Below, piece after piece: positions 1-64,000 of a stretch of DNA of 64,000 nt (position 1 is the stretch's first letter; every line of letters begins with the position of its first letter). A program made the translations under genes and the position numbers. The DNA comes from Acidimicrobiia bacterium (lineage in GTDB: Bacteria; Actinomycetota; Acidimicrobiia; Spongiisociales; UBA5794), in assembly GCA_036396535.1 (NCBI GenBank), contig DASWKR010000030.1:1-64000 (forward strand), read 5' to 3'. The notes under the pieces are model-generated. The model saw only the letters and a list, made by a program, of their open reading frames with translations, made no database searches and was not told the DNA's origin.

Positions 1-156
1 GCAGATGTCTACAACAAGATCGCTCACAAGCGTGTCCAACGGTGGGGAGCACTGAGGGACTCCGCTGACCATGGACACTTCGATGATTATTCCGCCGAGG
101 AAGTCGCTCAGATGATAGAAGACACGAGGTCCTTCCTGGACGAGTATCTTGGCTAA
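1..156 (+). CDS. C-terminal fragment of an unknown protein (5' end outside the window)
   Basis: Frame 1 is open from the first base to a TAA at 154-156 and gives 51 residues. The segment is charged and looks helical, with motifs AHKR, GHFDDYS and a FLDEYLG end. I recall similar tails in small HEPN-like or abortive-infection-type proteins, but the fragment is too short to assign. It lies 68 bases upstream of a nuclease-like gene on the same strand, so the two may have formed one transcription unit. The function is unknown. Confidence 0.6.
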   Translation, partial: ADVYNKIAHKRVQRWGALRDSADHGHFDDYSAEEVAQMIEDTRSFLDEYLG

Positions 157-224
157 CGCCGTGGCGCATCTCAGTCCTGTCGCCGTGTACCGCTGGCATT
201 ACGGTAGCCTGACAAGGCGGTGAT

Positions 225-1310
225 GTGAGGGTATCGCAGTATTACCAACTGGACGAGACCCAGCCATCATTGGACTTCGTCGACGTTGACATTCTTGGCG
301 ACACTCGCGTCTTTGTGGACCCCGGTGCTCTACGTCTCCTACCTTCAGCCTGGGGGGATCATTGCGTCTATCTCATTCAGGACTTCTTCCGTCGTGTGTT
401 GACGGACATTCGGAACGGCAATGACACGAGGGCCCGCGACCTACTGCTCCAGCTCCGCGAACCCAACGAGACGCACTTGGGCCTATCACGTGAAGAAGCC
501 CGCGGCCGGGCGCTCGGGCCAACGTCGGTGCGGAAGGTCTCGGAGGCACTTCGTGATAGTGAAGCGGTGAAGAGCGGCCTTCTTGAGGATCTTGAAGACT
601 CCATTCTCATGGTTCCCGGCGTGGCCGAGGATGTCGTGTCCGACATAACTACAAACCTCATCCGCGGACCGTTGATTGACTATACCCAGGCGATGGCGAC
701 TATCCACGGAATACCCATTCAGCAAGGCGTCGAGTCAGGTCCGATCTGGGATGCCGTTGCGGGAACGTGGATCTCGGAATTCACTCAGCTTCCCATTACG
801 TCGACCGGCAAGCTGCTGCTCGTCCCGAAAGTCATTGTGCGGCAGCACATGGACTACAAGGTTGATGAGTACTACCGCTACTACTTGATACCTCATCTGC
901 AGGACGTCGAGCTAACAGCCAATAGCGAGCTTGTGCAGCTGCTAAAGAACGGACGTCGACGGGTGACCAAGAAAGACGTCGAAGCGAAGTACGGCTCCGG
1001 TAAGGGCACGATCGTCCGGGAAACCCGGAACCACCCCGAGGTTCTCGACCGGTATCGACAGTCCAAGCGTCGGAAGCCTCAGCCCCCAATGACACACGAG
1101 GACATCGCGACCGAAACGGCGACGGATGGTCCCGATTGGGCCGATCTTCTAGGAGACCTCACCGATTGCAGTCCGGGGACTCAGGACGCGAGTCGCTACC
1201 ACCGCGCAGTCTTCGCACTGCTGAAGGCGCTCTTTTACCCGGCGTTGTCTCACCCTCGCCTTGAGCATGAGATACACGAAGGACGTAAACGACTCTCACA
1301 TCTTCGTTGA
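225..1310 (+). CDS. Nuclease-like protein of unknown function, N-terminal part of a disrupted gene
   Basis: This GTG-started frame encodes 361 residues. The N-terminal portion contains DFVDVDILGDTRVFVDP and a long helical middle region, and the C-terminus reads HEIHEGRKR followed by an out-of-place LSHLR and a stop. In relatives I remember, HEGRKR continues into RID and then, after roughly 25 residues, into FVECKNY, a D...ExK arrangement typical of PD-(D/E)XK nucleases. Here FVECKNY occurs immediately downstream in frame +1 (see 1261-1590). The simplest reading is an out-of-frame internal deletion that removes the catalytic Asp strand. Base composition is somewhat less GC-rich than the neighbours, which fits an acquired defence-type gene. 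Family assignment is from memory. Confidence 0.65.
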   Translation: MRVSQYYQLDETQPSLDFVDVDILGDTRVFVDPGALRLLPSAWGDHCVYLIQDFFRRVLTDIRNGNDTRARDLLLQLREPNETHLGLSREEARGRALGPTSVRKVSEALRDSEAVKSGLLEDLEDSILMVPGVAEDVVSDITTNLIRGPLIDYTQAMATIHGIPIQQGVESGPIWDAVAGTWISEFTQLPITSTGKLLLVPKVIVRQHMDYKVDEYYRYYLIPHLQDVELTANSELVQLLKNGRRRVTKKDVEAKYGSGKGTIVRETRNHPEVLDRYRQSKRRKPQPPMTHEDIATETATDGPDWADLLGDLTDCSPGTQDASRYHRAVFALLKALFYPALSHPRLEHEIHEGRKRLSHLR

Positions 1311-1590
1311 ATGCAAGAACTACAACACCGACATCGGCAATCCTGAGCTGGATCAGTTGGCCGGACGCTTCTCTTCGAGTCGGGGTCGTGTTGGCTTGCT
1401 CGTGTGCCGCTCCTTTGAAGACCGTGGCTTGTTCGTCAAGCGCTGCCGGGATACGGCATCTGATGGTCGTGGCTGGATTCTCGGTCTCGGCGACGCTGCC
1501 TTGACGGACCTTGCGACTGAGGCAGCGACAGGGTCTGCAACGCGGATCGATGGGCTGCTCAAGGATCGGTTCGAAGAGATCATCATGTAG
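1261..1590 (+). pseudogene. Out-of-frame C-terminal remnant of the nuclease-like gene (ExK-containing half)
   Basis: The frame opens with a TTG and gives 109 residues, but the first ten duplicate bases already read in another frame by the preceding gene. From residue 13 the sequence is convincing protein: HIFVECKNY, then NPELDQL, GRFSSSRG, GLLVCRSF and a KRCRDTA block. FVECKNY looks like the E-x-K strand of a PD-(D/E)XK fold. No ribosome binding site precedes the TTG, so independent expression is doubtful. I infer that it is the severed C-terminal half of the 225-1310 gene. A sequencing or assembly error is possible, but a pure frameshift would not explain the missing stretch between HEGRKR and IFVECK. 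Confidence 0.65.
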
Positions 1591-1687
1591 AAGACACCCT
1601 AAGGACGAGCCAGGCGAGATCGCCAGAATCTTGATGGTCCACCCGCGGCCGGGCGACACGGCGACGACAAGTAGCGCTCGCCGTGCC

Positions 1688-2584
1688 CTAACCCAGGCGA
1701 GGCCCTATGTCAGTAGTGCCAACGTTGAGGGTCCTCCAAAGCCGAAAGCGGTCGAGCAAGAACTCCTCCAGGGCGAGCGCGAGGCTAAACGTCTTGGCTA
1801 GGTCATCGGAGGACACGACTCCGCCGTGGGCGACTGTATTGCGCACTGCTCTGACGCTGTCGAGCGTATCGGGGAAGTTGTGGGTGAAGGCGCGGGCCTG
1901 CTCAGCCAGCATCGCTGCCCCCAGTCCGATCGCCTCCGGCCATCTTTGTGCCACATCGGTGAACCACGGCTCGGACTCGAATACCTCGAGGCCGCCGTCA
2001 CCGATGACTGACGTCGATTCCGAGATGCGTCGGTATCGAGTGTCGAACGTTGAAATGCGTTCGTGAACCCTGAGGAGCTGCATCGCTGTCTCGGTGTCGG
2101 TGACCTCCGCCGCCACCTCCGCGTGTCTAGCCTCGACGCCCGCCCTCTGTAGCTCCGCGATCACGATTGGATTGTCCGGGTTGACATATCTCGGCTCTAC
2201 TCGGACCACGATGCTCTGATTTGCTTGTAGCTGGACCAGCTGATGCAAACCTTCGACTTCGCTCTTGATTGCCCGCTGCTCGCTTTCTGTTCGGGCGAGT
2301 CGCCTCTTCACCGATACTGACCCAACCGTCAATTCCGAAATGTCAGGCCACACGAACGCCACGCCAATGAGGGCCCAGACAACCAATCGTCCATCAGTGA
2401 GGGACACGTCACGACACGTCTCGACAACCTCGACGCTGGTGCCGACGACCAGTGCGTTCTCTTCGCATGCCGGGACAGCTCCGCTAACTACGACACCGAG
2501 GCCGACGAGCACCACAACGATGGCCGCGAACCGCCGCAGCCTGGCACCGGTCGCAGACTCGGTCTCGCCTGTGCTCTCGGTCAT
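1688..2584 (-). CDS. Membrane-anchored protein with coiled coil and HEPN-like C-terminus
   Basis: The protein has 298 residues. Two hydrophobic segments lie at about residues 18-38 and 66-80, separated by a short loop with two cysteines. A charged, probably coiled-coil stretch (about 95-120) follows. The C-terminal 80 residues are helical and contain RNTVAH (248-253), matching the R-x4-6-H motif of HEPN ribonuclease/toxin domains. The ATG has no Shine-Dalgarno sequence but a TATCAT hexamer lies 6 nt upstream, suggesting a leaderless mRNA. It sits convergent to the broken nuclease-like gene and may belong to the same accessory patch. HEPN motifs also occur in non-toxic HEPN proteins, so an antiviral or toxin role is only a hypothesis. 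Confidence 0.75.
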   Translation of the reverse strand: MTESTGETESATGARLRRFAAIVVVLVGLGVVVSGAVPACEENALVVGTSVEVVETCRDVSLTDGRLVVWALIGVAFVWPDISELTVGSVSVKRRLARTESEQRAIKSEVEGLHQLVQLQANQSIVVRVEPRYVNPDNPIVIAELQRAGVEARHAEVAAEVTDTETAMQLLRVHERISTFDTRYRRISESTSVIGDGGLEVFESEPWFTDVAQRWPEAIGLGAAMLAEQARAFTHNFPDTLDSVRAVRNTVAHGGVVSSDDLAKTFSLALALEEFLLDRFRLWRTLNVGTTDIGPRLG

Positions 2585-2590
2585 TCAACG

Positions 2591-2596
2591 ATGATA
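2591..2596 (-). promoter_or_regulatory. Putative leaderless -10 element (TATCAT) of the HEPN-like gene
   Basis: TATCAT ends 6 nt before the ATG at 2584. No ribosome binding site is present, and the spacing matches other genes in this window. No clear -35 box is visible. Confidence 0.5.
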
Positions 2597-2772
2597 TGAC
2601 AAGTTCCCCCCCTGTCGGCCGATCGGGCTGACATGAGCGGGCGGGGAGCGCTGGGTCACCTCCCGGAGCGGGCGCCCGTCACACTTCGTGTTCGTGCTCC
2701 ACCTGGCTCGTGACGTGTCCGGGTTCGGGCATCACCTTTATCCCCCCTGGTCATTGACCCTGTGCGGCGCCG

Positions 2773-3369
2773 ATGCGACACTTGAGGAGCCCGAAGAACG
2801 ACGGGAGCAGCTTCGTGCGTGTAGTCGGATACGTCCGGGACGCCTCGGGACCTTCCGAGGTGGAGCCTGCGTTCGCCCAGGCTGAGAAGGTGCGCCGCTG
2901 GGTAGCCGAAGCAGGCCATCAGCTCGTGGCGATATGCCAGGACGTGCGCACGCCCGGCCACGCCCTCGGCAGGCACGGGTTTCGCGCCCTCATCGGGATC
3001 ATCGAGGCAGGCGAGGCCGACGGCGTCGTCGTCCCGGACCTCGCGATCCTGTCGGCCGACAAGGTGACCCAGGAAGTGATGCTTTGGGACCTGCGGTCGC
3101 GCGACGTGGTGATCATGTCCACGAACGAGGACGACGTCGACGCTCTCAGCGACCACCCGCCGGAGCAGCTCAGGACGATCGTGCGTGACGTGCTCGCCAA
3201 AGCCTCCGTGCATCTAGGGCTCGTCGGCGACATCGTCGTCGAGGCGCATGCCGTGGATGTCCCGCTCCCCGAGGAAGAGGAAGACGAAGGCGCCGACATC
3301 GTGATCGAGTTGATCCCGCCGATGGGCGAGCCGATGGAGATGCCGGGCCGGGTCAGACCCGCTCGCTGA
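2773..3369 (+). CDS. Degenerate serine-recombinase (resolvase) N-terminal-domain protein
   Basis: The protein has 198 residues from the ATG. A GTG at 2815 preceded by GGGAG is a good alternative start and would place the domain at the N-terminus. Residues 17-120 follow the resolvase fold pattern: VVGYVRDAS, a paired-helix region, GFRALIGIIEAGEADGVVV, then DLAILSADKV where active resolvases have an Arg-containing DRLSRD-type motif. The second half carries no recognisable DNA-binding domain and is acidic (EEEEDEGAD). A Ser is present near the expected catalytic position, but the arginines of the active site are not evident, so this is probably a non-catalytic relative. It converges on and overlaps the next gene by 17 bases. 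Confidence 0.75.
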   Translation: MRHLRSPKNDGSSFVRVVGYVRDASGPSEVEPAFAQAEKVRRWVAEAGHQLVAICQDVRTPGHALGRHGFRALIGIIEAGEADGVVVPDLAILSADKVTQEVMLWDLRSRDVVIMSTNEDDVDALSDHPPEQLRTIVRDVLAKASVHLGLVGDIVVEAHAVDVPLPEEEEDEGADIVIELIPPMGEPMEMPGRVRPAR

Positions 3370-4063
3370 GCGCCACCCACACCGCCCTGGCGACCGCGTA
3401 TGCACGTCCCCCCTCGAGGACCGCAGACCCGGCTCGACGAGCCCCGTCGCCGACCTCGACGAGCACGGTGACGATCTGCGTCCCTTCGATCGTCTCGCTG
3501 AGCGCCTTGACGAGCAGCGGCGGAGTGCTCGACTCGACGAGGATCTCACCCACCGCAGAGACGATCGCCTCGTCGAGACCGGTGCCACTGGCACGAGCGC
3601 GACGGCTGGCGATCCTGCCGTTGCCGTTCACGCGCACCGTCACGCCGTTGCGTCCCTCCTCGACGGCGATGCTCGCAAGCCCGGACTCCGCTCCATCGTG
3701 CTCCGACTCGTCGTCATCGGGGCGGTCGACGGCGACGCCTTCGGAGCGCAGATCGACGGTGACGCCCTCGCGATCCGACGTCGTCGTCTGCACGCTGGGT
3801 AGCAGCAGCACCGGAGCACCCGGCGGCGGCGGCGGCCCGGCGGCGAACTCGTCGGCCGCCGGCATCTGAGATGTCATGCCGTGCCTGGCCAGCACGCGGC
3901 GAACCTCACGGCCGACGACCTGTGCGTCGGCGCCGGCCGTCAGCCGAACCTTGACTCCTGCAGGCGACTCATCGTCGCCGTCGAGCTCGGCACTGGCGAT
4001 TCCTTCGATCGAGAGGAGGTCCGAGCGGAGCGAGTCGACCATGGCGTGCTCCCAGTCGTTCAT
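3353..4063 (-). CDS. Conserved protein of unknown function, two-part architecture
   Basis: The likely start is the ATG at 4063, giving 236 residues beginning MNDWEHAMVDSL. It overlaps the stop of the upstream 78-residue gene as ATGA, which implies translational coupling and argues against the longer in-frame extension. An N-terminal block of about 70 residues (LLSIEGIASAEL ... VRLTAGADAQVVGREVRRVL) resembles small alpha-beta domains that handle sequence-conserved valines. A Pro-rich, acidic linker follows, then a second alpha-beta block (about 140-236). No catalytic motif is visible. I do not recognise the family. Its 3' end overlaps the convergent resolvase-like gene. Confidence 0.75.
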   Translation of the reverse strand: MNDWEHAMVDSLRSDLLSIEGIASAELDGDDESPAGVKVRLTAGADAQVVGREVRRVLARHGMTSQMPAADEFAAGPPPPPGAPVLLLPSVQTTTSDREGVTVDLRSEGVAVDRPDDDESEHDGAESGLASIAVEEGRNGVTVRVNGNGRIASRRARASGTGLDEAIVSAVGEILVESSTPPLLVKALSETIEGTQIVTVLVEVGDGARRAGSAVLEGGRAYAVARAVWVALSERV

Positions 4064-4296
4064 GCCCGTTGCCTGCGACGCCAACGGAGATAGGTCACGA
4101 CGTCGTCGGGATCGATCGCAGCCGTCGACGACGCGTAGGCGGTCAGGAGGCGCCACGCCAGGTAGCCGGGCTCTGGGCCAAAACGCCGCCGGCGCCTCCA
4201 CCAGCCGTCCGGAGCGACCGCGAGAAGCGCTCGCATCGCCTCCAGCCACAACGAAGGGTGCTTAGCGACTGCCGAGAGTGCGCGGGCGTCATACAT
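4060..4296 (-). CDS. Small conserved actinobacterial protein of unknown function
   Basis: It encodes 78 residues starting MYDARALSAVAKHP and containing APDGWWRRR, EPGYLAWRL and DPDDVVTYLRW. I recall similar short proteins, also ending in a DVVxYLRW motif, in other actinobacteria, without a known function. The ATG has no Shine-Dalgarno sequence but a TACGAT hexamer lies 8 nt upstream, so the mRNA is probably leaderless. An in-frame GTG 60 bases upstream would give a longer protein and is less likely. Its stop overlaps the start of the next gene, so the two are cotranslated. Confidence 0.75.
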   Translation of the reverse strand: MYDARALSAVAKHPSLWLEAMRALLAVAPDGWWRRRRRFGPEPGYLAWRLLTAYASSTAAIDPDDVVTYLRWRRRQRA

Positions 4297-4304
4297 CGGA
4301 ACGA

Positions 4305-4310
4305 ATCGTA
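4305..4310 (-). promoter_or_regulatory. Putative leaderless -10 element (TACGAT)
   Basis: TACGAT lies 8 nt upstream of the ATG at 4296, which lacks a ribosome binding site. The gene is divergent from the MoxR operon. Confidence 0.5.
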
Positions 4311-4397
4311 ACCTGTCGACGTTCTCGACCCGGGGCGGGATGGGAGTTGCCTCCACCCGCTGATAACCTGCTCGGGCTGCCGGAGGAAGGAGCAGAC

Positions 4398-5369
4398 GTG
4401 ACGGTCACGACCGATGACCTTCAGTGGTTCGCGCGGAAATTCGACGCGATCACGGACAACATCGAGAAGGTCATCCAGGGCAAGCGGGAGTCCATCCAGC
4501 TGCTCATGATCTGCATGCTCTCCGGCGGCCACGCCCTCATCGAAGACGTCCCCGGGGTCGGCAAGACCCTGCTCGCCAAGTCGCTCGCCCGGTCGATCGA
4601 CTGCAGCTTTCAGCGGATCCAATTCACACCAGACCTGCTGCCGTCCGACGTGACGGGCGTGTCGGTGTGGGACCGCGACACCTCGAACTTCGTGTTCCGC
4701 CCCGGCCCGGTGTTCGCCAACGTGGTACTCGGAGACGAGATCAACCGGGCAAGCCCCAAGACCCAGGCAGCCCTCCTCGAGGCCATGGAAGAGCGCCAGG
4801 TGACCGTCGACGCCGTGACCCGGCCCCTCGGCCCGCCCTTCATCGTCGTCGCAACCCAGAACCCGATCGAACACGAGGGCACCTACCCGCTGCCTGAGGC
4901 ACAGCTCGATCGCTTCATGATGCGCATCACGATGGGATACCCGTCGCGCGACAAGGAGCTCGAGATGCTCGACACGCACGGCATGCACTCGACGTTCGAC
5001 GACCTGGAGCCCGTCATCGACGCCAACGACGTCGTGCAGATGGTCGAGATCGCCCGCAGGGTCCACGTCGCAGACGTCATCAAAGGCTACCTCGTCGACC
5101 TCGCTGAGAGCTCGAGGCACGATCCCGACCTACTGCTCGGAGCGTCGCCTAGGGCGACGCTCTACCTCCAGCGCGGAACGAGGACGCTGGCAGCCACGCG
5201 CAACCGCGACTACGTCTCCCCCGACGATGTCAAGGAGATCCTCCACCCCGTCCTCAACCACCGGCTCATCCTGAGGCCGGAGGCGCAGATGCGAGGCGTC
5301 ACGATGGCGGACATCGTCGAGGGCATCGGGCAGGGTGTCGCGGTGCCCGGCACGAAAGTCGCCGGCTGA
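4398..5369 (+). CDS. moxR: MoxR-family AAA+ ATPase
   Basis: The GTG start at 4398 follows GGAGGAAGGA and gives 323 residues. Walker A is GVGKT at 53-57, Walker B is VVLGDEINRA at 109-118, and ATQNPIEHEGTYPLPEAQLDRF (from 152) is the sensor-1 region characteristic of MoxR proteins. MoxR ATPases act as chaperone-like remodelling factors, usually with a von Willebrand or DUF58 partner. A DUF58 gene starts one base after the stop, and a transglutaminase-like gene follows, the standard three-gene arrangement. The longer open frame upstream lacks any start signal. Substrate unknown. Confidence 0.93.
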   Translation: MTVTTDDLQWFARKFDAITDNIEKVIQGKRESIQLLMICMLSGGHALIEDVPGVGKTLLAKSLARSIDCSFQRIQFTPDLLPSDVTGVSVWDRDTSNFVFRPGPVFANVVLGDEINRASPKTQAALLEAMEERQVTVDAVTRPLGPPFIVVATQNPIEHEGTYPLPEAQLDRFMMRITMGYPSRDKELEMLDTHGMHSTFDDLEPVIDANDVVQMVEIARRVHVADVIKGYLVDLAESSRHDPDLLLGASPRATLYLQRGTRTLAATRNRDYVSPDDVKEILHPVLNHRLILRPEAQMRGVTMADIVEGIGQGVAVPGTKVAG

Positions 5370-5370
5370 C

Positions 5371-6555
5371 GTGCCGACCATCCGAGGTTGGGCGGCACTC
5401 GGCGCCGCACTTGCGCTCGGAACACTGTGGGTCGCCTTCGGCGAGGAGCTCCTCTTCGCCGTCGCGGCGTTTCTCCTCCTGGCGGTGGCGCTGGGCACTT
5501 GGTACGTGAGGAGGCGGGCCCCACGGGTGCACACCGCGAGGCGCATCACGCCCACCCAGCTCCACGACGGCGACAGGGCCGTCGTCGAGATCACCATTGC
5601 CTCGAACCGGTCGCTGCACGAGGCCCAGGTCGAGGACGTCGTGCACGGCCTCGGCGCCGCCAACTTCGTCGCGGGACGAGTCGAGGCGAACGTCCCGATG
5701 ATCGCCAGGTACGAGGTGCTGTGCCGCCCTCGCGGCGTGTACAAGGTCGGACCGGCCAACGTACGGGTAGGGGACCCGCTCGGGCTCACCGAGTCGGGAG
5801 GCCCCTCTGGCAGGACCGACCGACTCGTCGTGTACCCCGCCGTCGAGAACCTCGACGGGCTACCTCTCGTGCGGGGTCAGGATCCGAACATGAGCACGTC
5901 GCGAGCGAACTTCTCGCAGATGGGCGGTGAGGACTTCTTCACGCTGCGCGAGTACCAGCGAGGAGACGACCTGCGCAGGGTCCACTGGCCGTCCTCGGCC
6001 AAACGAGACGAGCTGATGATCCGACAGCTCGAGATGCCATGGCAGAGCAGGGCACTGGTGCTGCTCGACCCCCGAACCTCGAGCTACCCGACCGCCGATG
6101 CATTCGAGCACGCCGTGCGCGGAGCGGCATCCGCCGTCAGGCACCTCTACCAGAACGGGTTCTCCCCCACCCTGTGGACGGGATCGACCGGAGCCACCAA
6201 CGTCGCGTCAACCGAGGCGTACGGGATGGCGATGGAGGAGCTGGCCGTCGTCCAGACGACGCAGGCCATCGACCTCCGGACGATGGTGGCCAGGATGCGC
6301 CGCACCGGTCTCAGCGGCGGAGCGCTCGTGATGGTGAGCGGAGCCCCCGACGATGCGGAGCTCGCCGTCTACCGGCTGCTCGGCCGCGACTTCTTGCGCA
6401 CGATCGTCATGGCGGTTGCACAGCGGCAGAACGAGGCGATACTTCAGTTCCAGCGGGCAGGCGTCATCACGGTGCTCACGGCGCCGGGCTCCCGGTGGGC
6501 GCCGGCGTGGAGAGAGGCGATGGAGAGATCATGGTCTACCGCTACAGCTGGCTAG
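5371..6555 (+). CDS. DUF58 domain membrane protein
   Basis: The GTG at 5371 lies one base after the moxR stop and gives 394 residues. Two closely spaced hydrophobic segments occupy about residues 5-45, followed by a soluble portion. The DUF58 signature FFTLREYQRGDDLRRVHWPSSAKR falls at about residues 190-213. DUF58 proteins resemble von Willebrand factor A domains and are thought to be clients or partners of MoxR ATPases at the membrane. The C-terminal part (LVLLDPRTS) looks like the VWA-type strand with a metal-site Asp. The stop lies 25 bases inside the next gene. Confidence 0.9.
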   Translation: MPTIRGWAALGAALALGTLWVAFGEELLFAVAAFLLLAVALGTWYVRRRAPRVHTARRITPTQLHDGDRAVVEITIASNRSLHEAQVEDVVHGLGAANFVAGRVEANVPMIARYEVLCRPRGVYKVGPANVRVGDPLGLTESGGPSGRTDRLVVYPAVENLDGLPLVRGQDPNMSTSRANFSQMGGEDFFTLREYQRGDDLRRVHWPSSAKRDELMIRQLEMPWQSRALVLLDPRTSSYPTADAFEHAVRGAASAVRHLYQNGFSPTLWTGSTGATNVASTEAYGMAMEELAVVQTTQAIDLRTMVARMRRTGLSGGALVMVSGAPDDAELAVYRLLGRDFLRTIVMAVAQRQNEAILQFQRAGVITVLTAPGSRWAPAWREAMERSWSTATAG

Positions 6556-8960
6556 CGGCCTTCACCGCTCTCGCGTTCGCCTTCTACCTCCTCAACGGGT
6601 TGCTGCAACCCACCACGACGGGTCCGGCGTGGCAGTTCATCGTCGTCTCGGCGGTTGCGCTCGGGATCATCATCACCTGGACCGCTGTCACCTACCGCCT
6701 CCGCCTGGCGTGGATCGCCGTGATCAATCTGGCTGCACTGCTGATCGCCCTCATGAGGATCGCCGCCCCCGAGACCACGGTGCTGCTGTTCCCCACCAGG
6801 GCCAGCTTCGTGGCGCTCGGCGACCAGCTCCAGTTCGCCTTCCAGTTGATCCGCAACGGCATCGAGCCGGTGGTGCCGCTCACCGGGATCGTGGTGATCG
6901 TCACCGCCGTTTTCTGGATCGTCGGCGCTCTGATGGCGTGGGGCCTCACGACGGGCCACCCCTACGTCGGGGTCATCCCTCCGCTCGTGCTGTCGCTGCA
7001 GTTCGCCACGATGGATCGTGCCCCCTCCGGGATCATCCGCATCACGATCTTCGTTGCGGTCGTCGCCGCGGCGATCTTCTCCGTCAACGCCGACGAGCGG
7101 GACCTCACGGCCGGGCGGATGGCACGCAGGGGCGAGTACCCGTCGCGGCGCAACCGGTTGGCGCCTTCCGCGACCGCCCTCATGGCGCTGACCGTTGTCG
7201 GTTCAGTCGGAGCCGTCGGCATGTTCCAGGACAGCGTCCCCCGGGACGGCGTCATGACGTGGCGCACCAGCACCGGCATCGCCGGAGACATCTTCGGGGG
7301 CGTGTCATACAACGCCTTCATCGGCATTCATCAGAGCCTCATCACCCCGTCCGACACCCCCGTGTTCGTGGCCACGATCAATGGCGACGTCCCACCGGAC
7401 CAGCTCTATTTCAGGCTCACGTCGATGGAGACGTACAACGGCGGCCAGTTCTTCGCCAACGTGGAGCGTGAGGCTGCGCCGCTGCTCGTGGACGTCGAGT
7501 CGTACGAGGCGGAGGGGCAGGCGTTCTCGGGACCGACACTCTCGGTGACGGCGGACGTGACGATCGACCGGCTGCTCCAGGAGTGGCTGCCGTCGGCGTA
7601 CGCGCCGCGCAGCCTCACGACCGACGACAGGATCGTCGAGCGCCTCCGGGCCCGGCCGGCCGACGCCTCGATCATCTTCGACGGCGGAACCACCTTCCGT
7701 GGCTTCCAGTACACGGTGGAGTCTGCGGTGCCCGACCCGGACCTGGGCGTGCTCGCGGCGCTCGAGAGCGGTGCGCTCTCGCCCACGTTCCAGCTGGCCG
7801 CCGACGCCGACGAGCCAGTCCCTGCATTGCGCGAGCCTCCAGCCCTCCGTGAGCTGCCGCCGAACGCCGACCGCTACTTGGCGGTTCCGGAGGACATCGA
7901 CCCGGACATCGAGGGCCTGGCTCGTGAACAGACGAGGAACCTGCGCACCGACTTCGAGCGGGGGCTCGCTCTCGAGGCGTGGTTCCACTCGCGAGCGTTC
8001 CGCTACACGACGGACATCGCCCCGGGGCACGGCGCCACCGACCTCGCTGCCTGGCTGCTCGACGAGGAGAGCCCGAACTTCCACGCCGGGTACTGCGAGA
8101 ACTTCGCAACCGCCATGGCTGTCATGGCGCGCACGCTCGACATCCCGAGTCGCGTGGTGCTCGGCTTCACGCCGGGCGACCTGATCCCCGGCTCGATAGA
8201 CACCGTCGTCGTGCGCGACCGCAACGCCCACGCCTGGGTCGAGCTGTGGATGCCGACCCAGGGCTGGGTGCGGTTCGACCCGACTCCGCGCGGCGCCGCC
8301 GATACGCCGCAGACGTTCGAGGTGGTCGAGGACAGGCTCGGGTTCGACCTCCGCGACTACCTCGACGTCCCCGACCCCGACATCACGCCTGCCGGCGGTC
8401 TCCCGAACCGATTCCCTGAGCTCGCCGAGGACGAGTTCCCCGACTTCCTCGGGTCGGGCGACGCCGCGCCCGGCAGCGGGTTGCGCCTCCCGGCGTGGTG
8501 GAACGAGGCGGCGACCGTCCTCGGAGTGATTCTGCTTGGGTTCGGAACCCTCCCGGCCATCAAGTGGTGGATACGGCGCCGGCGTCTCGAGCGTCTCCGC
8601 AGCGGCGACATCGGCGCGGCCTGGGAGGACATCGTCGATCGACTGAGCGACCTCGGCGAGGCGCCCAACCCGACGTCGACGCCCAACGAGGTGGCCGCCA
8701 CGGTCGACCCGGTGATGGTCCCGCTGGCGACCGTGTACTGCAGGGCCGTGTACGGGAGGTCGGGTGGGCTCAACTCTGGCCACGTCGAGACGGCGACCCA
8801 GTCGCTGGCGAGAACTTCCGACGTCCTGCGCACCCGCTACTCGACGCCGCGGCGGCTGCGGGCCATGTACAGCCCGGGGACGGTGCTCCCGGCTTGGATC
8901 AAGCGTCTCCGCAACGGCACGAACGGGAACGGCTACCGCAACGGGAATGGCGGAGCCTGA
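6531..8960 (+). CDS. Transglutaminase-like membrane protein with DUF4129-type C-terminus
   Basis: The ATG at 6531, after a GGAGAG motif, gives 809 residues and overlaps the DUF58 gene. About six hydrophobic helices fill residues 5-240. The extracytoplasmic transglutaminase core has the catalytic triad Cys522 (in YCENFATAM), His567 (in NAHAWVELW) and Asp583 (in RFDPTPRG). A further membrane helix at about 665-680 precedes a basic cytoplasmic tail with a DUF4129-like helical segment. Such proteins with MoxR and DUF58 partners are assumed to act on cell-surface proteins or as cysteine proteases; the substrate is unknown. All three catalytic residues are present, so the enzyme should be active. 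Confidence 0.92.
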   Translation: MVYRYSWLAAFTALAFAFYLLNGLLQPTTTGPAWQFIVVSAVALGIIITWTAVTYRLRLAWIAVINLAALLIALMRIAAPETTVLLFPTRASFVALGDQLQFAFQLIRNGIEPVVPLTGIVVIVTAVFWIVGALMAWGLTTGHPYVGVIPPLVLSLQFATMDRAPSGIIRITIFVAVVAAAIFSVNADERDLTAGRMARRGEYPSRRNRLAPSATALMALTVVGSVGAVGMFQDSVPRDGVMTWRTSTGIAGDIFGGVSYNAFIGIHQSLITPSDTPVFVATINGDVPPDQLYFRLTSMETYNGGQFFANVEREAAPLLVDVESYEAEGQAFSGPTLSVTADVTIDRLLQEWLPSAYAPRSLTTDDRIVERLRARPADASIIFDGGTTFRGFQYTVESAVPDPDLGVLAALESGALSPTFQLAADADEPVPALREPPALRELPPNADRYLAVPEDIDPDIEGLAREQTRNLRTDFERGLALEAWFHSRAFRYTTDIAPGHGATDLAAWLLDEESPNFHAGYCENFATAMAVMARTLDIPSRVVLGFTPGDLIPGSIDTVVVRDRNAHAWVELWMPTQGWVRFDPTPRGAADTPQTFEVVEDRLGFDLRDYLDVPDPDITPAGGLPNRFPELAEDEFPDFLGSGDAAPGSGLRLPAWWNEAATVLGVILLGFGTLPAIKWWIRRRRLERLRSGDIGAAWEDIVDRLSDLGEAPNPTSTPNEVAATVDPVMVPLATVYCRAVYGRSGGLNSGHVETATQSLARTSDVLRTRYSTPRRLRAMYSPGTVLPAWIKRLRNGTNGNGYRNGNGGA

Positions 8961-8972
8961 GCGGGCAGACGC

Positions 8973-9470
8973 TCAGCCGGTCTCTTCGCGCTCGGTGCTG
9001 ACATCGTCCTCGACGCGGCGGAGCATCTCGAGGAAGCGCTCCCTGTCGAGCTCGAACCGGCTGACGTCATCCTCCACGCTTTTGGCGATCTCGTTGATCG
9101 CCACGAAGAAGGCGAGCTGGCCCTGTCGCAGCGCGTCGAGGAACTCCTCCTCGTTGGCTGCGATCCGGAAGATCGTCTTGCCGTCCGTGATGAGACGTAC
9201 TTCGGCGAGGTGGCTGTCCATGTCGGCCGTCCGGCGCAGGTAATCCCACGCCCTCCTGACACGCTGCACTGACATCCCGTTGTCGAGGAGGCTCTTCACG
9301 ACGCGCAGTGCGACGAGGTCACGAAACGAGTAGAGGCGTCTTCTCCCGGGACGCCCCCCCGTCGACTGGATCGATGGTTGAACCAGCCTCACCTTGTCCC
9401 AGTACCGGAGCTGATGCGCAGTGCATGAGGTCAGTTGCGATGCCTGCTGCGCAGTGAACTCTTCCAACAC
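8973..9470 (-). CDS. MerR-family transcriptional regulator
   Basis: The protein has about 165 residues. Residues 4-75 form a MerR winged helix-turn-helix: FTAQQASQLTSC, then QLRYWDKVRLVQPS, then GRRRLYSFRDLVALRVVKSLLD and MSVQRVRRAW. The C-terminal half is helical and acidic without the cysteines of metal sensors, so the effector is unknown. The start is uncertain: the GTG at 9470 directly follows GGGAGGA, and other in-frame GTG or TTG codons lie just upstream. It is the last gene of a minus-strand run after DUF3040 and dinB, and converges on the transglutaminase gene. Confidence 0.82.
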   Translation of the reverse strand: MLEEFTAQQASQLTSCTAHQLRYWDKVRLVQPSIQSTGGRPGRRRLYSFRDLVALRVVKSLLDNGMSVQRVRRAWDYLRRTADMDSHLAEVRLITDGKTIFRIAANEEEFLDALRQGQLAFFVAINEIAKSVEDDVSRFELDRERFLEMLRRVEDDVSTEREETG

Positions 9471-9580
9471 TCCTCCCAATGTGTCAAGCCCAGGTCCCTT
9501 CACAGAAGCACGGTGAGGCTCGATGTACCGCACTTCCCACCCTTCGTGAGCGACCGGTCGGGTCGCAGTGGGCGGCCACT

Positions 9581-9916
9581 CTAGCCGTCGCGCCGCCACC
9601 TCTGCCTGGCCCGCGTGACCCACGCGTTGAGGGGTGCTGGAGTGTCGCTGCGCTTTCTGCGCACGTTCATCGTCAGCCATCCGACCGAGGCGACCATGAT
9701 GACGAAGCCGGCCAGCGCGGCGACGGTCGACACGGTGAGGAACGCAAGCATCACCACGAAGCCGACGACGAGGCCGACGATGGCGAGTCGCTGCCACTTG
9801 CGACCGACCGACTCGAGCGTCGTCCTGGCCACAGTTTGGGCGAGCTTCGGATCCTCCTCGTAGAACTGACGCTCGATCTCTTCGAGGATGCGCTGCTCTC
9901 GCTCGTTCAGCGGCAT
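9581..9916 (-). CDS. DUF3040 small membrane protein
   Basis: The ATG at 9916 gives 111 residues starting MPLNEREQRILEEIERQ, the hallmark opening of actinobacterial DUF3040 proteins. The first 45 residues are charged and helical. One long or two short membrane helices occupy about residues 47-85, and a basic tail ends RQRWRRDG. A TATACT hexamer at 9946-9951 (minus strand) is a likely -10 element. The biochemical role of DUF3040 is unknown. In many actinobacteria it neighbours cell-division genes, which are not seen here; instead it follows dinB. Confidence 0.87.
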   Translation of the reverse strand: MPLNEREQRILEEIERQFYEEDPKLAQTVARTTLESVGRKWQRLAIVGLVVGFVVMLAFLTVSTVAALAGFVIMVASVGWLTMNVRRKRSDTPAPLNAWVTRARQRWRRDG

Positions 9917-9972
9917 TTGCTGGCCTTCCGATGACGAACCTTGCCCGCGGAGTATACCGGCGCCACGCCGAA

Positions 9973-11211
9973 TCACTCCCTGGCATCTTCGCGCGATGCC
10001 GGTCGGCGAGGCGCCTGGGCGAGGCGCGCCGGGACAACGGCCTCGTCGCCAAAACGCGCCCGCACCTCCTCGGCGGCGACGGCGGCCGCCTCCCGCGGCG
10101 GGCTCTCGAGGCTGAGCTGGCGTGGCGAGCCACCGGCCTCCAGCCCGGAGACTCCGATGCCGAGGAGACGCACACCCCTCCCGGCGGGGCGGGCGCGCCC
10201 GAGCAGGGCCCGGGCGGCGTCCCACAGTGCCGGCGTGTGCTCGATCGCGGCAGAAGCCGTGACGGATCGGCTCACCGTCGTGAAGTCGCCGAACCGAACC
10301 TTGAGCGTCACGGTCCGACCGGCATGCCCGGATCGCTGCAGCCGACCTGAGAGCCGGCCGCAGAGTGACAGGAGCTCCCGTTCGATCGTCTCACGATCGA
10401 CGAGGTCGTGCTCGTAGGTCTCCTCGACCGAGACAGACCTGGAAGCCGCTCCCACGACGATCTCGCGGTCGTCGCGCCCCGCTGCGAGGGCCGACAGGTG
10501 CAGCGACAGAGCCCTGCCGAGACGCTCCTCGAGGAGCCGCAGCGGCACCGCCGCCAGGTCGCCGATCGTCTCGATCGCAAGGCCCTCGAGCGCGGCGTGG
10601 GTCGCTTCGCCGACCCCCCACAGGCGACGAACGGAGAGCGGGTGGAGGTAGTCGAGCTCCGTCCCTGTCGGCACGAGCACCAGTCCGTCCGGCTTGGCGT
10701 CCTCACTCCCGAGCTTGGCCAGGAACTTCGTGGTTGCGATCCCGACCGATGCGGGCATGCCGAGGTCACCGCGGAGGCGGGCCCTGATCGCCTGACCGAC
10801 CTCCTCAGGGCTGCCGAAGTGGAGGCGGAGCCCGGCCACGTCGAGAAACGCCTCGTCGACCGAGAGCCCTTCAACGAGCGGCGTGAAGGACCGCAGGATG
10901 GCGAAGACCCTGTCCGACATCTCCCCGTAGCGCCGATGGCTTGGAGGCACGAAGCGGGCTCCCGGGTGGCGCCTGCGCGCCTCGGCCATCGGCATCGCGG
11001 AGTGGATGCCATAGGTGCGAGCCTCGTAGCTCGCCGCGGCGACGACTCCCCTGGCGCCGAGGCCACCGACGACGACTGGCACATGGCGCAACGACAGATC
11101 GTAGAGGCGCTCGACCTCCACGTAGAAGGCGTCCATGTCGACATGCAGGAACCGCTCGACGAACCGGTCCACGCTGACACGGTACCGCGCTGGCGCGACA
11201 AGATTCGTCAC
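9973..11211 (-). CDS. dinB: DNA polymerase IV (Y-family translesion polymerase)
   Basis: The protein has 412 residues from a GTG at 11211; an in-frame GTG slightly downstream is also possible. The catalytic motif HVDMDAFYVEVE lies at 23-34 and LSVDEAFLD at about 116-124, giving the three metal-binding acidic residues. LGVG-type helix-hairpin-helix region (RRLWGVGEATHAALEGLAI), little-finger domain and a Pro/Arg-rich tail follow. Pol IV copies past damaged bases with low fidelity. The end QLSLE resembles a beta-clamp-binding motif (QLSLESP, about residue 366). No LexA box is visible upstream, so damage induction is not evident. Confidence 0.93.
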   Translation of the reverse strand: MTNLVAPARYRVSVDRFVERFLHVDMDAFYVEVERLYDLSLRHVPVVVGGLGARGVVAAASYEARTYGIHSAMPMAEARRRHPGARFVPPSHRRYGEMSDRVFAILRSFTPLVEGLSVDEAFLDVAGLRLHFGSPEEVGQAIRARLRGDLGMPASVGIATTKFLAKLGSEDAKPDGLVLVPTGTELDYLHPLSVRRLWGVGEATHAALEGLAIETIGDLAAVPLRLLEERLGRALSLHLSALAAGRDDREIVVGAASRSVSVEETYEHDLVDRETIERELLSLCGRLSGRLQRSGHAGRTVTLKVRFGDFTTVSRSVTASAAIEHTPALWDAARALLGRARPAGRGVRLLGIGVSGLEAGGSPRQLSLESPPREAAAVAAEEVRARFGDEAVVPARLAQAPRRPASREDARE

Positions 11212-11271
11212 GCTGCCGAGATCGTGAACGTGGGGCGCCGGCGACGCGGCCGCCGGCGCCCACCGAACCGG

Positions 11272-12336
11272 TCAGACGGAGAGGGATTCCCTCTCCCGGG
11301 CCGGCACGTCGAAGGCGACCTCTTCCGGACGCCTGAACAGGCGGAAGCCGAACCAGGCGACCACGACGCCGAGCAAGATCGCCACGCCGGGGATGAGCTG
11401 TCCGAGGAGGCGGATCCCGAACATGGCGCCGTTGGCGTCATCGATGGCTTCCTGCACCGAGGTCGCCGTGCTCGTGTAGTCGAGCTGCTGGATCTCGGTC
11501 AGGGGCACGATGGTCCCGTCCGGCACTTGGATGGCAGCAGCCCTGGTCTCCGAGACATCGACGTCGACGAGCACACCGGTCGCCGGCTCCACCCAGTACG
11601 ACTTCTCGAAGGCATACGTGTAGGCGATCGGCACGTCATCGGGGAGCACCTGGAGAAGCTGCGCCAACTGCGCTGCTTGCTCGTCGCTGAGCCCGATCGT
11701 TGCCGCCACGTCGGCGAGGAGGGCCTTGGGAAGCGTCACAGGCAGGGTCCCGAGGATCTCGGGATCGACGATGAGCCCCGGGTCGCTGGTCGCCTCGAAG
11801 CGATACGTGTCGATGCCACCGCGGGCCTCTTCGCCGGCGTACGCCAGGGCGACCGGCTCGAGCGTGTCGCCGTTCCACCCGACGTAGTCCTGCTTGTCGG
11901 TCCCGATTGGCCAGCCGATCACAAGGCCATCACGATCGATGACCCGCGCGTCGTCGCTGAAGTTGGTGATCGCCTCCATGGAGGAACGATCGATGGAGTA
12001 CACGTCCACGGTCGCCATGATGACGCCCGCCGGGCCGCTCATCGCCGCCGTCTCCTGGACGATCGCCCCGTCGTCGCCTCCGACCTCGAGCGTCTCGACC
12101 GTCCGGCTCAACGTCACGGGCACGTCGCGCATGAAGAGGTTCGCCAGGTCGCCGGTGGCAACGGCTGCCGGGTTCATCATCACCGAGAGCGCGCCTTCGT
12201 AGTTCCGAGTGACGTCGACGTCCGCGGGGAACCTGAGCTGGCTCGGATAGACCACGAACCGGGCGAGGAGCCCGCCGGCGAGCAGTACGAATGCGAGGAA
12301 GAGCAGCGTGATGCCCCATCCTCTGTTGGATCTCAT
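11272..12336 (-). CDS. DUF3068 (porin PorA-like family) membrane-anchored protein
   Basis: The ATG at 12336 follows GGGGAGGT and gives 354 residues. A single membrane helix lies at about residues 8-28, followed by a large extracytoplasmic beta-rich region rich in Thr, Asp and Val. A second helix occupies about 310-332 before a short basic tail. This two-helix layout with VYPSQLRFPADVDVT near the N-terminus fits DUF3068, a family found in actinobacteria. The function is unknown; the name PorA family reflects annotation history, not demonstrated pore activity here. It is followed by dinB after 60 bases. Confidence 0.85.
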   Translation of the reverse strand: MRSNRGWGITLLFLAFVLLAGGLLARFVVYPSQLRFPADVDVTRNYEGALSVMMNPAAVATGDLANLFMRDVPVTLSRTVETLEVGGDDGAIVQETAAMSGPAGVIMATVDVYSIDRSSMEAITNFSDDARVIDRDGLVIGWPIGTDKQDYVGWNGDTLEPVALAYAGEEARGGIDTYRFEATSDPGLIVDPEILGTLPVTLPKALLADVAATIGLSDEQAAQLAQLLQVLPDDVPIAYTYAFEKSYWVEPATGVLVDVDVSETRAAAIQVPDGTIVPLTEIQQLDYTSTATSVQEAIDDANGAMFGIRLLGQLIPGVAILLGVVVAWFGFRLFRRPEEVAFDVPARERESLSV

Positions 12337-12493
12337 GGGTACCTCCCCTTCGAAGGCCCGAAGGCGCGCGACGCGCGCCGTTCTGATCACGGCCTACAGG
12401 CATGCCTGCTCGTCGTGTAGGGCCGAACGGCTCGTGCGCCCCAGCCGGCCCCGCCGTCCGGCATCGGGGGCCACTGCTACGCTCCCCGCCCTC

Positions 12494-13123
12494 GTGACCG
12501 GTCAGCAACGCATCCACCTCGTCCGGCACGGGGAGGTCGACAATCCGACCCACGTCGTGTACGCCTCGCTCGAGGGGTTCGGGCTGAGCGAGCTCGGCCG
12601 CTCGCAGGCAGAGCAGGCCGCCGATTGGCTCGCGGCGCGGCCCGTTGCCCGTGTGGTCAGCTCCCCCCTGCAACGGGCGGACGAGACGGCGGCGCCGATC
12701 GCGCGGCGCCACGGCCTCCGTGTGGACGTCGACGAGCGGCTCACCGAATGGCAGCTCGCGTCGCTGTGGGCAGGGGTCCCTTGGGAGGATCTGGCCAGGC
12801 TGCGACCCGGCCAGATCGAGGCATACATTTCGAACCCGGACGATCTTCCGTTCAGCCCTGAGCCACTCTGGCGGCTCGCTCTTCGCGTGGCCGCCGTCGT
12901 GTTCGACGCCCTGTCGAGCGAGGGAGACGTGGTGCTCGTGTCGCACCAGGATCCCGTCGAGGCCGCCCGGCGCACTCTCACGGGCCGGGCCTTCGACGAC
13001 TTTCACGCCAAGAAGCCACGCCACGCTGCCGTGACGACCGTCGACGCCGCAGGTCCGCTCCCATGGCCGGAGACCTCGTACTGGGAGCCCGAGCAGGGTG
13101 AGCCGTTTCCACCTCGCTCCTGA
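12494..13123 (+). CDS. Histidine phosphatase family protein (phosphoglycerate-mutase-like)
   Basis: The GTG at 12494 gives 209 residues. LVRHGEVDNP at about 9-18 is the phosphohistidine RHG motif; SSPLQRADETA and the late VSHQDPVEAARR (second catalytic His) complete the active site. The family includes broad phosphatases and metabolic mutases, and the substrate cannot be read from sequence. No Shine-Dalgarno sequence is seen, but TACGCT lies 10 nt upstream of the start. It is divergent from the DUF3068 gene. Confidence 0.88.
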   Translation: MTGQQRIHLVRHGEVDNPTHVVYASLEGFGLSELGRSQAEQAADWLAARPVARVVSSPLQRADETAAPIARRHGLRVDVDERLTEWQLASLWAGVPWEDLARLRPGQIEAYISNPDDLPFSPEPLWRLALRVAAVVFDALSSEGDVVLVSHQDPVEAARRTLTGRAFDDFHAKKPRHAAVTTVDAAGPLPWPETSYWEPEQGEPFPPRS

Positions 13124-13180
13124 CACAAGGCGGCCGATGCACCTTTGGGGATAGACTCCGGGCGACCGGAGGAGGCGAAC

Positions 13181-13585
13181 TTGCGCAGGACATGGCTGGT
13201 GATGCTGCTCGCGCTCGCCGTGGTCTCCGCAGCGTGCGCCAGCGGCCCGTCGTCGGACAACCTGCGCCCTCCGACAACGACGAGCACCACAGAGGCGCCG
13301 CCGGAAGGCGTCTACGTCATCATCATCCAGAACGGGGCCTTCCGGCCATCGATCGTCGAGATCGACCCGGCGGTCAACCCGGTGATCGAGTGGCGACACC
13401 AGGACCAGGATCGTTTCGAGTACGTCATCCGCTCGGACTCGGGCGTATTCGAGAGCGAGCCGCTCGGCGCCGGCGACACGTTCCAGTTCGACTTCTCCAC
13501 GGTTCCTCCCGGCATCTACCGATACACGGCCGAGCTCGGATTGAACCGCATCCCGGGCTCGATCGACACGAGGCCGGAGCAGTAG
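13181..13585 (+). CDS. Small lipoprotein, cupredoxin-like fold suspected
   Basis: A TTG start at 13181 after GGAGGAGGC gives 134 residues. The first 20 residues are a signal peptide ending in a lipobox, VVSAAC, so it should be a lipid-anchored extracytoplasmic protein. A Thr/Pro-rich linker (about 22-40) leads into a beta-rich domain with FRPSIVEIDPAVNPVIEW and PPGIYRYTAEL, resembling cupredoxin-type domains. The usual copper ligands (His, Cys) are not evident, so metal binding is doubtful. Function unknown. Confidence 0.78.
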   Translation: MRRTWLVMLLALAVVSAACASGPSSDNLRPPTTTSTTEAPPEGVYVIIIQNGAFRPSIVEIDPAVNPVIEWRHQDQDRFEYVIRSDSGVFESEPLGAGDTFQFDFSTVPPGIYRYTAELGLNRIPGSIDTRPEQ

Positions 13586-13619
13586 CGAGGACCACGGGCC
13601 GGGCGTCCAGCGACGCCGC

Positions 13620-13625
13620 GATAAT
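13620..13625 (+). promoter_or_regulatory. Putative leaderless -10 element (GATAAT)
   Basis: GATAAT ends 6 nt before the ATG at 13632, a start without a ribosome binding site. It would drive the three-gene membrane cluster. Confidence 0.5.
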
Positions 13626-13631
13626 CGCTCC

Positions 13632-14351
13632 ATGCCTCGGGGGCCTCTCTTCATCGCCACAGCGCTCTTCTTGGCGTCGGTCGCGTGGACCGTTCATCTC
13701 GCGAGCGGTCCGTCACCGTTCGGGCAGGAGCCGGGTCTCGTGCTGGCGACGGGCCTCGTGGTGTTCACGCTCGTCGACGCGGCGGGCCTGAGCCTCTCAC
13801 GGGGCCGCTGGGCGAAGATCCTCGGCCTGATCATCGCCGGCGCCGAGCTGTGCCTCACCGTCGCCGTCGAGCTGGGACCTTGGAGCGTCGCCGCCGCCGC
13901 CCTTGCCGGCTCGGGCGCAGCCGGTCTCCTCGGTCCGTGGACTCGTGGATGGCTGCGGATGCGACCGGCCGCCGACGGCCCCGGCCCGCGGCCCATGGTG
14001 CTCGCACTCGGATCGCTGGCTCTCGTGCCGGTAGTCGCGATCGCTTCGCCGTCCCGTCTCGAGGTGTGGCACGGTGTCCTCGGCGGCGGCGGTGTGCTGC
14101 TGGCGTGGGCGTACTCGCGGGCCCAATCGTGGAGCCTGTGGGGTTTGCGCGTCGCCCTCCCCATCCTGGCGGTCCCCGCCGCGGCTGTCTCTCCGCCGGG
14201 CGGGGCGATCTTGCTGGGGGGTGTCGTGCTCGCCTTGGTCGCCCTGGCATGGACGAAGGAGGCCAGGCTCGCCATCGATCCGATAGACGCCCGCCTGCCG
14301 CGACCCCGCGGCGGAACTCCCCGCGGTGCCACCATCGGCGGCGACGAGTGA
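13632..14351 (+). CDS. Multi-pass membrane protein of unknown function
   Basis: The protein has 239 residues with about seven hydrophobic helices spread from residue 5 to 212, Gly/Ala/Leu rich, and a basic C-terminal tail of about 25 residues. I recognise no family signature or charged residues that would suggest transport. It opens a cluster of three membrane genes joined by 4-base overlaps (GTGA and ATGA), which implies translational coupling and perhaps one complex. Confidence 0.75.
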   Translation: MPRGPLFIATALFLASVAWTVHLASGPSPFGQEPGLVLATGLVVFTLVDAAGLSLSRGRWAKILGLIIAGAELCLTVAVELGPWSVAAAALAGSGAAGLLGPWTRGWLRMRPAADGPGPRPMVLALGSLALVPVVAIASPSRLEVWHGVLGGGGVLLAWAYSRAQSWSLWGLRVALPILAVPAAAVSPPGGAILLGGVVLALVALAWTKEARLAIDPIDARLPRPRGGTPRGATIGGDE

Positions 14352-14770
14352 CCGGTCGCAGCGGCGACGCAGCAGCCATCGGCTTGGTGACGCTCCTCGG
14401 CGCCGCCGCCGGCTGGCTCTACTCGGGCAGCCCGGCTTTCTCGGTCGGAGGTGGCATGGCGGGGCTGGCCGTGGTCGCGGCAGCTCTCGCCCTGCAGGTC
14501 AGACGGCTGATCATCCTGGCTGTTGCAGTCGGCGGCGCCGTCGGGGCTCTTGCCGGCAAGAGCATTGCCCATGTCCTCTGCCTGCCGGACGAGTGCGTCG
14601 GACTCGAGACGGTTGCCGCGGCCGTGACCGCGATCGGCGCCATGGTCGGGGTCGGCCTGGTCGTGGCGCTCACAGCCACCTCGCTCGACGAGTACCGGCA
14701 GGCGGGCGTGGCGGGCAAGCCCCCGCCGGGGGCAGGCTGCGAGGCTGACGACGGGGAGGAGCAGCCATGA
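14348..14770 (+). CDS. Membrane protein of unknown function, second gene of a coupled trio
   Basis: The GTG at 14348 overlaps the previous stop and gives 140 residues. Four hydrophobic segments cover roughly residues 8-120, and a short loop holds two cysteines (HVLCLPDECVG, about 77-87). The C-terminus is Gly/Pro-rich and acidic. No family recognised. It is coupled on both sides to other small membrane proteins. Confidence 0.72.
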   Translation: MTGRSGDAAAIGLVTLLGAAAGWLYSGSPAFSVGGGMAGLAVVAAALALQVRRLIILAVAVGGAVGALAGKSIAHVLCLPDECVGLETVAAAVTAIGAMVGVGLVVALTATSLDEYRQAGVAGKPPPGAGCEADDGEEQP

Positions 14771-14997
14771 GTGACCGCACAGAATGGCTGAAGCTGATGC
14801 GCTCCCTGGCGACCATCGGCATCGCCATCGCCGGCCCGCTCACGCTGTTGAGCGGCATCTTCGTGTTCGGGACACTGTGGAGGGGCACCCCTCGCTTCCT
14901 GCTCACGGTGTTCCTGGTCGCCCTGGCTGCGACGGCCCTCAGCGTGGTCGCCTACGTCGCGGCAGACATCCAGGAGCGGAACCCTCCGTCCGAATGA
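14767..14997 (+). CDS. Small two-helix membrane protein, third gene of a coupled trio
   Basis: The ATG overlaps the preceding stop as ATGA. The 76 residues contain two hydrophobic helices (about 14-35 and 43-66) and a charged tail. No known motif. It ends eight bases before the convergent fabF stop. Confidence 0.7.
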   Translation: MSDRTEWLKLMRSLATIGIAIAGPLTLLSGIFVFGTLWRGTPRFLLTVFLVALAATALSVVAYVAADIQERNPPSE

Positions 14998-15005
14998 CAG
15001 CCGGG

Positions 15006-16250
15006 TCAGCCGGGCCCGAAGACGAGGGAGACGTTGTGGCCGCCGAAGCCGAACGAGTTCGACATGACGTAGCGAACCTGCGCCTCTCTCGCCTCGTTCG
15101 GCACGTAGTCGAGGTCGCAATCCGGATCCGGCGTCGCGTAGTTCATCGTCGGCGGGACGATCCCGTCACGGATCGCCAGGATGCTGATGACCCCCTCGAG
15201 CGCTCCGGCACCCCCGAGGAGGTGGCCGGTCATCGACTTCGTGGACGAGACCGGGAGCGAGTACGCCCCGTCACCGAACACCGTCTTGATGGCGAACGTC
15301 TCCGTCGAGTCGTTCGCTTGCGTGGACGTGCCGTGGGCATTGATATAGTCGATCTCGCTGCGATCGAGCGATGCGTCTTCGAGGGCGTGCTGCATGGCCC
15401 GCGCCGCTCCCCCGCCGCCCGGTCGAGGCAACGTGATGTGGTACCCGTCCGCCGACATCCCGTAGCCGAGCACCTCGGCGTGGATCGTGGCGCCACGGGC
15501 GAGTGCGTGATCCCGCTCCTCGAGGATGAGCGCCGCGGCGCCTTCGCCCATCACGAACCCGTCGCGGTCGAGGTCGAATGGCCTGCTGGCGCTCGCCGGA
15601 TCGTCATTGCGCGTCGACAGGGCCTTTGCCTGGGTGAAGCTGGCCACGGCAAGCTCGCAGATCCCGGCCTCGGTGCCTCCGGCGACCATGACATCTGCGT
15701 CATTGCGCCTGATGATCTCGGCGGCGTCCCCGATGGCGTTGGCGGAAGCGGCGCACGCGGTGACGGCGGTCGTGTTGGGTCCGTAGAGGTGGAAGTCGAT
15801 CGAGATCACGCCACCTGCCATGTTCGAGATGATCTTCGTGATCGCCACCGGCGAGACGCGGTCCGGGCCTCGCTGCCGGAGGACGTCGACCGTCTCCTGC
15901 ATGGTGATGATCCCCCCGATCCCTGATCCGGCGACCACGCCGGCGCGCTCGGCTGCCGGATCGTCCTCGGCGTAGGCGATCCCGGCGTCTGCCAGGGCCT
16001 GTTGGGTGGCCACCCAGAAGAACTGGGCGTTGCGGTCGAGGCGGCGAGCGTCCTTGCGCGGTATGTACGCCTCGGCGTCCCAGTCCTTCACCTCCGCTGC
16101 GATGCGCACCCCGAAGCCGGTCGGGTCGAACTGGGTGATCACGCCGACGCCGTTGACGCCGTCGACGACGTTCTTCCAGAGCTCGTCGACGGTGCGCCCG
16201 AGCGGATTGACGGTCCCGAGGCCCGTCACGACGACGCGTCGCTGTGACAT
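15006..16250 (-). CDS. fabF: 3-oxoacyl-ACP synthase II (beta-ketoacyl-ACP synthase)
   Basis: The protein has 414 residues, the usual length. It condenses malonyl-ACP with acyl-ACP in fatty-acid elongation. The catalytic triad is visible: Cys166 in TACAAS, His306 in NAHGTST and His343 in SMTGHLLGGAG. It is the last gene of a minus-strand fabD-fabH-fabG-acpP-fabF operon, 21 bases downstream of acpP. The Asn-Ser-Phe-Gly-Phe-Gly-Gly-His-Asn end signature is intact. Confidence 0.96.
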   Translation of the reverse strand: MSQRRVVVTGLGTVNPLGRTVDELWKNVVDGVNGVGVITQFDPTGFGVRIAAEVKDWDAEAYIPRKDARRLDRNAQFFWVATQQALADAGIAYAEDDPAAERAGVVAGSGIGGIITMQETVDVLRQRGPDRVSPVAITKIISNMAGGVISIDFHLYGPNTTAVTACAASANAIGDAAEIIRRNDADVMVAGGTEAGICELAVASFTQAKALSTRNDDPASASRPFDLDRDGFVMGEGAAALILEERDHALARGATIHAEVLGYGMSADGYHITLPRPGGGGAARAMQHALEDASLDRSEIDYINAHGTSTQANDSTETFAIKTVFGDGAYSLPVSSTKSMTGHLLGGAGALEGVISILAIRDGIVPPTMNYATPDPDCDLDYVPNEAREAQVRYVMSNSFGFGGHNVSLVFGPG

Positions 16251-16271
16251 TTCGGCCTCCCTCGTATCGGT

Positions 16272-16514
16272 CTAGCTGAGCTTGGCCTCGACGACGCTGA
16301 CGGCTTCACCGACCGTGGTGATCTTCTCTGCCTCGTCGTCGGGGATCTTCACATCGAAATTGTCCTCGAGTGCCATGAGCAGCTCGACGACGCCGAGCGA
16401 ATCGACCTCGAGGTCCTCCTCGAAGCGTGCCTCCGGCGTGATCTTGTCGCGCTCGAGCCCCAGTTCGTCGACCAGAAGGTCAACGAGCTTCGACTCGATC
16501 TCCGCTCGGTCCAT
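16272..16514 (-). CDS. acpP: Acyl carrier protein
   Basis: It encodes 80 acidic residues. Ser39 in EVDSLGVVEL is the site for the 4'-phosphopantetheine arm. Length and helix pattern are normal for bacterial ACP. It sits between fabG and fabF, as in many bacteria, and carries the growing acyl chain for all neighbouring enzymes. Confidence 0.96.
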   Translation of the reverse strand: MDRAEIESKLVDLLVDELGLERDKITPEARFEEDLEVDSLGVVELLMALEDNFDVKIPDDEAEKITTVGEAVSVVEAKLS

Positions 16515-16538
16515 CGTTGGGTTCCCCTTTCGTCACCC

Positions 16539-17273
16539 TCAGAGGGCGAGGCCACCGTCGACGACGATGGTCTGCCCAGTCACGTATGCCGCTTCGTCCG
16601 AGGCAAGATAGCCGACGGCCGCCGCCACCTCCTCGGGGCGGCCGAGCCGCCCCACGGCGATGTTGTCGACCGCCGATTCCATCATTCGGTCACCGAGAAC
16701 CGCCGTCAGCTCGGTCTCGATGAATCCCGGAGCCACGACATTCACGGTGACCCCTCTCGATCCCAGCTCCTTGGCGAGCGACTTCGTGAACCCGATGATT
16801 CCCGCCTTGCTCGCCGAATAGTTCGTCTGACCTGCGTTGCCGGAGATGCCGGAGACGGAGCTGATGTTGATCACCCTTCCCCATCTCGCCTTGAGCATGT
16901 CCCGCGCAGCCGCCTTGGAGCACAGGAAGACCGACCGCAAGTTGGTGTTCATGACCTCGTCCCAGGCTGCCACGTCCATGCGCAGGAGGAGCGTGTCCCT
17001 CGTGATGCCTGCGTTGTTGACGAGCACCTCCACGGGTCCGAATCGCTCGTGGACCTCCTCGAACATCCTGGCGACCTGGTCGGGATCGCCGACGTCGGCC
17101 TGGAAGGCGGCCGCCTCGGAGCCCGTCGCCTCGATCGCCTTCACGGTCTCGGCCGCCGCCCCGGCGTTCGAGCCGTAGTTAACGGCAACTCGATATGCCA
17201 GGTCGCCGAAGCGCTCGGCGATCGCTCTCCCGATCCCGCGGGACCCACCCGTGACGAGGACGACGCGGCTCAT
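16539..17273 (-). CDS. fabG: 3-oxoacyl-ACP reductase
   Basis: The 244 residues form a classical short-chain dehydrogenase. The NADPH-binding motif GGSRGIG starts at residue 9, NNAG is at 86-89, and the catalytic Ser138/139, Tyr152 and Lys156 are present (NYSASK). It reduces 3-oxoacyl-ACP. The start codon overlaps the fabH stop by 4 bases. The operon context supports FabG rather than another SDR. Confidence 0.95.
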   Translation of the reverse strand: MSRVVLVTGGSRGIGRAIAERFGDLAYRVAVNYGSNAGAAAETVKAIEATGSEAAAFQADVGDPDQVARMFEEVHERFGPVEVLVNNAGITRDTLLLRMDVAAWDEVMNTNLRSVFLCSKAAARDMLKARWGRVINISSVSGISGNAGQTNYSASKAGIIGFTKSLAKELGSRGVTVNVVAPGFIETELTAVLGDRMMESAVDNIAVGRLGRPEEVAAAVGYLASDEAAYVTGQTIVVDGGLAL

Positions 17274-18331
17274 GCGCCTCTGCCTGGCCGGGCGGCGAGA
17301 AGCTCCAGGCCCGTTTTGTCCGTCGGCGGCAATGCCGCGGCGCTTTCGGCGAGCGGGACGACGCGCTCACCCCAGCGCACCACTGCCGCCCCCCACGTGA
17401 GCCCCCCGCCGAAGGCGACGAACACCACGTTGGCGCCCGGGCGCACCCGCCCCTCTTCCAGCGCCTCGGTGAGTGCGATGGGGATGCTCGCCGCAGAGGT
17501 GTTGCCGTAGGAGGCGATGTTCGTGAACACCTTCTCCTGCGGCAGATCGAGCCGCCTGGCGGTGTTGTCGATGATCCGGATGTTGGCTTGGTGCGGTACC
17601 AGGATGTCGACGTCGTCGACCGTCAGGCCGGCCTTCTCAATCGCCTCGGCTGCCGTCTCTCCCATCCGCACCACCGCATGGCGGAATACCTCGCGCCCCT
17701 CCATGTGGATCGTCTTGCCGTCGACGGGTGGTGGCACCGACTCCGAGCCGGTCCCGGTGACGGTGAGCGACTCGGTGAGCGAGCCGTCCGTTCCGAGCGT
17801 CGTCGCAAGCACTCCCTCATCGCGGTCGGTTGCTTCGAGGACGACCGCTCCGGCTCCGTCGCCGAACAGAACGGCGGTGTCCCGAACCGCGAAGTTGAGA
17901 AAAGCCGAGAGCTTGTCGGCTCCGATGACGAGAGCCCTGTCGATGAGGCCCGCGCTGATCATGCTGGACGCCGTCGCCAGTCCGTACACGAACCCGGTGC
18001 ACGCCGCATTGATGTCCATGCACGCCGCGCCCTCCGCCCCGAGGCGGCGCTGGACCATGGCGGCTGCGGCCGGGATGAGGCGGTCGGGGGTGCAGGTCGC
18101 CATCAGGATGAGGTCGATGTCGGTCGGCTCGAGGCCGGCGGCGGCGATGGCGCGGCTGCCTGCCACCGTCGCCATCTCGGAGCACTCCACGTGAGAGATC
18201 CTGCGCTCCTTGATGCCGGAGCGGGTCGTTATCCACTCGTCGGATGTGTCCATGACCGACTCGAGGTCGGCGTTGCTCAGGACGGCGGGCGGGACGCACT
18301 TTCCCCACCCGCTGATCGTCGCCTGTCGCAT
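17270..18331 (-). CDS. fabH: 3-oxoacyl-ACP synthase III
   Basis: The 353 residues match KAS III, which starts fatty-acid synthesis from acyl-CoA and malonyl-ACP. Cys111 (NAACTGF), His247 (VPHQAN) and Asn277 (SYGNTSAAS) form the catalytic triad. The C-terminus carries about 25 extra residues (after VVRWGERV) beyond the usual end, with no visible motif. It follows fabD by 67 bases and overlaps fabG. Whether it prefers acetyl-CoA or branched starters cannot be told from sequence; the branched-chain amino-acid locus lies elsewhere in the window. Confidence 0.95.
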   Translation of the reverse strand: MRQATISGWGKCVPPAVLSNADLESVMDTSDEWITTRSGIKERRISHVECSEMATVAGSRAIAAAGLEPTDIDLILMATCTPDRLIPAAAAMVQRRLGAEGAACMDINAACTGFVYGLATASSMISAGLIDRALVIGADKLSAFLNFAVRDTAVLFGDGAGAVVLEATDRDEGVLATTLGTDGSLTESLTVTGTGSESVPPPVDGKTIHMEGREVFRHAVVRMGETAAEAIEKAGLTVDDVDILVPHQANIRIIDNTARRLDLPQEKVFTNIASYGNTSAASIPIALTEALEEGRVRPGANVVFVAFGGGLTWGAAVVRWGERVVPLAESAAALPPTDKTGLELLAARPGRGA

Positions 18332-18398
18332 CAGGGAACCCTTCTCACGAGAGAGGCCATGTTAAAGAGCCCGTACCGGCAGGTGCGGGGAAGAGCCG

Positions 18399-19316
18399 TC
18401 ATCCGATCGCTTCCATCGCCGGCTCGACGTCGTCGAGCGAGGAGACGGTCACCACGACTGCGTCGGGCAGCGTTCTCCTGGCCAAGCCCGCCGTCACCTC
18501 CCCCGGTCCTATGTGGACGAACACGTCGATCCCGGCGTCCGCCATGTTCTGCAGAGACTCGGCGAAGCGAACCGTGCCGACGAGTTGGTTCGCGAGCGAC
18601 TCGGCGACGTCGGTCACCGGGCGGGCTGTGGCGTTCGCCCACACCGGGAAGGCAGGCGCCGAGACGTCCACTCCTTCGAGCGCGGCTCTCAGCTCGTCGG
18701 CCGCAGGCGCCATGAGTGGAGAGTGGAAGGCCCCGGACACCTTCAAGGGCACGACCCTGCGAATCCCGTGGTCGCCACCATGCTCGACCGCCCAGGCGAT
18801 GTCGGCGGAGCCGCCGGCGACGACGACTTGACCGGGAGCATTGAGGTTGGCCACCCAGAGCTTGCCGCCTTCGTGGCGACGAGCCGCCGCCAGCGCCTCT
18901 GCGGCTTCCTCGTCTGCGCCGACCAAGGCCGCCATCCCCGACGGCTGGATGGCGCCTGCGGCAGCCATCGCCTTGCCGCGCGCCGCCACCAGTGCCAGGC
19001 CGGTGAGGAAGTCGAACGCCCCCGCCGCCGCCAGGGCCGTGTACTCGCCGAGCGAGTGGCCTGCTGCCGCCGCCGGCGGTCGATCGACGTGCGCCAGGAA
19101 CGCGTCCCACAGGGCGTACGACACCGCGTAGAGCGCAGGTTGCGCCTTGTCCGTGGCGGTGAGCTCGTCCTCGGGACCGGCGGCGCACAGCTCCGCCAGC
19201 GACCAGCCGAGCACCGAGTCCACCCCGCCGAACAGGTGCGGCATCGCCGCGAAGACGTCTGCTCCCATGCCGACATACTGGCTGCCTTGTCCTGGGAACA
19301 GAATGGCGTACGGCAT
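18399..19316 (-). CDS. fabD: Malonyl-CoA:ACP transacylase
   Basis: The ATG at 19316, preceded by GAGGAGGGG, gives 305 residues. FPGQGSQ at 7-13, the nucleophile Ser88 in GHSLGEY and the later GAFHSPLM histidine are all present. It loads malonyl groups onto ACP and is the first gene of the fab operon, so the operon promoter should lie in the 117 bases between it and the divergent gene at 19434. A TACCTT hexamer upstream is a candidate -10 element. Confidence 0.95.
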   Translation of the reverse strand: MPYAILFPGQGSQYVGMGADVFAAMPHLFGGVDSVLGWSLAELCAAGPEDELTATDKAQPALYAVSYALWDAFLAHVDRPPAAAAGHSLGEYTALAAAGAFDFLTGLALVAARGKAMAAAGAIQPSGMAALVGADEEAAEALAAARRHEGGKLWVANLNAPGQVVVAGGSADIAWAVEHGGDHGIRRVVPLKVSGAFHSPLMAPAADELRAALEGVDVSAPAFPVWANATARPVTDVAESLANQLVGTVRFAESLQNMADAGIDVFVHIGPGEVTAGLARRTLPDAVVVTVSSLDDVEPAMEAIG

Positions 19317-19433
19317 CGCCTGGGACCCCTCCTCACAGAGTCGGGTCACCAAGGTAGCGAGACCGACGACGCTCCAGGCATCGCCGGTCGCCCATGCCGT
19401 CAAGGTGACGGCGGCCGGCGCCGATCTGTTGCC

Positions 19434-20099
19434 ATGAAGCTGTTCGTGGCTCTGCTGGCCGTGCTGAGCGGGTTCGTCGTCGTCTCGATGACCCGGGAGG
19501 GTGCGATCGATCCGGACGCTCCCGTCGTGGTTCACACCGCCGAGCCGCTGCGGGTTCGTATCGGAGTCGCCGCCTCCCGCGAGACCATCCGAAGGGCGCT
19601 GCTCGACGAGATCGGGGTGCACGTCCGGTCGAGCACCGACGAGACGGTTCGCAGCTACCTGACGGAGCTCTCAGGCGACCCGGAACGAATCGACTGGATG
19701 GCGACGACCGGCGTCGAGCGCTTCGCGGCCGGGAGGACGGCGGCCCTCGCCTATCCGCTCTACGACGTGGCCGTCGGCGTGGATGCGGTGACGGTCGTGT
19801 CGATCACGGCAGAGTTGATACCCGGATATCCCGGTGTGGCGCAGAGCCGCGATCACGAGGACGGCCACGCGTACATCAACGGCGAGCTCGCCATGCGATG
19901 TGCCGCCTCGTCTGTGCGGCGCCACGCAGGAGGCGGAGCTGCCGGGGCGAGCCTCGAGCTCCTCGTGCTCACCGACCTGCAACGTCTCGGCGAGGTGGCC
20001 CACGAGATCTACCACTCGTACGTCGAGGGCGCCCGTCTCGGGCAGCACATGAGACATGCCGAGATAGCGGCGTCCCAGGTCACGGACGACTGCGCCTGA
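19434..20099 (+). CDS. Putative secreted protein with two HExxH motifs
   Basis: It encodes 221 residues. The first 20 form a hydrophobic signal or anchor segment. The mature part has a beta-rich region, then HEDGH at 141-145 and HEIYH at 190-194; both fit the HExxH zinc-metalloprotease pattern. The first, with surrounding DHEDGHAYINGEL, resembles the predicted zinc site of DUF922-type secreted proteins, from memory. It is unusual for one small protein to carry two such motifs; one or both may bind metal without catalysis. It is divergent from fabD and upstream of the glucan phosphorylase. Function unproven. Confidence 0.7.
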   Translation: MKLFVALLAVLSGFVVVSMTREGAIDPDAPVVVHTAEPLRVRIGVAASRETIRRALLDEIGVHVRSSTDETVRSYLTELSGDPERIDWMATTGVERFAAGRTAALAYPLYDVAVGVDAVTVVSITAELIPGYPGVAQSRDHEDGHAYINGELAMRCAASSVRRHAGGGAAGASLELLVLTDLQRLGEVAHEIYHSYVEGARLGQHMRHAEIAASQVTDDCA

Positions 20100-20160
20100 A
20101 TGAGCTTGGAGCCAGGCGCCGCACCGGCCAGAATGCGCGGTTTCCCTTCACGACGGACCC

Positions 20161-22266
20161 ATGCACGACCTGTTAGACCTCATACCGGTTGGCCCGGGAG
20201 CCCCCCTGCGCGTCCCCGCCCCCGTCCGGGGCCTCCACGACCTGGCGTTCAACGTCTGGTGGTCGTGGGATCACGAGGCGATCGAGTTGTGGTCCAAGAT
20301 CGACCCTGCTCGCTGGCGCTCCAACGAGAACCCGATCGACCTGCTCCGCGAAGTCGATGCGGCGGCCTTCGAGGAGCTGCTGACGGACGCCGCATTCACG
20401 GCTCTGTACGACCACGTGATGCTGCGATTCTCGGCCTACATGAACGGCAACAGCACGTGGTTCGACGAGAACCATTCAGGCGACCTTGCCGGCCCGATCG
20501 CCTACCTGTGCGCCGAGTACGGCATCCACCACAAGCTGCGCCTGTATTCCGGGGGCCTCGGGATTCTCGCAGGCGACCACCTCAAGGCAGCGTCCGACCT
20601 CGGAGTTCCGCTCATCGCCGTCGGCCTGCTGTACCGGATGGGGTACTTCATGCAGACGGTCGACCCCGACGGCCACCAGCAGCACGTCTACTCGGAGATG
20701 GAGCCTGCGCGGCGCCCGATGCGACCCGTCATCGACCCGACGACGAAGCATCCCCTCGAGATCGACGTGGCGCTCGACGGATCCGTCGTGAGGGTGGCGG
20801 CGTGGCGAGTCGACGTGGGCCGGGTCCCTCTCCTGCTCCTCGACACCGACCTTCCCGAGAACGACCCTGCCGACCGTCCCATCACCGACGCGCTGTACAC
20901 GAGGGGACGTGAGCTCCGACTCTGCCAGGAGATCCTCCTCGGAATCGGCGGAGCCCGGATCCTTGCTGCCCTTGGGATCGAACCTGCCGTGTGGCACGTC
21001 AACGAAGGCCACGCCGCCACGTCACTGTTAGAGCGGCTTCGGATCGCCCGGGCGGGCGGAGTGAGCGTCGCCGGTTCGATCGAGGCGGTGAAGAGCACGA
21101 CCGTGTTCACGCTGCACACCCCCATCCCGGCGGGCAACGAGGTGTTCGACCTCGACGTGGCGACCCGGCACCTCTCGCAAGCGCTCCCAGAGGCGGACAC
21201 GGATGAGCTCGCTCGGCTGAGCACGCCGCCGAGCGGCGACGCCGGCTGGTTCGACATGGGTGCCCTGGCCATCCGGCTGTCCCGGCAGACGAATGGCGTC
21301 TCGCAGCGCCACGCCGAGGTCGTCACGGGTGACTGGGAGAGCCTCATCGGCGGGTCGGCCGTCGGCATCACCAACGGCGTACACGCACCGACGTGGGTCG
21401 GACCAGCCATCGGCAGGCTGTTCCGCAAGCTCGTCGGCGAGGATTGGGACGAGCACGCATCGGATCCGAGCACGTGGAAGGCGATCCTCGACGCCCCGGA
21501 CGACGTGCTCTGGAACGCTCACCTCAGTCAGAAGGAGCACATGCTGCGGCAGCTCCGCAACCGGCTGCGCAACGCACGAGCCAGGCATGGGGCGAGCCCC
21601 AACGAGCTGCGAACCATCGAGACCGATCTCCCCGTCGACCGGCTCACCTTGGTCTTCGCCAGACGGATGGCGACGTACAAGCGAGCGGGCCTGCTCTTCT
21701 CCGACCTGGCCAGGGTGCGGGCTCTGCTCACCGACCGGGAACGCCCGACTCAGATCGTGTTCGCCGGCAAGGCGCACCCAGCCGATCGGGAGGGCCAGGG
21801 CTTGATCCGCTGGATCGTCGAGATGTCTAACGTCGCCGAGCTGAGCGGGCACGTCTTCTTCATCGAGAACTACGACATGGCGCTCGGTGGGGTGCTCGCA
21901 CAGGGGGCGGACGTCTGGCTCAACACCCCGAGGCCACCCCAGGAGGCGAGCGGAACCTCCGGGATGAAGGCGGCGATGAACGGGGGCCTCAACCTGAGCG
22001 TGCTCGACGGCTGGTGGATCGAGGGCAACGTCGACGGCAACGGGTGGGGCTTCGGAGGGCAGCCGCGCTCCGACGCCGAGGACGCCATCGACCTCTACCA
22101 CGCCCTCGAGACGGAGGTGGTCCCCCGCTTCTACGACCGGGGCGACGATGGGGTGCCCGCCGAGTGGGTCGCCATGATGAAGCAGGCCATTGCGACGGCG
22201 CTCCCCCGGTTCTCAGCCAGGCGGATGGTGAGCGAGTACGTCGAGCGGGCCTACATCGGACCCTGA
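20161..22266 (+). CDS. glgP: Alpha-glucan phosphorylase
   Basis: The 701-residue protein starts with a DUF3417-like segment (LHDLAFNVWWSWDHEA at about 24-39) typical of the actinobacterial/thermophile phosphorylase branch. It splits alpha-1,4-glucans with phosphate to glucose-1-phosphate. Visible motifs include GGLGILAGDHLKAASDLG, WHVNEGHAA, HTPIPAGNE, and EASGTSGMKAAMNG carrying the PLP-binding Lys. It is shorter than many actinobacterial homologues (about 850 residues), consistent with a compact form rather than truncation, because both N- and C-terminal motifs are present. A palindromic repeat element follows its stop. Confidence 0.93.
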   Translation: MHDLLDLIPVGPGAPLRVPAPVRGLHDLAFNVWWSWDHEAIELWSKIDPARWRSNENPIDLLREVDAAAFEELLTDAAFTALYDHVMLRFSAYMNGNSTWFDENHSGDLAGPIAYLCAEYGIHHKLRLYSGGLGILAGDHLKAASDLGVPLIAVGLLYRMGYFMQTVDPDGHQQHVYSEMEPARRPMRPVIDPTTKHPLEIDVALDGSVVRVAAWRVDVGRVPLLLLDTDLPENDPADRPITDALYTRGRELRLCQEILLGIGGARILAALGIEPAVWHVNEGHAATSLLERLRIARAGGVSVAGSIEAVKSTTVFTLHTPIPAGNEVFDLDVATRHLSQALPEADTDELARLSTPPSGDAGWFDMGALAIRLSRQTNGVSQRHAEVVTGDWESLIGGSAVGITNGVHAPTWVGPAIGRLFRKLVGEDWDEHASDPSTWKAILDAPDDVLWNAHLSQKEHMLRQLRNRLRNARARHGASPNELRTIETDLPVDRLTLVFARRMATYKRAGLLFSDLARVRALLTDRERPTQIVFAGKAHPADREGQGLIRWIVEMSNVAELSGHVFFIENYDMALGGVLAQGADVWLNTPRPPQEASGTSGMKAAMNGGLNLSVLDGWWIEGNVDGNGWGFGGQPRSDAEDAIDLYHALETEVVPRFYDRGDDGVPAEWVAMMKQAIATALPRFSARRMVSEYVERAYIGP

Positions 22267-22273
22267 TCTCTTC

Positions 22274-22326
22274 CCGTTCCGGCGTCCGGGCATCGCATCT
22301 GTGCGACACGGGGACGCAAGAACGAA
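22274..22326. repeat. Intergenic inverted repeat, copy 1
   Basis: Nested imperfect palindrome: CCGTTC/GAACG outer arms, GCGTCC/GGACGC middle arms and TCGCA/TGCGA inner arms around a short loop. Two related copies occur at 38753-38804 and 49631-49682. This copy sits between the convergent stops of glgP and the aminotransferase, so it could act as a bidirectional terminator. Confidence 0.75.
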
Positions 22327-22339
22327 TGGGCGCCGGGTG

Positions 22340-23512
22340 TCAGAGCTTGTCGAGGGCTTTGCGGATCCCGCGCACCGCCTGGGCGGTGCGATGCTCGTTC
22401 TCGACGAGGGCGAAGCGCACATGGCGATCACCCGACGGCCCGAAGCCGATGCCCGGGCTGACGGCCACCTTGGCCGCATCGAGGAGGTGGATCGTGAAGT
22501 CGAGCGAGCCGAGGTGCTCGTACGGACCCGGGATCTCGGCCCACACGAACATGGTGCCTTGCGGCTTGGTGATCTTCCAGCCTGCCCGGCTGAGACCGTC
22601 GACGAGCACATCGCGCCGCTTCTCGTAGATGGCGTTGACCTCGTCGATGTAGGCGTCCTCCTCGTTGAGGGCGATGATCGACGCGATCTGGATCGGCTGG
22701 AACGTCCCGTAGTCGAGGTACGACTTCAGCTTGGCGAGCGCCCCGACCATCTCCGGGTTGCCCACGACGAACCCGACCCGCCATCCCGCCATCGAGTGGC
22801 TCTTCGAGAGTGTGTACAGCTCGACGCTCACCTCCTTGGCGCCCGGCACCTGGAGCAGGCTCGGCGGCTGATACCCGTCGAACGAGATGTCGGCGTACGC
22901 GAAGTCGTGTACCAGCATCACCCCGTAGCGATGAGCGAAGGCGACGAGCCGCTCGAAGAACCCGATGTCGACGCACGTCGTCGTCGGGTTGTGAGGGAAC
23001 GACGTCACCAGCGCCCGCGGCCGCGGCCACGAGTCGGCGACGCTCTGCTCGAGATGCTCGAAGAACTCCTCCCCCGAGGTCACCGGCAGCCGCCGAACCT
23101 CGGCACCTGCGAGGGCGGGGGCGTAGATGTGGATCGGATACGAGGGCTCCGGGACGAGGGCGACGTCGCCGGGCTGCACCAGGGTCCACATGAGATGGGA
23201 GAGGCCCTCCTTGGCGCCGATGGTGTTGATGATCTCGGTGTCGGGGTCGAGCTCGACGCCGAAGCGGCGCCTGTACCGATCGGCGACCGCCTTGCGCAGG
23301 TTCGGGATGCCGCGGGATGCCGAGTAGCGATGGTTTCGCTCGTTGCGCGCCGCCTCGACCAGCTTGTCGACGACCCTCGGCGGTGAGGCGATGTCCGGGT
23401 TGCCGAAGCCGAGGTCGACGACGTCGACACCTGCGCGGCGGGCCTCCAGCTTGAGTTGATTGACGTGGGCGAACACGTAGGGCGGAAGGTTGTTGATGCG
23501 TCGGAACTCCAC
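22340..23512 (-). CDS. AlaC-like class I/II aminotransferase (probably alanine transaminase)
   Basis: The 390 residues align in my memory with Ala[20 protein letters not shown] at the start, [21 protein letters not shown], and the PLP lysine Lys237 in [12 protein letters not shown]. AlaC interconverts pyruvate and alanine with glutamate as donor. Related LL-diaminopimelate or aspartate aminotransferases are alternatives. The GTG start has no Shine-Dalgarno sequence but TACGCT lies 6 nt upstream. It converges on glgP. Confidence 0.88.
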
Positions 23513-23518
23513 GAGTCA

Positions 23519-23524
23519 AGCGTA
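23519..23524 (-). promoter_or_regulatory. Putative leaderless -10 element (TACGCT)
   Basis: TACGCT ends 6 nt before the GTG at 23512, which lacks a ribosome binding site. Confidence 0.55.
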
Positions 23525-23656
23525 ACCCGGGTCTCGCGACACTCGTTTCAATCGTCGAGCGCCCGCGGAGCAGGACTCACCAGGCTGTCGCTTGGTGCGG
23601 TGATCATCCCCGCGGGGCGGTGCCGATGCGTTTGGGCCTGCCCGCCGGCTGCGCCC

Positions 23657-24337
23657 CTACGACCAGCGCTCGACGTGGCGCACCTCCACGCCTCCGAGTA
23701 TCACGAGCGCCCTCACCTCGAGCTCGGGGGCGTCGTTGGGAACCGTGTCTTGTCGCGTCGTGTTGTCCCAGCTCCCCAGGATCGGCGTGCCCGAGAGCTT
23801 GACCTTCCACCCCTTCGGGACGATCACGTCGACTCCACCGAGGAGGACCGTGGCCGTGATCCTGGCGCCCGGGACGAGGGTGGCGTTCGTGAGGTTCACC
23901 TTCAACGATCCGAACGCCGCGGTCAGGTCGCCCCCCTCGAATGCCGCCGAGGAAGACTCGAGCTGCCTGGCGCTGAGGATCGCCGACGCCGTGATCCTCG
24001 CCTTCTCGCCTTGCCGGGTCTCCGGGCGAAACCGGACCACGAAGATCGACAGGCCGATCCCGATCAACCCGACGGGCCAAACCCAGTTCCACACAGACCC
24101 GGAGAACGTGCCGAGCCGGGTGCCGAGGAGGATCAGGCCGACGACGGTGACGATCAGAGCTCCGATCCAGGCGTCGGGATCGGCCACGTACTGTGCGACA
24201 CCGAGAGCGACGATGAGGAGCGGCCACCACTTCGAGACGATCTCACCGGCCTCGACGACTCCAGCGGTACCGAGGAGGGCGATGACACCGGCGACGATCA
24301 GCGCCGCCCCGATCACGGTCCTCCCGGGGTGGTTCAC
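23657..24337 (-). CDS. LiaF-like membrane protein
   Basis: The GTG at 24337 gives 226 residues. Four membrane helices fill about residues 8-110, followed by a soluble beta-repeat domain: FGSLKVNLTNATL, ITATVLLGGVDVIVPKGW and LVILGGVEVR. This helix-plus-repeat plan matches LiaF and other cell-envelope stress sensors, which restrain two-component kinases in Firmicutes. No kinase gene is adjacent here, so its partner is unknown. It is the last gene of the SRPBCC-ArsA-glk operon, 4 bases after the YkvA-like gene. Confidence 0.83.
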   Translation of the reverse strand: MNHPGRTVIGAALIVAGVIALLGTAGVVEAGEIVSKWWPLLIVALGVAQYVADPDAWIGALIVTVVGLILLGTRLGTFSGSVWNWVWPVGLIGIGLSIFVVRFRPETRQGEKARITASAILSARQLESSSAAFEGGDLTAAFGSLKVNLTNATLVPGARITATVLLGGVDVIVPKGWKVKLSGTPILGSWDNTTRQDTVPNDAPELEVRALVILGGVEVRHVERWS

Positions 24338-24341
24338 GACG

Positions 24342-24776
24342 TCACCGCGCCACGAACGCCCTGATCGGCTTGGGAATGAGCTCCGCACCCCAACCCACGA
24401 CCCCCGCCACGATCTCGAGGGCGTCTTCGCTCCCCTTCCAGTGCTCCTCCAGCACCTCGGGAGAGGCGGCGTCGATGAGCTGATCGATGGCCAGGCACAC
24501 GAGGAGGACATCGTCGACGTGCCCGACGATCGGGATGAAGTCGGGGATGAGATCGATCGGCGAGAAGGCGTATCCGACCACCAGCCACGCCGCCAGCTTG
24601 CGCCGTCTCGGGATGCGCGGATCCCGGATGAGCCCGTAGAGCAGGCGGGCGAGCTGCGGTAACGCCAGCGCCGCCTCCATCAGGAGCTCCTTCCCCGATC
24701 GTGGGGCGGTGACCTCGAGGCGGTCGACGTCCGACTCGCCTCGCCCGATCGGGACGATTTCTCCGCCTTCGGTCAT
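24342..24776 (-). CDS. YkvA-family (DUF1232) protein
   Basis: The ATG at 24776 follows GGGAGG and gives 144 residues. The DUF1232 signature SPIDLIPDFIPIVGHVDD lies at about residues 71-88 with an adjoining hydrophobic helix. Members are small membrane-associated proteins of unknown function. The N-terminal 35 residues are charged and probably disordered. It is located 16 bases after glk in the operon. Confidence 0.87.
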   Translation of the reverse strand: MTEGGEIVPIGRGESDVDRLEVTAPRSGKELLMEAALALPQLARLLYGLIRDPRIPRRRKLAAWLVVGYAFSPIDLIPDFIPIVGHVDDVLLVCLAIDQLIDAASPEVLEEHWKGSEDALEIVAGVVGWGAELIPKPIRAFVAR

Positions 24777-24792
24777 TTCGTCGCCTCCCGAC

Positions 24793-25728
24793 TCATCTCG
24801 CAGACCCGCCGACCAGGTCCGCTGCGAGCACGGCCGCCCCGACGGCGCCGGCGGACGCACCGAGACCCGCCGCGACGATAGGCGGTGGAGGACGATGCGA
24901 GCCACCATGGATGACATCCGCCACGACGCGGCGCGCCGGCTCGATGATCACCTCGCCGACCGAACCGAGTCCTCCGCCGACAACGACCATCTGTGGATCG
25001 AACACCGCGATGAGGTTCGCCAGCCCCCGTCCGAACGCCTCGCCGATCCTGCCGACGAGGGCGCGTGCCGTCTCGTCGCCTTCTTCGGCGGCCTCCGTCA
25101 CGTCCTCTGCGCTGAATGACGGCCCGAGCCGCCGCGCCAATGGACCCTCTGCATCACCAGCGATGTGCTCGGCCGCCAGCCTGGCAAGTGCAGGACCTGA
25201 GGCGACGGTCTCCCAACACCCCCGCCTGCCGCAGGCGCACGGCAGTCCGTCGGCTTCGAAGAGCACATGCCCGAACTCGCCTGCGAACGAGGCACCGCGG
25301 CGGACCTGGCCGTCGAGCACGATGGCTCCGCCGATGCCCGTGCCCAGCGTCACGACGAGCACATGGTCGTGACCCGTGGCGCTCCCCAGGACGAGCTCGC
25401 CGTGGGCGGCCGCATTGGCGTCGTTGTCTACGACCGCCGGAATGTCGAACTCCGCCTGCAAGTCGGCTCGCACCGGGATCCCGGTGCCTGCGACGTGCGG
25501 ACCCCAGACGAACACGCCCTCGGGGAAGCGCACGAGACCGGCGATCCCGACCCCGATCGCCTCGACATCCTCACGCCAGACGGCCCGGACGCCGTCGATC
25601 GCAGCCTTCGTCAGCTCGCCGGCATCGTCCGGCGTGGGCAGGACGGCCGTCTCGACGACGGCGCGGTCCTCCAAACGGATTGCGAGTAGCTTCGTGCCGC
25701 CGAGGTCGAGGCCGACCGTGGTGACCAC
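24793..25728 (-). CDS. glk: ROK-family glucokinase
   Basis: The 311 residues contain the ATP-binding DLGGTK at 8-13, GIGVGIAGL, the sugar-binding VVDNDANAAAHGE and GEFGH, and the zinc-binding CACGRRGCWE, all ROK hallmarks. It phosphorylates glucose to glucose-6-phosphate, feeding the 6-phosphogluconate dehydrogenase pathway encoded elsewhere in the window. The GTG start directly abuts the stop of the 68-residue gene. Other ROK sugars are possible, but the family position next to ArsA-like genes is seen for glucokinases in actinobacteria, from memory. Confidence 0.92.
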   Translation of the reverse strand: MVTTVGLDLGGTKLLAIRLEDRAVVETAVLPTPDDAGELTKAAIDGVRAVWREDVEAIGVGIAGLVRFPEGVFVWGPHVAGTGIPVRADLQAEFDIPAVVDNDANAAAHGELVLGSATGHDHVLVVTLGTGIGGAIVLDGQVRRGASFAGEFGHVLFEADGLPCACGRRGCWETVASGPALARLAAEHIAGDAEGPLARRLGPSFSAEDVTEAAEEGDETARALVGRIGEAFGRGLANLIAVFDPQMVVVGGGLGSVGEVIIEPARRVVADVIHGGSHRPPPPIVAAGLGASAGAVGAAVLAADLVGGSAR

Positions 25729-25935
25729 TCAGTCCTCCAGCTCGATCCTCGTGGCACGGCCGTCGCCGGCCGGCTCCTCACCCCTGTGGGATGCCAGCTC
25801 GTCCAAGAATGCGCTCACCCCCGCCAGGACCTCGTAGCCGGCCCGGAGCCAGTGCAGCCCCGCTCGCTGAAAGGCCGTACGAACGACGTCGGACGTGCTC
25901 TGATCGTCGCTTTGGAGCGGGTCCTCTCCCATCAC
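25729..25935 (-). CDS. Small acidic protein of unknown function between ArsA-like and glucokinase genes
   Basis: It encodes 68 residues (GTG at 25935, or ATG at 25932) with the central helix FQRAGLHWLRAGYEVLAGVSAFLDEL. It overlaps the stop of the ArsA-like gene and directly abuts the glk start, so it is clearly an expressed operon member. No motif is recognised. A regulator or stabiliser of a neighbour is possible. Confidence 0.75.
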   Translation of the reverse strand: MMGEDPLQSDDQSTSDVVRTAFQRAGLHWLRAGYEVLAGVSAFLDELASHRGEEPAGDGRATRIELED

Positions 25936-27098
25936 CCGTCACCGAACGTCACGCGCAGCTCGCCGTCGAGGAGCTGCGCCCTGCGTACCTCGCGACGTTT
26001 CAGCGAGTCCGGCAGCACGAACGACCGCCGGTACGGACCAACCGTGATGAAGAGCTCGTCGCCGTGGCGGAGCACGTCGACGTCACGCTTCTCGGCGAAC
26101 GGAACGGAGAGCACCAGGACGACCTGATCGTCTTCGTCGTCGACGCGGAACGGCTCGCCGTGTGACAGCCTCTCGGTGGGGTCGAGGTCGCCGTACAACT
26201 CCTCGCCGACGATCCTGAGCTTCTCCGGGCCGACCATCTCCTCGTCGAACAGCCTCAACCTACGCACGTCGACGTCGGCGAAGCCCTCCTCGACGGCTTG
26301 GAGGTGCTCCGATTGGATCTCCTGCCAGCGCTTGAAGTACGGGTCGGAAACGGTGTCGGGGAGCACCCGGTTGACGATCGCCGAATCGACCGAGTACCCG
26401 AAGAGGCCAAGGTAGGTATACGTTCGCCTCGCTTCGGCGATCACCATCCGCTCCGGGTTCATGACGAGACGCGCCGAGGTCGTCGCCGGGTCGGACAGGA
26501 TCTCCCTGATCCCGTCGAGGCGCTCGTAGAACCGGGCGACTGCGTCGAAGACCTTGTCGTCTGCGACCGGCATGCTCGACACGCGGCTCAGGACCGGCCG
26601 CACCACCTTGGCGACCCGCCGCCCGATCGGGAACATCTTCTCCATATACCAGGAGAGCACTTCGGGGAGGCTGAGGAGGCGCAGGGTCTCGGCGGTCGGG
26701 GCGCAGTCGACGATGATGGCGTCGTACTCGCCTGATCGCACGTGGTCACGAACCGTGGCAAGCGCGAAGATCTCGTCCATGCCGGGGAAGACCGTGAGCT
26801 CTTCCGCTTCGACACCCTTGAGGCCCGACCAGTCGAAGAGCTCGGTGAGGTGGTCCCGAACCGCTCCCCAGGTGTCCTCCAACCTCGCCTGGGCGTCGAT
26901 CTGCTGGGCTTCGAGGCGGTGCGTCACCTCGTACGGATCGTCGCCGAAGTCGAGCCCGAAGGCGTCGGCGAGGCTGTGGGCCGGGTCGGTGGACATGACG
27001 AGGGTGCGATGTCCGAGGTCTGCTGCCCGGATGGCCGTCGCCGCCGCCACCGTCGTCTTGCCGACTCCGCCCTTGCCGGTTACGAGGATGACGCGCAT
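25932..27098 (-). CDS. ArsA/Get3-family ATPase
   Basis: The 388 residues start with the P-loop GKGGVGKTT (8-16), followed by STDPAHSLADAF and VDCAPTAETLRLLSLPE. The C-terminal 80 residues (EPFRVDDEDDQVVLVLSVPF ... ELRVTFGDG) look like the HSP20-type beta domain attached to many bacterial ArsA-like proteins. No arsenite-binding cysteines are obvious, so a role as an arsenite pump is unlikely; the true client is unknown. Its start overlaps the SRPBCC stop (TGATG). Confidence 0.9.
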   Translation of the reverse strand: MRVILVTGKGGVGKTTVAAATAIRAADLGHRTLVMSTDPAHSLADAFGLDFGDDPYEVTHRLEAQQIDAQARLEDTWGAVRDHLTELFDWSGLKGVEAEELTVFPGMDEIFALATVRDHVRSGEYDAIIVDCAPTAETLRLLSLPEVLSWYMEKMFPIGRRVAKVVRPVLSRVSSMPVADDKVFDAVARFYERLDGIREILSDPATTSARLVMNPERMVIAEARRTYTYLGLFGYSVDSAIVNRVLPDTVSDPYFKRWQEIQSEHLQAVEEGFADVDVRRLRLFDEEMVGPEKLRIVGEELYGDLDPTERLSHGEPFRVDDEDDQVVLVLSVPFAEKRDVDVLRHGDELFITVGPYRRSFVLPDSLKRREVRRAQLLDGELRVTFGDG

Positions 27099-27538
27099 CA
27101 GGGCGCTTCAGCTCTGCGTTTCAACCCGCGCAGTGCGCTCGAGACGATCTGCTTCTCCGCCTGGCGCCGCAGGAAGCCGGGCACCGTGAACGCCGGGTCG
27201 ACGCGGAGGGCATACAGCACCTGGGTGCCGCCCTCCTCGAGGGGGGTGAACTCGTACGAGCCTTCCATGGACTTGATGTCGGCGCCTTGTTCGGCCGTCC
27301 ACGAGAAGCCGTTCTCGAGGTCGTACGAGTAGATGAGCGTGTAGCTGATCTCCTTGATCATGGCGTCTGCGACGAAAGCGACCTTGGCGGGGCGTCCCTG
27401 CGAGTCTTCCTCCAGGACTTCGACCTGCTTCACGCCGGTCGCCCACTCGGGGTACGCCTCGAGGTCGAGGGCGACCTCGTACACGTGCTGCGGCTCGGCC
27501 GAGACCTCGATGCTCTGAACGGTTCCTTCCATCGCCAT
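27098..27538 (-). CDS. SRPBCC (START-like) ligand-binding protein
   Basis: The 146 residues (ATG at 27538, with another ATG 6 bases later) show the SRPBCC pattern: IEVSAEPQHVYEVALDLEAYPEWATGVKQVEVL near the N-terminus and SYEFTPLEEGGTQVLYALRVDP in the C-terminal half, ending in a basic helix. Such proteins bind hydrophobic ligands. It heads the operon SRPBCC-ArsA-small protein-glk-ykvA-liaF-like, all linked by overlaps or tiny gaps. Ligand unknown. Confidence 0.87.
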   Translation of the reverse strand: MAMEGTVQSIEVSAEPQHVYEVALDLEAYPEWATGVKQVEVLEEDSQGRPAKVAFVADAMIKEISYTLIYSYDLENGFSWTAEQGADIKSMEGSYEFTPLEEGGTQVLYALRVDPAFTVPGFLRRQAEKQIVSSALRGLKRRAEAP

Positions 27539-27638
27539 TCGGCTACTGCTCCCTCGATCATCCTCCGCCGCCAGAGTAGTTGGCGACGCTTCCCGCGCGG
27601 CCGCTGAGCCGGCAGGCACTCGGTGCGCGAGATCCCAC

Positions 27639-27669
27639 TTGACCCTCACGTTACGTGAGGGTGTACGGT
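27639..27669 (+). promoter_or_regulatory. MerR-type promoter with palindromic operator
   Basis: TTGACC (27639-27644) and TACGGT (27664-27669) are separated by 19 bp, the over-long spacing typical of MerR-activated promoters. A perfect inverted repeat, ACCCTCACG-TTA-CGTGAGGGT (27642-27662), fills the spacer. The start codon of the MerR/TipA-type gene lies 6 nt after the -10 element, so the gene is probably autoregulated and its transcript leaderless. Confidence 0.85.
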
Positions 27670-27675
27670 CCAAGC

Positions 27676-28440
27676 ATGGAAACCACCTTGACCGTCGGTG
27701 CGATCTCCCGGCTCGCCGGGGTGACCGTGCGGACGCTGCATCACTACGACCAGATCGGGCTCGTCTCGCCGAGCGAGCGAACCGAGGCGGGATACCGCCT
27801 GTACGGGCGGAGGCAGGTCGAGCGCCTCCAAGAGGTGCTCTTCTTCAAGGAGCTCGGGTTCGGGCTCGAAGAGATCAGGCAGATCGTCGAGGCACCCGGC
27901 TACCGGCGCGACCAGGCCCTCGTCAGGCAGCGCCAGCTTCTCGAAGCGAGGGCGAGCCGGCTGATGGACATGATCGAGGCGGTGGACGACGCAATCGAAG
28001 CAGAGAGGACTGGCATGAGCTTGTCGCCAGAGGAGATGCTGGAGGTGTTCGGCGACTTCGACCCGGCCGAGCACGAGCAGGAGGCCGAGGAGCGGTGGGG
28101 CGGAACCGACGCCTACAAGGAGTCGGTGAGCCGCACCGACAGCTACACCAAGCAGGACTGGCTACAGCACCAGGAGGAGGCAGTAGCGATAAACGAAGGA
28201 CTTCTCGCGCTGATGGCCGGAAAGGTCCCGGCGGAGAGCGCCGCGGCGATGGACCTGGCCGAGCGGCACCGCGCCCACATCTCGAAGTGGTTCTACGACT
28301 GCACACCCGAGATCCACGCCGGGCTGGGTCTGACGTACGTGGCCGACGAGCGGTTCGCCAAGAACATCGACAAGGCCGGAGAGGGGCTGGCAGCGTTTCT
28401 GTCGGCTGCAATCGCCGCCAACGCCGACCGAACGTCGTGA
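27676..28440 (+). CDS. MerR-family regulator with TipAS ligand-binding domain
   Basis: The ATG at 27676 gives 254 residues. An N-terminal MerR helix-turn-helix (TVGAISRLAGVTVRTLHHYDQIGLVSPSERTEAGYRLY) is followed by a coiled linker (about 80-115) and a C-terminal all-helical TipAS domain (DFDPAEHEQEAEERWG, about 130-250). TipA-type regulators bind peptide antibiotics and activate their own and other promoters by underwinding a long spacer. Its own 19-bp-spacer promoter carries a perfect palindrome. No Cys of the kind that traps thiostrepton-like ligands is clearly positioned, so the ligand is unknown. Confidence 0.93.
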   Translation: METTLTVGAISRLAGVTVRTLHHYDQIGLVSPSERTEAGYRLYGRRQVERLQEVLFFKELGFGLEEIRQIVEAPGYRRDQALVRQRQLLEARASRLMDMIEAVDDAIEAERTGMSLSPEEMLEVFGDFDPAEHEQEAEERWGGTDAYKESVSRTDSYTKQDWLQHQEEAVAINEGLLALMAGKVPAESAAAMDLAERHRAHISKWFYDCTPEIHAGLGLTYVADERFAKNIDKAGEGLAAFLSAAIAANADRTS

Positions 28441-28452
28441 TGGGGCGCGCCC

Positions 28453-29208
28453 TCAAACCTCGTGCGTGAAGACGTTTCCCGTTCCCCGGAAGTATCCGAC
28501 GTTGCGGCACATCGTCTCGCCGACCCGCCAACTCAGTGCCATCGGCTGGTGGATGTCGCCGAAGTAGTGGAAGGCCGGCCGATGCCTGCCGAGGTAGTCG
28601 AGCACCGCCGCAGAGCCCTTCGCCCGGCCACCGAGAACGTCGATCGCAAGCGGGCGCACCGCCGGCGGTACGTGCGTGCAGAGCATCTCGACCGGGCCGA
28701 TCTGCTCGAGCTTGGCCGCCATCTCCTCTTCGGTGACCTCTCCGGGCGTACCGAGGCTCGTGATCCCGCCACCTGCGAAACCGACCCGAATCCCTTCGAT
28801 GTCGACGACCTCGGCGTCGACGTACCGGGCGGTCCTCGGGAGGTGGTCCCGCAGCGATTCGGGCCGGTCGACGTTCCCGTACGTCACGTAAGCGTCGGCG
28901 TCGCCGAGCGCGGCGCATATCTCGACGTAGGCGGCCTCGACACGCTCGTCGTAGTCCGCTCTCAGCTGCTCTTCACGGCCACTGGCGTGCTCCCGCCACC
29001 GATCGGCGGACGCCTCGTACTCTCCCCTCGTTCGCAGCTCGACGATCTCGGTCACGAAGTCGAGTCCCGACACGTCGGCGAGGATCCCGTCGTTCGTCCT
29101 GTAGTCGATGAAGTTGATGAGGTCTCCGAGCACGAGCAAGGGACCGGTCCCGACCGCCACCTTTCGCAAGGCGGCCGCCGCGCCGTGGACGTCGGCGATG
29201 AGCCTCAC
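28453..29208 (-). CDS. Metallophosphoesterase
   Basis: The 251 residues carry the calcineurin-like signatures: IADVHG (4-9), VLGDLINF (26-33), TYGNVDRPE, and late CTHVPP and YFGDIHQP. These bind two metals and cleave phosphoester bonds; the substrate is unknown. Its start overlaps the stop of the small membrane protein gene upstream by 4 bases. It converges on the TipA-type gene. Confidence 0.88.
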   Translation of the reverse strand: MRLIADVHGAAAALRKVAVGTGPLLVLGDLINFIDYRTNDGILADVSGLDFVTEIVELRTRGEYEASADRWREHASGREEQLRADYDERVEAAYVEICAALGDADAYVTYGNVDRPESLRDHLPRTARYVDAEVVDIEGIRVGFAGGGITSLGTPGEVTEEEMAAKLEQIGPVEMLCTHVPPAVRPLAIDVLGGRAKGSAAVLDYLGRHRPAFHYFGDIHQPMALSWRVGETMCRNVGYFRGTGNVFTHEV

Positions 29209-29495
29209 TCGGCTTCACCGCCGCTCGCCAGCCACGAAGAGGCGTAGAAGCCGAGGGCGGCCGCCGCCACGACGGCCGCGCCGGCGGCTGCCAGCCCGTG
29301 CCATCCGGCGAAGCTTGCGGACATTCCCGCCAGCCCGAAGCCGCTCAGTGCCCCGATCAGTGCCCTCGCCCGCCCACCCGGCCCGCGGTTGTCTCCTGCG
29401 GCCGATCCGGTGTGCGACGTGTCTCCGCCCCGAACCACCCACACGGCGAGGCCCGCTAACCCGGTGATGAGGGCGATTGCGTAGACTGGGATCAT
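29205..29495 (-). CDS. Small membrane protein of unknown function
   Basis: It encodes 96 residues with three hydrophobic stretches (about 3-20, 47-62, 68-88) and a polar Gly/Asn-rich loop. It is translationally coupled to the phosphoesterase downstream, overlapping by 4 bases. No family recognised. Confidence 0.7.
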   Translation of the reverse strand: MIPVYAIALITGLAGLAVWVVRGGDTSHTGSAAGDNRGPGGRARALIGALSGFGLAGMSASFAGWHGLAAAGAAVVAAAALGFYASSWLASGGEAE

Positions 29496-29519
29496 CGCAC
29501 GGCCTGTGGCATCGGCCGG

Positions 29520-30629
29520 TCAGCGTAGACCCGGCTCGATGCCGTACTGCTCATGTTCCAGCTCGGCGAGCACCCTGGGATCCTCCTCCGATCGCCGCGC
29601 TTCCGACAGCACCTCCTCGGAGCGGGGATGATCGAGTGCCTGAAGGGCCCAGGCGGCGTGGGCGCGCAGCAGCCAGTCGGGATGACCTAGGTAACCGGCG
29701 AGGACGCCGAAGGCGCTCCTCCCTCCGACGTTCCCGAGAGCGATGATGGCGTTGCGCCTCAGGTGACGCGCCTCGCGCCTGGGAACGTAGAAGTGGGAGA
29801 AGCGCCGCATCAGCGTCGTGTCGTCGAGACCGAGCACCTCTGCGAGGTCGACTGTCCCTCGCACGTCTGTCGCCCTGCCGAGCACGGGGTGGCCCGGCGG
29901 GCAGGCCGTCAAGCACTCGTCGCACCCGTAGAGCCGATCCCCCATGAGGGCCCGCATCCGCCTCGGGATGACGCCGGGCGCCTGAGCCCAATATGCGATG
30001 CACTTGCGGGCGTCGATCTGGCCGGGAGCGACGAGGGCCCCCGTCGGGCACGCAGGCAGGCACGCCGCACACGTCCCGCAGTCACGCCTCGTCGGCTCCG
30101 AGCGGGGAAGGGCGGCGTCCGTGACAACGGAGCCGAGAAGAACCCACGGTCCCGCCCCTGGGACGAGCACCATGGTGCTCTTGCCCCACCAGCCGACCCC
30201 GGCGCGCACCGCGGCGGCCCGATCGACGAGACGATCGTCGTCGGCGAGCTGCCAGGCGGCGTGACCCTCGCTCTCCACGGTGGCCACGAGACGATCGAGG
30301 ACTCGCCGGAGACTCTTGTAATGGTTCCTCTCCGCGAAGCGGGCGACCCGCCCCATCCCGGGTGCGGGCCGAGCAGGCGAACCTGCAGCCGGAACGTACG
30401 GCCACGCAACGGACACGATCGACCGCGCCGACGGGTACGACTCGAGGATCGTCGTCGCACGACTCCGATCCTTGTACGTGAAGCCGAGATCGGCGGATTC
30501 GCCGGTCGCCGCCCGGCGATCCATCGTCCGACGAACCTCATCGAAGGGCTCGGGCCCGGTGACGCCCATCCCAACTACGCCGAGCGATCTCGCTTCCGCC
30601 TCGAGTCGCTCCAAGAGCTCTGCCGTCAT
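29520..30629 (-). CDS. queG: Epoxyqueuosine reductase-like iron-sulfur protein
   Basis: The 369 residues have a DUF1730-type N-terminal cobalamin-binding region (LGVVGMGVTGPEPF ... FTYKDRSRAT ... SIVSVAWPY) followed by two 4Fe-4S cysteine sets: CGTCAACLPACP and CDECLTACPPGHP. C-terminal HEAT-like helices follow (HPDWLLRAHAAWALQAL). QueG reduces epoxyqueuosine to queuosine in tRNA. No other queuosine gene lies in the window, and queuosine is not universal in actinobacteria, so the biological role here is uncertain; a QueG relative with another substrate is possible. Confidence 0.85.
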   Translation of the reverse strand: MTAELLERLEAEARSLGVVGMGVTGPEPFDEVRRTMDRRAATGESADLGFTYKDRSRATTILESYPSARSIVSVAWPYVPAAGSPARPAPGMGRVARFAERNHYKSLRRVLDRLVATVESEGHAAWQLADDDRLVDRAAAVRAGVGWWGKSTMVLVPGAGPWVLLGSVVTDAALPRSEPTRRDCGTCAACLPACPTGALVAPGQIDARKCIAYWAQAPGVIPRRMRALMGDRLYGCDECLTACPPGHPVLGRATDVRGTVDLAEVLGLDDTTLMRRFSHFYVPRREARHLRRNAIIALGNVGGRSAFGVLAGYLGHPDWLLRAHAAWALQALDHPRSEEVLSEARRSEEDPRVLAELEHEQYGIEPGLR

Positions 30630-30665
30630 GCTCGAACGAGTGTATGCCGCGGGACGGGAGCACCG

Positions 30666-30890
30666 TCAGCCGGCTGCGACTCCCGGGTCGTCTCGGTATG
30701 GAACCAGCCTGAGCGGAGCCACGAGGCCGACATCGGCCAGGTTCTCCAGTGCTTCGGACTCGTCGTCGTCCAGGTGGACGTGACCGCGGTCGGCTGGACT
30801 CGCGTCCATGCCCGTGAGCAGCACCGTGACGATGCAGTCGTCGCAGGCGCTGGTGCCCTGCATGGCACATTCGTCGCAGTCGATGATCAT
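30666..30890 (-). CDS. Small CxxC-type protein, conserved in actinobacteria
   Basis: The ATG at 30890, preceded by GGGAGG, gives 74 residues. The N-terminus has two CxxC pairs, CDECAMQG and CDDC (residues 4-19), a likely metal site. The rest is acidic (HVHLDDDESEALENLADVG) and ends with a VPYRDDPG-type tail. I recall related short proteins in other actinobacteria, all of unknown function. It is followed by queG on the same strand and is divergent from the LLM gene. Confidence 0.8.
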   Translation of the reverse strand: MIIDCDECAMQGTSACDDCIVTVLLTGMDASPADRGHVHLDDDESEALENLADVGLVAPLRLVPYRDDPGVAAG

Positions 30891-31002
30891 CTCGCCTCCC
30901 ATGCCGCCTCTCTCTGCAGCCAACGTATCGCGCCCGTGTGACAGATTTCGCGAGGCACCGGGAAGAGCCACCGCCGAGTAGCGTCCTCGCCGGAGGACCA
31001 GG

Positions 31003-32034
31003 ATGCGGCTGGGAATCACGATCAACTACGCGGGCCCGGCGACGGCTCTCGATATGGCCGTCGTCCTCGAGGCAGAGAGGCTCGGCTACGACTCGGTGTG
31101 GGCGGCCGAGGCGTGGGGCTCGGATGTCGTCTCGGTGCTTGCGTGGATCGGGTCCCGTACCGAGCGGCTCAAGCTCGGTGCAGGGATCATGCAGATCCCG
31201 GCGAGAACCCCAGCCATGACCGCGATGACCGCTGTCAGCCTCAGCGAGTTGAGCGGCGGGAGGATGATCCTCGGGCTCGGGATGAGCGGTCCTCAGGTCG
31301 TCGAAGGCTGGCACGGCGTCGCCTACGGAAAACCGATCGCCAGGACCAGGGAGTACGTGGCCGTCGTCCGCAAGGCGATCGCCCGACAGGAGCCGCTGAC
31401 ACACAACGGCGACTACTACGAGATCCCGTACCAGGGTGAGGACGCCACCGGGCTCGGCAAGCCGCTGAAGATGATCACGCACCCGAGTCACGAGATCCCG
31501 ATCTACCTCGCGGCGATCGGGCCCCGGAACGTGACCCTCGCTGCCGAGATCGCCGACGGCTGGCTGCCGATCTTCTACTCCCCCGAGCGGGCCGCAGACG
31601 TCTACGGGCCGCTGCTCGAGGCGGGCTTCGCTGCCTCGGGCGAGGCGAGGAAGGCGGAACGGTTCGCCGTCGTCGCCGGCGCCACGTGCGTCGTCACAGA
31701 CGACATCGACGCCGGCTATCGCGCCGTCAAGCCGAACATCGCCCTCTACGTGGGTGGCATGGGCGCCAAGGGCAGCAACTTCTACAACGATCTGGCGCGC
31801 CGGTACGGGTACGAGGAGGCGGCCACCGAGATCCAGGACCGCTACCTGGCCGGTGACCGGATGGCGGCCGTCGCTGCGGTCCCGGACGCGCTCGCCGACG
31901 AGGTTGCCCTCATCGGGCCGCCGGAGCGGATCCGGGATCGACTGGAAGCTTGGCGTCAGGCCGGCGTCGACACCCTCCTCGTCCAGTCGGATGACATCGC
32001 AACGATCAGGGCGATGGCCGAGCTGGCCGGGTAG
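31003..32034 (+). CDS. LLM-class F420-type oxidoreductase
   Basis: The ATG, with upstream GGAGGACC, gives 343 residues. The luciferase-like TIM-barrel pattern is visible: RLGITINYAGPA, GYDSVWAAEAWG, KLGAGIMQIPARTPAMTAMTA, LGLGMSGPQVVEGWHG and IYLAAIGPRNVTLAAEIADGW. Members use reduced F420 or FMN to reduce varied substrates; the actual substrate is unknown. A TAGCGT hexamer about 20 nt upstream is a candidate -10 element. Confidence 0.9.
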   Translation: MRLGITINYAGPATALDMAVVLEAERLGYDSVWAAEAWGSDVVSVLAWIGSRTERLKLGAGIMQIPARTPAMTAMTAVSLSELSGGRMILGLGMSGPQVVEGWHGVAYGKPIARTREYVAVVRKAIARQEPLTHNGDYYEIPYQGEDATGLGKPLKMITHPSHEIPIYLAAIGPRNVTLAAEIADGWLPIFYSPERAADVYGPLLEAGFAASGEARKAERFAVVAGATCVVTDDIDAGYRAVKPNIALYVGGMGAKGSNFYNDLARRYGYEEAATEIQDRYLAGDRMAAVAAVPDALADEVALIGPPERIRDRLEAWRQAGVDTLLVQSDDIATIRAMAELAG

Positions 32035-32267
32035 CAGGCTCGCCCGCCGGAGTCGGTCCCGCCCGAACAGTGCGGCAGCGGACAAAGCCCCGATTCCGCA
32101 CGGCAGCCGCTCGGGAACGAGATCCGGTGGACCACCAACAGCAAACGCGGCCCGAAGGCCGCGCCCGCTGTCTGAAGGGATGATCCCGGAGCCGCCACCC
32201 CTGGGTTCCCCCGGCGGTTCCGAATGCTCACCCGACGCCCGGGCCTCGAGTCTGATACGCGATCTTC

Positions 32268-33488
32268 TCAGCCGGTGATCAGCGCAGCCAGCGCCTCGGC
32301 CCACACGAGCACTGCTCCGCTCGCCGAGGCTCGCTCCTGCACGTCGCGGTCACTCGAGACGACGGCGACCCTGCCGGCGCCGGCAGCCAGGTCGACGATC
32401 TCATCGTCCGCCGTGACTCCCTCCTCCGCGAACCTGATCTCGATCTCACCGACGCCCGACCGCTCACGGCGGCCGCCGGCGAGCCGGGAGTCATACACGA
32501 CGGTGATGGCAGGGCGCGCCCCCGACTGTCGCCTGAGCCGCCGCAATGCGTCGTTGAGCCGTTGCCGCGACGCACCCGTAGCCGTGCGCCGCTCGTCCAC
32601 GTGGAAGAGGACGTTGTAGCCGTCGACGATCAAGTGCACGGGTGGCTCGACCTGGAGCAGCCAGCGCACGGCTTCCGGCGACTCAGGGCTCATCCCGGCC
32701 GGCAGGCTCAGGCGGCGCCGGCGACCCTCCCGGCTCGCGGCGCCATCCGCCGCTCGTGGTGACGCCTGCCTGCGCTCAGCCGTCGAGGCCTGGGCATCGA
32801 GCAGGCGGGCCATGGCGACGGGATCTGCCGGGATCGCCTCCGCCGACCGCCCCGGCCCGGATTCCCTGCCTCTCCGCACCTTCAGCAGCCGCTCGGTCGC
32901 CGACACCAGGCGGCTCTCGGCATCGATGCGGGCGGTCCGCTCCGACTCCAGCTCGGTCCGAGCACTCGCCAGCGCGGCGCGCAGATCGTCGACCGCCGAG
33001 GCATCGTCGACGCCCGATCGTCTCTGATCCGACCGGGCCGCGGCCAGGTCGCGCTTCAGGGCTGCCACGGTCTGCTCGAGACTGATCGTCTTGGCGCCGG
33101 CCCGTCGGCGCGCCTCCTCTGCCTCGACGCGTAGGGACGTGATGTCGGCCGTCGCTTGGCGGGCGGAGCGTTCGGCATCCCGCATGCCCCGCTCTGCGAC
33201 GGCAACGGCGACGGCCTCCCACCACCCCTTGTGGCGTGACAGGAAGGCTCGGGTCACCGGATCGGCGTCGTCGCCGAGCGTCTCTGCGACCTTTCCCCGC
33301 AGCCACTCGTTCTCGTCGAGCTCGGCGAGCAATGCGCTCGCCAGCGGGGGTGGGAGCCTTCCGCCCTTGACGGCGGCGGCTCGACGCAGCGAGGCGGGAA
33401 CCTCGTTCGAGTCGAGCTCGTCGAGCACGACGCGAGCAGCAGCGACGACACCGGCGAGTGCGTCGCGGACATGCTTGCGCTCCACCAC
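32268..33488 (-). CDS. NYN (YacP-like) domain protein with coiled-coil N-terminus
   Basis: A GTG at 33488 after GGGAGG gives 406 residues (the adjacent GTG at 33485 is equally good). The N-terminal 90 residues are helical, and a long coiled coil rich in Glu, Arg and Ala spans about 120-220. The C-terminal 140 residues form a NYN/PIN-like nuclease fold: HLIVDGYNVLFH, ITVVYDSRL, GVTADDEIVDL and VAVVSSDRDVQ, with acidic residues suited to metal binding. YacP-type proteins are ribosome-associated or RNA-cleaving nucleases in Firmicutes. The target here is unknown. It is divergent from ilvB. Confidence 0.87.
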   Translation of the reverse strand: MVERKHVRDALAGVVAAARVVLDELDSNEVPASLRRAAAVKGGRLPPPLASALLAELDENEWLRGKVAETLGDDADPVTRAFLSRHKGWWEAVAVAVAERGMRDAERSARQATADITSLRVEAEEARRRAGAKTISLEQTVAALKRDLAAARSDQRRSGVDDASAVDDLRAALASARTELESERTARIDAESRLVSATERLLKVRRGRESGPGRSAEAIPADPVAMARLLDAQASTAERRQASPRAADGAASREGRRRRLSLPAGMSPESPEAVRWLLQVEPPVHLIVDGYNVLFHVDERRTATGASRQRLNDALRRLRRQSGARPAITVVYDSRLAGGRRERSGVGEIEIRFAEEGVTADDEIVDLAAGAGRVAVVSSDRDVQERASASGAVLVWAEALAALITG

Positions 33489-33575
33489 TCGAGCCTCCCG
33501 TCGATCGGTTTTGCCCGCTCCCCGACTCAATTCCTCATGTCTCGAGCGATCCGAGCCGATGAACCCACCAGGAGT

Positions 33576-33603
33576 TTGACAGTCTCCTCGGCAGTGCCAT
33601 ACT
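33576..33603 (+). promoter_or_regulatory. Promoter of the ilvBN operon
   Basis: Perfect TTGACA at 33576-33581, 16-bp spacer and CATACT at 33598-33603. Transcription should begin near 33610, a few bases before the leader-peptide ATG. Confidence 0.7.
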
Positions 33604-33615
33604 CGACACGACACC

Positions 33616-33660
33616 ATGTGTGACCAAATGAGCCCAACCACCATTCTCGTACTCCCCTAG
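33616..33660 (+). CDS. ilvB leader peptide (branched-chain attenuation)
   Basis: This 14-residue frame reads [14 protein letters not shown], with an internal ATG at 33628 as an alternative start (10 residues). The run Thr-Thr-Ile-Leu-Val-Leu gives regulatory codons for the end products of the pathway. It lies between the ilvB promoter and a terminator hairpin, the classic layout of transcription attenuation. The first ATG is only about five bases from the predicted transcript start. Too short to be a functional protein. Confidence 0.8.
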
Positions 33661-33716
33661 GCGCATACGCCGCAGCGTCGTATGCGCCCGACCCTCCCAG
33701 ACGGGAGGGTTTTTTC
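33661..33716 (+). terminator. Attenuator: stem-loop followed by an intrinsic terminator
   Basis: The first hairpin has arms GCGCATACG (33661-33669) and CGTATGCGC (33679-33687) and begins directly after the leader stop codon. A second, ACCCTCCC (33691-33698) / GGGAGGGT (33703-33710), is followed by a run of T to 33715. The second is a textbook Rho-independent terminator. Together with the leader peptide they should control readthrough into ilvB. I did not find a clearly competing antiterminator; a leader segment containing CTCCC can partly pair with the terminator 3' arm. Confidence 0.85.
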
Positions 33717-33736
33717 GTTCCTCAGGAGCCACCGCC

Positions 33737-35455
33737 ATGAGCGAGACATTGTCCGGAGCCGAAGCCCTCGTCCGAGCCCTCGAGCTCGAGGACGTAGAGG
33801 TGATCTTCGGCGTGCCGGGTGGCGCCATCCTCCCCGCGTACGACCCGATCCTCGACAGCAAGATCCGACACGTCCTCGCCAGGCACGAGCAGGGCGCAGG
33901 GCACATGGCTTCCGGATACGCCCACGCCACTGGACGCGTCGGCGTCGTGTGGGCGACGTCGGGCCCCGGTGCGACCAACCTGATCACCGCCCTCCAGGAC
34001 GCCCTCATGGACTCCGTCCCCGTGGTCGCCATCACCGGCCAGGTGTCCACCAAGTCGATCGGCATGGATGCGTTCCAGGAGGCGCACACGTGGGGCATCT
34101 CGATGCCCGTCACGAAGCACAACTACCTGATCACCGATCCGGACGACATCCCGGACGTCATCCGAGAGGCATTTCACCTGGCGGCCACCGGGAGGCCGGG
34201 CCCCGTGCTCGTCGACATCCCGAAGGACATCCTCTCCGGGCAGATGACATGGCATCGCGCAGGACAGATCAACCTCCCCGGCTACAAGCCCTCCGTGAAA
34301 GGCCACCCGAAGCAGGTCAAGGCCGCCGTGGCAATGATCCACCAATCGGCGAGGCCGGTCCTCTACTGCGGTGGTGGCGTGATCAGGGCGGACGCCTCCG
34401 CCGACCTGAGGGCGTTCGCAGAGCTCGCCAACACCCCGGTCGTGACCACCCTGATGGCACGAGGGGCGATGCCCGACTCTCATCCTCTCTGCCTCGGTAT
34501 GCCCGGGATGCACGGCAATTACACGGCCATCACGGCGATGCAGCACGCCGATCTGCTCATCGCCGTCGGCGCACGCTTCGACGACAGGGTGACCGGGAAC
34601 CCGAAGACGTTCGCCCCCAACGCCAAGATCATCCACGTCGACGTCGATCCCGCCGAGATCGGCAAGGTGCGCGCCGCCGACATCCCGATCGTGGGCGACG
34701 CCAAGTCGGTGCTCGAGCAGCTCCACGCGGCCATGGTGAAGGTGCTCGACGGCGACCAGCCCCCTCCTCGGGCGGCGTGGTTGGAGACCCTCGACACCTG
34801 GCAGAGAGACCACCCGCTGGCATACGAGCAGGATCCGGACGGCCCGATCCTGCAGCAGTACGTCATCGAGCAGCTCCACAAGCTCACAGAGGGCAACGCC
34901 GTCGTGGTCGCCGGGGTCGGCCAGCACCAGATGTGGACGTCGCAGTTCTGGGGCTTCGAGCGCCCGAGGACCTGGATCAACTCAGGGGGGCTCGGGACGA
35001 TGGGCTTCGCCCTCCCGGCTGCCGTCGGTGCCAAGGCGGCCCTCCCCGAGGAGCTCGTGTTCGCCATCGACGGTGACGGATGCTTCCAGATGACGTGCCA
35101 GGAGCTCATCACGGCTTCCGTCGAGAACATCCCGATCAAGGTGGCCGTCATGAACAACGGCTCCCTCGGGATGGTCAAACAGTGGCAGCGTCTCTTCTAC
35201 AACGAGCGCTTCAGCGCCGTCGACCTCACCAGCCATACCCCGGACTACGTCAAGCTCGCCGAGGCGATGGGGTGCGTCGGACTGCGGGCCGAGCGCCCGT
35301 CTGATGTCATACCGACCCTCGAGAAGGCACTGGCGATCAACGACAAGCCCGTCGTCATCGACTTCGTGTGCGACCCGGATGCGATGGTCTTCCCGATGGT
35401 TCCGGCAGGCGGATCGAACGACGACGTCATCCTGAACCTGGACCAGCTGCAATGA
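33737..35455 (+). CDS. ilvB: Acetolactate synthase, large (catalytic) subunit
   Basis: The 572 residues match acetohydroxyacid synthase: ThDP-activating Glu51 in [33 protein letters not shown], and the C-terminal ThDP-Mg motif [12 protein letters not shown] followed by [13 protein letters not shown]. It makes acetolactate or acetohydroxybutyrate in Val, Leu and Ile synthesis. AGGAG lies 8 bases before the ATG. Expression is under the leader attenuator and the adjacent ilvN encodes the regulatory subunit with a 4-base overlap (ATGA). Confidence 0.96.
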
Positions 35456-35961
35456 ACCACCTCATAAGCGTCCTGGTCGAGAACAAGCCGGGGGTGCTGG
35501 CGAGGATCTCGTCGATGTTCGCCCGGAGAGGCTTCAACATCCACTCGCTCGCCGTCGGCCCGACGATCGATCCCGAGATGTCGCGGATGACCGTGGTCGT
35601 CGACGGCCCGGAGATGGAGCAGATCATCAAGCAGCTCTACAAGCTCGTCCACGTGGTCAAGGTGACGGAGCTGACCCCGGGAGAGAGCGTCGAGCGAGAG
35701 GTGATGATGCTGCGAGTCAGCACGGAGACCGCCAAGCGCAGCGAGTTGCTCGACGCCGCCGGCATCTTCGACGCCAGCGCCATCGACGTCGGCGTCGACT
35801 CGATAACGTTCGAGCTGACGGGCGACCCTGCCAGGCTCGCCGATTTCCTCGAGCTGATGCGGCCGTACGGCATCCTCGACATCGTCAAGTCCGGAAGGAT
35901 CGCCCTCAAGCGCGACGCCAAGTCGCGGGACACGAAGAAACCGAAGCTCAAATCGGCTTGA
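35452..35961 (+). CDS. ilvN: Acetolactate synthase, small (regulatory) subunit
   Basis: The 169 residues start [20 protein letters not shown], an ACT domain that binds valine, followed by [15 protein letters not shown] and a second domain (about 80-160). It gives feedback control to IlvB. The start overlaps the ilvB stop, ensuring coupled synthesis. The C-terminus is basic ([14 protein letters not shown]). No ilvC follows; leuA does. Confidence 0.95.
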
Positions 35962-35990
35962 ATGACCGACCGGCTCAGCAGGCGGGAACG

Positions 35991-36083
35991 ATGCAGCGCA
36001 TGACGCGACACCAGACGCAGACGTCGAGAGATCTCGACGGCGCGGCGCGGCGCTCCGCCCTCCTCGGTCTGCTCCTTATGTAG
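35991..36083 (+). CDS. leuA leader peptide (leucine-rich)
   Basis: An ATG preceded by GGCGGGA opens a 30-residue frame ending SALLGLLLM and a TAG. Five of the last seven residues before the final Met are Leu (CTC CTC GGT CTG CTC CTT), so ribosomes would pause here when charged leucyl-tRNA is scarce. An internal ATG at 36000 is an alternative start. Located 30 bases after ilvN and 74 before leuA; typical for leucine-controlled attenuation in actinobacteria. Confidence 0.8.
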   Translation: MQRMTRHQTQTSRDLDGAARRSALLGLLLM

Positions 36084-36149
36084 CCGGGCGGGCGCCCTCT
36101 CGCGCTCGACCCGGCACGCCGCAGATCCCGACCACTCTGCACAAGGAGC
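36071..36149 (+). promoter_or_regulatory. Predicted RNA switch sequestering the leuA ribosome binding site
   Basis: GCTCCTT (36071-36077), lying within the leader Leu codons, is perfectly complementary to AAGGAGC (36143-36149), which contains the leuA Shine-Dalgarno sequence. A further stem GCCGGG (36083-36088) / CCCGGC (36110-36115) lies between. There is no U-run, so control would be at translation: stalled ribosomes would keep the site open, whereas normal termination at 36081 would let it fold shut. Confidence 0.65.
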
Positions 36150-36156
36150 GACCCGA

Positions 36157-37683
36157 ATGAGCGACAGGCTGATCATCTTCGACACGACACTGCGAGACGG
36201 CGAGCAGGCGCCCGGCATCGCCCTCTCCCCCGACGACAAGGTGGCGATCGCCCATCAGTTGGCCCGCCTCCGGGTCGACGTGATCGAAGCTGGCTTCGCG
36301 GCGTCCTCGCCCGGAGACTTCGAAGCGGTGGCCAGGATCGCCAACGAGGTCCGCGGTCCCGTCATCGCATCGCTGGCGCGCACCCACCCGGACGACATCG
36401 ACAAGGCAGCCGAAGCGCTCAAGGGGGCAGACAGCAAACGCATCCACGTGTTCATGTCGACGTCGCCGATCCACATGGAGCGGATGCTCCGGATGACCCC
36501 CGAGGAGGTGATGAAGTCGATCGTCGAAGGCGTCGCCCGCGCCAAGCAGTACGCAGAGGACATCGAGTTCTCGCCGCAGGATGCCACCAGGTCGGACCCG
36601 GACTTCGTGATCGCGACGTGCCGGGCGGCCGTCGAGGCGGGAGCGACCACGATCAACATCCCGGACACCGTCGGCTACGCCATCCCCGAGGACTTCGTAG
36701 CCCTCATGTCCCGGGTGTATGCCGACGTGCGCGGCAAGAACGAGGACGTGACCATCTCGACGCACTGCCACAACGATCTCGGTCTGGCGGTCGCCAACTC
36801 GCTATCTGCCATCAAGGCCGGGGCCCGCCAGATCGAAGGGGCGATCAACGGCATCGGAGAGAGGGCCGGTAACACGTCGACCGAGGAGATCATCATGGCG
36901 GTGAAGACCCGCCAGGACTACTTCGGGGTCGAGATCGCAGCAGACACCACCCAGATCTACGACACGTCCCGGCTCGTGTCGAGCCTCACCGGCTACCCGA
37001 TCCAGTACAACAAGGCCGTCGTCGGGCGGAATGCCTTCTCGCACGAGTCCGGGATCCATCAGCACGGTGTGCTGCGCGACCGCGAGACGTACGAGATCAT
37101 GGATCCGGCTTCGGTCGGCCAGGCGAGCCGCATCGTGCTCGGGAAGCATTCGGGAAGGGCCGCCTTCTCTGACGCCCTTCGCAAGCTCGGGGTCTCGCTC
37201 GAGGACGAGGACTTCGCCGGGGCGTTCGCCCGCTTCAAGGAGCTCGCCGATCGCAAGGGCGAGATCAGCGAGGAAGGCATCCTGGCGATCGTCGAGGAGA
37301 ACGCCCCCATCAGGGGGTCGGTTCTCCAACTGTTGAGTGTCCACGTGTCGGGTGGCAGTGACGCACTCCCCGTCGCAGCCGTCAAGGTGGCGAGGGGCGA
37401 GGAGATCATCGAGGCGACCGCCCACGGAGACGGCATGGTCAACGCGGCGTTCGTCGCCCTCCAGGACCTCTTCGGGATCGCGGCGACGCTCGTCGACTAC
37501 AGGGTCAGCCCGCTCACGACCGGGGCGGACGCCATGGCCGAGGTCAATGTGGTGATCCAGGTCGGCTCGGAGACGTTCTCCGGTCGAGGAGTCTCGACGG
37601 ACGTCGTCGAGGGCTCGACCAGGGCATTCGTCGCCGCGCTCAACAAGGCGAGCATCGATCACGGCGCACTGGAGGGAGGTTGA
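36157..37683 (+). CDS. leuA: 2-isopropylmalate synthase
   Basis: The 508 residues show [20 protein letters not shown] at the start, [16 protein letters not shown] with the metal-binding His pair (about 200-215), and a C-terminal leucine-sensing domain (about 385-505). It condenses acetyl-CoA and ketoisovalerate, the first committed step of Leu synthesis. The length is like Escherichia coli LeuA rather than the longer (about 640 residues) mycobacterial form. AAGGAG precedes the ATG, and a leucine-rich leader lies upstream. The stop overlaps leuB. Confidence 0.95.
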
Positions 37684-38744
37684 TGGCCCACATCGTCCTC
37701 CTCCCGGGCGACGGAATCGGACCGGAGGTGCTCGCCGAGGCCCGCAAAGTGCTCGTGGCCGCGGCGCACGGTCACCACCTCTCGCTCGTCTTCGAGGAGC
37801 GCCCGATGGGCGGCAACGCCATAGACGACTTCGGCGACCCTCTCCCCGAATCGACGCTAGAGGCGTGCCGGGCGGCGGACGCCGTGATCCTCGGCGCCGT
37901 CGGAGGCCCGAAGTGGGACGACCCCGCCGCCAAGACGAGGCCGGAAGCAGGGCTGCTGCGGCTCCGCAAGGAGCTCGGGCTGTTCGCCAACCTGCGCCCC
38001 ATCAAGGGCCATGCCCAGCTCATCGGAGCGTCGCCACTTCGCAGGGAGATCGTCGAAGGGGTCGACATCCTGTTCTTCCGGGAGCTGACGGGTGGGATCT
38101 ACTTCGGGCCCTCGTCCGTGTCCGCAGACGGGACGAGCGCGTCGAGCACCATGGTGTACTCGCAGGGCGAGGTCGAGCGGATCGTCCGGCTGGCAGCCCA
38201 GGCCGCCAGAGAGCGCAGTAACAAACTCACTTCCGTCGACAAGGCGAACGTGCTCGAGGTCTCCCGCTTGTGGCGCCGCGTGGCGGCGGCCATCATGGCC
38301 GACGAGTTCGCCGACGTCGAATACGAAGTCGTGCTCGTCGACGCCATGGCGATGCACCTCATCGCCCGGCCGAGGGATTTCGACGTCGTCGTCACCGGCA
38401 ACCTGTTCGGGGACATCCTCACCGACGAGGCGTCGATGCTGCCGGGCTCGATGGGGATGCTGCCGTCCGCCTCGCTCGGCTCGAACGGCCCCGGCTTGTA
38501 CGAGCCGATCCACGGATCGGCGCCCGACATCGCCGGAAAGGGGACCGCCAACCCGCTGGCGGCCATCCTGGCGGCGGCGATGGCGCTGCGGCACTCGCTC
38601 GGAGCGGTGGAGGCTGCGAGCGCCATCGAGGTCGCCGTCGATCGCGTGCTGGACGACGGGCTCAGGACCGTCGACATCGCAGCCGGCGGACCGAGCGTCT
38701 CGACCATTGAGATGGGTGACGGGGTGGTCGCCGCTCTCGGCTGA
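37683..38744 (+). CDS. leuB: 3-isopropylmalate dehydrogenase
   Basis: The ATG at 37683 overlaps the leuA stop (TGATG) and gives 353 residues. [15 protein letters not shown] at the N-terminus, the [10 protein letters not shown] segment and [30 protein letters not shown] are the family signatures. It oxidises 3-isopropylmalate with NAD, the last dedicated dehydrogenase step in leucine synthesis. leuC and leuD are not in the window. A palindromic repeat follows the stop. Confidence 0.95.
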
Positions 38745-38752
38745 GGAGCCTC

Positions 38753-38804
38753 CCGTTCCTGCGTACCACCCTCGCACCACTGCGATGCCGGGACGCCGGA
38801 ACGG
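38753..38804. repeat. Intergenic inverted repeat, copy 2
   Basis: Arms CCGTTC / GAACGG with inner GCGT / ACGC and TCGCA / TGCGA pairs, directly after the leuB stop. Same architecture as the elements at 22274-22326 and 49631-49682. Confidence 0.75.
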
Positions 38805-38853
38805 ATCGTCAATCCCCCTCAGGGGCAACGGGCATCCTGCCGAAAACCCTTGG

Positions 38854-40311
38854 ATGAGGTCCCGGCCCTTCACTCGGGTATGCCTGTTCGCCGCCTTCGC
38901 CGTGCTGGCGGCTTCGTGCGGGAGGAGCGGCCCTGCGCCGCGCCAGCCGACGACGACCACCGAGCCTCCGGCCAGGGCGGTGACGGAGCTCGCCCCGACC
39001 CCGACGTCGATCGGCGACCCGCTCGCCCCTGGTCTCGGCAACGGCGGGTACGACGTGGTCGCATACGACCTGGCCGTCCAGTGGAAGCCGAAGCTCGCAA
39101 CGGCACGGATCACCGCCACCGTCGAGGCAGAAGCGACGGAAGCCCTCGACACGTTCACGCTCGACTTCGCCGAGTTCGCCATCCAGTCGATCACGGTGAA
39201 CGGCGAGGACGCCAAGGCCGACCTCGACCGATCCAAGCTCACGGTGACGCCTGCCTCGCCCATCGCAGCGGGTGACACCTTCGTCACCGAGGTGCGGTAC
39301 GTCGGACCGCCCGGCCTTCACCGATCGGACCTGGCTCGACACGAGGTCGGGTGGACGATCACCGATACGGGAACCGTGTTCGTCACGGCCGACCCCGACG
39401 GAACCCACCTCTGGGCCCCCGTAAACGACCATCCCCTCGACAGGGCGACCTGGAGGATCGAGATCTCGGCGCCCACGCCGCTGTTCGGGATCGCCAGCGG
39501 CAACATGACGAACCGAGTGCAAGGCCCCGAGACGACCACCACCGAGTGGACGACGAGCCAGCCGGTCGGCCCGCAAGCCATCACGCTGGCAATCCGCGAC
39601 GCAACGCTCATGGAGCCGAAGACCTCGTCGGGCGTCGACCTCAGGAACCTCCTCCCGGCGGCCATGGCGGACGACCCACCCCCGGTCCTCGGGAAGGTGG
39701 ACGCCATGATCGACTTCCTCGAGCAACGGCTTGGTCCATTCCCGTACGACTCGTACGGGATCGCCGTCATCGACGGCATCTCCCCTCCCCTCCCAGCGAA
39801 CACCTGGTCGATCCTGACGGCCGAGCAGCTCGCCGACGAGAACCAGGCAGAGCTGCGAATCGTCGCCGATCTGGCACGACACTGGTTCGGCGACAGCGCG
39901 ACACCCCGCACCTGGTCGGAGGTCTGGCTGTCGACGTCGCTCCCGCTCTATGCGAGCTGGATGTGGCTCGAGAACCAGAACGGGTCGAAGTCGATCGAGG
40001 TCGTCGCCAGGGTGGCGCGCTCCGAGGTGAAGGACTCGGCGTGGCAGGCCCCCAACGACCCGATCGAGGGCGACATCTACGGCACCGCGACCTTCCTGTA
40101 CGGGGCGGTGTACCTCCACGCCTTGCGACTGAAGATCGGTGACCGGGCGTTCTTCGATCTGCTGCGAACCCTCCACAGTGACCACAAGGGTGACGTGATC
40201 ACGACGAGCGACCTCGTGTCGGAGACGTACCGGGCGTCGGGCCAGGACCTGCGGTTCTACATCGACGCCTGGTTCGCCGCCGATCCGCTTCCCGGCTTCC
40301 CGGACGCATAA
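38854..40311 (+). CDS. Catalytically inactive M1-peptidase-like lipoprotein
   Basis: The 485 residues begin with a lipoprotein signal (VLAASC). The M1 N-terminal beta-domain and catalytic-domain topology align with the adjacent gene, but the zinc site is gone: where the neighbour has VHELAHQWFGD this protein has VADLARHWFGD (337-347), replacing both His ligands and the catalytic Glu. The downstream Glu of WLNEGF is STSLP, and the substrate-binding GAMEN-like motif is also altered. I infer a pseudoenzyme, perhaps a binding or accessory protein. Preserved length and fold argue against decay. Confidence 0.88.
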   Translation: MRSRPFTRVCLFAAFAVLAASCGRSGPAPRQPTTTTEPPARAVTELAPTPTSIGDPLAPGLGNGGYDVVAYDLAVQWKPKLATARITATVEAEATEALDTFTLDFAEFAIQSITVNGEDAKADLDRSKLTVTPASPIAAGDTFVTEVRYVGPPGLHRSDLARHEVGWTITDTGTVFVTADPDGTHLWAPVNDHPLDRATWRIEISAPTPLFGIASGNMTNRVQGPETTTTEWTTSQPVGPQAITLAIRDATLMEPKTSSGVDLRNLLPAAMADDPPPVLGKVDAMIDFLEQRLGPFPYDSYGIAVIDGISPPLPANTWSILTAEQLADENQAELRIVADLARHWFGDSATPRTWSEVWLSTSLPLYASWMWLENQNGSKSIEVVARVARSEVKDSAWQAPNDPIEGDIYGTATFLYGAVYLHALRLKIGDRAFFDLLRTLHSDHKGDVITTSDLVSETYRASGQDLRFYIDAWFAADPLPGFPDA

Positions 40312-40337
40312 CAGCACCCGTTGCGCGGCGAACGCCC

Positions 40338-40343
40338 TACATT
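40338..40343 (+). promoter_or_regulatory. Putative leaderless -10 element (TACATT)
   Basis: TACATT ends 6 nt before the ATG at 40350, which has no Shine-Dalgarno sequence. It implies a separate promoter for the second peptidase gene. Confidence 0.55.
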
Positions 40344-40349
40344 CGACGC

Positions 40350-41879
40350 ATGTCACGGCGTGCGGCTCCTCTGACGGTCCTCTTGGCGCTCGCCGTCTCC
40401 GGCTGCACGTCGGCTGCTCCGACGACGACCGCCGTCCCGGAGGCGCCGGCCGCTGCGGCGACATCGACAACCGCACCGACGACCACCATCCCCGCGTCCA
40501 CCACCACGACAACGACCACGACGACCACCATGGCTCCAACGACCACAGCGGTCGGGTTCGCAGAGGTAGAGGGGATCGGTGACTCCTACTTTCCGACGCT
40601 CGGCAACCCCGGCTACGACGTCGCCAACTACCACCTCGACCTCACGTTCGACCCGGCGACGGGGACGCTCACCTCCCTCGTGACGATCGCCGCCGCCGCC
40701 ACCAGCGACCTCGCCCGGTTCAACCTCGACTTCATCGGGTTCGAGATCACCGAGTTGACCGTCGACGCCGCCCCGGCGCTCTGGGACAGGACGACCGAGG
40801 AGTTGACCGTCGAGCCGCCGGCGCCGATCGCAGCAGGCGAGGACTTCGTCGTGACGGTCGCCTACCACGGCAAACCGGTCGCCACGACGTCTTCTGCGAT
40901 CCCCCTCAACGTCGGATGGTCGACCGTCAACGGCCAGAGCTACGTCGTCGCCGAGCCGGATGCCGCCCGGACCTGGTTCCCGTGCAACGACCATCCGGCG
41001 GACAAAGCGGCGTTCACCTTCCGGATCACCGTCCCGGACGGGACGACCGCGGCGGCGAACGGCGAGCACATCGAGACCGTCACGGACGTCGGCGCCTCGA
41101 CGTGGGTCTGGGAGCTCGACGAGCTGATGGCGCCTTACCTGGCGACGGTGGTGATCGGGGACTTCTCGATCGTCCCCGACGACTCGGGGCCGGATATCGG
41201 CGGGGTCGCCATCCGCAACGTGCTGCCGCCAGACTTGGCGGCGGCACCACCGGGCGCCCTCGACCAGCAGGCCGAGATGATCGAGTTCTTCTCGGAGCGC
41301 TTCGGGCCATACCCGTTCGACGAGTACGGGATCGCCATCGTCGACGGGTTCCCGGCAGCCCTCGAGAACCAAACCCTCTCGGTGTTCGGCCGGGGGTTCG
41401 CAGAGTCTCCCGACTTCGAGATCGTGCTCGTCCACGAGCTCGCCCACCAGTGGTTCGGCGACGTCGTCTCTCTCGCCCAGTGGAAGGACATCTGGCTCAA
41501 CGAAGGCTTCGCCTCGTACGCAGAGTGGCTGTGGATCGAGGCCCAGTTCGGGGAGGAGGCACTCGCTCTGGGAATCGAGCAGGAGCGCCAGGCATTCGCG
41601 GCCTTCGGACTTCCCCCTCCCGGGTCTCCTCCAGCGGGCGACCTGTTCAACGGGTCGGTCTACCGCGTCGGTGCCATGACGCTGCACGCCCTCCGCCTCA
41701 CGGTCGGCGACGAGAACTTCTTCGACATCCTGCGGTCGTACGTCGACCGCTTCGCAGGCGGCGTGGCATCGACGGATGACTTCATCGGCGTGGCGAGCGA
41801 GGTGTCGGGCGAGGACATGCGGCCTCTCTTCGAAGCATGGCTCTATGGCGACGAGATCCCGGCGTTCCCGACCCCCTGA
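40350..41879 (+). CDS. M1-family metallopeptidase lipoprotein
   Basis: It encodes 509 residues with a lipoprotein signal (AVSGC at 15-19) and a Thr-rich linker (about 38-66) that should hold the enzyme off the membrane. The zinc site HELAH is at 362-366 with Glu385 in WLNEGF, and ALENQ (about 337-341) corresponds to the GAMEN aminopeptidase motif. It probably trims peptides outside the cell. It lies just beyond a catalytically dead paralogue and beside an oligopeptide ABC transporter operon, suggesting peptide scavenging. Confidence 0.92.
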   Translation: MSRRAAPLTVLLALAVSGCTSAAPTTTAVPEAPAAAATSTTAPTTTIPASTTTTTTTTTTMAPTTTAVGFAEVEGIGDSYFPTLGNPGYDVANYHLDLTFDPATGTLTSLVTIAAAATSDLARFNLDFIGFEITELTVDAAPALWDRTTEELTVEPPAPIAAGEDFVVTVAYHGKPVATTSSAIPLNVGWSTVNGQSYVVAEPDAARTWFPCNDHPADKAAFTFRITVPDGTTAAANGEHIETVTDVGASTWVWELDELMAPYLATVVIGDFSIVPDDSGPDIGGVAIRNVLPPDLAAAPPGALDQQAEMIEFFSERFGPYPFDEYGIAIVDGFPAALENQTLSVFGRGFAESPDFEIVLVHELAHQWFGDVVSLAQWKDIWLNEGFASYAEWLWIEAQFGEEALALGIEQERQAFAAFGLPPPGSPPAGDLFNGSVYRVGAMTLHALRLTVGDENFFDILRSYVDRFAGGVASTDDFIGVASEVSGEDMRPLFEAWLYGDEIPAFPTP

Positions 41880-41899
41880 AGGCCGCGGCGAACGCCGTG

Positions 41900-42841
41900 C
41901 TACTTGCTGCGCAGCTTCGGATCCAGGGCGTCGCGGAGCCCGTCGCCGATGAAGTTCACGCTGATGACCGTCAGCGAGATCATCAAGCCCGGCCAGATCA
42001 CCCGCATCGGCGTGATGTTGATGTAGTCCTTGGCGTCGAGGAGGAGCCGGCCCCACGTCGGGAAGTCGGACGGGAAGCCGAGACCGAGGAAAGACAACGC
42101 AGACTCCGTGATGATGGCGACGGCGACGCCGAGGGCGGCGGCCACCATCACGGGGCTCAGCACGTTCGGAAGGATGTGGCGGGCGACGATGTTGCGCCGC
42201 CTCGTGCCGATGCTCTGAGCCGCCAGCACGAACTCCTCCTCCTTGATCGACAACACCTCGCCTCGCACCACCCGGGCCGTCTGCATCCAGCTCGTGATCC
42301 CGATCACGAACACCACCAGGAGGAAGATGCCGGCCTCCGGGCCGAACCTCGCTCGCAGGGCGTCCCGGAACAGCATGATGATCACCAGCAACAGGGGCAG
42401 GACGGGGAGAGCGAGGAACATGTCGGTCAGACGCATCAGGGGTCCGTCGAGGCGCCTGAAGAACCCCGAGACGACCCCGATCGCCGTCCCGATGAAGACC
42501 CCGAGCAGCATCGCCGTCATCCCGACGGCCAGCGAGATCCTCCCGCCGATCATGACCCTGGCCGCGACGTCGCGGCCGAGGTTGTCGGTCCCCAGCAGGT
42601 GCCGCACCGAAGGGCTCAGGTTGGCGTTCGGCACGTCGATGGCGAACGGGTCCCACGGGTAGAAGAACGGACCGAGGAAGCTGGTCAGGACGATCAGCGT
42701 CAGCACGAACAGGCCAACGACGGCGCCCTTGTGGCGGCGGAACTGGCGCCTCACGTCGGCCCACAACGATCGGTGCTTGCCGTCGACGGCAATGCCGTCT
42801 ACGGCTGCCGCCTCCTCGATGCGCTCTTGTGTCGTAGCCAT
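41900..42841 (-). CDS. oppC: Oligopeptide/dipeptide ABC transporter permease (OppC/DppC type)
   Basis: The 313 residues have a short N-terminal tail, one isolated helix (about 37-58), the LLGTDNLGRDVAARVMIGGRISL motif and a five-helix permease domain. The EAA-type loop is visible at VLAAQSIGTRRRNIVARHILPNVL. With OppB it forms the membrane channel. It is the last gene of the operon oppD-oppF-oppA-oppB-oppC. Substrate may be peptides or nickel; not distinguishable. Confidence 0.93.
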   Translation of the reverse strand: MATTQERIEEAAAVDGIAVDGKHRSLWADVRRQFRRHKGAVVGLFVLTLIVLTSFLGPFFYPWDPFAIDVPNANLSPSVRHLLGTDNLGRDVAARVMIGGRISLAVGMTAMLLGVFIGTAIGVVSGFFRRLDGPLMRLTDMFLALPVLPLLLVIIMLFRDALRARFGPEAGIFLLVVFVIGITSWMQTARVVRGEVLSIKEEEFVLAAQSIGTRRRNIVARHILPNVLSPVMVAAALGVAVAIITESALSFLGLGFPSDFPTWGRLLLDAKDYINITPMRVIWPGLMISLTVISVNFIGDGLRDALDPKLRSK

Positions 42842-42868
42842 CCGCCTGCCTATTCGGTCGGTGGTCGG

Positions 42869-43882
42869 TCAGTCATATCGGATCCGGGGATCGAGCAAGC
42901 CGTACGTGACGTCGGCGAGGAGGTTGAACCCCACGGTGAGCACGGCGAAGATGAACGTCAGCGTCTGCACCATGGGTATGTCGGCACCCTGGATCGAGCT
43001 GATTAGCAGCTGGCCGAGGCCGTTGATCCTGAAGATCTGCTCGGTGATGATCGCCCCTGCGAAGATCCCGGGGATCTGGAGGGCGATGAGCGTCACGACC
43101 GGGATGAGGCTGTTGCGCAGCACGTGACGGATCAGCACCCGGTTCTCACGAAGCCCCTTGGAGCGCGCCGTGCGGACATAGTCGTCGTTGAGGTTGTCGA
43201 GCACGGACGACCGGGTGAAACGACTCAGCGCAGCCGCGTTGAAGAGAGACAGCACGGCCACGGGCATGATCATCTGTTTCACCTGGACGACGAAGCTGTC
43301 CCAATCGGTCACGGTGTGCGTCGTGTCGTAGAACGACGGGAACCACCCCAGGTAGACGCTGAAGATGACGATCGCCAGCAGACCGGTGAAGAACGTCGGG
43401 ACGGAGTAGCCGACCATCGAGACGAACGTCCCGACGTTGTCGAACGCCGAATACTGCTTGTAGGCAGATATGACCCCGACGGGGATGGCGATGACGATCC
43501 CGAAGATGAAAGCCAGGCCGAGGACCCAGAGGGTCTGCGGGATCCGCTGGATGATGATGTCGACGACGGGTGCCCGAGAAGACCACGACAGGAGGCGAGT
43601 CCTGTTGGCGCTGTCGCCGATGCTGACGTTGAAGATCTCCTCGATCATGTTGAGCGGCTCGGTGATGAACATCTGATTCGTCCACTTCACCCACCGGAAG
43701 AAGAACGGGTCGTTGAGCCCGAGCGTCTCCCGGATCCTCTCACGGGTCTCGGGTGGGATGGTCAACGGCAACGAGGCCGTCGGGTCGCCCGGCGCCAGGT
43801 CGAGGATGGCGAAGATGACGAAGCTGATCACGATCAGCGTCGGGATCGCGATCAGAGTTCTCCGAACGATGTATCGACCCAT
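42869..43882 (-). CDS. oppB: Oligopeptide/dipeptide ABC transporter permease (OppB/DppB type)
   Basis: The 337 residues start with MGRYIVRRTLIAIPTLIVIS, the OppB N-terminal helix, followed by LDLAPGDPTASLP and a permease domain; the loop TARSKGLRENRVLIRHVLRNSLIPVVT carries the ATPase-contact motif. It follows the substrate-binding gene after 86 bases containing a stem-loop, which may adjust permease level. Confidence 0.93.
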   Translation of the reverse strand: MGRYIVRRTLIAIPTLIVISFVIFAILDLAPGDPTASLPLTIPPETRERIRETLGLNDPFFFRWVKWTNQMFITEPLNMIEEIFNVSIGDSANRTRLLSWSSRAPVVDIIIQRIPQTLWVLGLAFIFGIVIAIPVGVISAYKQYSAFDNVGTFVSMVGYSVPTFFTGLLAIVIFSVYLGWFPSFYDTTHTVTDWDSFVVQVKQMIMPVAVLSLFNAAALSRFTRSSVLDNLNDDYVRTARSKGLRENRVLIRHVLRNSLIPVVTLIALQIPGIFAGAIITEQIFRINGLGQLLISSIQGADIPMVQTLTFIFAVLTVGFNLLADVTYGLLDPRIRYD

Positions 43883-43905
43883 CCGCCCCTGCCGTTTTCA
43901 GCGGA

Positions 43906-43937
43906 AGGGCCTCTCAGGATCACTCCCGAAAGGCCCT
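43906..43937 (-). repeat. Stem-loop between the binding-protein and permease genes
   Basis: AGGGCCT (43906-43912) and AGGCCCT (43931-43937) form a perfect 7-bp stem with an 18-base loop. It lies in the oppA-oppB gap without a U-run. Such hairpins commonly stabilise the upstream binding-protein mRNA or damp readthrough. Confidence 0.5.
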
Positions 43938-43968
43938 CCCATCATCCACGTCCGAGTGCGCGTCGCTG

Positions 43969-45804
43969 CTAGCTGCGCACCCAGTCCTCCACGTTCCAGT
44001 ACTCCGAGTCCCACCCGTTGACGGTCCCGTAGCCCTGCAGGGTGTTGGCGAAGGCCGACACCGATCCGCGCCACGTGAGCGGGATGATCGCTCCGCCCTG
44101 AACGATCATGTCGTTCAGCTGGATCGACAGCTCCTTGCGCTGGGCGAAGTCCGTCGTCCCCTGCAGCTCTGCATAGAGGGCGTCGAACTCGGGCCGCGAC
44201 CACCGGGGGATGTTCGAGCCGCCGAAGTTGTCGGCGGTGACGATCTGGTCGGTGACGTAGTTACCCAGGTACGTTTGCGGGTCGGGGCTCCCAGAGCCGT
44301 TGGTGTACATCTCGACGTCGGCGTAGAACTTCTGGTAGGTGTCCGGGCTGGCCGGATCGCCCCCGAAGTAGACGTCGGCGACGACGTTCTTCAGCTCTGC
44401 ATCGATTCCGATCTGGCTCCACCAGTCCTTGACCAGGTCCTGGGTCGTCTGCCGCACGGCGTTCGTCGACGTCTGGTAGAGGACGAACAGCGGGTCGCCG
44501 TCCGGCGTCTCGCGGATCCCGTCGCCATCGCTGTCGACGTAGCCGGCTCCCTCGAGGAGCGCGATGGCTCCCTCGATGTCCTGAACCAGGCAAGCGTCGT
44601 TGTTGGTGGACTGGCCACCCGTCTCCGTCTCGATCGGCCACAGGTTGCACGTTGACAGACCGCCATCGCCGTACGCCACATCCACGATCACCTGACGGTC
44701 GATCGCCATCGACATGGCGTTCACCACGGCCGGGTCCGTGAGGAACGGGTGCGGGTTCGCCCCGTCGAGGTACTCGGACCGGTCGGCCCCGAGGTCCGGG
44801 TCGGCGTTCGTCTGGTTGATGTCGATGCGCTCCACGTTCGAGGCGAACCCGGCATCGACGACGCCGAGCCCTGCCGCCTCCATGTTGGCGAGCACGACCG
44901 GGTCGACCTGCAGGTTCCAGGCGTAATCGGCCTCACCGAGCTCGAGCACGGACCGCGCCGCAGCCTCGGCGTCGCCGCCACCCTTGATGAGCACCTCTCC
45001 GAAGAACGGCTTGCCGTCGGCGATGCCCCGGTAGTTGGGGTTCAGCGCGTAGCTCGCCGTGTCGTTCGTGAGGAACTCCGTAACGGTGAACGGGCCGGTG
45101 CCCACGGGCGAGAAGTTCTCGTCCGTGCACTGCGCCGCGTTGGCGCCGACGCAATTCTCGAACTGCGCCTTCTGCAGGATCGGTGACTGATAGGTCACGA
45201 ATGCGTTGTACGGGAACGGCTGCGGAGAGTCGAACGTGACCAGGGCGGTCACTGGGTCGACTGCCTCGACGGCGGTGATGCCGGCGAAGAACGTCGACTG
45301 AGTGCAGTCGCTCGTCTGCGTGCAGTACTCCCACGTGAACACGACGTCATCGGCGGTCAGGGGTGTGCCGTCCGACCACGTGACCCCTTCCTTGAGCGTC
45401 CAGGTCACCGAAGTGAGGTCCTCGGACACCCCGCCGTTCTCGACGGTCGGGATCTCGGCGGCCAGTGACGCAACCAGCTCACCCTCGGGGCTGAACTCGG
45501 CCAGCGGCTCCAAGATGAGAGAGGCCGCCAGCAGTTCCTTGGTACCTCCGGACAGGAATGGGTTGAGTGTGGACGGCGCCTGCCATTGGAGCAGGGCCAA
45601 GAGGCCGCCCTCACCGGCTACGCCTCCGGTCGGCGGTGCTTCCGTGGTCGTCCCCGGCTCCGCCGTCGTGCCGGGCTCGCTGCTGGTTGTAGTTGATTCT
45701 CCGGGGGGCGTCGTGGTCGTGTCTTCGGCTCCGTCGTCGCCGCCGCACGAAGCGACGACGAGCGCCAGGACCGCGACCAGAGAGACCCATCTCCATCGTT
45801 TCAT
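43969..45804 (-). CDS. oppA: ABC transporter peptide-binding lipoprotein (SBP_bac_5 family)
   Basis: The ATG at 45804 follows GGAGG and gives 611 residues. A signal ends in the lipobox VVASC, and a Thr/Glu-rich linker (about 27-58) follows. The family-5 binding domain is visible (LVASLAAEIPTVENGG, TLKEGVTWSDGTPLTADDVVFTWEY, GTGPFTV). It captures peptides outside the cell and hands them to OppBC. Gly- and Asp-rich segments in the middle (VDSDGDGIRETPDGDP, about residues 425-440) look like a calcium-binding loop. Confidence 0.92.
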   Translation of the reverse strand: MKRWRWVSLVAVLALVVASCGGDDGAEDTTTTPPGESTTTSSEPGTTAEPGTTTEAPPTGGVAGEGGLLALLQWQAPSTLNPFLSGGTKELLAASLILEPLAEFSPEGELVASLAAEIPTVENGGVSEDLTSVTWTLKEGVTWSDGTPLTADDVVFTWEYCTQTSDCTQSTFFAGITAVEAVDPVTALVTFDSPQPFPYNAFVTYQSPILQKAQFENCVGANAAQCTDENFSPVGTGPFTVTEFLTNDTASYALNPNYRGIADGKPFFGEVLIKGGGDAEAAARSVLELGEADYAWNLQVDPVVLANMEAAGLGVVDAGFASNVERIDINQTNADPDLGADRSEYLDGANPHPFLTDPAVVNAMSMAIDRQVIVDVAYGDGGLSTCNLWPIETETGGQSTNNDACLVQDIEGAIALLEGAGYVDSDGDGIRETPDGDPLFVLYQTSTNAVRQTTQDLVKDWWSQIGIDAELKNVVADVYFGGDPASPDTYQKFYADVEMYTNGSGSPDPQTYLGNYVTDQIVTADNFGGSNIPRWSRPEFDALYAELQGTTDFAQRKELSIQLNDMIVQGGAIIPLTWRGSVSAFANTLQGYGTVNGWDSEYWNVEDWVRS

Positions 45805-45916
45805 GGTTTGCCTCCATGTGCCGGTGCGATCGACCGGCATGTCGCGAACGGTAACAGAATCCAGCAATCCGGACAGGGAAGACGCTCCCGGATCATGGCG
45901 ATCCAGCCGCGTCTTT

Positions 45917-46936
45917 TCACTTCGCGAAGTGGCATGCCACCCACCGGCCCGGCTCTAGTTCCCGCCACTCCGGCTTCTCGATCACGCACCGTTCCTGGGC
46001 GACGGGACACCTGGTGTTGAACGGACAGCCCGGAGGAGGGGTTGCCGGGCTCGGGATGTCTCCCTGGAGGATGATCCGCTTACGGGTCGCTTCCACCTTC
46101 GGGTCCGGCACGGGCACCGCCGACAGCAGAGCCATCGTGTAGGGGTGCTTCGGGTCGTTGTAGAGGGCGTCGACATCGGAGAGCTCCATGATCTTGCCGA
46201 GGTACATCACCGCGATGCGATCGGCGATGTGGCGCACCATGCTCAAGTCGTGCGAGATGAACAGATACGTCAAATTGAGTACGTCCTGAAGGTTCTCGAG
46301 GAGGTTGACGACCTGCGCCTGGATCGAGACATCGAGGGCGGCGATCGGCTCGTCGCACACGATGAAGTCTGGATTCAGCGCGATCGCCCTGGCGATGCCG
46401 ATCCGCTGACGCTGCCCACCCGAGAACTCGTGTGGGTACCGGTTGGCGTGCTTCGCTTCGAGGCCGACCAGGCTGAGCAGCTCTTCGATCCTCTGGCGCC
46501 GCTCCTTGCCCTTGGCCGTTCCGTGCTCCCTGAGGGGCTCGCCGACGATCGACGATACGGTCATCCTCGGGTTGAGCGAGGCGTGCGGATCCTGGAAGAC
46601 CATCTGCATGCGCGGTCGCAGCGTGCGGAGCCGCTCGCCTTTCGTGCTGGTGAGCACGACCCCGTCGAACGTCACGGAACCCTCGGTGGCGTGGTCGAGC
46701 TGGAGGATGACGCGTCCCGTGGTCGACTTACCCGACCCGCTCTCGCCGACCAGGCCGAGCGTCTCGCCACGATGGATGTCGAAGCTGACGCCGTCGACCG
46801 CCTTCACGGCCCCGACCTGCCGTCGGAAGACTCCCTTCATGATCGGGAAGTGCTTCTTGAGGTCTTTTACGCTGACCAGCACCTCGCGTCGAGACGCAGG
46901 TGGGGCGGGGGCGGCGCCCGGGGCGCTACGTTCCAT
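45917..46936 (-). CDS. oppF: Oligopeptide ABC transporter ATPase (OppF/DppF type)
   Basis: The 339 residues have Walker [10 protein letters not shown] (about 64-72), signature LSGGQ-type [15 protein letters not shown], Walker [13 protein letters not shown] and a C-terminal oligopeptide-specific extension with [14 protein letters not shown], a cysteine cluster often seen in this subfamily. It overlaps the oppD stop by 11 bases. Provides ATP energy for uptake. Confidence 0.93.
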
Positions 46937-47927
46937 CTCGTGGCCTGTTCAGCTCCGTGTCCCACCAGCAGGCGACCTTGCGGGTCTCCGAGATCTGCAT
47001 CAGCGGCGGGTTCTCGTTGCGGCAGCGCTCGAAGGCGTACGGGCAGCGGGGCTCGAAGGGGCAGCTCGTCGGGGGGCTGTAGAGGCTGGGAGGCTGGCCC
47101 TTGATGTTGACGAGCTCCTTGCCCTTCTGGTCGAGACGGGGAAGCGACCCGAGCAACCCTTGCGTGTATGGGTGCCGCGGCGTCTCGTACAGATCACCGA
47201 CCGTCGCCTCCTCGACGACCTGGCCTCCGTACATGACGATCACACGGTCGGCGATACCCGCCACGACACCGAGGTCGTGGGTGATCCACACCACGGCCGT
47301 TCCGAGCCGCTCCCGCAGCTCTTTGACGATCTCGACGATCTGGGCCTGGATCGTGACATCGAGCGCCGTCGTCGGCTCGTCGGCGATGATCACCTGCGGC
47401 GAGCACGCCAGGGCCACGGCGATCATGACACGCTGCCGCATGCCTCCCGAGAGCTCGTGCGGGAACGATTTGAGACGCCGCCGTGCCCCTGGGATCCCCA
47501 CGAGGTCGAGGAGCTCCACGGCCCGGGCCTCGAGTTTCTTATCACGCAACCGCTGATGGATCTTGAGCGACTCCATGATCTGATAGCCGATCGTGAGCAC
47601 CGGGTTCAAAGAGGTCATGGGATCCTGGAAGATGAAGCCGATCTTGCCACCGCGAACGGCTCGGAGGTCGTCTGCGTCGAGGGTGAGGAGATCCCTGCCT
47701 TCGAAGATCGCCTCTCCCGAGATGATCTTCCCTGGCGGTATGGGGATGAGGCGTAACAGCGACATCATCGTGACGCTCTTCCCGGAGCCGCTCTCGCCGA
47801 CCACTCCGAGGAACTCGCCTCTGTTCAGCGTGAAGCTGACGCCGTTGACGGCGTGAACCGTTCCATCCTGGGTATGGAACTGCGTATGTAGGTCCGAGAC
47901 CTGGAGTACTGGCTGCGGCTCGCTCAC
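46926..47927 (-). CDS. oppD: Oligopeptide ABC transporter ATPase (OppD/DppD type)
   Basis: The 333 residues show Walker [11 protein letters not shown] (about 40-49), [16 protein letters not shown] signature, Walker [11 protein letters not shown] and the [14 protein letters not shown] cysteine-rich end. It is the first gene of the opp operon, starting with a GTG at 47927. About 200 bases without genes separate it from the divergent gnd gene; both promoters must lie there, but for this one I see no clear -10 box. Confidence 0.93.
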
Positions 47928-48119
47928 GTGCTTGGCCTATTCCCCTCCGGGTGGCTCGGTCACCGCCTCCGGATGAGGGAGGGTAACACCAAGGCCGGGA
48001 GGGCGACGTCTCGGCGCGCCCGGCGTTTCCGCCTCACCGCACGGGCGGGCCGGGACGCACGAGTCGGGAGGTCGGTACGTCCTACGAGGTCGCTGCGCCT
48101 GGCGTCGCCGAAGGACCAC

Positions 48120-48125
48120 TAGCTT
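48120..48125 (+). promoter_or_regulatory. Putative leaderless -10 element (TAGCTT) of gnd
   Basis: TAGCTT ends 6 nt before the gnd ATG at 48132, which has no ribosome binding site. Confidence 0.55.
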
Positions 48126-48131
48126 GAAGCC

Positions 48132-49616
48132 ATGGCCGAGAACTCGAATGCGACTGCGGCCTCCGCAGGCGCCGCAGCCGACATCGGGATCTACGGGCTG
48201 GCCGTGATGGGCAGCAACCTGGCGCTCAACATGGCGGATCACGGCTTCACGGTTGCGGCTGCCAATCGCACCGTCGAGCGAGTCGACGAGTTCGTCGCCG
48301 ACGAGGCCGCCGGCAAGCCGATCGTCGGTGCCCGATCGTTGGAGGGCCTCGTCGCCGCCCTCGAGAAGCCGCGGCGAGTGATGCTGATGATCAAGGCGGG
48401 CCGGCCGGTCGACGACACGATCGACACGCTCATCCCGATGCTCGAACAGGGCGACATCATCATCGACGGGGGCAACTCCCTCTACACGGACACGATCCGC
48501 CGCACGAGCAAGGTCGAAGCCGCCGGCCTCCGCTACGTCGGCACCGGCGTGTCGGGCGGCGAGGAGGGCGCCCGGCATGGACCCTCTCTCATGCCGGGCG
48601 GGTCCCCGGACGCCTGGGAGCACGTTCGGCCGATCTTCCAGGCGATCGCCGCCTCGGTGGACGGCGTCCCGTGCTGCGACTGGGTCGGGCCGAACGGCGC
48701 CGGCCACTACGTCAAGATGGTCCACAACGGCATCGAGTACGGAGACATGCAGGTCATCGCCGAGGCCTACGACATCATGCGCCGCGGCTTGGGCATGTCG
48801 TATCCCGAGATGGCCGACGAGTTCGCCGCCTGGAACGAGGGCCGGCTCGACTCGTACCTCATCGAGATCACGGCAGCCATCCTGCGCCACGCCGACGACG
48901 GAGGGGGCCCCCTCGTCGAGAGCATCCTCGACGCGGCAGGCCAGAAGGGGACTGGCAAGTGGACGGTGATCTCATCGATGGAGACCGGCCAGCCCGTGTC
49001 GCTCGTCGCCGAGGCCGTCTACGCCAGGATCCTGTCGGCCCTGAAGGAGCGGCGCCGCGAGGCGGCCGCCGTGCTCGAAGGACCGGAGCCATCTCTCCAA
49101 GGTGAGCGCGCCGGCGTGCTCGCCGACCTCGAGCACGCCCTCTACGCGTCGAAGATCGTTTCGTACGCCCAGGGGTTCATGCTCCTCGACGCCGCCGACG
49201 ACGAGCACGAGTGGGGGCTCGACTTCGCCTCGATCGCCTCGATGTGGCGCGGCGGTTGCATCATCCGGTCTCGGTTCCTCTCCGACATCATGGGGGCGTA
49301 CCGGAGCCATCCCGAGACGCGCAGCCTCCTCACGATCCCGTTCTTCGTCGACGAGATCCACGCCGCCCAGGGAGGGTGGCGCCGCACGGTGGGGCGGGCG
49401 GTCACCGCCGGGATCCCGGTGCCCGCATACTCGGCGGCGCTTGCGTTCTACGACGGCTACCGATCCGAGCGGCTCCCCGCCAACCTGCTGCAGGCGCAGC
49501 GGGACTACTTCGGAGCCCACACGTACGAACGAGTCGACCGGCCACGCGGCGAGTACTTCCACACCGACTGGACCGGCACGGGGGGCGACGTGTCTGCGAC
49601 CACCTACAACGCCTGA
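48132..49616 (+). CDS. gnd: 6-phosphogluconate dehydrogenase (decarboxylating)
   Basis: The 494 residues carry the Rossmann motif GLAVMGSNLALNMA, ANRT for NADP preference, IDGGNSLYTDT, the substrate loop GTGVSGGEEGARHGPSLMPGG and the catalytic VKMVHNGIEYGDMQ. It converts 6-phosphogluconate to ribulose-5-phosphate and NADPH in the oxidative pentose phosphate pathway. The N-terminus has about 15 extra Ala/Ser-rich residues. A palindromic repeat follows the stop, between convergent genes. Confidence 0.96.
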   Translation: MAENSNATAASAGAAADIGIYGLAVMGSNLALNMADHGFTVAAANRTVERVDEFVADEAAGKPIVGARSLEGLVAALEKPRRVMLMIKAGRPVDDTIDTLIPMLEQGDIIIDGGNSLYTDTIRRTSKVEAAGLRYVGTGVSGGEEGARHGPSLMPGGSPDAWEHVRPIFQAIAASVDGVPCCDWVGPNGAGHYVKMVHNGIEYGDMQVIAEAYDIMRRGLGMSYPEMADEFAAWNEGRLDSYLIEITAAILRHADDGGGPLVESILDAAGQKGTGKWTVISSMETGQPVSLVAEAVYARILSALKERRREAAAVLEGPEPSLQGERAGVLADLEHALYASKIVSYAQGFMLLDAADDEHEWGLDFASIASMWRGGCIIRSRFLSDIMGAYRSHPETRSLLTIPFFVDEIHAAQGGWRRTVGRAVTAGIPVPAYSAALAFYDGYRSERLPANLLQAQRDYFGAHTYERVDRPRGEYFHTDWTGTGGDVSATTYNA

Positions 49617-49630
49617 CGCCCGGACCAACA

Positions 49631-49682
49631 CCGTTCCGGCGTCCCCATGTCGCACATATGCGATGGGGGTACGCCAGAACGG
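49631..49682. repeat. Intergenic inverted repeat, copy 3
   Basis: Best-preserved copy: CCGTTC / GAACGG, GCGT / ACGC, CCCCAT / ATGGGG and TCGCA / TGCGA arms around the loop CATA. Sits between the convergent stops of gnd and a lipoprotein gene. Related to 22274-22326 and 38753-38804. Confidence 0.8.
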
Positions 49683-49690
49683 GAGGGCGA

Positions 49691-50515
49691 TCAGCATTCG
49701 GGGACGAATGCGGCCACCCTGCTGTGGGTGTTCGGATCGTTGGTGCGCCACCACGCCCTGACCCTGATCTCGGCGCCGGCGGCGAACCCGGCCGGCACGG
49801 GAGCGCTGCCGTCGAGGTCGGCGCCAGGCACGGCTTGCACCGTCCCGCCGTCTTCGGGCCACACGACGACCTCCCCCTCGTTCCGGTCGTCCGTCACCGT
49901 CACGTTCATCACCCGATCCGACGGCGCCGAGTTCTCGAGGTGCCACTCGATGGTGGGTGTGTCGTCGACGCACGACGCTCCGGCGACGAACGTCGGCCCC
50001 CTCGCCGGAGTCTCGTAGCCCGGCGCGCACAAGTCCGGCCGGAACACCAAGACGCTGCGCGACTCCGGCGCGTCGCTCCAACCGGCGACGAACCGGCGAG
50101 GCTCGTTCGGTCGGCGGTCGGTGAGGAACGTCCCGCCGGCGGCCTCACCGGCGTCCAATGCGATCTCCACCGGTTGTTCGCCTCGCGTCTCGATCACGAG
50201 ATCGTGGGCGACGACGTCGCGGTTCTCGACGACCCACCGAACGAAAGGGCCGGTGGCATCGCAATCCCCGCCACCGAGGAACACGGGAGGGCTGCCCGGA
50301 ACGGCGGCCACGAGCGTCGTCGGCGTTGCGGCAGGCGGATCTGCGGTGGACACCGCGGCGCCGCCCGACCCGCAGGCCGACACGAGTACCCCGCAAGCGA
50401 GAACGCCACCGACCGCTCGACGTAGGCTGAGCCGGTGAGCCCCGAGGAGTGCATCGAGCGCATGACGAGCGCCCCTGTGGCGGTGCTCGGAACCATCGGT
50501 GGGAAGGGGGCGCAC
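49691..50515 (-). CDS. Secreted or lipid-anchored protein of unknown function; start unresolved
   Basis: A hydrophobic segment with a lipobox (VLVSAC) precedes a mature domain of about 230 residues: beta-rich, with paired motifs WVVENRDVVAHDL and WHLENSAPSDRVMNV that suggest two related domains. Cys pairs (GGGDCDA, DLCAPG, ASCVDD) may form disulfides. The start is a problem: no ATG or GTG lies near the signal peptide, and the nearest in-frame GTG used here (50515) would overlap the divergent gene by 81 bases. A rare start codon or a shorter N-terminus (GTG at 50383, after the signal) are alternatives. Function unknown. Confidence 0.6.
   Translation of the reverse strand: MRPLPTDGSEHRHRGARHALDALLGAHRLSLRRAVGGVLACGVLVSACGSGGAAVSTADPPAATPTTLVAAVPGSPPVFLGGGDCDATGPFVRWVVENRDVVAHDLVIETRGEQPVEIALDAGEAAGGTFLTDRRPNEPRRFVAGWSDAPESRSVLVFRPDLCAPGYETPARGPTFVAGASCVDDTPTIEWHLENSAPSDRVMNVTVTDDRNEGEVVVWPEDGGTVQAVPGADLDGSAPVPAGFAAGAEIRVRAWWRTNDPNTHSRVAAFVPEC
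50423..50428 (+). promoter_or_regulatory. Putative leaderless -10 element (TAGGCT)
   Basis: TAGGCT ends 6 nt before the GTG at 50435; no ribosome binding site is present. Confidence 0.5.
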
Positions 50516-50845
50516 CTCGTGCCGATCGTCTTCGCTCTCGACGGCCCGAACCGCCTGGTCACGGCCGTCGACCACAAGCCGAAGTCGACCCGTGCCCTGC
50601 GACGCCTCGACAACATCCGCACCGACCCGCGGGTGACGGTGCTCGCCAGTGGCTACCACGACGACTGGGACCGCCTCTGGTGGGTGAGGGCCGAGGGCAC
50701 CGCCCGCGTAGACGACGACCCCGAGGCCGTTGCCGCCGCCGCCCGCCTGCTGGCAGAGAAGTACCCGCAGTACGGGGTGACACCACCGGCAGGCCCGCTC
50801 ATCGACGTCACGGTCGGGCGTTGGTCCGGATGGACGGCCACGTGA
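50435..50845 (+). CDS. F420-type PPOX split-barrel oxidoreductase
   Basis: The 136 residues follow the pyridoxamine-oxidase-like split-barrel plan: VAVLGTIGGKGAHLVPIVFALDG, then VDHKPKSTRALRRLDNIRTDPRVTVL and WDRLWWVRAEGTARV. This pattern matches a group of small F420-dependent proteins in actinobacteria, from memory. The cofactor assignment is by family, not seen directly. Together with the LLM enzyme at 31 kb it suggests that the host makes F420. Confidence 0.88.
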   Translation: MSPEECIERMTSAPVAVLGTIGGKGAHLVPIVFALDGPNRLVTAVDHKPKSTRALRRLDNIRTDPRVTVLASGYHDDWDRLWWVRAEGTARVDDDPEAVAAAARLLAEKYPQYGVTPPAGPLIDVTVGRWSGWTAT

Positions 50846-51100
50846 TCACATCTCGATGGCGAGGCGCTTCGCCGACCGCAGCACGGCCCGAGCCTCGCCG
50901 GCGAGATGGTCTCCGGCACACTCCTCCCACGCCGGGCGGGTCTCGATGAGGGCGCTCCGCAAGCCCAAGAGCGCATCCGGAGAGTCCGACGGGTCGGCGG
51001 CGGCGGCGCGGAGCTTCTCGGCGGCCCGGGGCGCCTCGGACTCGACGGCGTCCGCCAGGCGGATCGCGGTGTTCCTCACCTCGTCGAGCGTGGTGTTCAT
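50846..51100 (-). CDS. Small helical protein of unknown function
   Basis: The ATG at 51100 gives 84 residues, Ala/Glu/Arg-rich and helical (TLDEVRNTAIRLADAVES ... ARAVLRSAKRLAIEM). It abuts the stop of the PPOX gene and is divergent from pntAA. No motif is recognised, though composition and codon use look like a real gene. Confidence 0.6.
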   Translation of the reverse strand: MNTTLDEVRNTAIRLADAVESEAPRAAEKLRAAAADPSDSPDALLGLRSALIETRPAWEECAGDHLAGEARAVLRSAKRLAIEM

Positions 51101-51151
51101 GGGCCGATGATCCCACGGGTCACGACAAAACTCGACGAGACGCGCCTCGGC

Positions 51152-51157
51152 TAGGTT
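51152..51157 (+). promoter_or_regulatory. Putative leaderless -10 element (TAGGTT) of the pnt operon
   Basis: TAGGTT ends 7 nt before the ATG at 51165. It decides the start in favour of this ATG over the in-frame TTG at 51159. Confidence 0.55.
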
Positions 51158-51164
51158 CTTGGCG

Positions 51165-52283
51165 ATGCGCGTCGGGATCCCCAGAGAGCGGGCCGCCAAC
51201 GAGCGGCGGGTTGCGATCGTCCCTGCGACTGCGGCCACGCTGCGCGACTGGGGATGGGACGTCGACGTCGAGCGCGCGGCAGGCGTGGCAGCCGGGTTCC
51301 CCGACGACGCCTACGAGGCATCCGGAGCGACAATCGTCGACCGGGTCGCCGGCCTCGACGTGCTGGCGTGTGTCGGTCCGCCGGCGACCGAGCTTCTCGA
51401 CGCAGTCTCCGACGGCGGTATCGTCGTCGGGTTCCTCGAGCCGTACACGAACGAGAATCTCATGCGGTCGATGGGCGAGCGCAGGCTCACCGCGCTGGCC
51501 GTCGAGGCGATGCCGCGCACCACGCTCGCCCAATCGATGGACGCTCTTTCATCACAAGCGAACCTCGCCGGCTACGCCGCCGTCCTCGCCGCGGCGCAGG
51601 CGTCTCCGAAGCTGTTGCCGATGATGGTGACGGCCGCCGGGACCATCGCTCCGGCACGGGTGTTGATCCTCGGCGTCGGCGTTGCCGGCCTGCAGGCCAT
51701 CGCGACTGCGAAACGGCTCGGAGCCGTGGTGCACGCCTACGACATCCGGACCGACACCAAGGAGCAGGTCGAGTCGCTCGGAGCCCGTTTCGTCGAAGCG
51801 CCGACGGCCGCATCTGACGACGCCGGCTATGCCACCGAGGTCACCGAGGACACCCAGGCAGCCCAGCACGCCGCCCTCGCCCCATTCGTCGCCGATGCGG
51901 ACATCGTCGTCACCACGGCGCTGATCCCCGGCCGCCCAGCCCCACTGCTCGTCACAGACGACATGATCGAGTCGATGCATCCGGGAGCCGTGATCTTCGA
52001 CATGGCAGCCGCAACGGGCGGGAACGTCTCGATGACCCGGCCGGATGAGGTGGTCGTCCACAACGGCGTCGCCATCCACGGGCCGACGAGCCTCGTGAGC
52101 CTGGTTGCGGCCGACGCCAGCAGGATGTACTCGAGGAACTTGCAGAACCTGCTCGAGCGGATGCGGGCGACAGAGGACGGCCGAGTCGACATCGAGGACG
52201 AGATCCTCGGCGGCTGCGCCGTCATGCACGCCGGGGAGGCTCGCAACGATCGAACGAAGGCCCTGCTGGGAGCGCACCCGTGA
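51165..52283 (+). CDS. pntAA: NAD(P) transhydrogenase, subunit alpha part 1
   Basis: The 372 residues form the NAD(H)-binding domain I: MRVGIPRERAANERRVAIVPATAATL, GFLEPYTNENLM, SMDALSSQANLAGYAAVL and the Rossmann motif LILGVGVAGLQAIATAKRLG. Split alpha subunits are typical of this class. It transfers hydride between NADH and NADP using the proton gradient. The stop overlaps pntAB by 4 bases. Confidence 0.94.
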   Translation: MRVGIPRERAANERRVAIVPATAATLRDWGWDVDVERAAGVAAGFPDDAYEASGATIVDRVAGLDVLACVGPPATELLDAVSDGGIVVGFLEPYTNENLMRSMGERRLTALAVEAMPRTTLAQSMDALSSQANLAGYAAVLAAAQASPKLLPMMVTAAGTIAPARVLILGVGVAGLQAIATAKRLGAVVHAYDIRTDTKEQVESLGARFVEAPTAASDDAGYATEVTEDTQAAQHAALAPFVADADIVVTTALIPGRPAPLLVTDDMIESMHPGAVIFDMAAATGGNVSMTRPDEVVVHNGVAIHGPTSLVSLVAADASRMYSRNLQNLLERMRATEDGRVDIEDEILGGCAVMHAGEARNDRTKALLGAHP

Positions 52284-52569
52284 ACCCCTTCATCGCCGGC
52301 ATCGTGGTGTTCGTTCTCGCCTCGTACGTCGGGCTCGAGATCATCTCGAAGGTTCCGCCGACACTGCACACACCCCTCATGTCGGGCGCCAACGCCATCT
52401 CCGGCATCACCATCGTCGGCGCCATCGTCGCCGCAGGCGTAGGGAGCGGCGCCGCTGCCACCATCCTCGGATTCCTCGCCGTCGCAGCCGCCACTATCAA
52501 CGTCGTCGGCGGCTTCCTCGTGACGGACCGCATGCTCGAGATGTTCAAGAGGCGCCCGGAGCGGCGTCG

Positions 52570-52573
<4 letters not shown>
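52280..52573 (+). CDS. pntAB: NAD(P) transhydrogenase, subunit alpha part 2 (membrane)
   Basis: The 97 residues contain three hydrophobic helices; the signature PLMSGANAISGI lies at about 34-45. It forms part of the proton channel domain II with PntB. GTG start overlapping pntAA; stop overlapping pntB. Confidence 0.94.
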
Positions 52574-53927
<1,354 letters not shown>

Positions 53928-53928
<1 letters not shown>

Positions 53929-54515
53929 TGGACTTCTACGAGGCCGTCCGGGTGCGCCGCATGGTGCGCAACTACGCGGAGGCGCCTGTCGACCCGGCGG
54001 CCATCGAACGCATCGTCGATGCTGCCAGGCGCTCCCCATCGGCGGGTCACAGCCAGGGATTCTGCTTCGTCGTCGTCACCGACGAGGCGACGAGGCACAG
54101 GATCGCAGAGATCGCGGACGAGCCCGAGTACGTCGCGGCGGGCTTCGATCCGTGGATCTCGCGGGCTCCGGTCCACATCGTGATCGGCACGAGCGAGGAG
54201 GTGTACCGATCGCGCTACCGAGAGCCGGACAAGAGCGAGGACGGATCGGACATGGACTGGCCCGTGCCGTACTGGTGGGTCGACGCCGGAGGGGCCATGC
54301 TCGCCGTCCTCCTGGCGGCGGTCGCCGAGGGCCTCGCGGCCGGGTTCCTCGGCTCCCACACCATGAGCGAGCTCGAGGCGCTGCTCGGGATCCCGGACGA
54401 CGTTGCGCTGATCGGCATCGTCACCATCGGACACCCTGCGACCGACAGGCGGTCGGGAAGTCTCGCCAGAGGATGGCGGCCGGGCGTCGTCCACCATGAG
54501 CGCTGGGGCAGCTAG
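53928..54515 (+). CDS. Nitroreductase-family protein
   Basis: The 195 residues start MDFYEAVRVRRMVRNYAEAPV and contain RRSPSAGHSQGFCFVVV, the FMN-binding signature near the N-terminus, and late GFLGSHTMSELEALLGIPDD. Family members use FMN and NAD(P)H. Its translational coupling to pntB suggests use of the NADPH produced. Substrate unknown. The domain order resembles F420/FMN-dependent relatives in actinobacteria. Confidence 0.87.
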
Positions 54516-54715
54516 CGCGGTGACCAGAAACGTTCGCAGCTTCCGGACCATCTCGCTCGGCCAACGTTGCGCCCAGTCGGCCGTCACGTAGAAGTTCACC
54601 TCGTCGCCGCCGTGGGGACACTGGATCTCGGTAGCGACGCGGCCCGGCACGAGGGCTTCGCCCACTCGCCTCCCCAACTAGGATCGCCTCGTCCAGCCGA
54701 TCACCCGAGGACTCG

Positions 54716-55867
54716 ATGAATCTCTTCGTCACCCGACGCGAGCCGTACAACCCTGCGGTCGAGTTCGTCGAGCGCAAGGGCGCCGGTCACCCCGACACGA
54801 TCTGTGATCACCTCGCCGAGGAGCTGGCCAGGGAGCTGGCACGCAACTACATCGAGCACACCGGGTACGTGCAGCACTTCAACGTCGACAAGGCGGTCCT
54901 GGCGGCCGGGTCGGTCGAGGTCGGGTTCGGCGACGGCCACCACACGAAGGCGTCGCGGCTCGTCCTCGTCGGCAAGGCCGACTCGCTCGGGGACTGGGCG
55001 CCCGATCCCTCCCGGCTCGCCGTCGAGTGGAAGAGCAAGCTGCTCGAGATCCTCCCGGAAGCCGGCGAGGAAGCATTCGACGTCGAGATCTGGCTCAACC
55101 AATCGTCGCCGGACCTGCAGTCGGTCGTGACGGAGAACGCCCACGCCGCCCCACTCGCCAACGACACGTCGTTCGCGGCCGTGTCGACACCTCACTCGGC
55201 GCTCGAGGAGACGGTGTATCGCGTCGAGAAGCTCCTGAACAGCCCGACGTACCGACAGGGGGTACCGATCGGGCGCGACATCAAGGTGATGGGGGCCAGG
55301 GTCGAATCGGACGTCAGGCTGACCGTCGCCGTGCCGGTGCTGGCGCGCAAGGTGTCGAACAGGGCCGAGTACGACGAGATCCTCGAGACCGTTCGCCGGA
55401 CCGCCGCCGAGCAGTCGGCCGAGCTGCTCGGGTCGTCCGTCGACGTGCGCGTCAACCAGGCCGACCTCGCCGAGAGCCCGTACCTCACGCTCACGGGCAC
55501 GTCCGCTGAGGCGGGCGACGACGGCCAAGTGGGCCGCGGCAACCGCTTCGGTGGGCTCATCACCCCATACAGGCCGATGAGCCTCGAGGCGGCAGCAGGC
55601 AAGAACCCCGCTGCTCACGTCGGCAAGACGTACCACGCCGTCGCCGCCGACATCGCCGAGCGGCTGATCGCCGAAACCGCCGTCACCGAGACGACGATTC
55701 GCTTGCTGTCGTCGATCGGCCATCCCGTGACCGACCCGCAGGCCGCCCACGTCGAGGTGGCCGGTGACGTCGACGACGCCGCCGTCATGACGATCGTCCG
55801 GGAGTGCTTCGCCGACTGGAGCGGCGTCCGGGATCGGATCATCGCCGGTCGGTACGAGCTGTACTGA
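54716..55867 (+). CDS. mat: Archaeal-type S-adenosylmethionine synthetase
   Basis: The 383 residues resemble archaeal methionine adenosyltransferase, not bacterial MetK: GHPDTICD (24-31), PLANDTSF (146-153), GTSAEAGDDGQVGRGNR (261-277) and SLEAAAGKNPAAHVGK (289-304). It would make SAM from methionine and ATP. A GAGG motif precedes the ATG, and TAGGAT about 35 nt upstream is a candidate -10 box. It lies 10 bases upstream of kynureninase, so the two are probably cotranscribed. Whether a normal metK exists elsewhere cannot be seen here. Confidence 0.9.
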   Translation: MNLFVTRREPYNPAVEFVERKGAGHPDTICDHLAEELARELARNYIEHTGYVQHFNVDKAVLAAGSVEVGFGDGHHTKASRLVLVGKADSLGDWAPDPSRLAVEWKSKLLEILPEAGEEAFDVEIWLNQSSPDLQSVVTENAHAAPLANDTSFAAVSTPHSALEETVYRVEKLLNSPTYRQGVPIGRDIKVMGARVESDVRLTVAVPVLARKVSNRAEYDEILETVRRTAAEQSAELLGSSVDVRVNQADLAESPYLTLTGTSAEAGDDGQVGRGNRFGGLITPYRPMSLEAAAGKNPAAHVGKTYHAVAADIAERLIAETAVTETTIRLLSSIGHPVTDPQAAHVEVAGDVDDAAVMTIVRECFADWSGVRDRIIAGRYELY

Positions 55868-55877
55868 GCCGACGGCG

Positions 55878-57116
55878 GTGGATCGCGCCGATGCCGCAGG
55901 CCTCGACGGCGACGACCCCCTCGCATCGTTTCGCAACGCCTTCGTCATCGCAGACGACGATCTCGTGTATCTCGACGGGAACTCACTCGGCAGGCTGCCG
56001 GTCGCCACCCTCGACCGGATCCACGAGACGGTCGCCGACCAATGGGGGGTGGGACTGGTTCGAAGCTGGCACGATTGGATCGCGCTGCCACAGCAGGTGG
56101 GCGATGAGCTGGCACCCATCATCGGTGCAGCCCCCGGGGAGGTCCTCATCAGCGATCAGACCTCGCTCAACCTCTTCAAGCTGGCGAGCGCCGCCGTGAC
56201 GGTCGAGAGGCCCGACATCGTCACGGATTCGACGAACTTCCCTTCGGACATCTACGTGCTCGACTCCGTCGCTCGAGCAGCAGGGGGACGCCTGATCGTC
56301 GTCGATTGCGACGACGTCGAGGGACCGTCGATCGACCGCATCGAGCAGCACCTGAGCGAGAGTGTCGGCGTCGTCGCCCTGTCCCACGTCGCCTTCAAGT
56401 CGGCGGCCATCGCCGACATGGCGACCATCACGGCCGCGGCGCATCGGGCGGGAGCGCTGGCGCTCTGGGACCTCAGCCACTCTGCCGGCGCCGTCCCGGT
56501 CGCCCTCGACGACTGCGAGGCGGACCTCGCCGTGGGGTGCACGTACAAGCACCTCAATGGCGGCCCGGGGGCGCCCGCATTCCTCTATGTCGCCGAGCGC
56601 CTCCAGCGGACGCTCCGCCAGCCGATAGCGGGCTGGTGGGGGCACGCAACCATGTTCGAGTTCACGCTCGACTACCGGCCGGCCGCCGACCTGCGGCGCT
56701 TCGCTGTGGGAACTCCATCGATCGTCGCGCTGCGTGCCGCGGCGGTCGGCATCGGGCTGACCGCCAAGGCCGGCGTCGAAGCCATCAGGGCGAAGAACAC
56801 CAGCCTGACGTCGCTCCTCGTCGAGAGGTACGACGCCCGGTTGGCGCGCATCGGCTTCACCCTCGGCTCTCCCCGGGATGCTGCCGCCCGCGGCTCACAC
56901 GTGAGCCTGCGCCACGGTGAGGCGAGCCGCATCACCCAGGCGCTCATCGAACGGTCGATCGTCCCCGACTTTCGAGCTCCGGACAACATCCGGATCGGAG
57001 TCGCCGGCCTGTACACCACCCACGTCGAGGTCTGGGACGCCGTCGAGGCACTGGCGCAGATCGTCGAGCGCCGCGAGTACGAGCGGTTCGCCGCCGACAT
57101 CTCCGGCGTCACCTAG
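55878..57116 (+). CDS. kynU: Kynureninase
   Basis: The GTG start gives 412 residues. YLDGNSLGRLP, SLNLFKLASAAV, DLSHSAGAVPVAL and the PLP lysine Lys224 in CTYKHLNGGPGAPAF match the family, and the C-terminal RIGVAGLYTTHVEVWDAVE is typical. It cleaves kynurenine to anthranilate (or hydroxykynurenine to hydroxyanthranilate). No kynurenine-forming gene is nearby, so the supply route is unclear. Confidence 0.92.
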   Translation: MDRADAAGLDGDDPLASFRNAFVIADDDLVYLDGNSLGRLPVATLDRIHETVADQWGVGLVRSWHDWIALPQQVGDELAPIIGAAPGEVLISDQTSLNLFKLASAAVTVERPDIVTDSTNFPSDIYVLDSVARAAGGRLIVVDCDDVEGPSIDRIEQHLSESVGVVALSHVAFKSAAIADMATITAAAHRAGALALWDLSHSAGAVPVALDDCEADLAVGCTYKHLNGGPGAPAFLYVAERLQRTLRQPIAGWWGHATMFEFTLDYRPAADLRRFAVGTPSIVALRAAAVGIGLTAKAGVEAIRAKNTSLTSLLVERYDARLARIGFTLGSPRDAAARGSHVSLRHGEASRITQALIERSIVPDFRAPDNIRIGVAGLYTTHVEVWDAVEALAQIVERREYERFAADISGVT

Positions 57117-57122
57117 GCAGGC

Positions 57123-58010
57123 TCAGATGCCGGCGATGGCGCGGATGGCCGTCCGCGGACCGTACTTGGGCGGCCTGATGCCGGAGCGCTTCACGAGGAC
57201 GATCACCCGTCGCCGCACGCCGGCGAACGGGGCGAGCAGCTCGAGCATCCGCTCGTCCGTCCCGCGCGGCTCGCCGGCGAGCACCCAGGCCACGTCGTTC
57301 GGGAGGTGGTAATCGCCGACCATCACGGCGTCGCGATCTCCCCACGCGATCCCCATCGCCTGGGCAGCGGTCCACGGCCCGATGCCGCGCACTGCCAGCA
57401 ACCGGCGCCATGCCGCCTCGCGGTCGAGCGACACGATCTCTTCGAGCCGCCTCGCTCTCCTCGCCACCTCGATGAGGATCGAGGCGCGGGATCGCTCGAC
57501 TCCCAGCGGGTGCAGGTCGGCGTGACTCAGACTTGCGATCACCTCGGCGACGGGAGGCAGCAATGCGCCCGCCGGCCCCGGGGCCGGCTCTCCCCACCTG
57601 CGAACGATCCCCCGGTACGCCGCCTTCGCCTCGTGGCCGGTCACCCTCTGGCCGAGGACGGCCGGGAGGAGTGTCTCGAAGACGGTGCCCGTCCTGCCGA
57701 GGCGCAGCCCGGCGGCGCGCCTGTTGAGCTGGCGCACGATACCCGTCGGGTCGAACGACTCGACGTCGTCGTCGAGCCCGACGAGCTGAGGCAGCGAATC
57801 GAGACGCCACCGTGCTCCCGGTCCCCACGCCTCGGCGGCGAGCCTGCCTCCATCGAGCTCGAGGTGCACCGTCGCAGGCCCCTCCGGCGTGTGTCCCGTG
57901 AGCCAGGCCCGGCGTGGCGACGCTCGCGCCGTCCTGGCGGCCTTCATCTCCAGGGCGCGCACGGTCGCCTCGAGGTCGAGTGGGACATCGACCGGCAGCG
58001 TCCGCTTCAC
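57123..58010 (-). CDS. AlkA-like DNA-3-methyladenine glycosylase
   Basis: The GTG at 58010 gives 295 residues. The helix-hairpin-helix and catalytic Asp appear as LLAVRGIGPWTAAQAMGIAWGD ... MVGDYHLPNDV with Asp233 at the position of the AlkA catalytic residue. It excises alkylated bases. The N-terminal 95 residues form the AlkA-type beta domain. TAGCGT lies 7 nt before the start. It converges on kynU. Confidence 0.88.
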   Translation of the reverse strand: MKRTLPVDVPLDLEATVRALEMKAARTARASPRRAWLTGHTPEGPATVHLELDGGRLAAEAWGPGARWRLDSLPQLVGLDDDVESFDPTGIVRQLNRRAAGLRLGRTGTVFETLLPAVLGQRVTGHEAKAAYRGIVRRWGEPAPGPAGALLPPVAEVIASLSHADLHPLGVERSRASILIEVARRARRLEEIVSLDREAAWRRLLAVRGIGPWTAAQAMGIAWGDRDAVMVGDYHLPNDVAWVLAGEPRGTDERMLELLAPFAGVRRRVIVLVKRSGIRPPKYGPRTAIRAIAGI

Positions 58011-58017
58011 GACGCCG

Positions 58018-58023
58018 ACGCTA
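58018..58023 (-). promoter_or_regulatory. Putative leaderless -10 element (TAGCGT)
   Basis: TAGCGT ends 7 nt before the GTG at 58010, and no ribosome binding site is visible. Confidence 0.5.
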
Positions 58024-58110
58024 GCCCAGGAAGGGGGCCGTGGCCTACCCGCCTCCTCAAGCCCACTCGTGCCGGAGCCGATGACTGCCCGAGACTTCCG
58101 GAGGGGAACC

Positions 58111-58857
58111 ATGACCGACGGCAACGACACCCCGATGAGCAGCAGCGACCTGCTTCGCCAGGCCCGGGACGAGTTCATGGGCAGGACCGCCTCCGATCGA
58201 GAGGGCACCGAGACCACCGCCGCCGAGCCGGCGAGGCGGGTTGGCGCCGCCGACCAGGATGCGCCGGCGGAACCACTTACGACGATGGGCCGTAACCCCG
58301 CTCCCACTCCGGGCGCGACGGAGAAGCGCCAGACAGACCGGGTACCGGCGCCAAGCACGCTCGGCACTCCGGAGCAGGTTCCCGCCAAGAGTCGCACGGG
58401 GATGCGGCTCCTCGCCCGACTCATCGTCCCGGCCGTCATCTTCGGCGGGATATTCATCTACAACACGATCGACGAGACCGAGACCGTCGAGTCGCTCACG
58501 GCCGGTGACTGCCTGCTCGAGCCGGAGGCTGAGGAGATCACCACCGTCGAGGCGCGCGGATGCGGCGACTCGCACGCATACGAGGTCTTCTCCGTCGTCA
58601 CCGACCCGTCACCCACCTCAGCCTCGTATCCCGGCGTCGAGGAGTTGCTCGAGTCGATCATGGTGCAGTGCCTCGACCGCTTCGAGGGATACGTCGGCAC
58701 GGCGTATGCCGACTCCGTCTACTGGGCGAATGCCATCTATCCGACCGAGGAGTCGTGGCAGGACGGAGACAGGACGGGCACCTGCCTCCTCTTCGAGGCG
58801 AACGCCCAGGGCGACGCCGTCATGCGCACCGGAACGCTGCGCAGCGCCGGACGCTGA
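58111..58857 (+). CDS. Septum-formation-type membrane protein
   Basis: The ATG at 58111, following GGAGGGG, gives 248 residues. The N-terminal 95 are polar and disordered, one membrane helix lies at about 103-120, and the extracytoplasmic domain has LTAGDCLLEP, a GCGDSHAYEVFSVV segment and a further Cys pair, as in septum-formation proteins of actinobacteria. The role in division is by family only. A second ATG at 58081 is in frame but lacks a binding site. Confidence 0.8.
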   Translation: MTDGNDTPMSSSDLLRQARDEFMGRTASDREGTETTAAEPARRVGAADQDAPAEPLTTMGRNPAPTPGATEKRQTDRVPAPSTLGTPEQVPAKSRTGMRLLARLIVPAVIFGGIFIYNTIDETETVESLTAGDCLLEPEAEEITTVEARGCGDSHAYEVFSVVTDPSPTSASYPGVEELLESIMVQCLDRFEGYVGTAYADSVYWANAIYPTEESWQDGDRTGTCLLFEANAQGDAVMRTGTLRSAGR

Positions 58858-58937
58858 CGCCTCCCCGGACGGGTGCCCCCAACGCCCCACGGCATACTTT
58901 CAATCCGACGGCCACCCGACGAACATGACGAGCCGAC

Positions 58938-59861
58938 ATGGCTGACCTTCTGATCGTCGGAGCGGGGACCATCGGCATCGCAGCTGCCCAGGCAGCACTC
59001 GAAGACCGGGTCGTGCTCGGCGTCAGCGGCGTCGTCGATCCCGATCCGGATGCAAGGGCACGAGGCGCCGCCGCCCTCGAGACCTCGGGCTACGCCAGCA
59101 CCCTGGAGGTGCCACTCGCCAGGGAGGGCGACAGGGCCCTGCTCGTGTTCTCTTCTCTCGTGGAGGACGTCGCCCCGGAGATCCTCCGGCTCACCTCGGC
59201 CGGCTACCACGTCGTGAGCACTTGCGAGGAGCTCGCATGGCCGCCGAGGCACATCTGGGAGGCATTGCACACCTCGGCTAGATCGACGCGGCGGGTCATC
59301 ATCATGACGGGCGCCAACCCGGGCTTCGTCATGGACCGGTTGGCCCTCCTCACGGCTGCGGCCAGCCGCCGGCTGAAGTCCGTGACGGTGCGCAGAAGGG
59401 TCGACTCGGCGACGAGGCGTGACACGTTCCTCCCGAAGACGGGTCACGGTCTCGACAGGGCTGCCTTCGATGCCGCCGTGGGAGCCGGCACCGTCGGACA
59501 TCGAGGGATCATGGCCTCGGCTCGGCTCCTCGCCCATACGCTCGGGTGGCCCACGAACGATGTCGCCCAGGCGATCGAGCCGCTCCTCGGCGATGACGGC
59601 CTGGCGACCGGCTTCCACCAGACGGTCCTGCTCCGAGCCGACCGCAGGACGATCGACATGGAGCTCACCATCGGCTGGGAGCTCCAGGGAGCCGGGGACA
59701 CGATCATCGTGGAAGGAGAGCCGCCGATCCTCCTCGAGATCCCGGGCGGCTACCTGGGCGACCAGGGCGCCATCGCCCAGATCCTCTCCGCATTGCGCCG
59801 ATGCGCCGAGCTCGAGCCGAGCTTCTATAGACCCACGGACCTGCCGCTCCGCTTCGGGTGA
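58938..59861 (+). CDS. DapB-like dehydrogenase of unknown substrate
   Basis: The 307 residues start with the Rossmann motif LLIVGAGTIGIAAAQAAL, and VVSTCEELAWP and MTGANPGFVMDRLALL follow the plan of dihydrodipicolinate reductase-like and 2,4-diaminopentanoate dehydrogenases. The catalytic details differ from true DapB, so an amino-acid-type dehydrogenase is more likely. No neighbouring pathway genes help. Confidence 0.78.
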   Translation: MADLLIVGAGTIGIAAAQAALEDRVVLGVSGVVDPDPDARARGAAALETSGYASTLEVPLAREGDRALLVFSSLVEDVAPEILRLTSAGYHVVSTCEELAWPPRHIWEALHTSARSTRRVIIMTGANPGFVMDRLALLTAAASRRLKSVTVRRRVDSATRRDTFLPKTGHGLDRAAFDAAVGAGTVGHRGIMASARLLAHTLGWPTNDVAQAIEPLLGDDGLATGFHQTVLLRADRRTIDMELTIGWELQGAGDTIIVEGEPPILLEIPGGYLGDQGAIAQILSALRRCAELEPSFYRPTDLPLRFG

Positions 59862-59890
59862 CCCGGGGCGGCCAGGAGCCGCCGGGCCGC

Positions 59891-59896
59891 TACCGT
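59891..59896 (+). promoter_or_regulatory. Putative leaderless -10 element (TACCGT)
   Basis: TACCGT ends 6 nt before the ATG at 59903, and no ribosome binding site precedes the start. Confidence 0.55.
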
Positions 59897-59902
59897 TCGC
59901 CG

Positions 59903-62239
59903 ATGCGTTCCCGAGCCCTCATCGCTCCGGCACTCGGCGCCTTCCTGATCGTCTCGCTCCCGATCGCCGCATTGGCGCAGGACGCTCCGCCGCTCTGCGA
60001 CGAGTACGAGGGCATCGTCTGCCAAGGCTGGTTCACGGACGACGCCGGCATCGTCGACGACGACCAGCGGATCGAGGACGCCATCGACGCGGTGATCGGG
60101 CGGTACGGCAACGAGATCGCGCTCGTCGTCGTCGACGACAGCAGGGGGCGGTCGACGGCGGAGCTCGCCTTCGGCCTCGGGGAGGCTTGGGGCGTCGGCT
60201 CGAGCGCCGACGACGGCATCGTCGTCCTCGTCGACCTGTCGGCGCGCCGCACCGAGATGGTGTACGGACCAGGGGTGTCACTCGACGCGGAGCGGATCAC
60301 CGGCTCGGGCAATAGCTTCTTCGGGACGGGCGACTTCGAAGGAGGGCTCCTGGCGATCGTCGGCGGGCTCCAAGCGGGGCTCGCCGAGTTCCACGAGGGC
60401 GGCTCCGGCGCAACGACTACCGAAGGTGGCACGGTACCGCCGCTTCCGGAAGAGGAGCCTTCGAACGACGGACCCTCCAGCGGGACGGTGGCGATAGCTC
60501 TCGGCGCCGCCGCACTTCTCGTGGGAGGCGCAGGCGCCGGAATCGTCAGGCACAACAGGAACGAGCGCGTCGAACGACAGCGCCGCGAGATCGTCGACGG
60601 TGAGCTCGACAGGCTCGAGCCGGCCGGGCAGGAGCTGCTGCGGCCAGAGGACTACCGGATCCCGTACGCGGGAGGCCCTCCCAGCGCCTCGACGGGCGCC
60701 GTCCTCGACGTGCTCGCCTCGATCGACGGCGGAGGGACGTCTTCCGACGTGGTCGCCCTCCGGTCTGCGTGGGCTTCCGGTCTCGTCGGCGTCCTCGACT
60801 CCCCGCGCCTGCGGGCCGAGTCGGATACACCGCTCGAGCTGGCCGCCTCCCAGGAGCGGCCCATCCTCGAAGGCGCCGTCCAGCAGGCGTCCGAGGACGC
60901 CCTCGACGTGCCCTCGACCCAGGAGGAGCTCTTCGACGTGCGGCGGGCCGAGCTGCGGCGAATCGTCGACGCGCTGCGGCCACACAGGGTGGCGGCGGCC
61001 CGCCGTCGGGCCGGCGAAGCGCTGCTCGACCGCGCCGTGGAGACGCCGATCGGCACGGTCGCCCTGACCGACCTGGGTACGCGGTTTCTTCGGGTGGCTC
61101 CCGTCCTCCTCGCCGAGGCGTCGATCTCGGACTCCGTCGCCGAGCTGAACGAGGCATATCAGGCCGCCGAGGTGAAGGCAACGAAGCTGGAGACGCTCTA
61201 CGGCAAGCTGCCTTCGTCGACGACCCGGCCGGCCGTGGCCGCCGCCCTCGCCGACCTCGAGGATGACCCGGAGAGCGCGGCGCGACGCTATGAGGAGGTG
61301 CGGCAGCGCCTCGAAGATGAAGGCGAGTCGTTGAAGGCGGACGGTCTCGCGGTACCGGCAATCGCCGCTCTCCTCCTCCTCAACAACGACAGCGAGAACA
61401 TCGACGAGTTCCTGGCGGCCTACAAGTCCAATCGCAATGGTGGGCACGCGCCCGACGAGGCGGTCGAGCTTGCGCTCGCCGGCCTGACCCGTCCCGAGGA
61501 CATCGACTTGGCGCGGCGCCAAGCGAAGCGCCTCGGGATCCCGATCTCGATCGCCGTTGCCCTGCTGCGGCGGCGAGACGACGGCCCCGAGGTGTACGAG
61601 GCGATCCTCGATGCCCTGGCTCGCGAGGGAGTGACGGGCGACACCCGCAAGACGATCGCCGGCATCCTGACGATCTCGCTCGAGCCGGCCCAAGCGATGC
61701 GGCGATGGATCGAGGCCCGCGCCGCACTGGGCGATCTCGGCTTGGAAGGCGCCTACGCCGACATCGCGGCGGCCTTCGGAGCTTCCGATCCGCGTGGGGC
61801 GCGCCCGTTCGCCTTGGCGTACGCCGCACAACGCCAAGCCTTGGCGCGCAGCTCGATCGACGACGCCGACCGCTTCGCGCCGGAGCTGGCACACGAGGGA
61901 ACCCGGCGGCAGACCGACACATGGACGGGACAGCCGATACCGCCGGGGCTCTTCGACTTCGACCCGTTCACCCTCCTCTACTTCCACTGGGTGATCACGA
62001 GAGGGCACTCCGGGAGCTTCGGGTGGGAACCGATCTACCGTGACCAGTCCTGGTCGAGCGATCGCCGTTCCTGGTGGGGAGGCACAGGCGGATTCGGGGG
62101 CTTCGGTGGAGGCGGTTTCTCGGGCGGTGGCGGCGGAGGGTCGTCCTGGGGCGGCGGTGGCTGGGGGGGCTCGGGGGGCTTCGGTGGCTTCGGCGGGGGC
62201 GGGTTCTCCGGTGGTGGTGGCGGCGGGAGCAGCTGGTAG
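59903..62239 (+). CDS. TPM-domain membrane protein with Gly-rich tail
   Basis: The 778 residues have a signal peptide cleaved near ALAQ (about 26), a TPM domain (about 40-160; WFTDDAGIVDDDQRIEDAIDAV, GVGSSADDGIVVLVDL), a membrane helix at about 193-213 and a long cytoplasmic helical region (about 215-700). The last 60 residues are almost only Gly, Phe, Ser and Trp, arranged as two copies of a 21-residue unit. TPM proteins are thought to help assemble or repair membrane complexes or to have phosphatase activity. The tail is like those of YgcG-type proteins. Confidence 0.85.
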   Translation: MRSRALIAPALGAFLIVSLPIAALAQDAPPLCDEYEGIVCQGWFTDDAGIVDDDQRIEDAIDAVIGRYGNEIALVVVDDSRGRSTAELAFGLGEAWGVGSSADDGIVVLVDLSARRTEMVYGPGVSLDAERITGSGNSFFGTGDFEGGLLAIVGGLQAGLAEFHEGGSGATTTEGGTVPPLPEEEPSNDGPSSGTVAIALGAAALLVGGAGAGIVRHNRNERVERQRREIVDGELDRLEPAGQELLRPEDYRIPYAGGPPSASTGAVLDVLASIDGGGTSSDVVALRSAWASGLVGVLDSPRLRAESDTPLELAASQERPILEGAVQQASEDALDVPSTQEELFDVRRAELRRIVDALRPHRVAAARRRAGEALLDRAVETPIGTVALTDLGTRFLRVAPVLLAEASISDSVAELNEAYQAAEVKATKLETLYGKLPSSTTRPAVAAALADLEDDPESAARRYEEVRQRLEDEGESLKADGLAVPAIAALLLLNNDSENIDEFLAAYKSNRNGGHAPDEAVELALAGLTRPEDIDLARRQAKRLGIPISIAVALLRRRDDGPEVYEAILDALAREGVTGDTRKTIAGILTISLEPAQAMRRWIEARAALGDLGLEGAYADIAAAFGASDPRGARPFALAYAAQRQALARSSIDDADRFAPELAHEGTRRQTDTWTGQPIPPGLFDFDPFTLLYFHWVITRGHSGSFGWEPIYRDQSWSSDRRSWWGGTGGFGGFGGGGFSGGGGGGSSWGGGGWGGSGGFGGFGGGGFSGGGGGGSSW
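62087..62236 (+). repeat. Tandem Gly-rich coding repeat
   Basis: Two 63-base units (62087-62149 and 62174-62236) encode the same 21-residue GGFGGF...GGSSW block, separated by a short GGGGWGGS linker. The DNA has diverged by silent changes, so the protein sequence is under selection. Confidence 0.75.
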
Positions 62240-62243
62240 GCGA

Positions 62244-63026
62244 GTGGCCGATCGCATCACCAGCCCGTCGAACCCCCGCATCAAGTCGCTCGCCCGGCTG
62301 GCGAAGCGCTCGGAACGCGACGCCACGGGCCTCTTCCTCATCGAAGGAGAGCGGGCCGTTCTGCGCGCCATCGAAGCAGGCGTCACCATCGAGCAACTCG
62401 TCGTCTGCCGCGAGTTGATGCGAGGGCCGGGTGCAGTCCAGCCATCCTTGCCGGCACCCACGATCGACGTGGGTCGCGATGCCTTCGCCAAGCTGGCGTA
62501 CCGGGCGCATCCGGACGGGATGCTCGCCGTGGCGAGGCAACCGGACGTCGCCATCGAGTCGCTGGCGCTGGGCGACGCTCCGCTCGTGCTCATCGCCGAG
62601 GCCCTCGAGAAGCCGGGCAACCTGGGGGCGATCCTGCGGGCGGCGGACGCGGCGGGCGCCGCCGTCGTGGCCGCAGACCCGGCGACCGATCTGTTCAACC
62701 CGAACGTCGTTCGAGCCTCCCAGGGAGCCCTCTTCACGGTACCGGTCGCGGTCGCATCCCCTCCGTCGGTCATCACATGGGCGGCCGGCTCCGACATCGA
62801 TCTGTACGCAGCGTCGCCCGACGCGACCACCCGTCTGTGGGATGTCGACCTGACAGGCGCAACCGGCATCGTCGTCGGGAGCGAGCACCGGGGTCTGAGC
62901 CCGGCCTGGGACGGCGTCGCCACCCCGGTGTCGATCCCGATGGCCGGCGACGGCGACAGCCTCAACGCGGCGACCGCGGCCGCGCTACTCCTCTACGAGG
63001 CCGTCAGGCAGCGCGTCATCGCCTGA
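62244..63026 (+). CDS. SpoU/TrmH-family RNA 2'-O-methyltransferase
   Basis: The GTG at 62244, just after the preceding stop, gives 260 residues. ITSPSNPRIKSLARL at the N-terminus is the substrate-binding L30e-like region, and the knot motifs ALEKPGNLGAILRAAD, IVVGSEHRGLSP and SIPMAGDGDSLNAATAAALLLYE are intact. It methylates a ribose in rRNA or tRNA, probably 23S rRNA as in RlmB-like relatives; the exact target is unknown. Its 3' end overlaps the convergent zinc-ribbon gene by 42 bases. Confidence 0.93.
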   Translation: MADRITSPSNPRIKSLARLAKRSERDATGLFLIEGERAVLRAIEAGVTIEQLVVCRELMRGPGAVQPSLPAPTIDVGRDAFAKLAYRAHPDGMLAVARQPDVAIESLALGDAPLVLIAEALEKPGNLGAILRAADAAGAAVVAADPATDLFNPNVVRASQGALFTVPVAVASPPSVITWAAGSDIDLYAASPDATTRLWDVDLTGATGIVVGSEHRGLSPAWDGVATPVSIPMAGDGDSLNAATAAALLLYEAVRQRVIA

Positions 63027-63227
63027 CACGACCGAGATCGCATCGTCCCTCTCGCACCATCGGCAAACGACCCGTTCGATGCTCGACGCCAGCGTTTCCT
63101 CGTCCTCGAACGCGACGTCTCCACCCAACGTGAAATGGGCGAACCGCCTGCGCCGCACGGCGTCGTACACGTCGAAGCGCGTCCGGTTGCCGCAGGCGTC
63201 GCAGCGGTATGCGGGCAGCGAGCTCAC
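62985..63227 (-). CDS. Small zinc-ribbon protein
   Basis: The GTG at 63227 gives 80 residues with CDAC (about residues 9-12) and CRWC (about 57-60), a likely four-Cys zinc site, separated by YDAVRRRRFAHFTLGGD. A TACGAT hexamer lies 7 nt upstream of the GTG. It overlaps the methyltransferase gene tail to tail. Function unknown. Confidence 0.72.
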   Translation of the reverse strand: MSSLPAYRCDACGNRTRFDVYDAVRRRRFAHFTLGGDVAFEDEETLASSIERVVCRWCERDDAISVVSGDDALPDGLVEE

Positions 63228-63234
63228 AGTGGCG

Positions 63235-63240
63235 ATCGTA
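63235..63240 (-). promoter_or_regulatory. Putative leaderless -10 element (TACGAT)
   Basis: TACGAT ends 7 nt before the GTG at 63227; the start lacks a ribosome binding site. Confidence 0.5.
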
Positions 63241-63291
63241 CCCGTGCCGCCCGAGAAGCCGGCAGACGCACCAGGGCCGAAGGCACGGTCC

Positions 63292-63321
63292 TTGCTATCG
63301 AACATATGTTCGATCTACGAT
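63292..63321 (+). promoter_or_regulatory. LexA (SOS) box within a promoter
   Basis: The perfect palindrome TCGAACATATGTTCGA (63298-63313) contains the CGAAC-N4-GTTCG consensus of the actinobacterial/Bacillus LexA box. It lies in the 18-bp spacer between TTGCTA (63292-63297) and TACGAT (63316-63321), so bound LexA would block the promoter of the exonuclease gene. Confidence 0.85.
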
Positions 63322-63347
63322 TCCCGGCTGCTTCCCCATGGCGAACG

Positions 63348-64000
63348 GTGACGATCGGCATCCAGCGCACATTCGACGACCTGGGCGCACCACTCTTCGG
63401 CGTCCCGTTCTGTGTGCTCGACCTGGAGACGACGGGGGGATCGCCTGCCGAGTGCGAGATCACCGAGGTCGGCGCCGTGAAATACCGGGCCGGCGAGCTG
63501 GTCGGCACCTTCCACTCCCTCGTGGACCCCGGCATGCCGATCCCGCCCACGATCACAGTGCTCACCGGGATCACCCATGCGATGGTCGTCGACGCCCCCA
63601 GGATCGCCGAGGTCCTTCCTGCGCTCCTCGAGTTCATCGGCGAGTCCGTGATCGTCGGCCACAACGTCCGGTTCGACGTGTCATTCCTGAACGCCGCCGC
63701 AGAGCGACTCGGGTACGGGCGGCTCACCAACCGGACGGCGGATACCCTCGGTCTGGCGAGGCGGCTGGTGGGTGACGAGGTGCGCGGCCTCGGCCTGCAG
63801 AGCCTGGCGACGCACTTCCGCTCCCCGGTGCGCCCGGTCCACAGAGCGCTCGAGGATGCCAAGGCGACCGCCCACGTCTTCTTCGAGCTCCTGGAGCGGG
63901 CGGGGACTCTCGGGGTCACCCACCTCGAGGACCTGATGCGGCTGCCGACTGCGAGAGGGCGGCCCCACTACGACAAGATCGCCCTCACGGACGGCCTGCC
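63348..64000 (+). CDS. DnaQ-type DEDDh exonuclease, probably fused to a UvrC-like GIY-YIG domain (3' end outside the window)
   Basis: The frame is open to the window end (217 codons). The Exo I motif FCVLDLETTGG (Asp25, Glu27), an ILGHNVRFDVSF-type Exo II region (VGHNVRFDVSFL) and HRALEDAKATAHVF (Exo III with His) are present, all needed for 3'-5' exonuclease activity. The last residues, RGRPHYDKIALTDGLP, match the linker before a GIY-YIG domain in actinobacterial exonuclease-UvrC fusions such as Mycobacterium Rv2191, from memory. The GTG at 63348 is chosen because an upstream in-frame ATG (63306) lies inside the LexA box before the -10 element. Likely a damage-inducible repair nuclease. Confidence 0.87.
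   Translation, partial: MTIGIQRTFDDLGAPLFGVPFCVLDLETTGGSPAECEITEVGAVKYRAGELVGTFHSLVDPGMPIPPTITVLTGITHAMVVDAPRIAEVLPALLEFIGESVIVGHNVRFDVSFLNAAAERLGYGRLTNRTADTLGLARRLVGDEVRGLGLQSLATHFRSPVRPVHRALEDAKATAHVFFELLERAGTLGVTHLEDLMRLPTARGRPHYDKIALTDGL

Follow-up and report, generated by a model that had tools for sequence, protein, structure and literature searches.

In M1 enzymes, the N-terminus of the bound peptide is held by the glutamate of the GAMEN-like loop and by a glutamate that serves as zinc ligand. We know of no M1 enzyme of known structure that needs an inactive homologous subunit, and the M1 pseudoenzymes known to us come from eukaryotes. TAF2 is a eukaryotic M1 homologue without activity, and both TAF2 and Tma108 are intracellular proteins of the four-domain eukaryotic type. 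Our search of open-licence papers returned no bacterial M1 pseudopeptidase; inactive M1 homologues are already known in eukaryotes, and a bacterial one would be new. According to PMC11266112, the M1 pseudopeptidase Tma108 uses its substrate pocket to bind nascent chains. In the M16B family, active and inactive homologues form pairs, such as TTHA1264/TTHA1265 and SPH2681/SPH2682 (PMC11266112; PMC12731061).

The stretch of DNA analysed here (the window, 64,000 nucleotides in full) contains two intact, co-directional open reading frames separated by 38 bp. The original prediction described this region (38854-41879) as a tandem M1 pair with a first member of inactive type and a second of active type, and the reading frames, Pfam matches and motif alignment agree with it. 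The features are as follows.

37680-38744, + strand: leuB, the conserved neighbour upstream of the M1 gene across the family
38854-40311, + strand: M1 pseudoenzyme gene, encoding a predicted 485 aa lipoprotein with an N-terminal M1 beta domain and a pseudo-catalytic domain, without the C-terminal ERAP-like domain
38917-38919, + strand: pseudoenzyme lipobox Cys22 (FAAFAVLAASC)
39787-39801, + strand: PLPAN (residues 312-316) in place of the GAMEN-like ALENQ loop, by alignment
39865-39879, + strand: ADLAR (338-342) in place of HELAH, with both zinc His and the catalytic Glu gone, by alignment
39925-39939, + strand: WLSTS (358-362) in place of WLNEG, with the third zinc ligand Glu replaced by Thr361, by alignment
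40093-40095, + strand: Phe414 in place of the catalytic Tyr, which is invariant in 42 of 42 aligned actives
40350-41879, + strand: active two-domain M1 metallopeptidase lipoprotein, 509 aa, predicted from sequence
40404-40406, + strand: active enzyme lipobox Cys19
41358-41372, + strand: active enzyme ALENQ (337-341), the GAMEN equivalent, by alignment
41433-41447, + strand: active enzyme HELAH (362-366), by alignment
41502-41504, + strand: active enzyme Glu385, third zinc ligand, by alignment
41661-41663, + strand: active enzyme Tyr438, the catalytic Tyr, by alignment
41900-47927, - strand: operon for an opp ABC transporter, with permeases, OppA and two ATPases; among the genomes compared, only the window's has it here, and it is outside the conserved unit
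48132-49616, + strand: gnd (6-phosphogluconate dehydrogenase), which in several relatives follows the M1 gene as a conserved neighbour; opp intervenes here

The two proteins are 35% identical. Peptidase_M1 (PF01433) is matched with 45.3 bits by the first and 108.2 bits by the second (Pfam cutoff 27.7), and the N-domain PF17900 with 50.9 bits by the second and 25.7 bits by the first, the latter just under the cutoff of 25.8. Both carry signal peptides of lipoprotein type (...LAASC22 in the first, ...AVSGC19 in the second), so that the lipoprotein signal claimed for the first gene is indeed present. Its lipobox Cys recurs in all three known pseudoenzyme sequences, for which SPII processing is predicted. 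Both proteins look expressible; a promoter and terminator scan returned no element.

The claim that the first gene retains the fold is supported by modelling. A single-chain AlphaFold2 model of the pseudoenzyme reached a mean pLDDT of 90 and a pTM of 0.85, and its best fold match in Foldseek was the M1 enzyme of Deinococcus radiodurans (M1dr; TM 0.81/0.90, 26% identity), which is also the best PDB match at the sequence level (5e-39); TAF2 is a weak PDB match in the sequence search. Together with the Pfam scores, the predicted structure places the first protein in M1 as a homologue and by fold. M1dr (PDB 6a8z, 6iff-6ifg, 6koy-6kp1) has the same two-domain M1 architecture without a C-terminal domain; it differs in possessing HELAH...E and the catalytic Tyr, all of which are absent from the pseudoenzyme. 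Judged by its residues, the first protein lacks the features of an active M1 peptidase, namely the zinc site, the GAMEN-like loop and the Tyr.

The second protein contains HELAHQWFGD, WLNEGFASY, ALENQ and the catalytic Tyr, while the same segments of the first read ADLARHWFGD, WLSTSLPLY, PLPAN and Phe. Compared with the active twin and the other actives, and in the numbering of the twin, the first protein shows the replacements H362->A, E363->D, H366->R, E385->T and Y438->F, and A337-L-E339-N-Q341 has become P-L-P-A-N; with the exception of N340, the columns concerned are 95-100% invariant among actives. The reported loss of both zinc His, the catalytic Glu and the GAMEN-like motif from the first gene, all kept in the second, is therefore correct (ADLAR/PLPAN versus HELAH/ALENQ), and the losses extend further, to the catalytic Tyr and a YL pair of the N-domain. 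The losses were counted over 66 columns in which 42 active relatives are at least 95% invariant, a residue being scored as lost when it was gone in all three pseudoenzyme sequences (that of the window and two orthologues). By this count, 13 of 20 invariant positions were lost in the four catalytic segments, versus 3 of 46 elsewhere (Fisher p = 1.4e-6). Two of these three form the YL pair (Y263, L264), which we infer to lie near the active site.

The HExxH-x18-E zinc site is missing in all three sequences (ADLAR/WLST in the window, SDLAR/WLST and RGLVR/WLSA in the orthologues), the GAMEN-like loop reads PLPAN, LLPGH and GLGAN versus AL-E-(N/T)-Q in actives, and the catalytic Tyr is Phe throughout. 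At the positions that hold the peptide N-terminus, the loop Glu has become P/P/G and the zinc-ligand Glu T/T/A. From the known M1 mechanism, neither M1 chemistry nor the usual M1 mode of peptide binding should be possible for the pseudoenzyme, because the zinc ligands, the general-base Glu, the Tyr and the N-terminus-binding Glu are gone. Within the former catalytic segments, W318, R342, H343, S360 and F414 are invariant in the trio. Conservation among the three sequences is no higher in these segments (13/33) than in the remaining catalytic domain (66/178), and therefore a new pocket under tight conservation is not established.

With a profile built from the pseudoenzyme trio we searched 50 family genomes, 138 genomes from the order, and samples from the class (395) and the phylum (396). 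Members were found in only three genomes, all of them drafts, which represent three genera of one family: the window's own (G000), G017 (about 42% identical) and G019 (about 50-51%); no further member appeared in any of the four sets. The three score 865-904 bits and the next best sequence 438, a gap that arises partly by construction, as the profile was built from the same three proteins. Searching genome contigs with the single pseudoenzyme protein returned only distant active M1s. Among 154 distinct actinobacterial M1-like ORFs, HExxH...E is found in 137 by pattern and in another 14 by eye, and is missing only from the trio; such a conversion is thus rare, and this is its one case in the survey. 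The losses recur in relatives, the orthologues in two other genera having the same ones, so that homologues with an intact HExxH, named in the original prediction as a refuting outcome, did not turn up.

The trio is monophyletic (support 100/99, and 100/100 without the long-branch rows). Its members have in common the replacements H366->R, Q367->H, N384->S and Y438->F at (near-)invariant positions, as well as W at the mostly-Leu position 343. These point to one loss event, and the catalytic loss most likely happened once, before the three genera split. Common ancestry of the three genomes, suggested by a shared ilvC replacement (see below), is countered by two observations: the active gene of G019 groups in the tree with genus g12, which is devoid of the pseudoenzyme gene, and a species tree from IlvB, LeuA and LeuB did not resolve the three genera. 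The gene may have been lost in g12, or transferred. An origin by tandem duplication at the leuB-gnd locus, which would put the pseudoenzymes and the seven nearest actives in one clade, was not rejected in a topology test (p-AU 0.42) but is not proven. One very divergent M1 homologue, L041 (G030:C133:21-1265, - strand), joined the pseudoenzyme clade with support 89/78. It keeps HELAHQW, but its third-ligand region is altered (ASGWLFEGLATY), the GAMEN position reads ALAAPM, and the branch is very long; its membership was dropped as a long-branch effect, and the clade is unchanged without it.

Pairwise dN/dS was not used, because dS is saturated; instead, the likelihood of a codon model was computed over coarse steps of omega and kappa. 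For the pseudoenzyme trio, the best omega lies at 0.02-0.1 (lnL -4080 to -4089), while lnL falls to -4164 at omega = 0.5 and to -4250 at omega = 1, so that omega = 1 fits worse by about 170 lnL units and relaxed selection (dN/dS near 1), named beforehand as an outcome that would refute the idea, is rejected. The picture is similar for the active trio, whose best omega is 0.01-0.05. Relative to the random level, the differences within the pseudoenzyme trio amount to 0.39-0.52 at codon position 2 and 0.79-0.86 at position 3. End branches of 0.47-0.98 in the pseudoenzyme clade, against 0.36-0.45 in the actives, nevertheless point to a roughly twofold faster evolution. The codon patterns show purifying selection on the pseudoenzyme gene since the loss. 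That systematic loss in an intact frame reflects a selected non-catalytic role, as was first suggested, is borne out by the losses common to the orthologues and by the low omega, and the first gene very probably encodes such a protein.

In relatives, the active M1 gene is the next gene downstream of leuB, closing an ilvB-ilvN-(ilvC)-leuA-leuB run, and gnd follows it in several of them (G017, G019, G022, G004, G001, G024, G006); from gene order, the leuA-leuB-M1-gnd locus is taken as ancestral. This position of the active M1 lipoprotein gene is seen across much of the family (window 36157-41879; L034, L035, L036, L038, L039, L044, L077-L085), and stably joins a predicted surface aminopeptidase gene to those for leucine biosynthesis, often with gnd next. 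Two of these M1 matches, L034 and L035 (in G022 and G004), contain one in-frame stop each (1 TGA, 1 TAG), near the match end and 3' of the catalytic motifs. In the three genomes with the pseudoenzyme, ilvC is missing from the ilvB-ilvN-leuA-leuB cluster (window 33737-38744), and a distinct ilvC is found elsewhere (L200 = G000:C30:112589-113596; L201, L202). The replacement genes are 75-77% identical among the trio and 64-70% identical to the in-cluster IlvC of relatives, which suggests common ancestry.

Conservation of the pair itself was the other point that the original prediction put up for checking. The genes are adjacent in the window and in G017, where the order is leuA-leuB-pseudoenzyme-active-gnd; in G019, the active gene keeps the leuB-gnd locus and the pseudoenzyme gene lies on a different contig (contigs of 193 and 180 kb), beside genes whose products have N-termini resembling a molybdenum hydroxylase cluster. 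Because these copies are on different contigs, tandem linkage is not obligatory. The proposed partnership with the nearby opp transporter, a complete peptide-type operon in the window, did not survive comparison. The window's genome is the only one in which the M1-gnd order is interrupted by opp. Close OppA homologues (54-57%) occur in G011, G027 and G070, all without the pseudoenzyme gene; g12 genomes have an OppA close to that of the window and no pseudoenzyme gene, and G019, which has the gene, yielded no OppA close to the window's (best E 1e-19). As opp occurs at the locus only here and OppA does not track the pseudoenzyme gene, the link is not supported; it was rejected on synteny and phyletic pattern, and the neighbourhood is a local coincidence. 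An M1-opp neighbourhood does occur independently elsewhere, since a distant active M1 gene of bacterium isolate RSA11 (L047:39-3627) adjoins opp permease and ATPase genes.

Several readings of the first gene have to be weighed against these data. A decaying duplicate that is open by chance would account for the faster evolution and for the absence of the gene from most relatives, and is nonetheless barely credible: three genera have the gene intact, with lipobox, fold core and non-catalytic invariants preserved, its losses concentrate on the catalytic site instead of being spread out, and omega and position-2 conservation are those of a constrained gene. The codon models rule out a relic pseudogene. 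It is highly improbable that the protein is still an enzyme, whether by a metal bound at a new site or by some other chemistry in a rebuilt pocket. On the former HExxH helix, D339 and H343 have an i, i+4 spacing, and the five residues invariant in the trio would fit such a pocket; however, D339 is Gly in G017 and the third-ligand position reads T/T/A, which leaves no conserved metal-binding set and speaks against a D339/H343 metal site. Peptide capture in the inherited substrate site, with delivery to the active enzyme or to the opp transporter, is unlikely. The modelled fold with its N-domain and the downstream opp operon speak for it, but the peptide capture of the original prediction, if in the normal M1 mode, is weakened by the loss of both Glu that hold the N-terminus, and delivery to opp by the distribution of that operon and of OppA described above.

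The most serious competitor is that the pseudoenzyme acts as a non-catalytic partner or regulator of its active twin, in a lipoprotein heterodimer of subunits of about 50 kDa on the membrane, in which the inactive subunit might shape the cleft or present substrate, by analogy with M16B pairs. The genes are adjacent and co-directional in the window and adjacent in G017, both proteins carry lipoboxes, the active gene is encoded in all three genomes with the pseudoenzyme, as a partner role would predict, and M16 pairs of an active and an inactive member, encoded in two-gene operons, are known in prokaryotes (PMC11266112; PMC12731061). Against it stand the separate contigs of G019, the 32 family genomes with an M1 match and no pseudoenzyme gene, the weakness of a 3/3 co-occurrence when M1 is found in 35 of 50 genomes, and the self-sufficiency of structurally known M1 enzymes noted at the outset. 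We regard this reading as possible but doubtful, and slightly more doubtful still the specific form in which a zinc-less surface paralogue complexes with or regulates its tandem twin in an M16B-like manner that evolved independently in the bacterial M1 fold.

The best explanation overall, to which we assign a probability of roughly 0.55, is a selected M1 pseudoenzyme of single origin that binds rather than cuts. The sequences show that the two-domain surface M1 peptidase of the leuB-gnd locus has a paralogue that lost the zinc site, the catalytic Glu, the Tyr and the N-terminus loop, and that purifying selection has since kept this paralogue as a predicted extracytoplasmic lipoprotein. Through its cleft and outer faces, the zinc-less scaffold could engage a ligand or protein at the cell surface, with the old pocket perhaps partly refilled by W318, R342, H343, S360 and F414. 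The separate contig in G019, the 32 M1-only genomes and the lack of a close OppA in G019 indicate that the role is not tied to one neighbour. For an independent binding or scaffold role the odds are about even; we think it somewhat more likely than that of an obligate subunit of the active twin, since the unlinked G019 copy tips the balance. The system offers a clean natural experiment in the turn of a metallopeptidase scaffold to binding, with an active twin in the same cell, the solved M1dr and many relatives without the pseudoenzyme.

Among the systems compared, the active twin is the closest, being like the pseudoenzyme in domains, lipobox, linker and locus; it differs in its full catalytic set, its slower evolution and its presence in most of the family at leuB-gnd. 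The M16B pairs and the alpha and beta subunits of MPP likewise place an inactive and an active metallopeptidase homologue side by side. They belong to an unrelated family and fold, and their proven complexes depend on the inactive subunit, whereas for the pair described here a complex is hypothetical and linkage is not obligatory. Tma108 keeps nearly all active-site residues, whereas the window's pseudoenzyme has lost all of them, and there is no sign that the losses in TAF2 or Tma108 descend from a common event with those described here. In both of these eukaryotic proteins, which are regarded as non-catalytic, the M1 fold has been reused for binding, as we propose for the bacterial pseudoenzyme.
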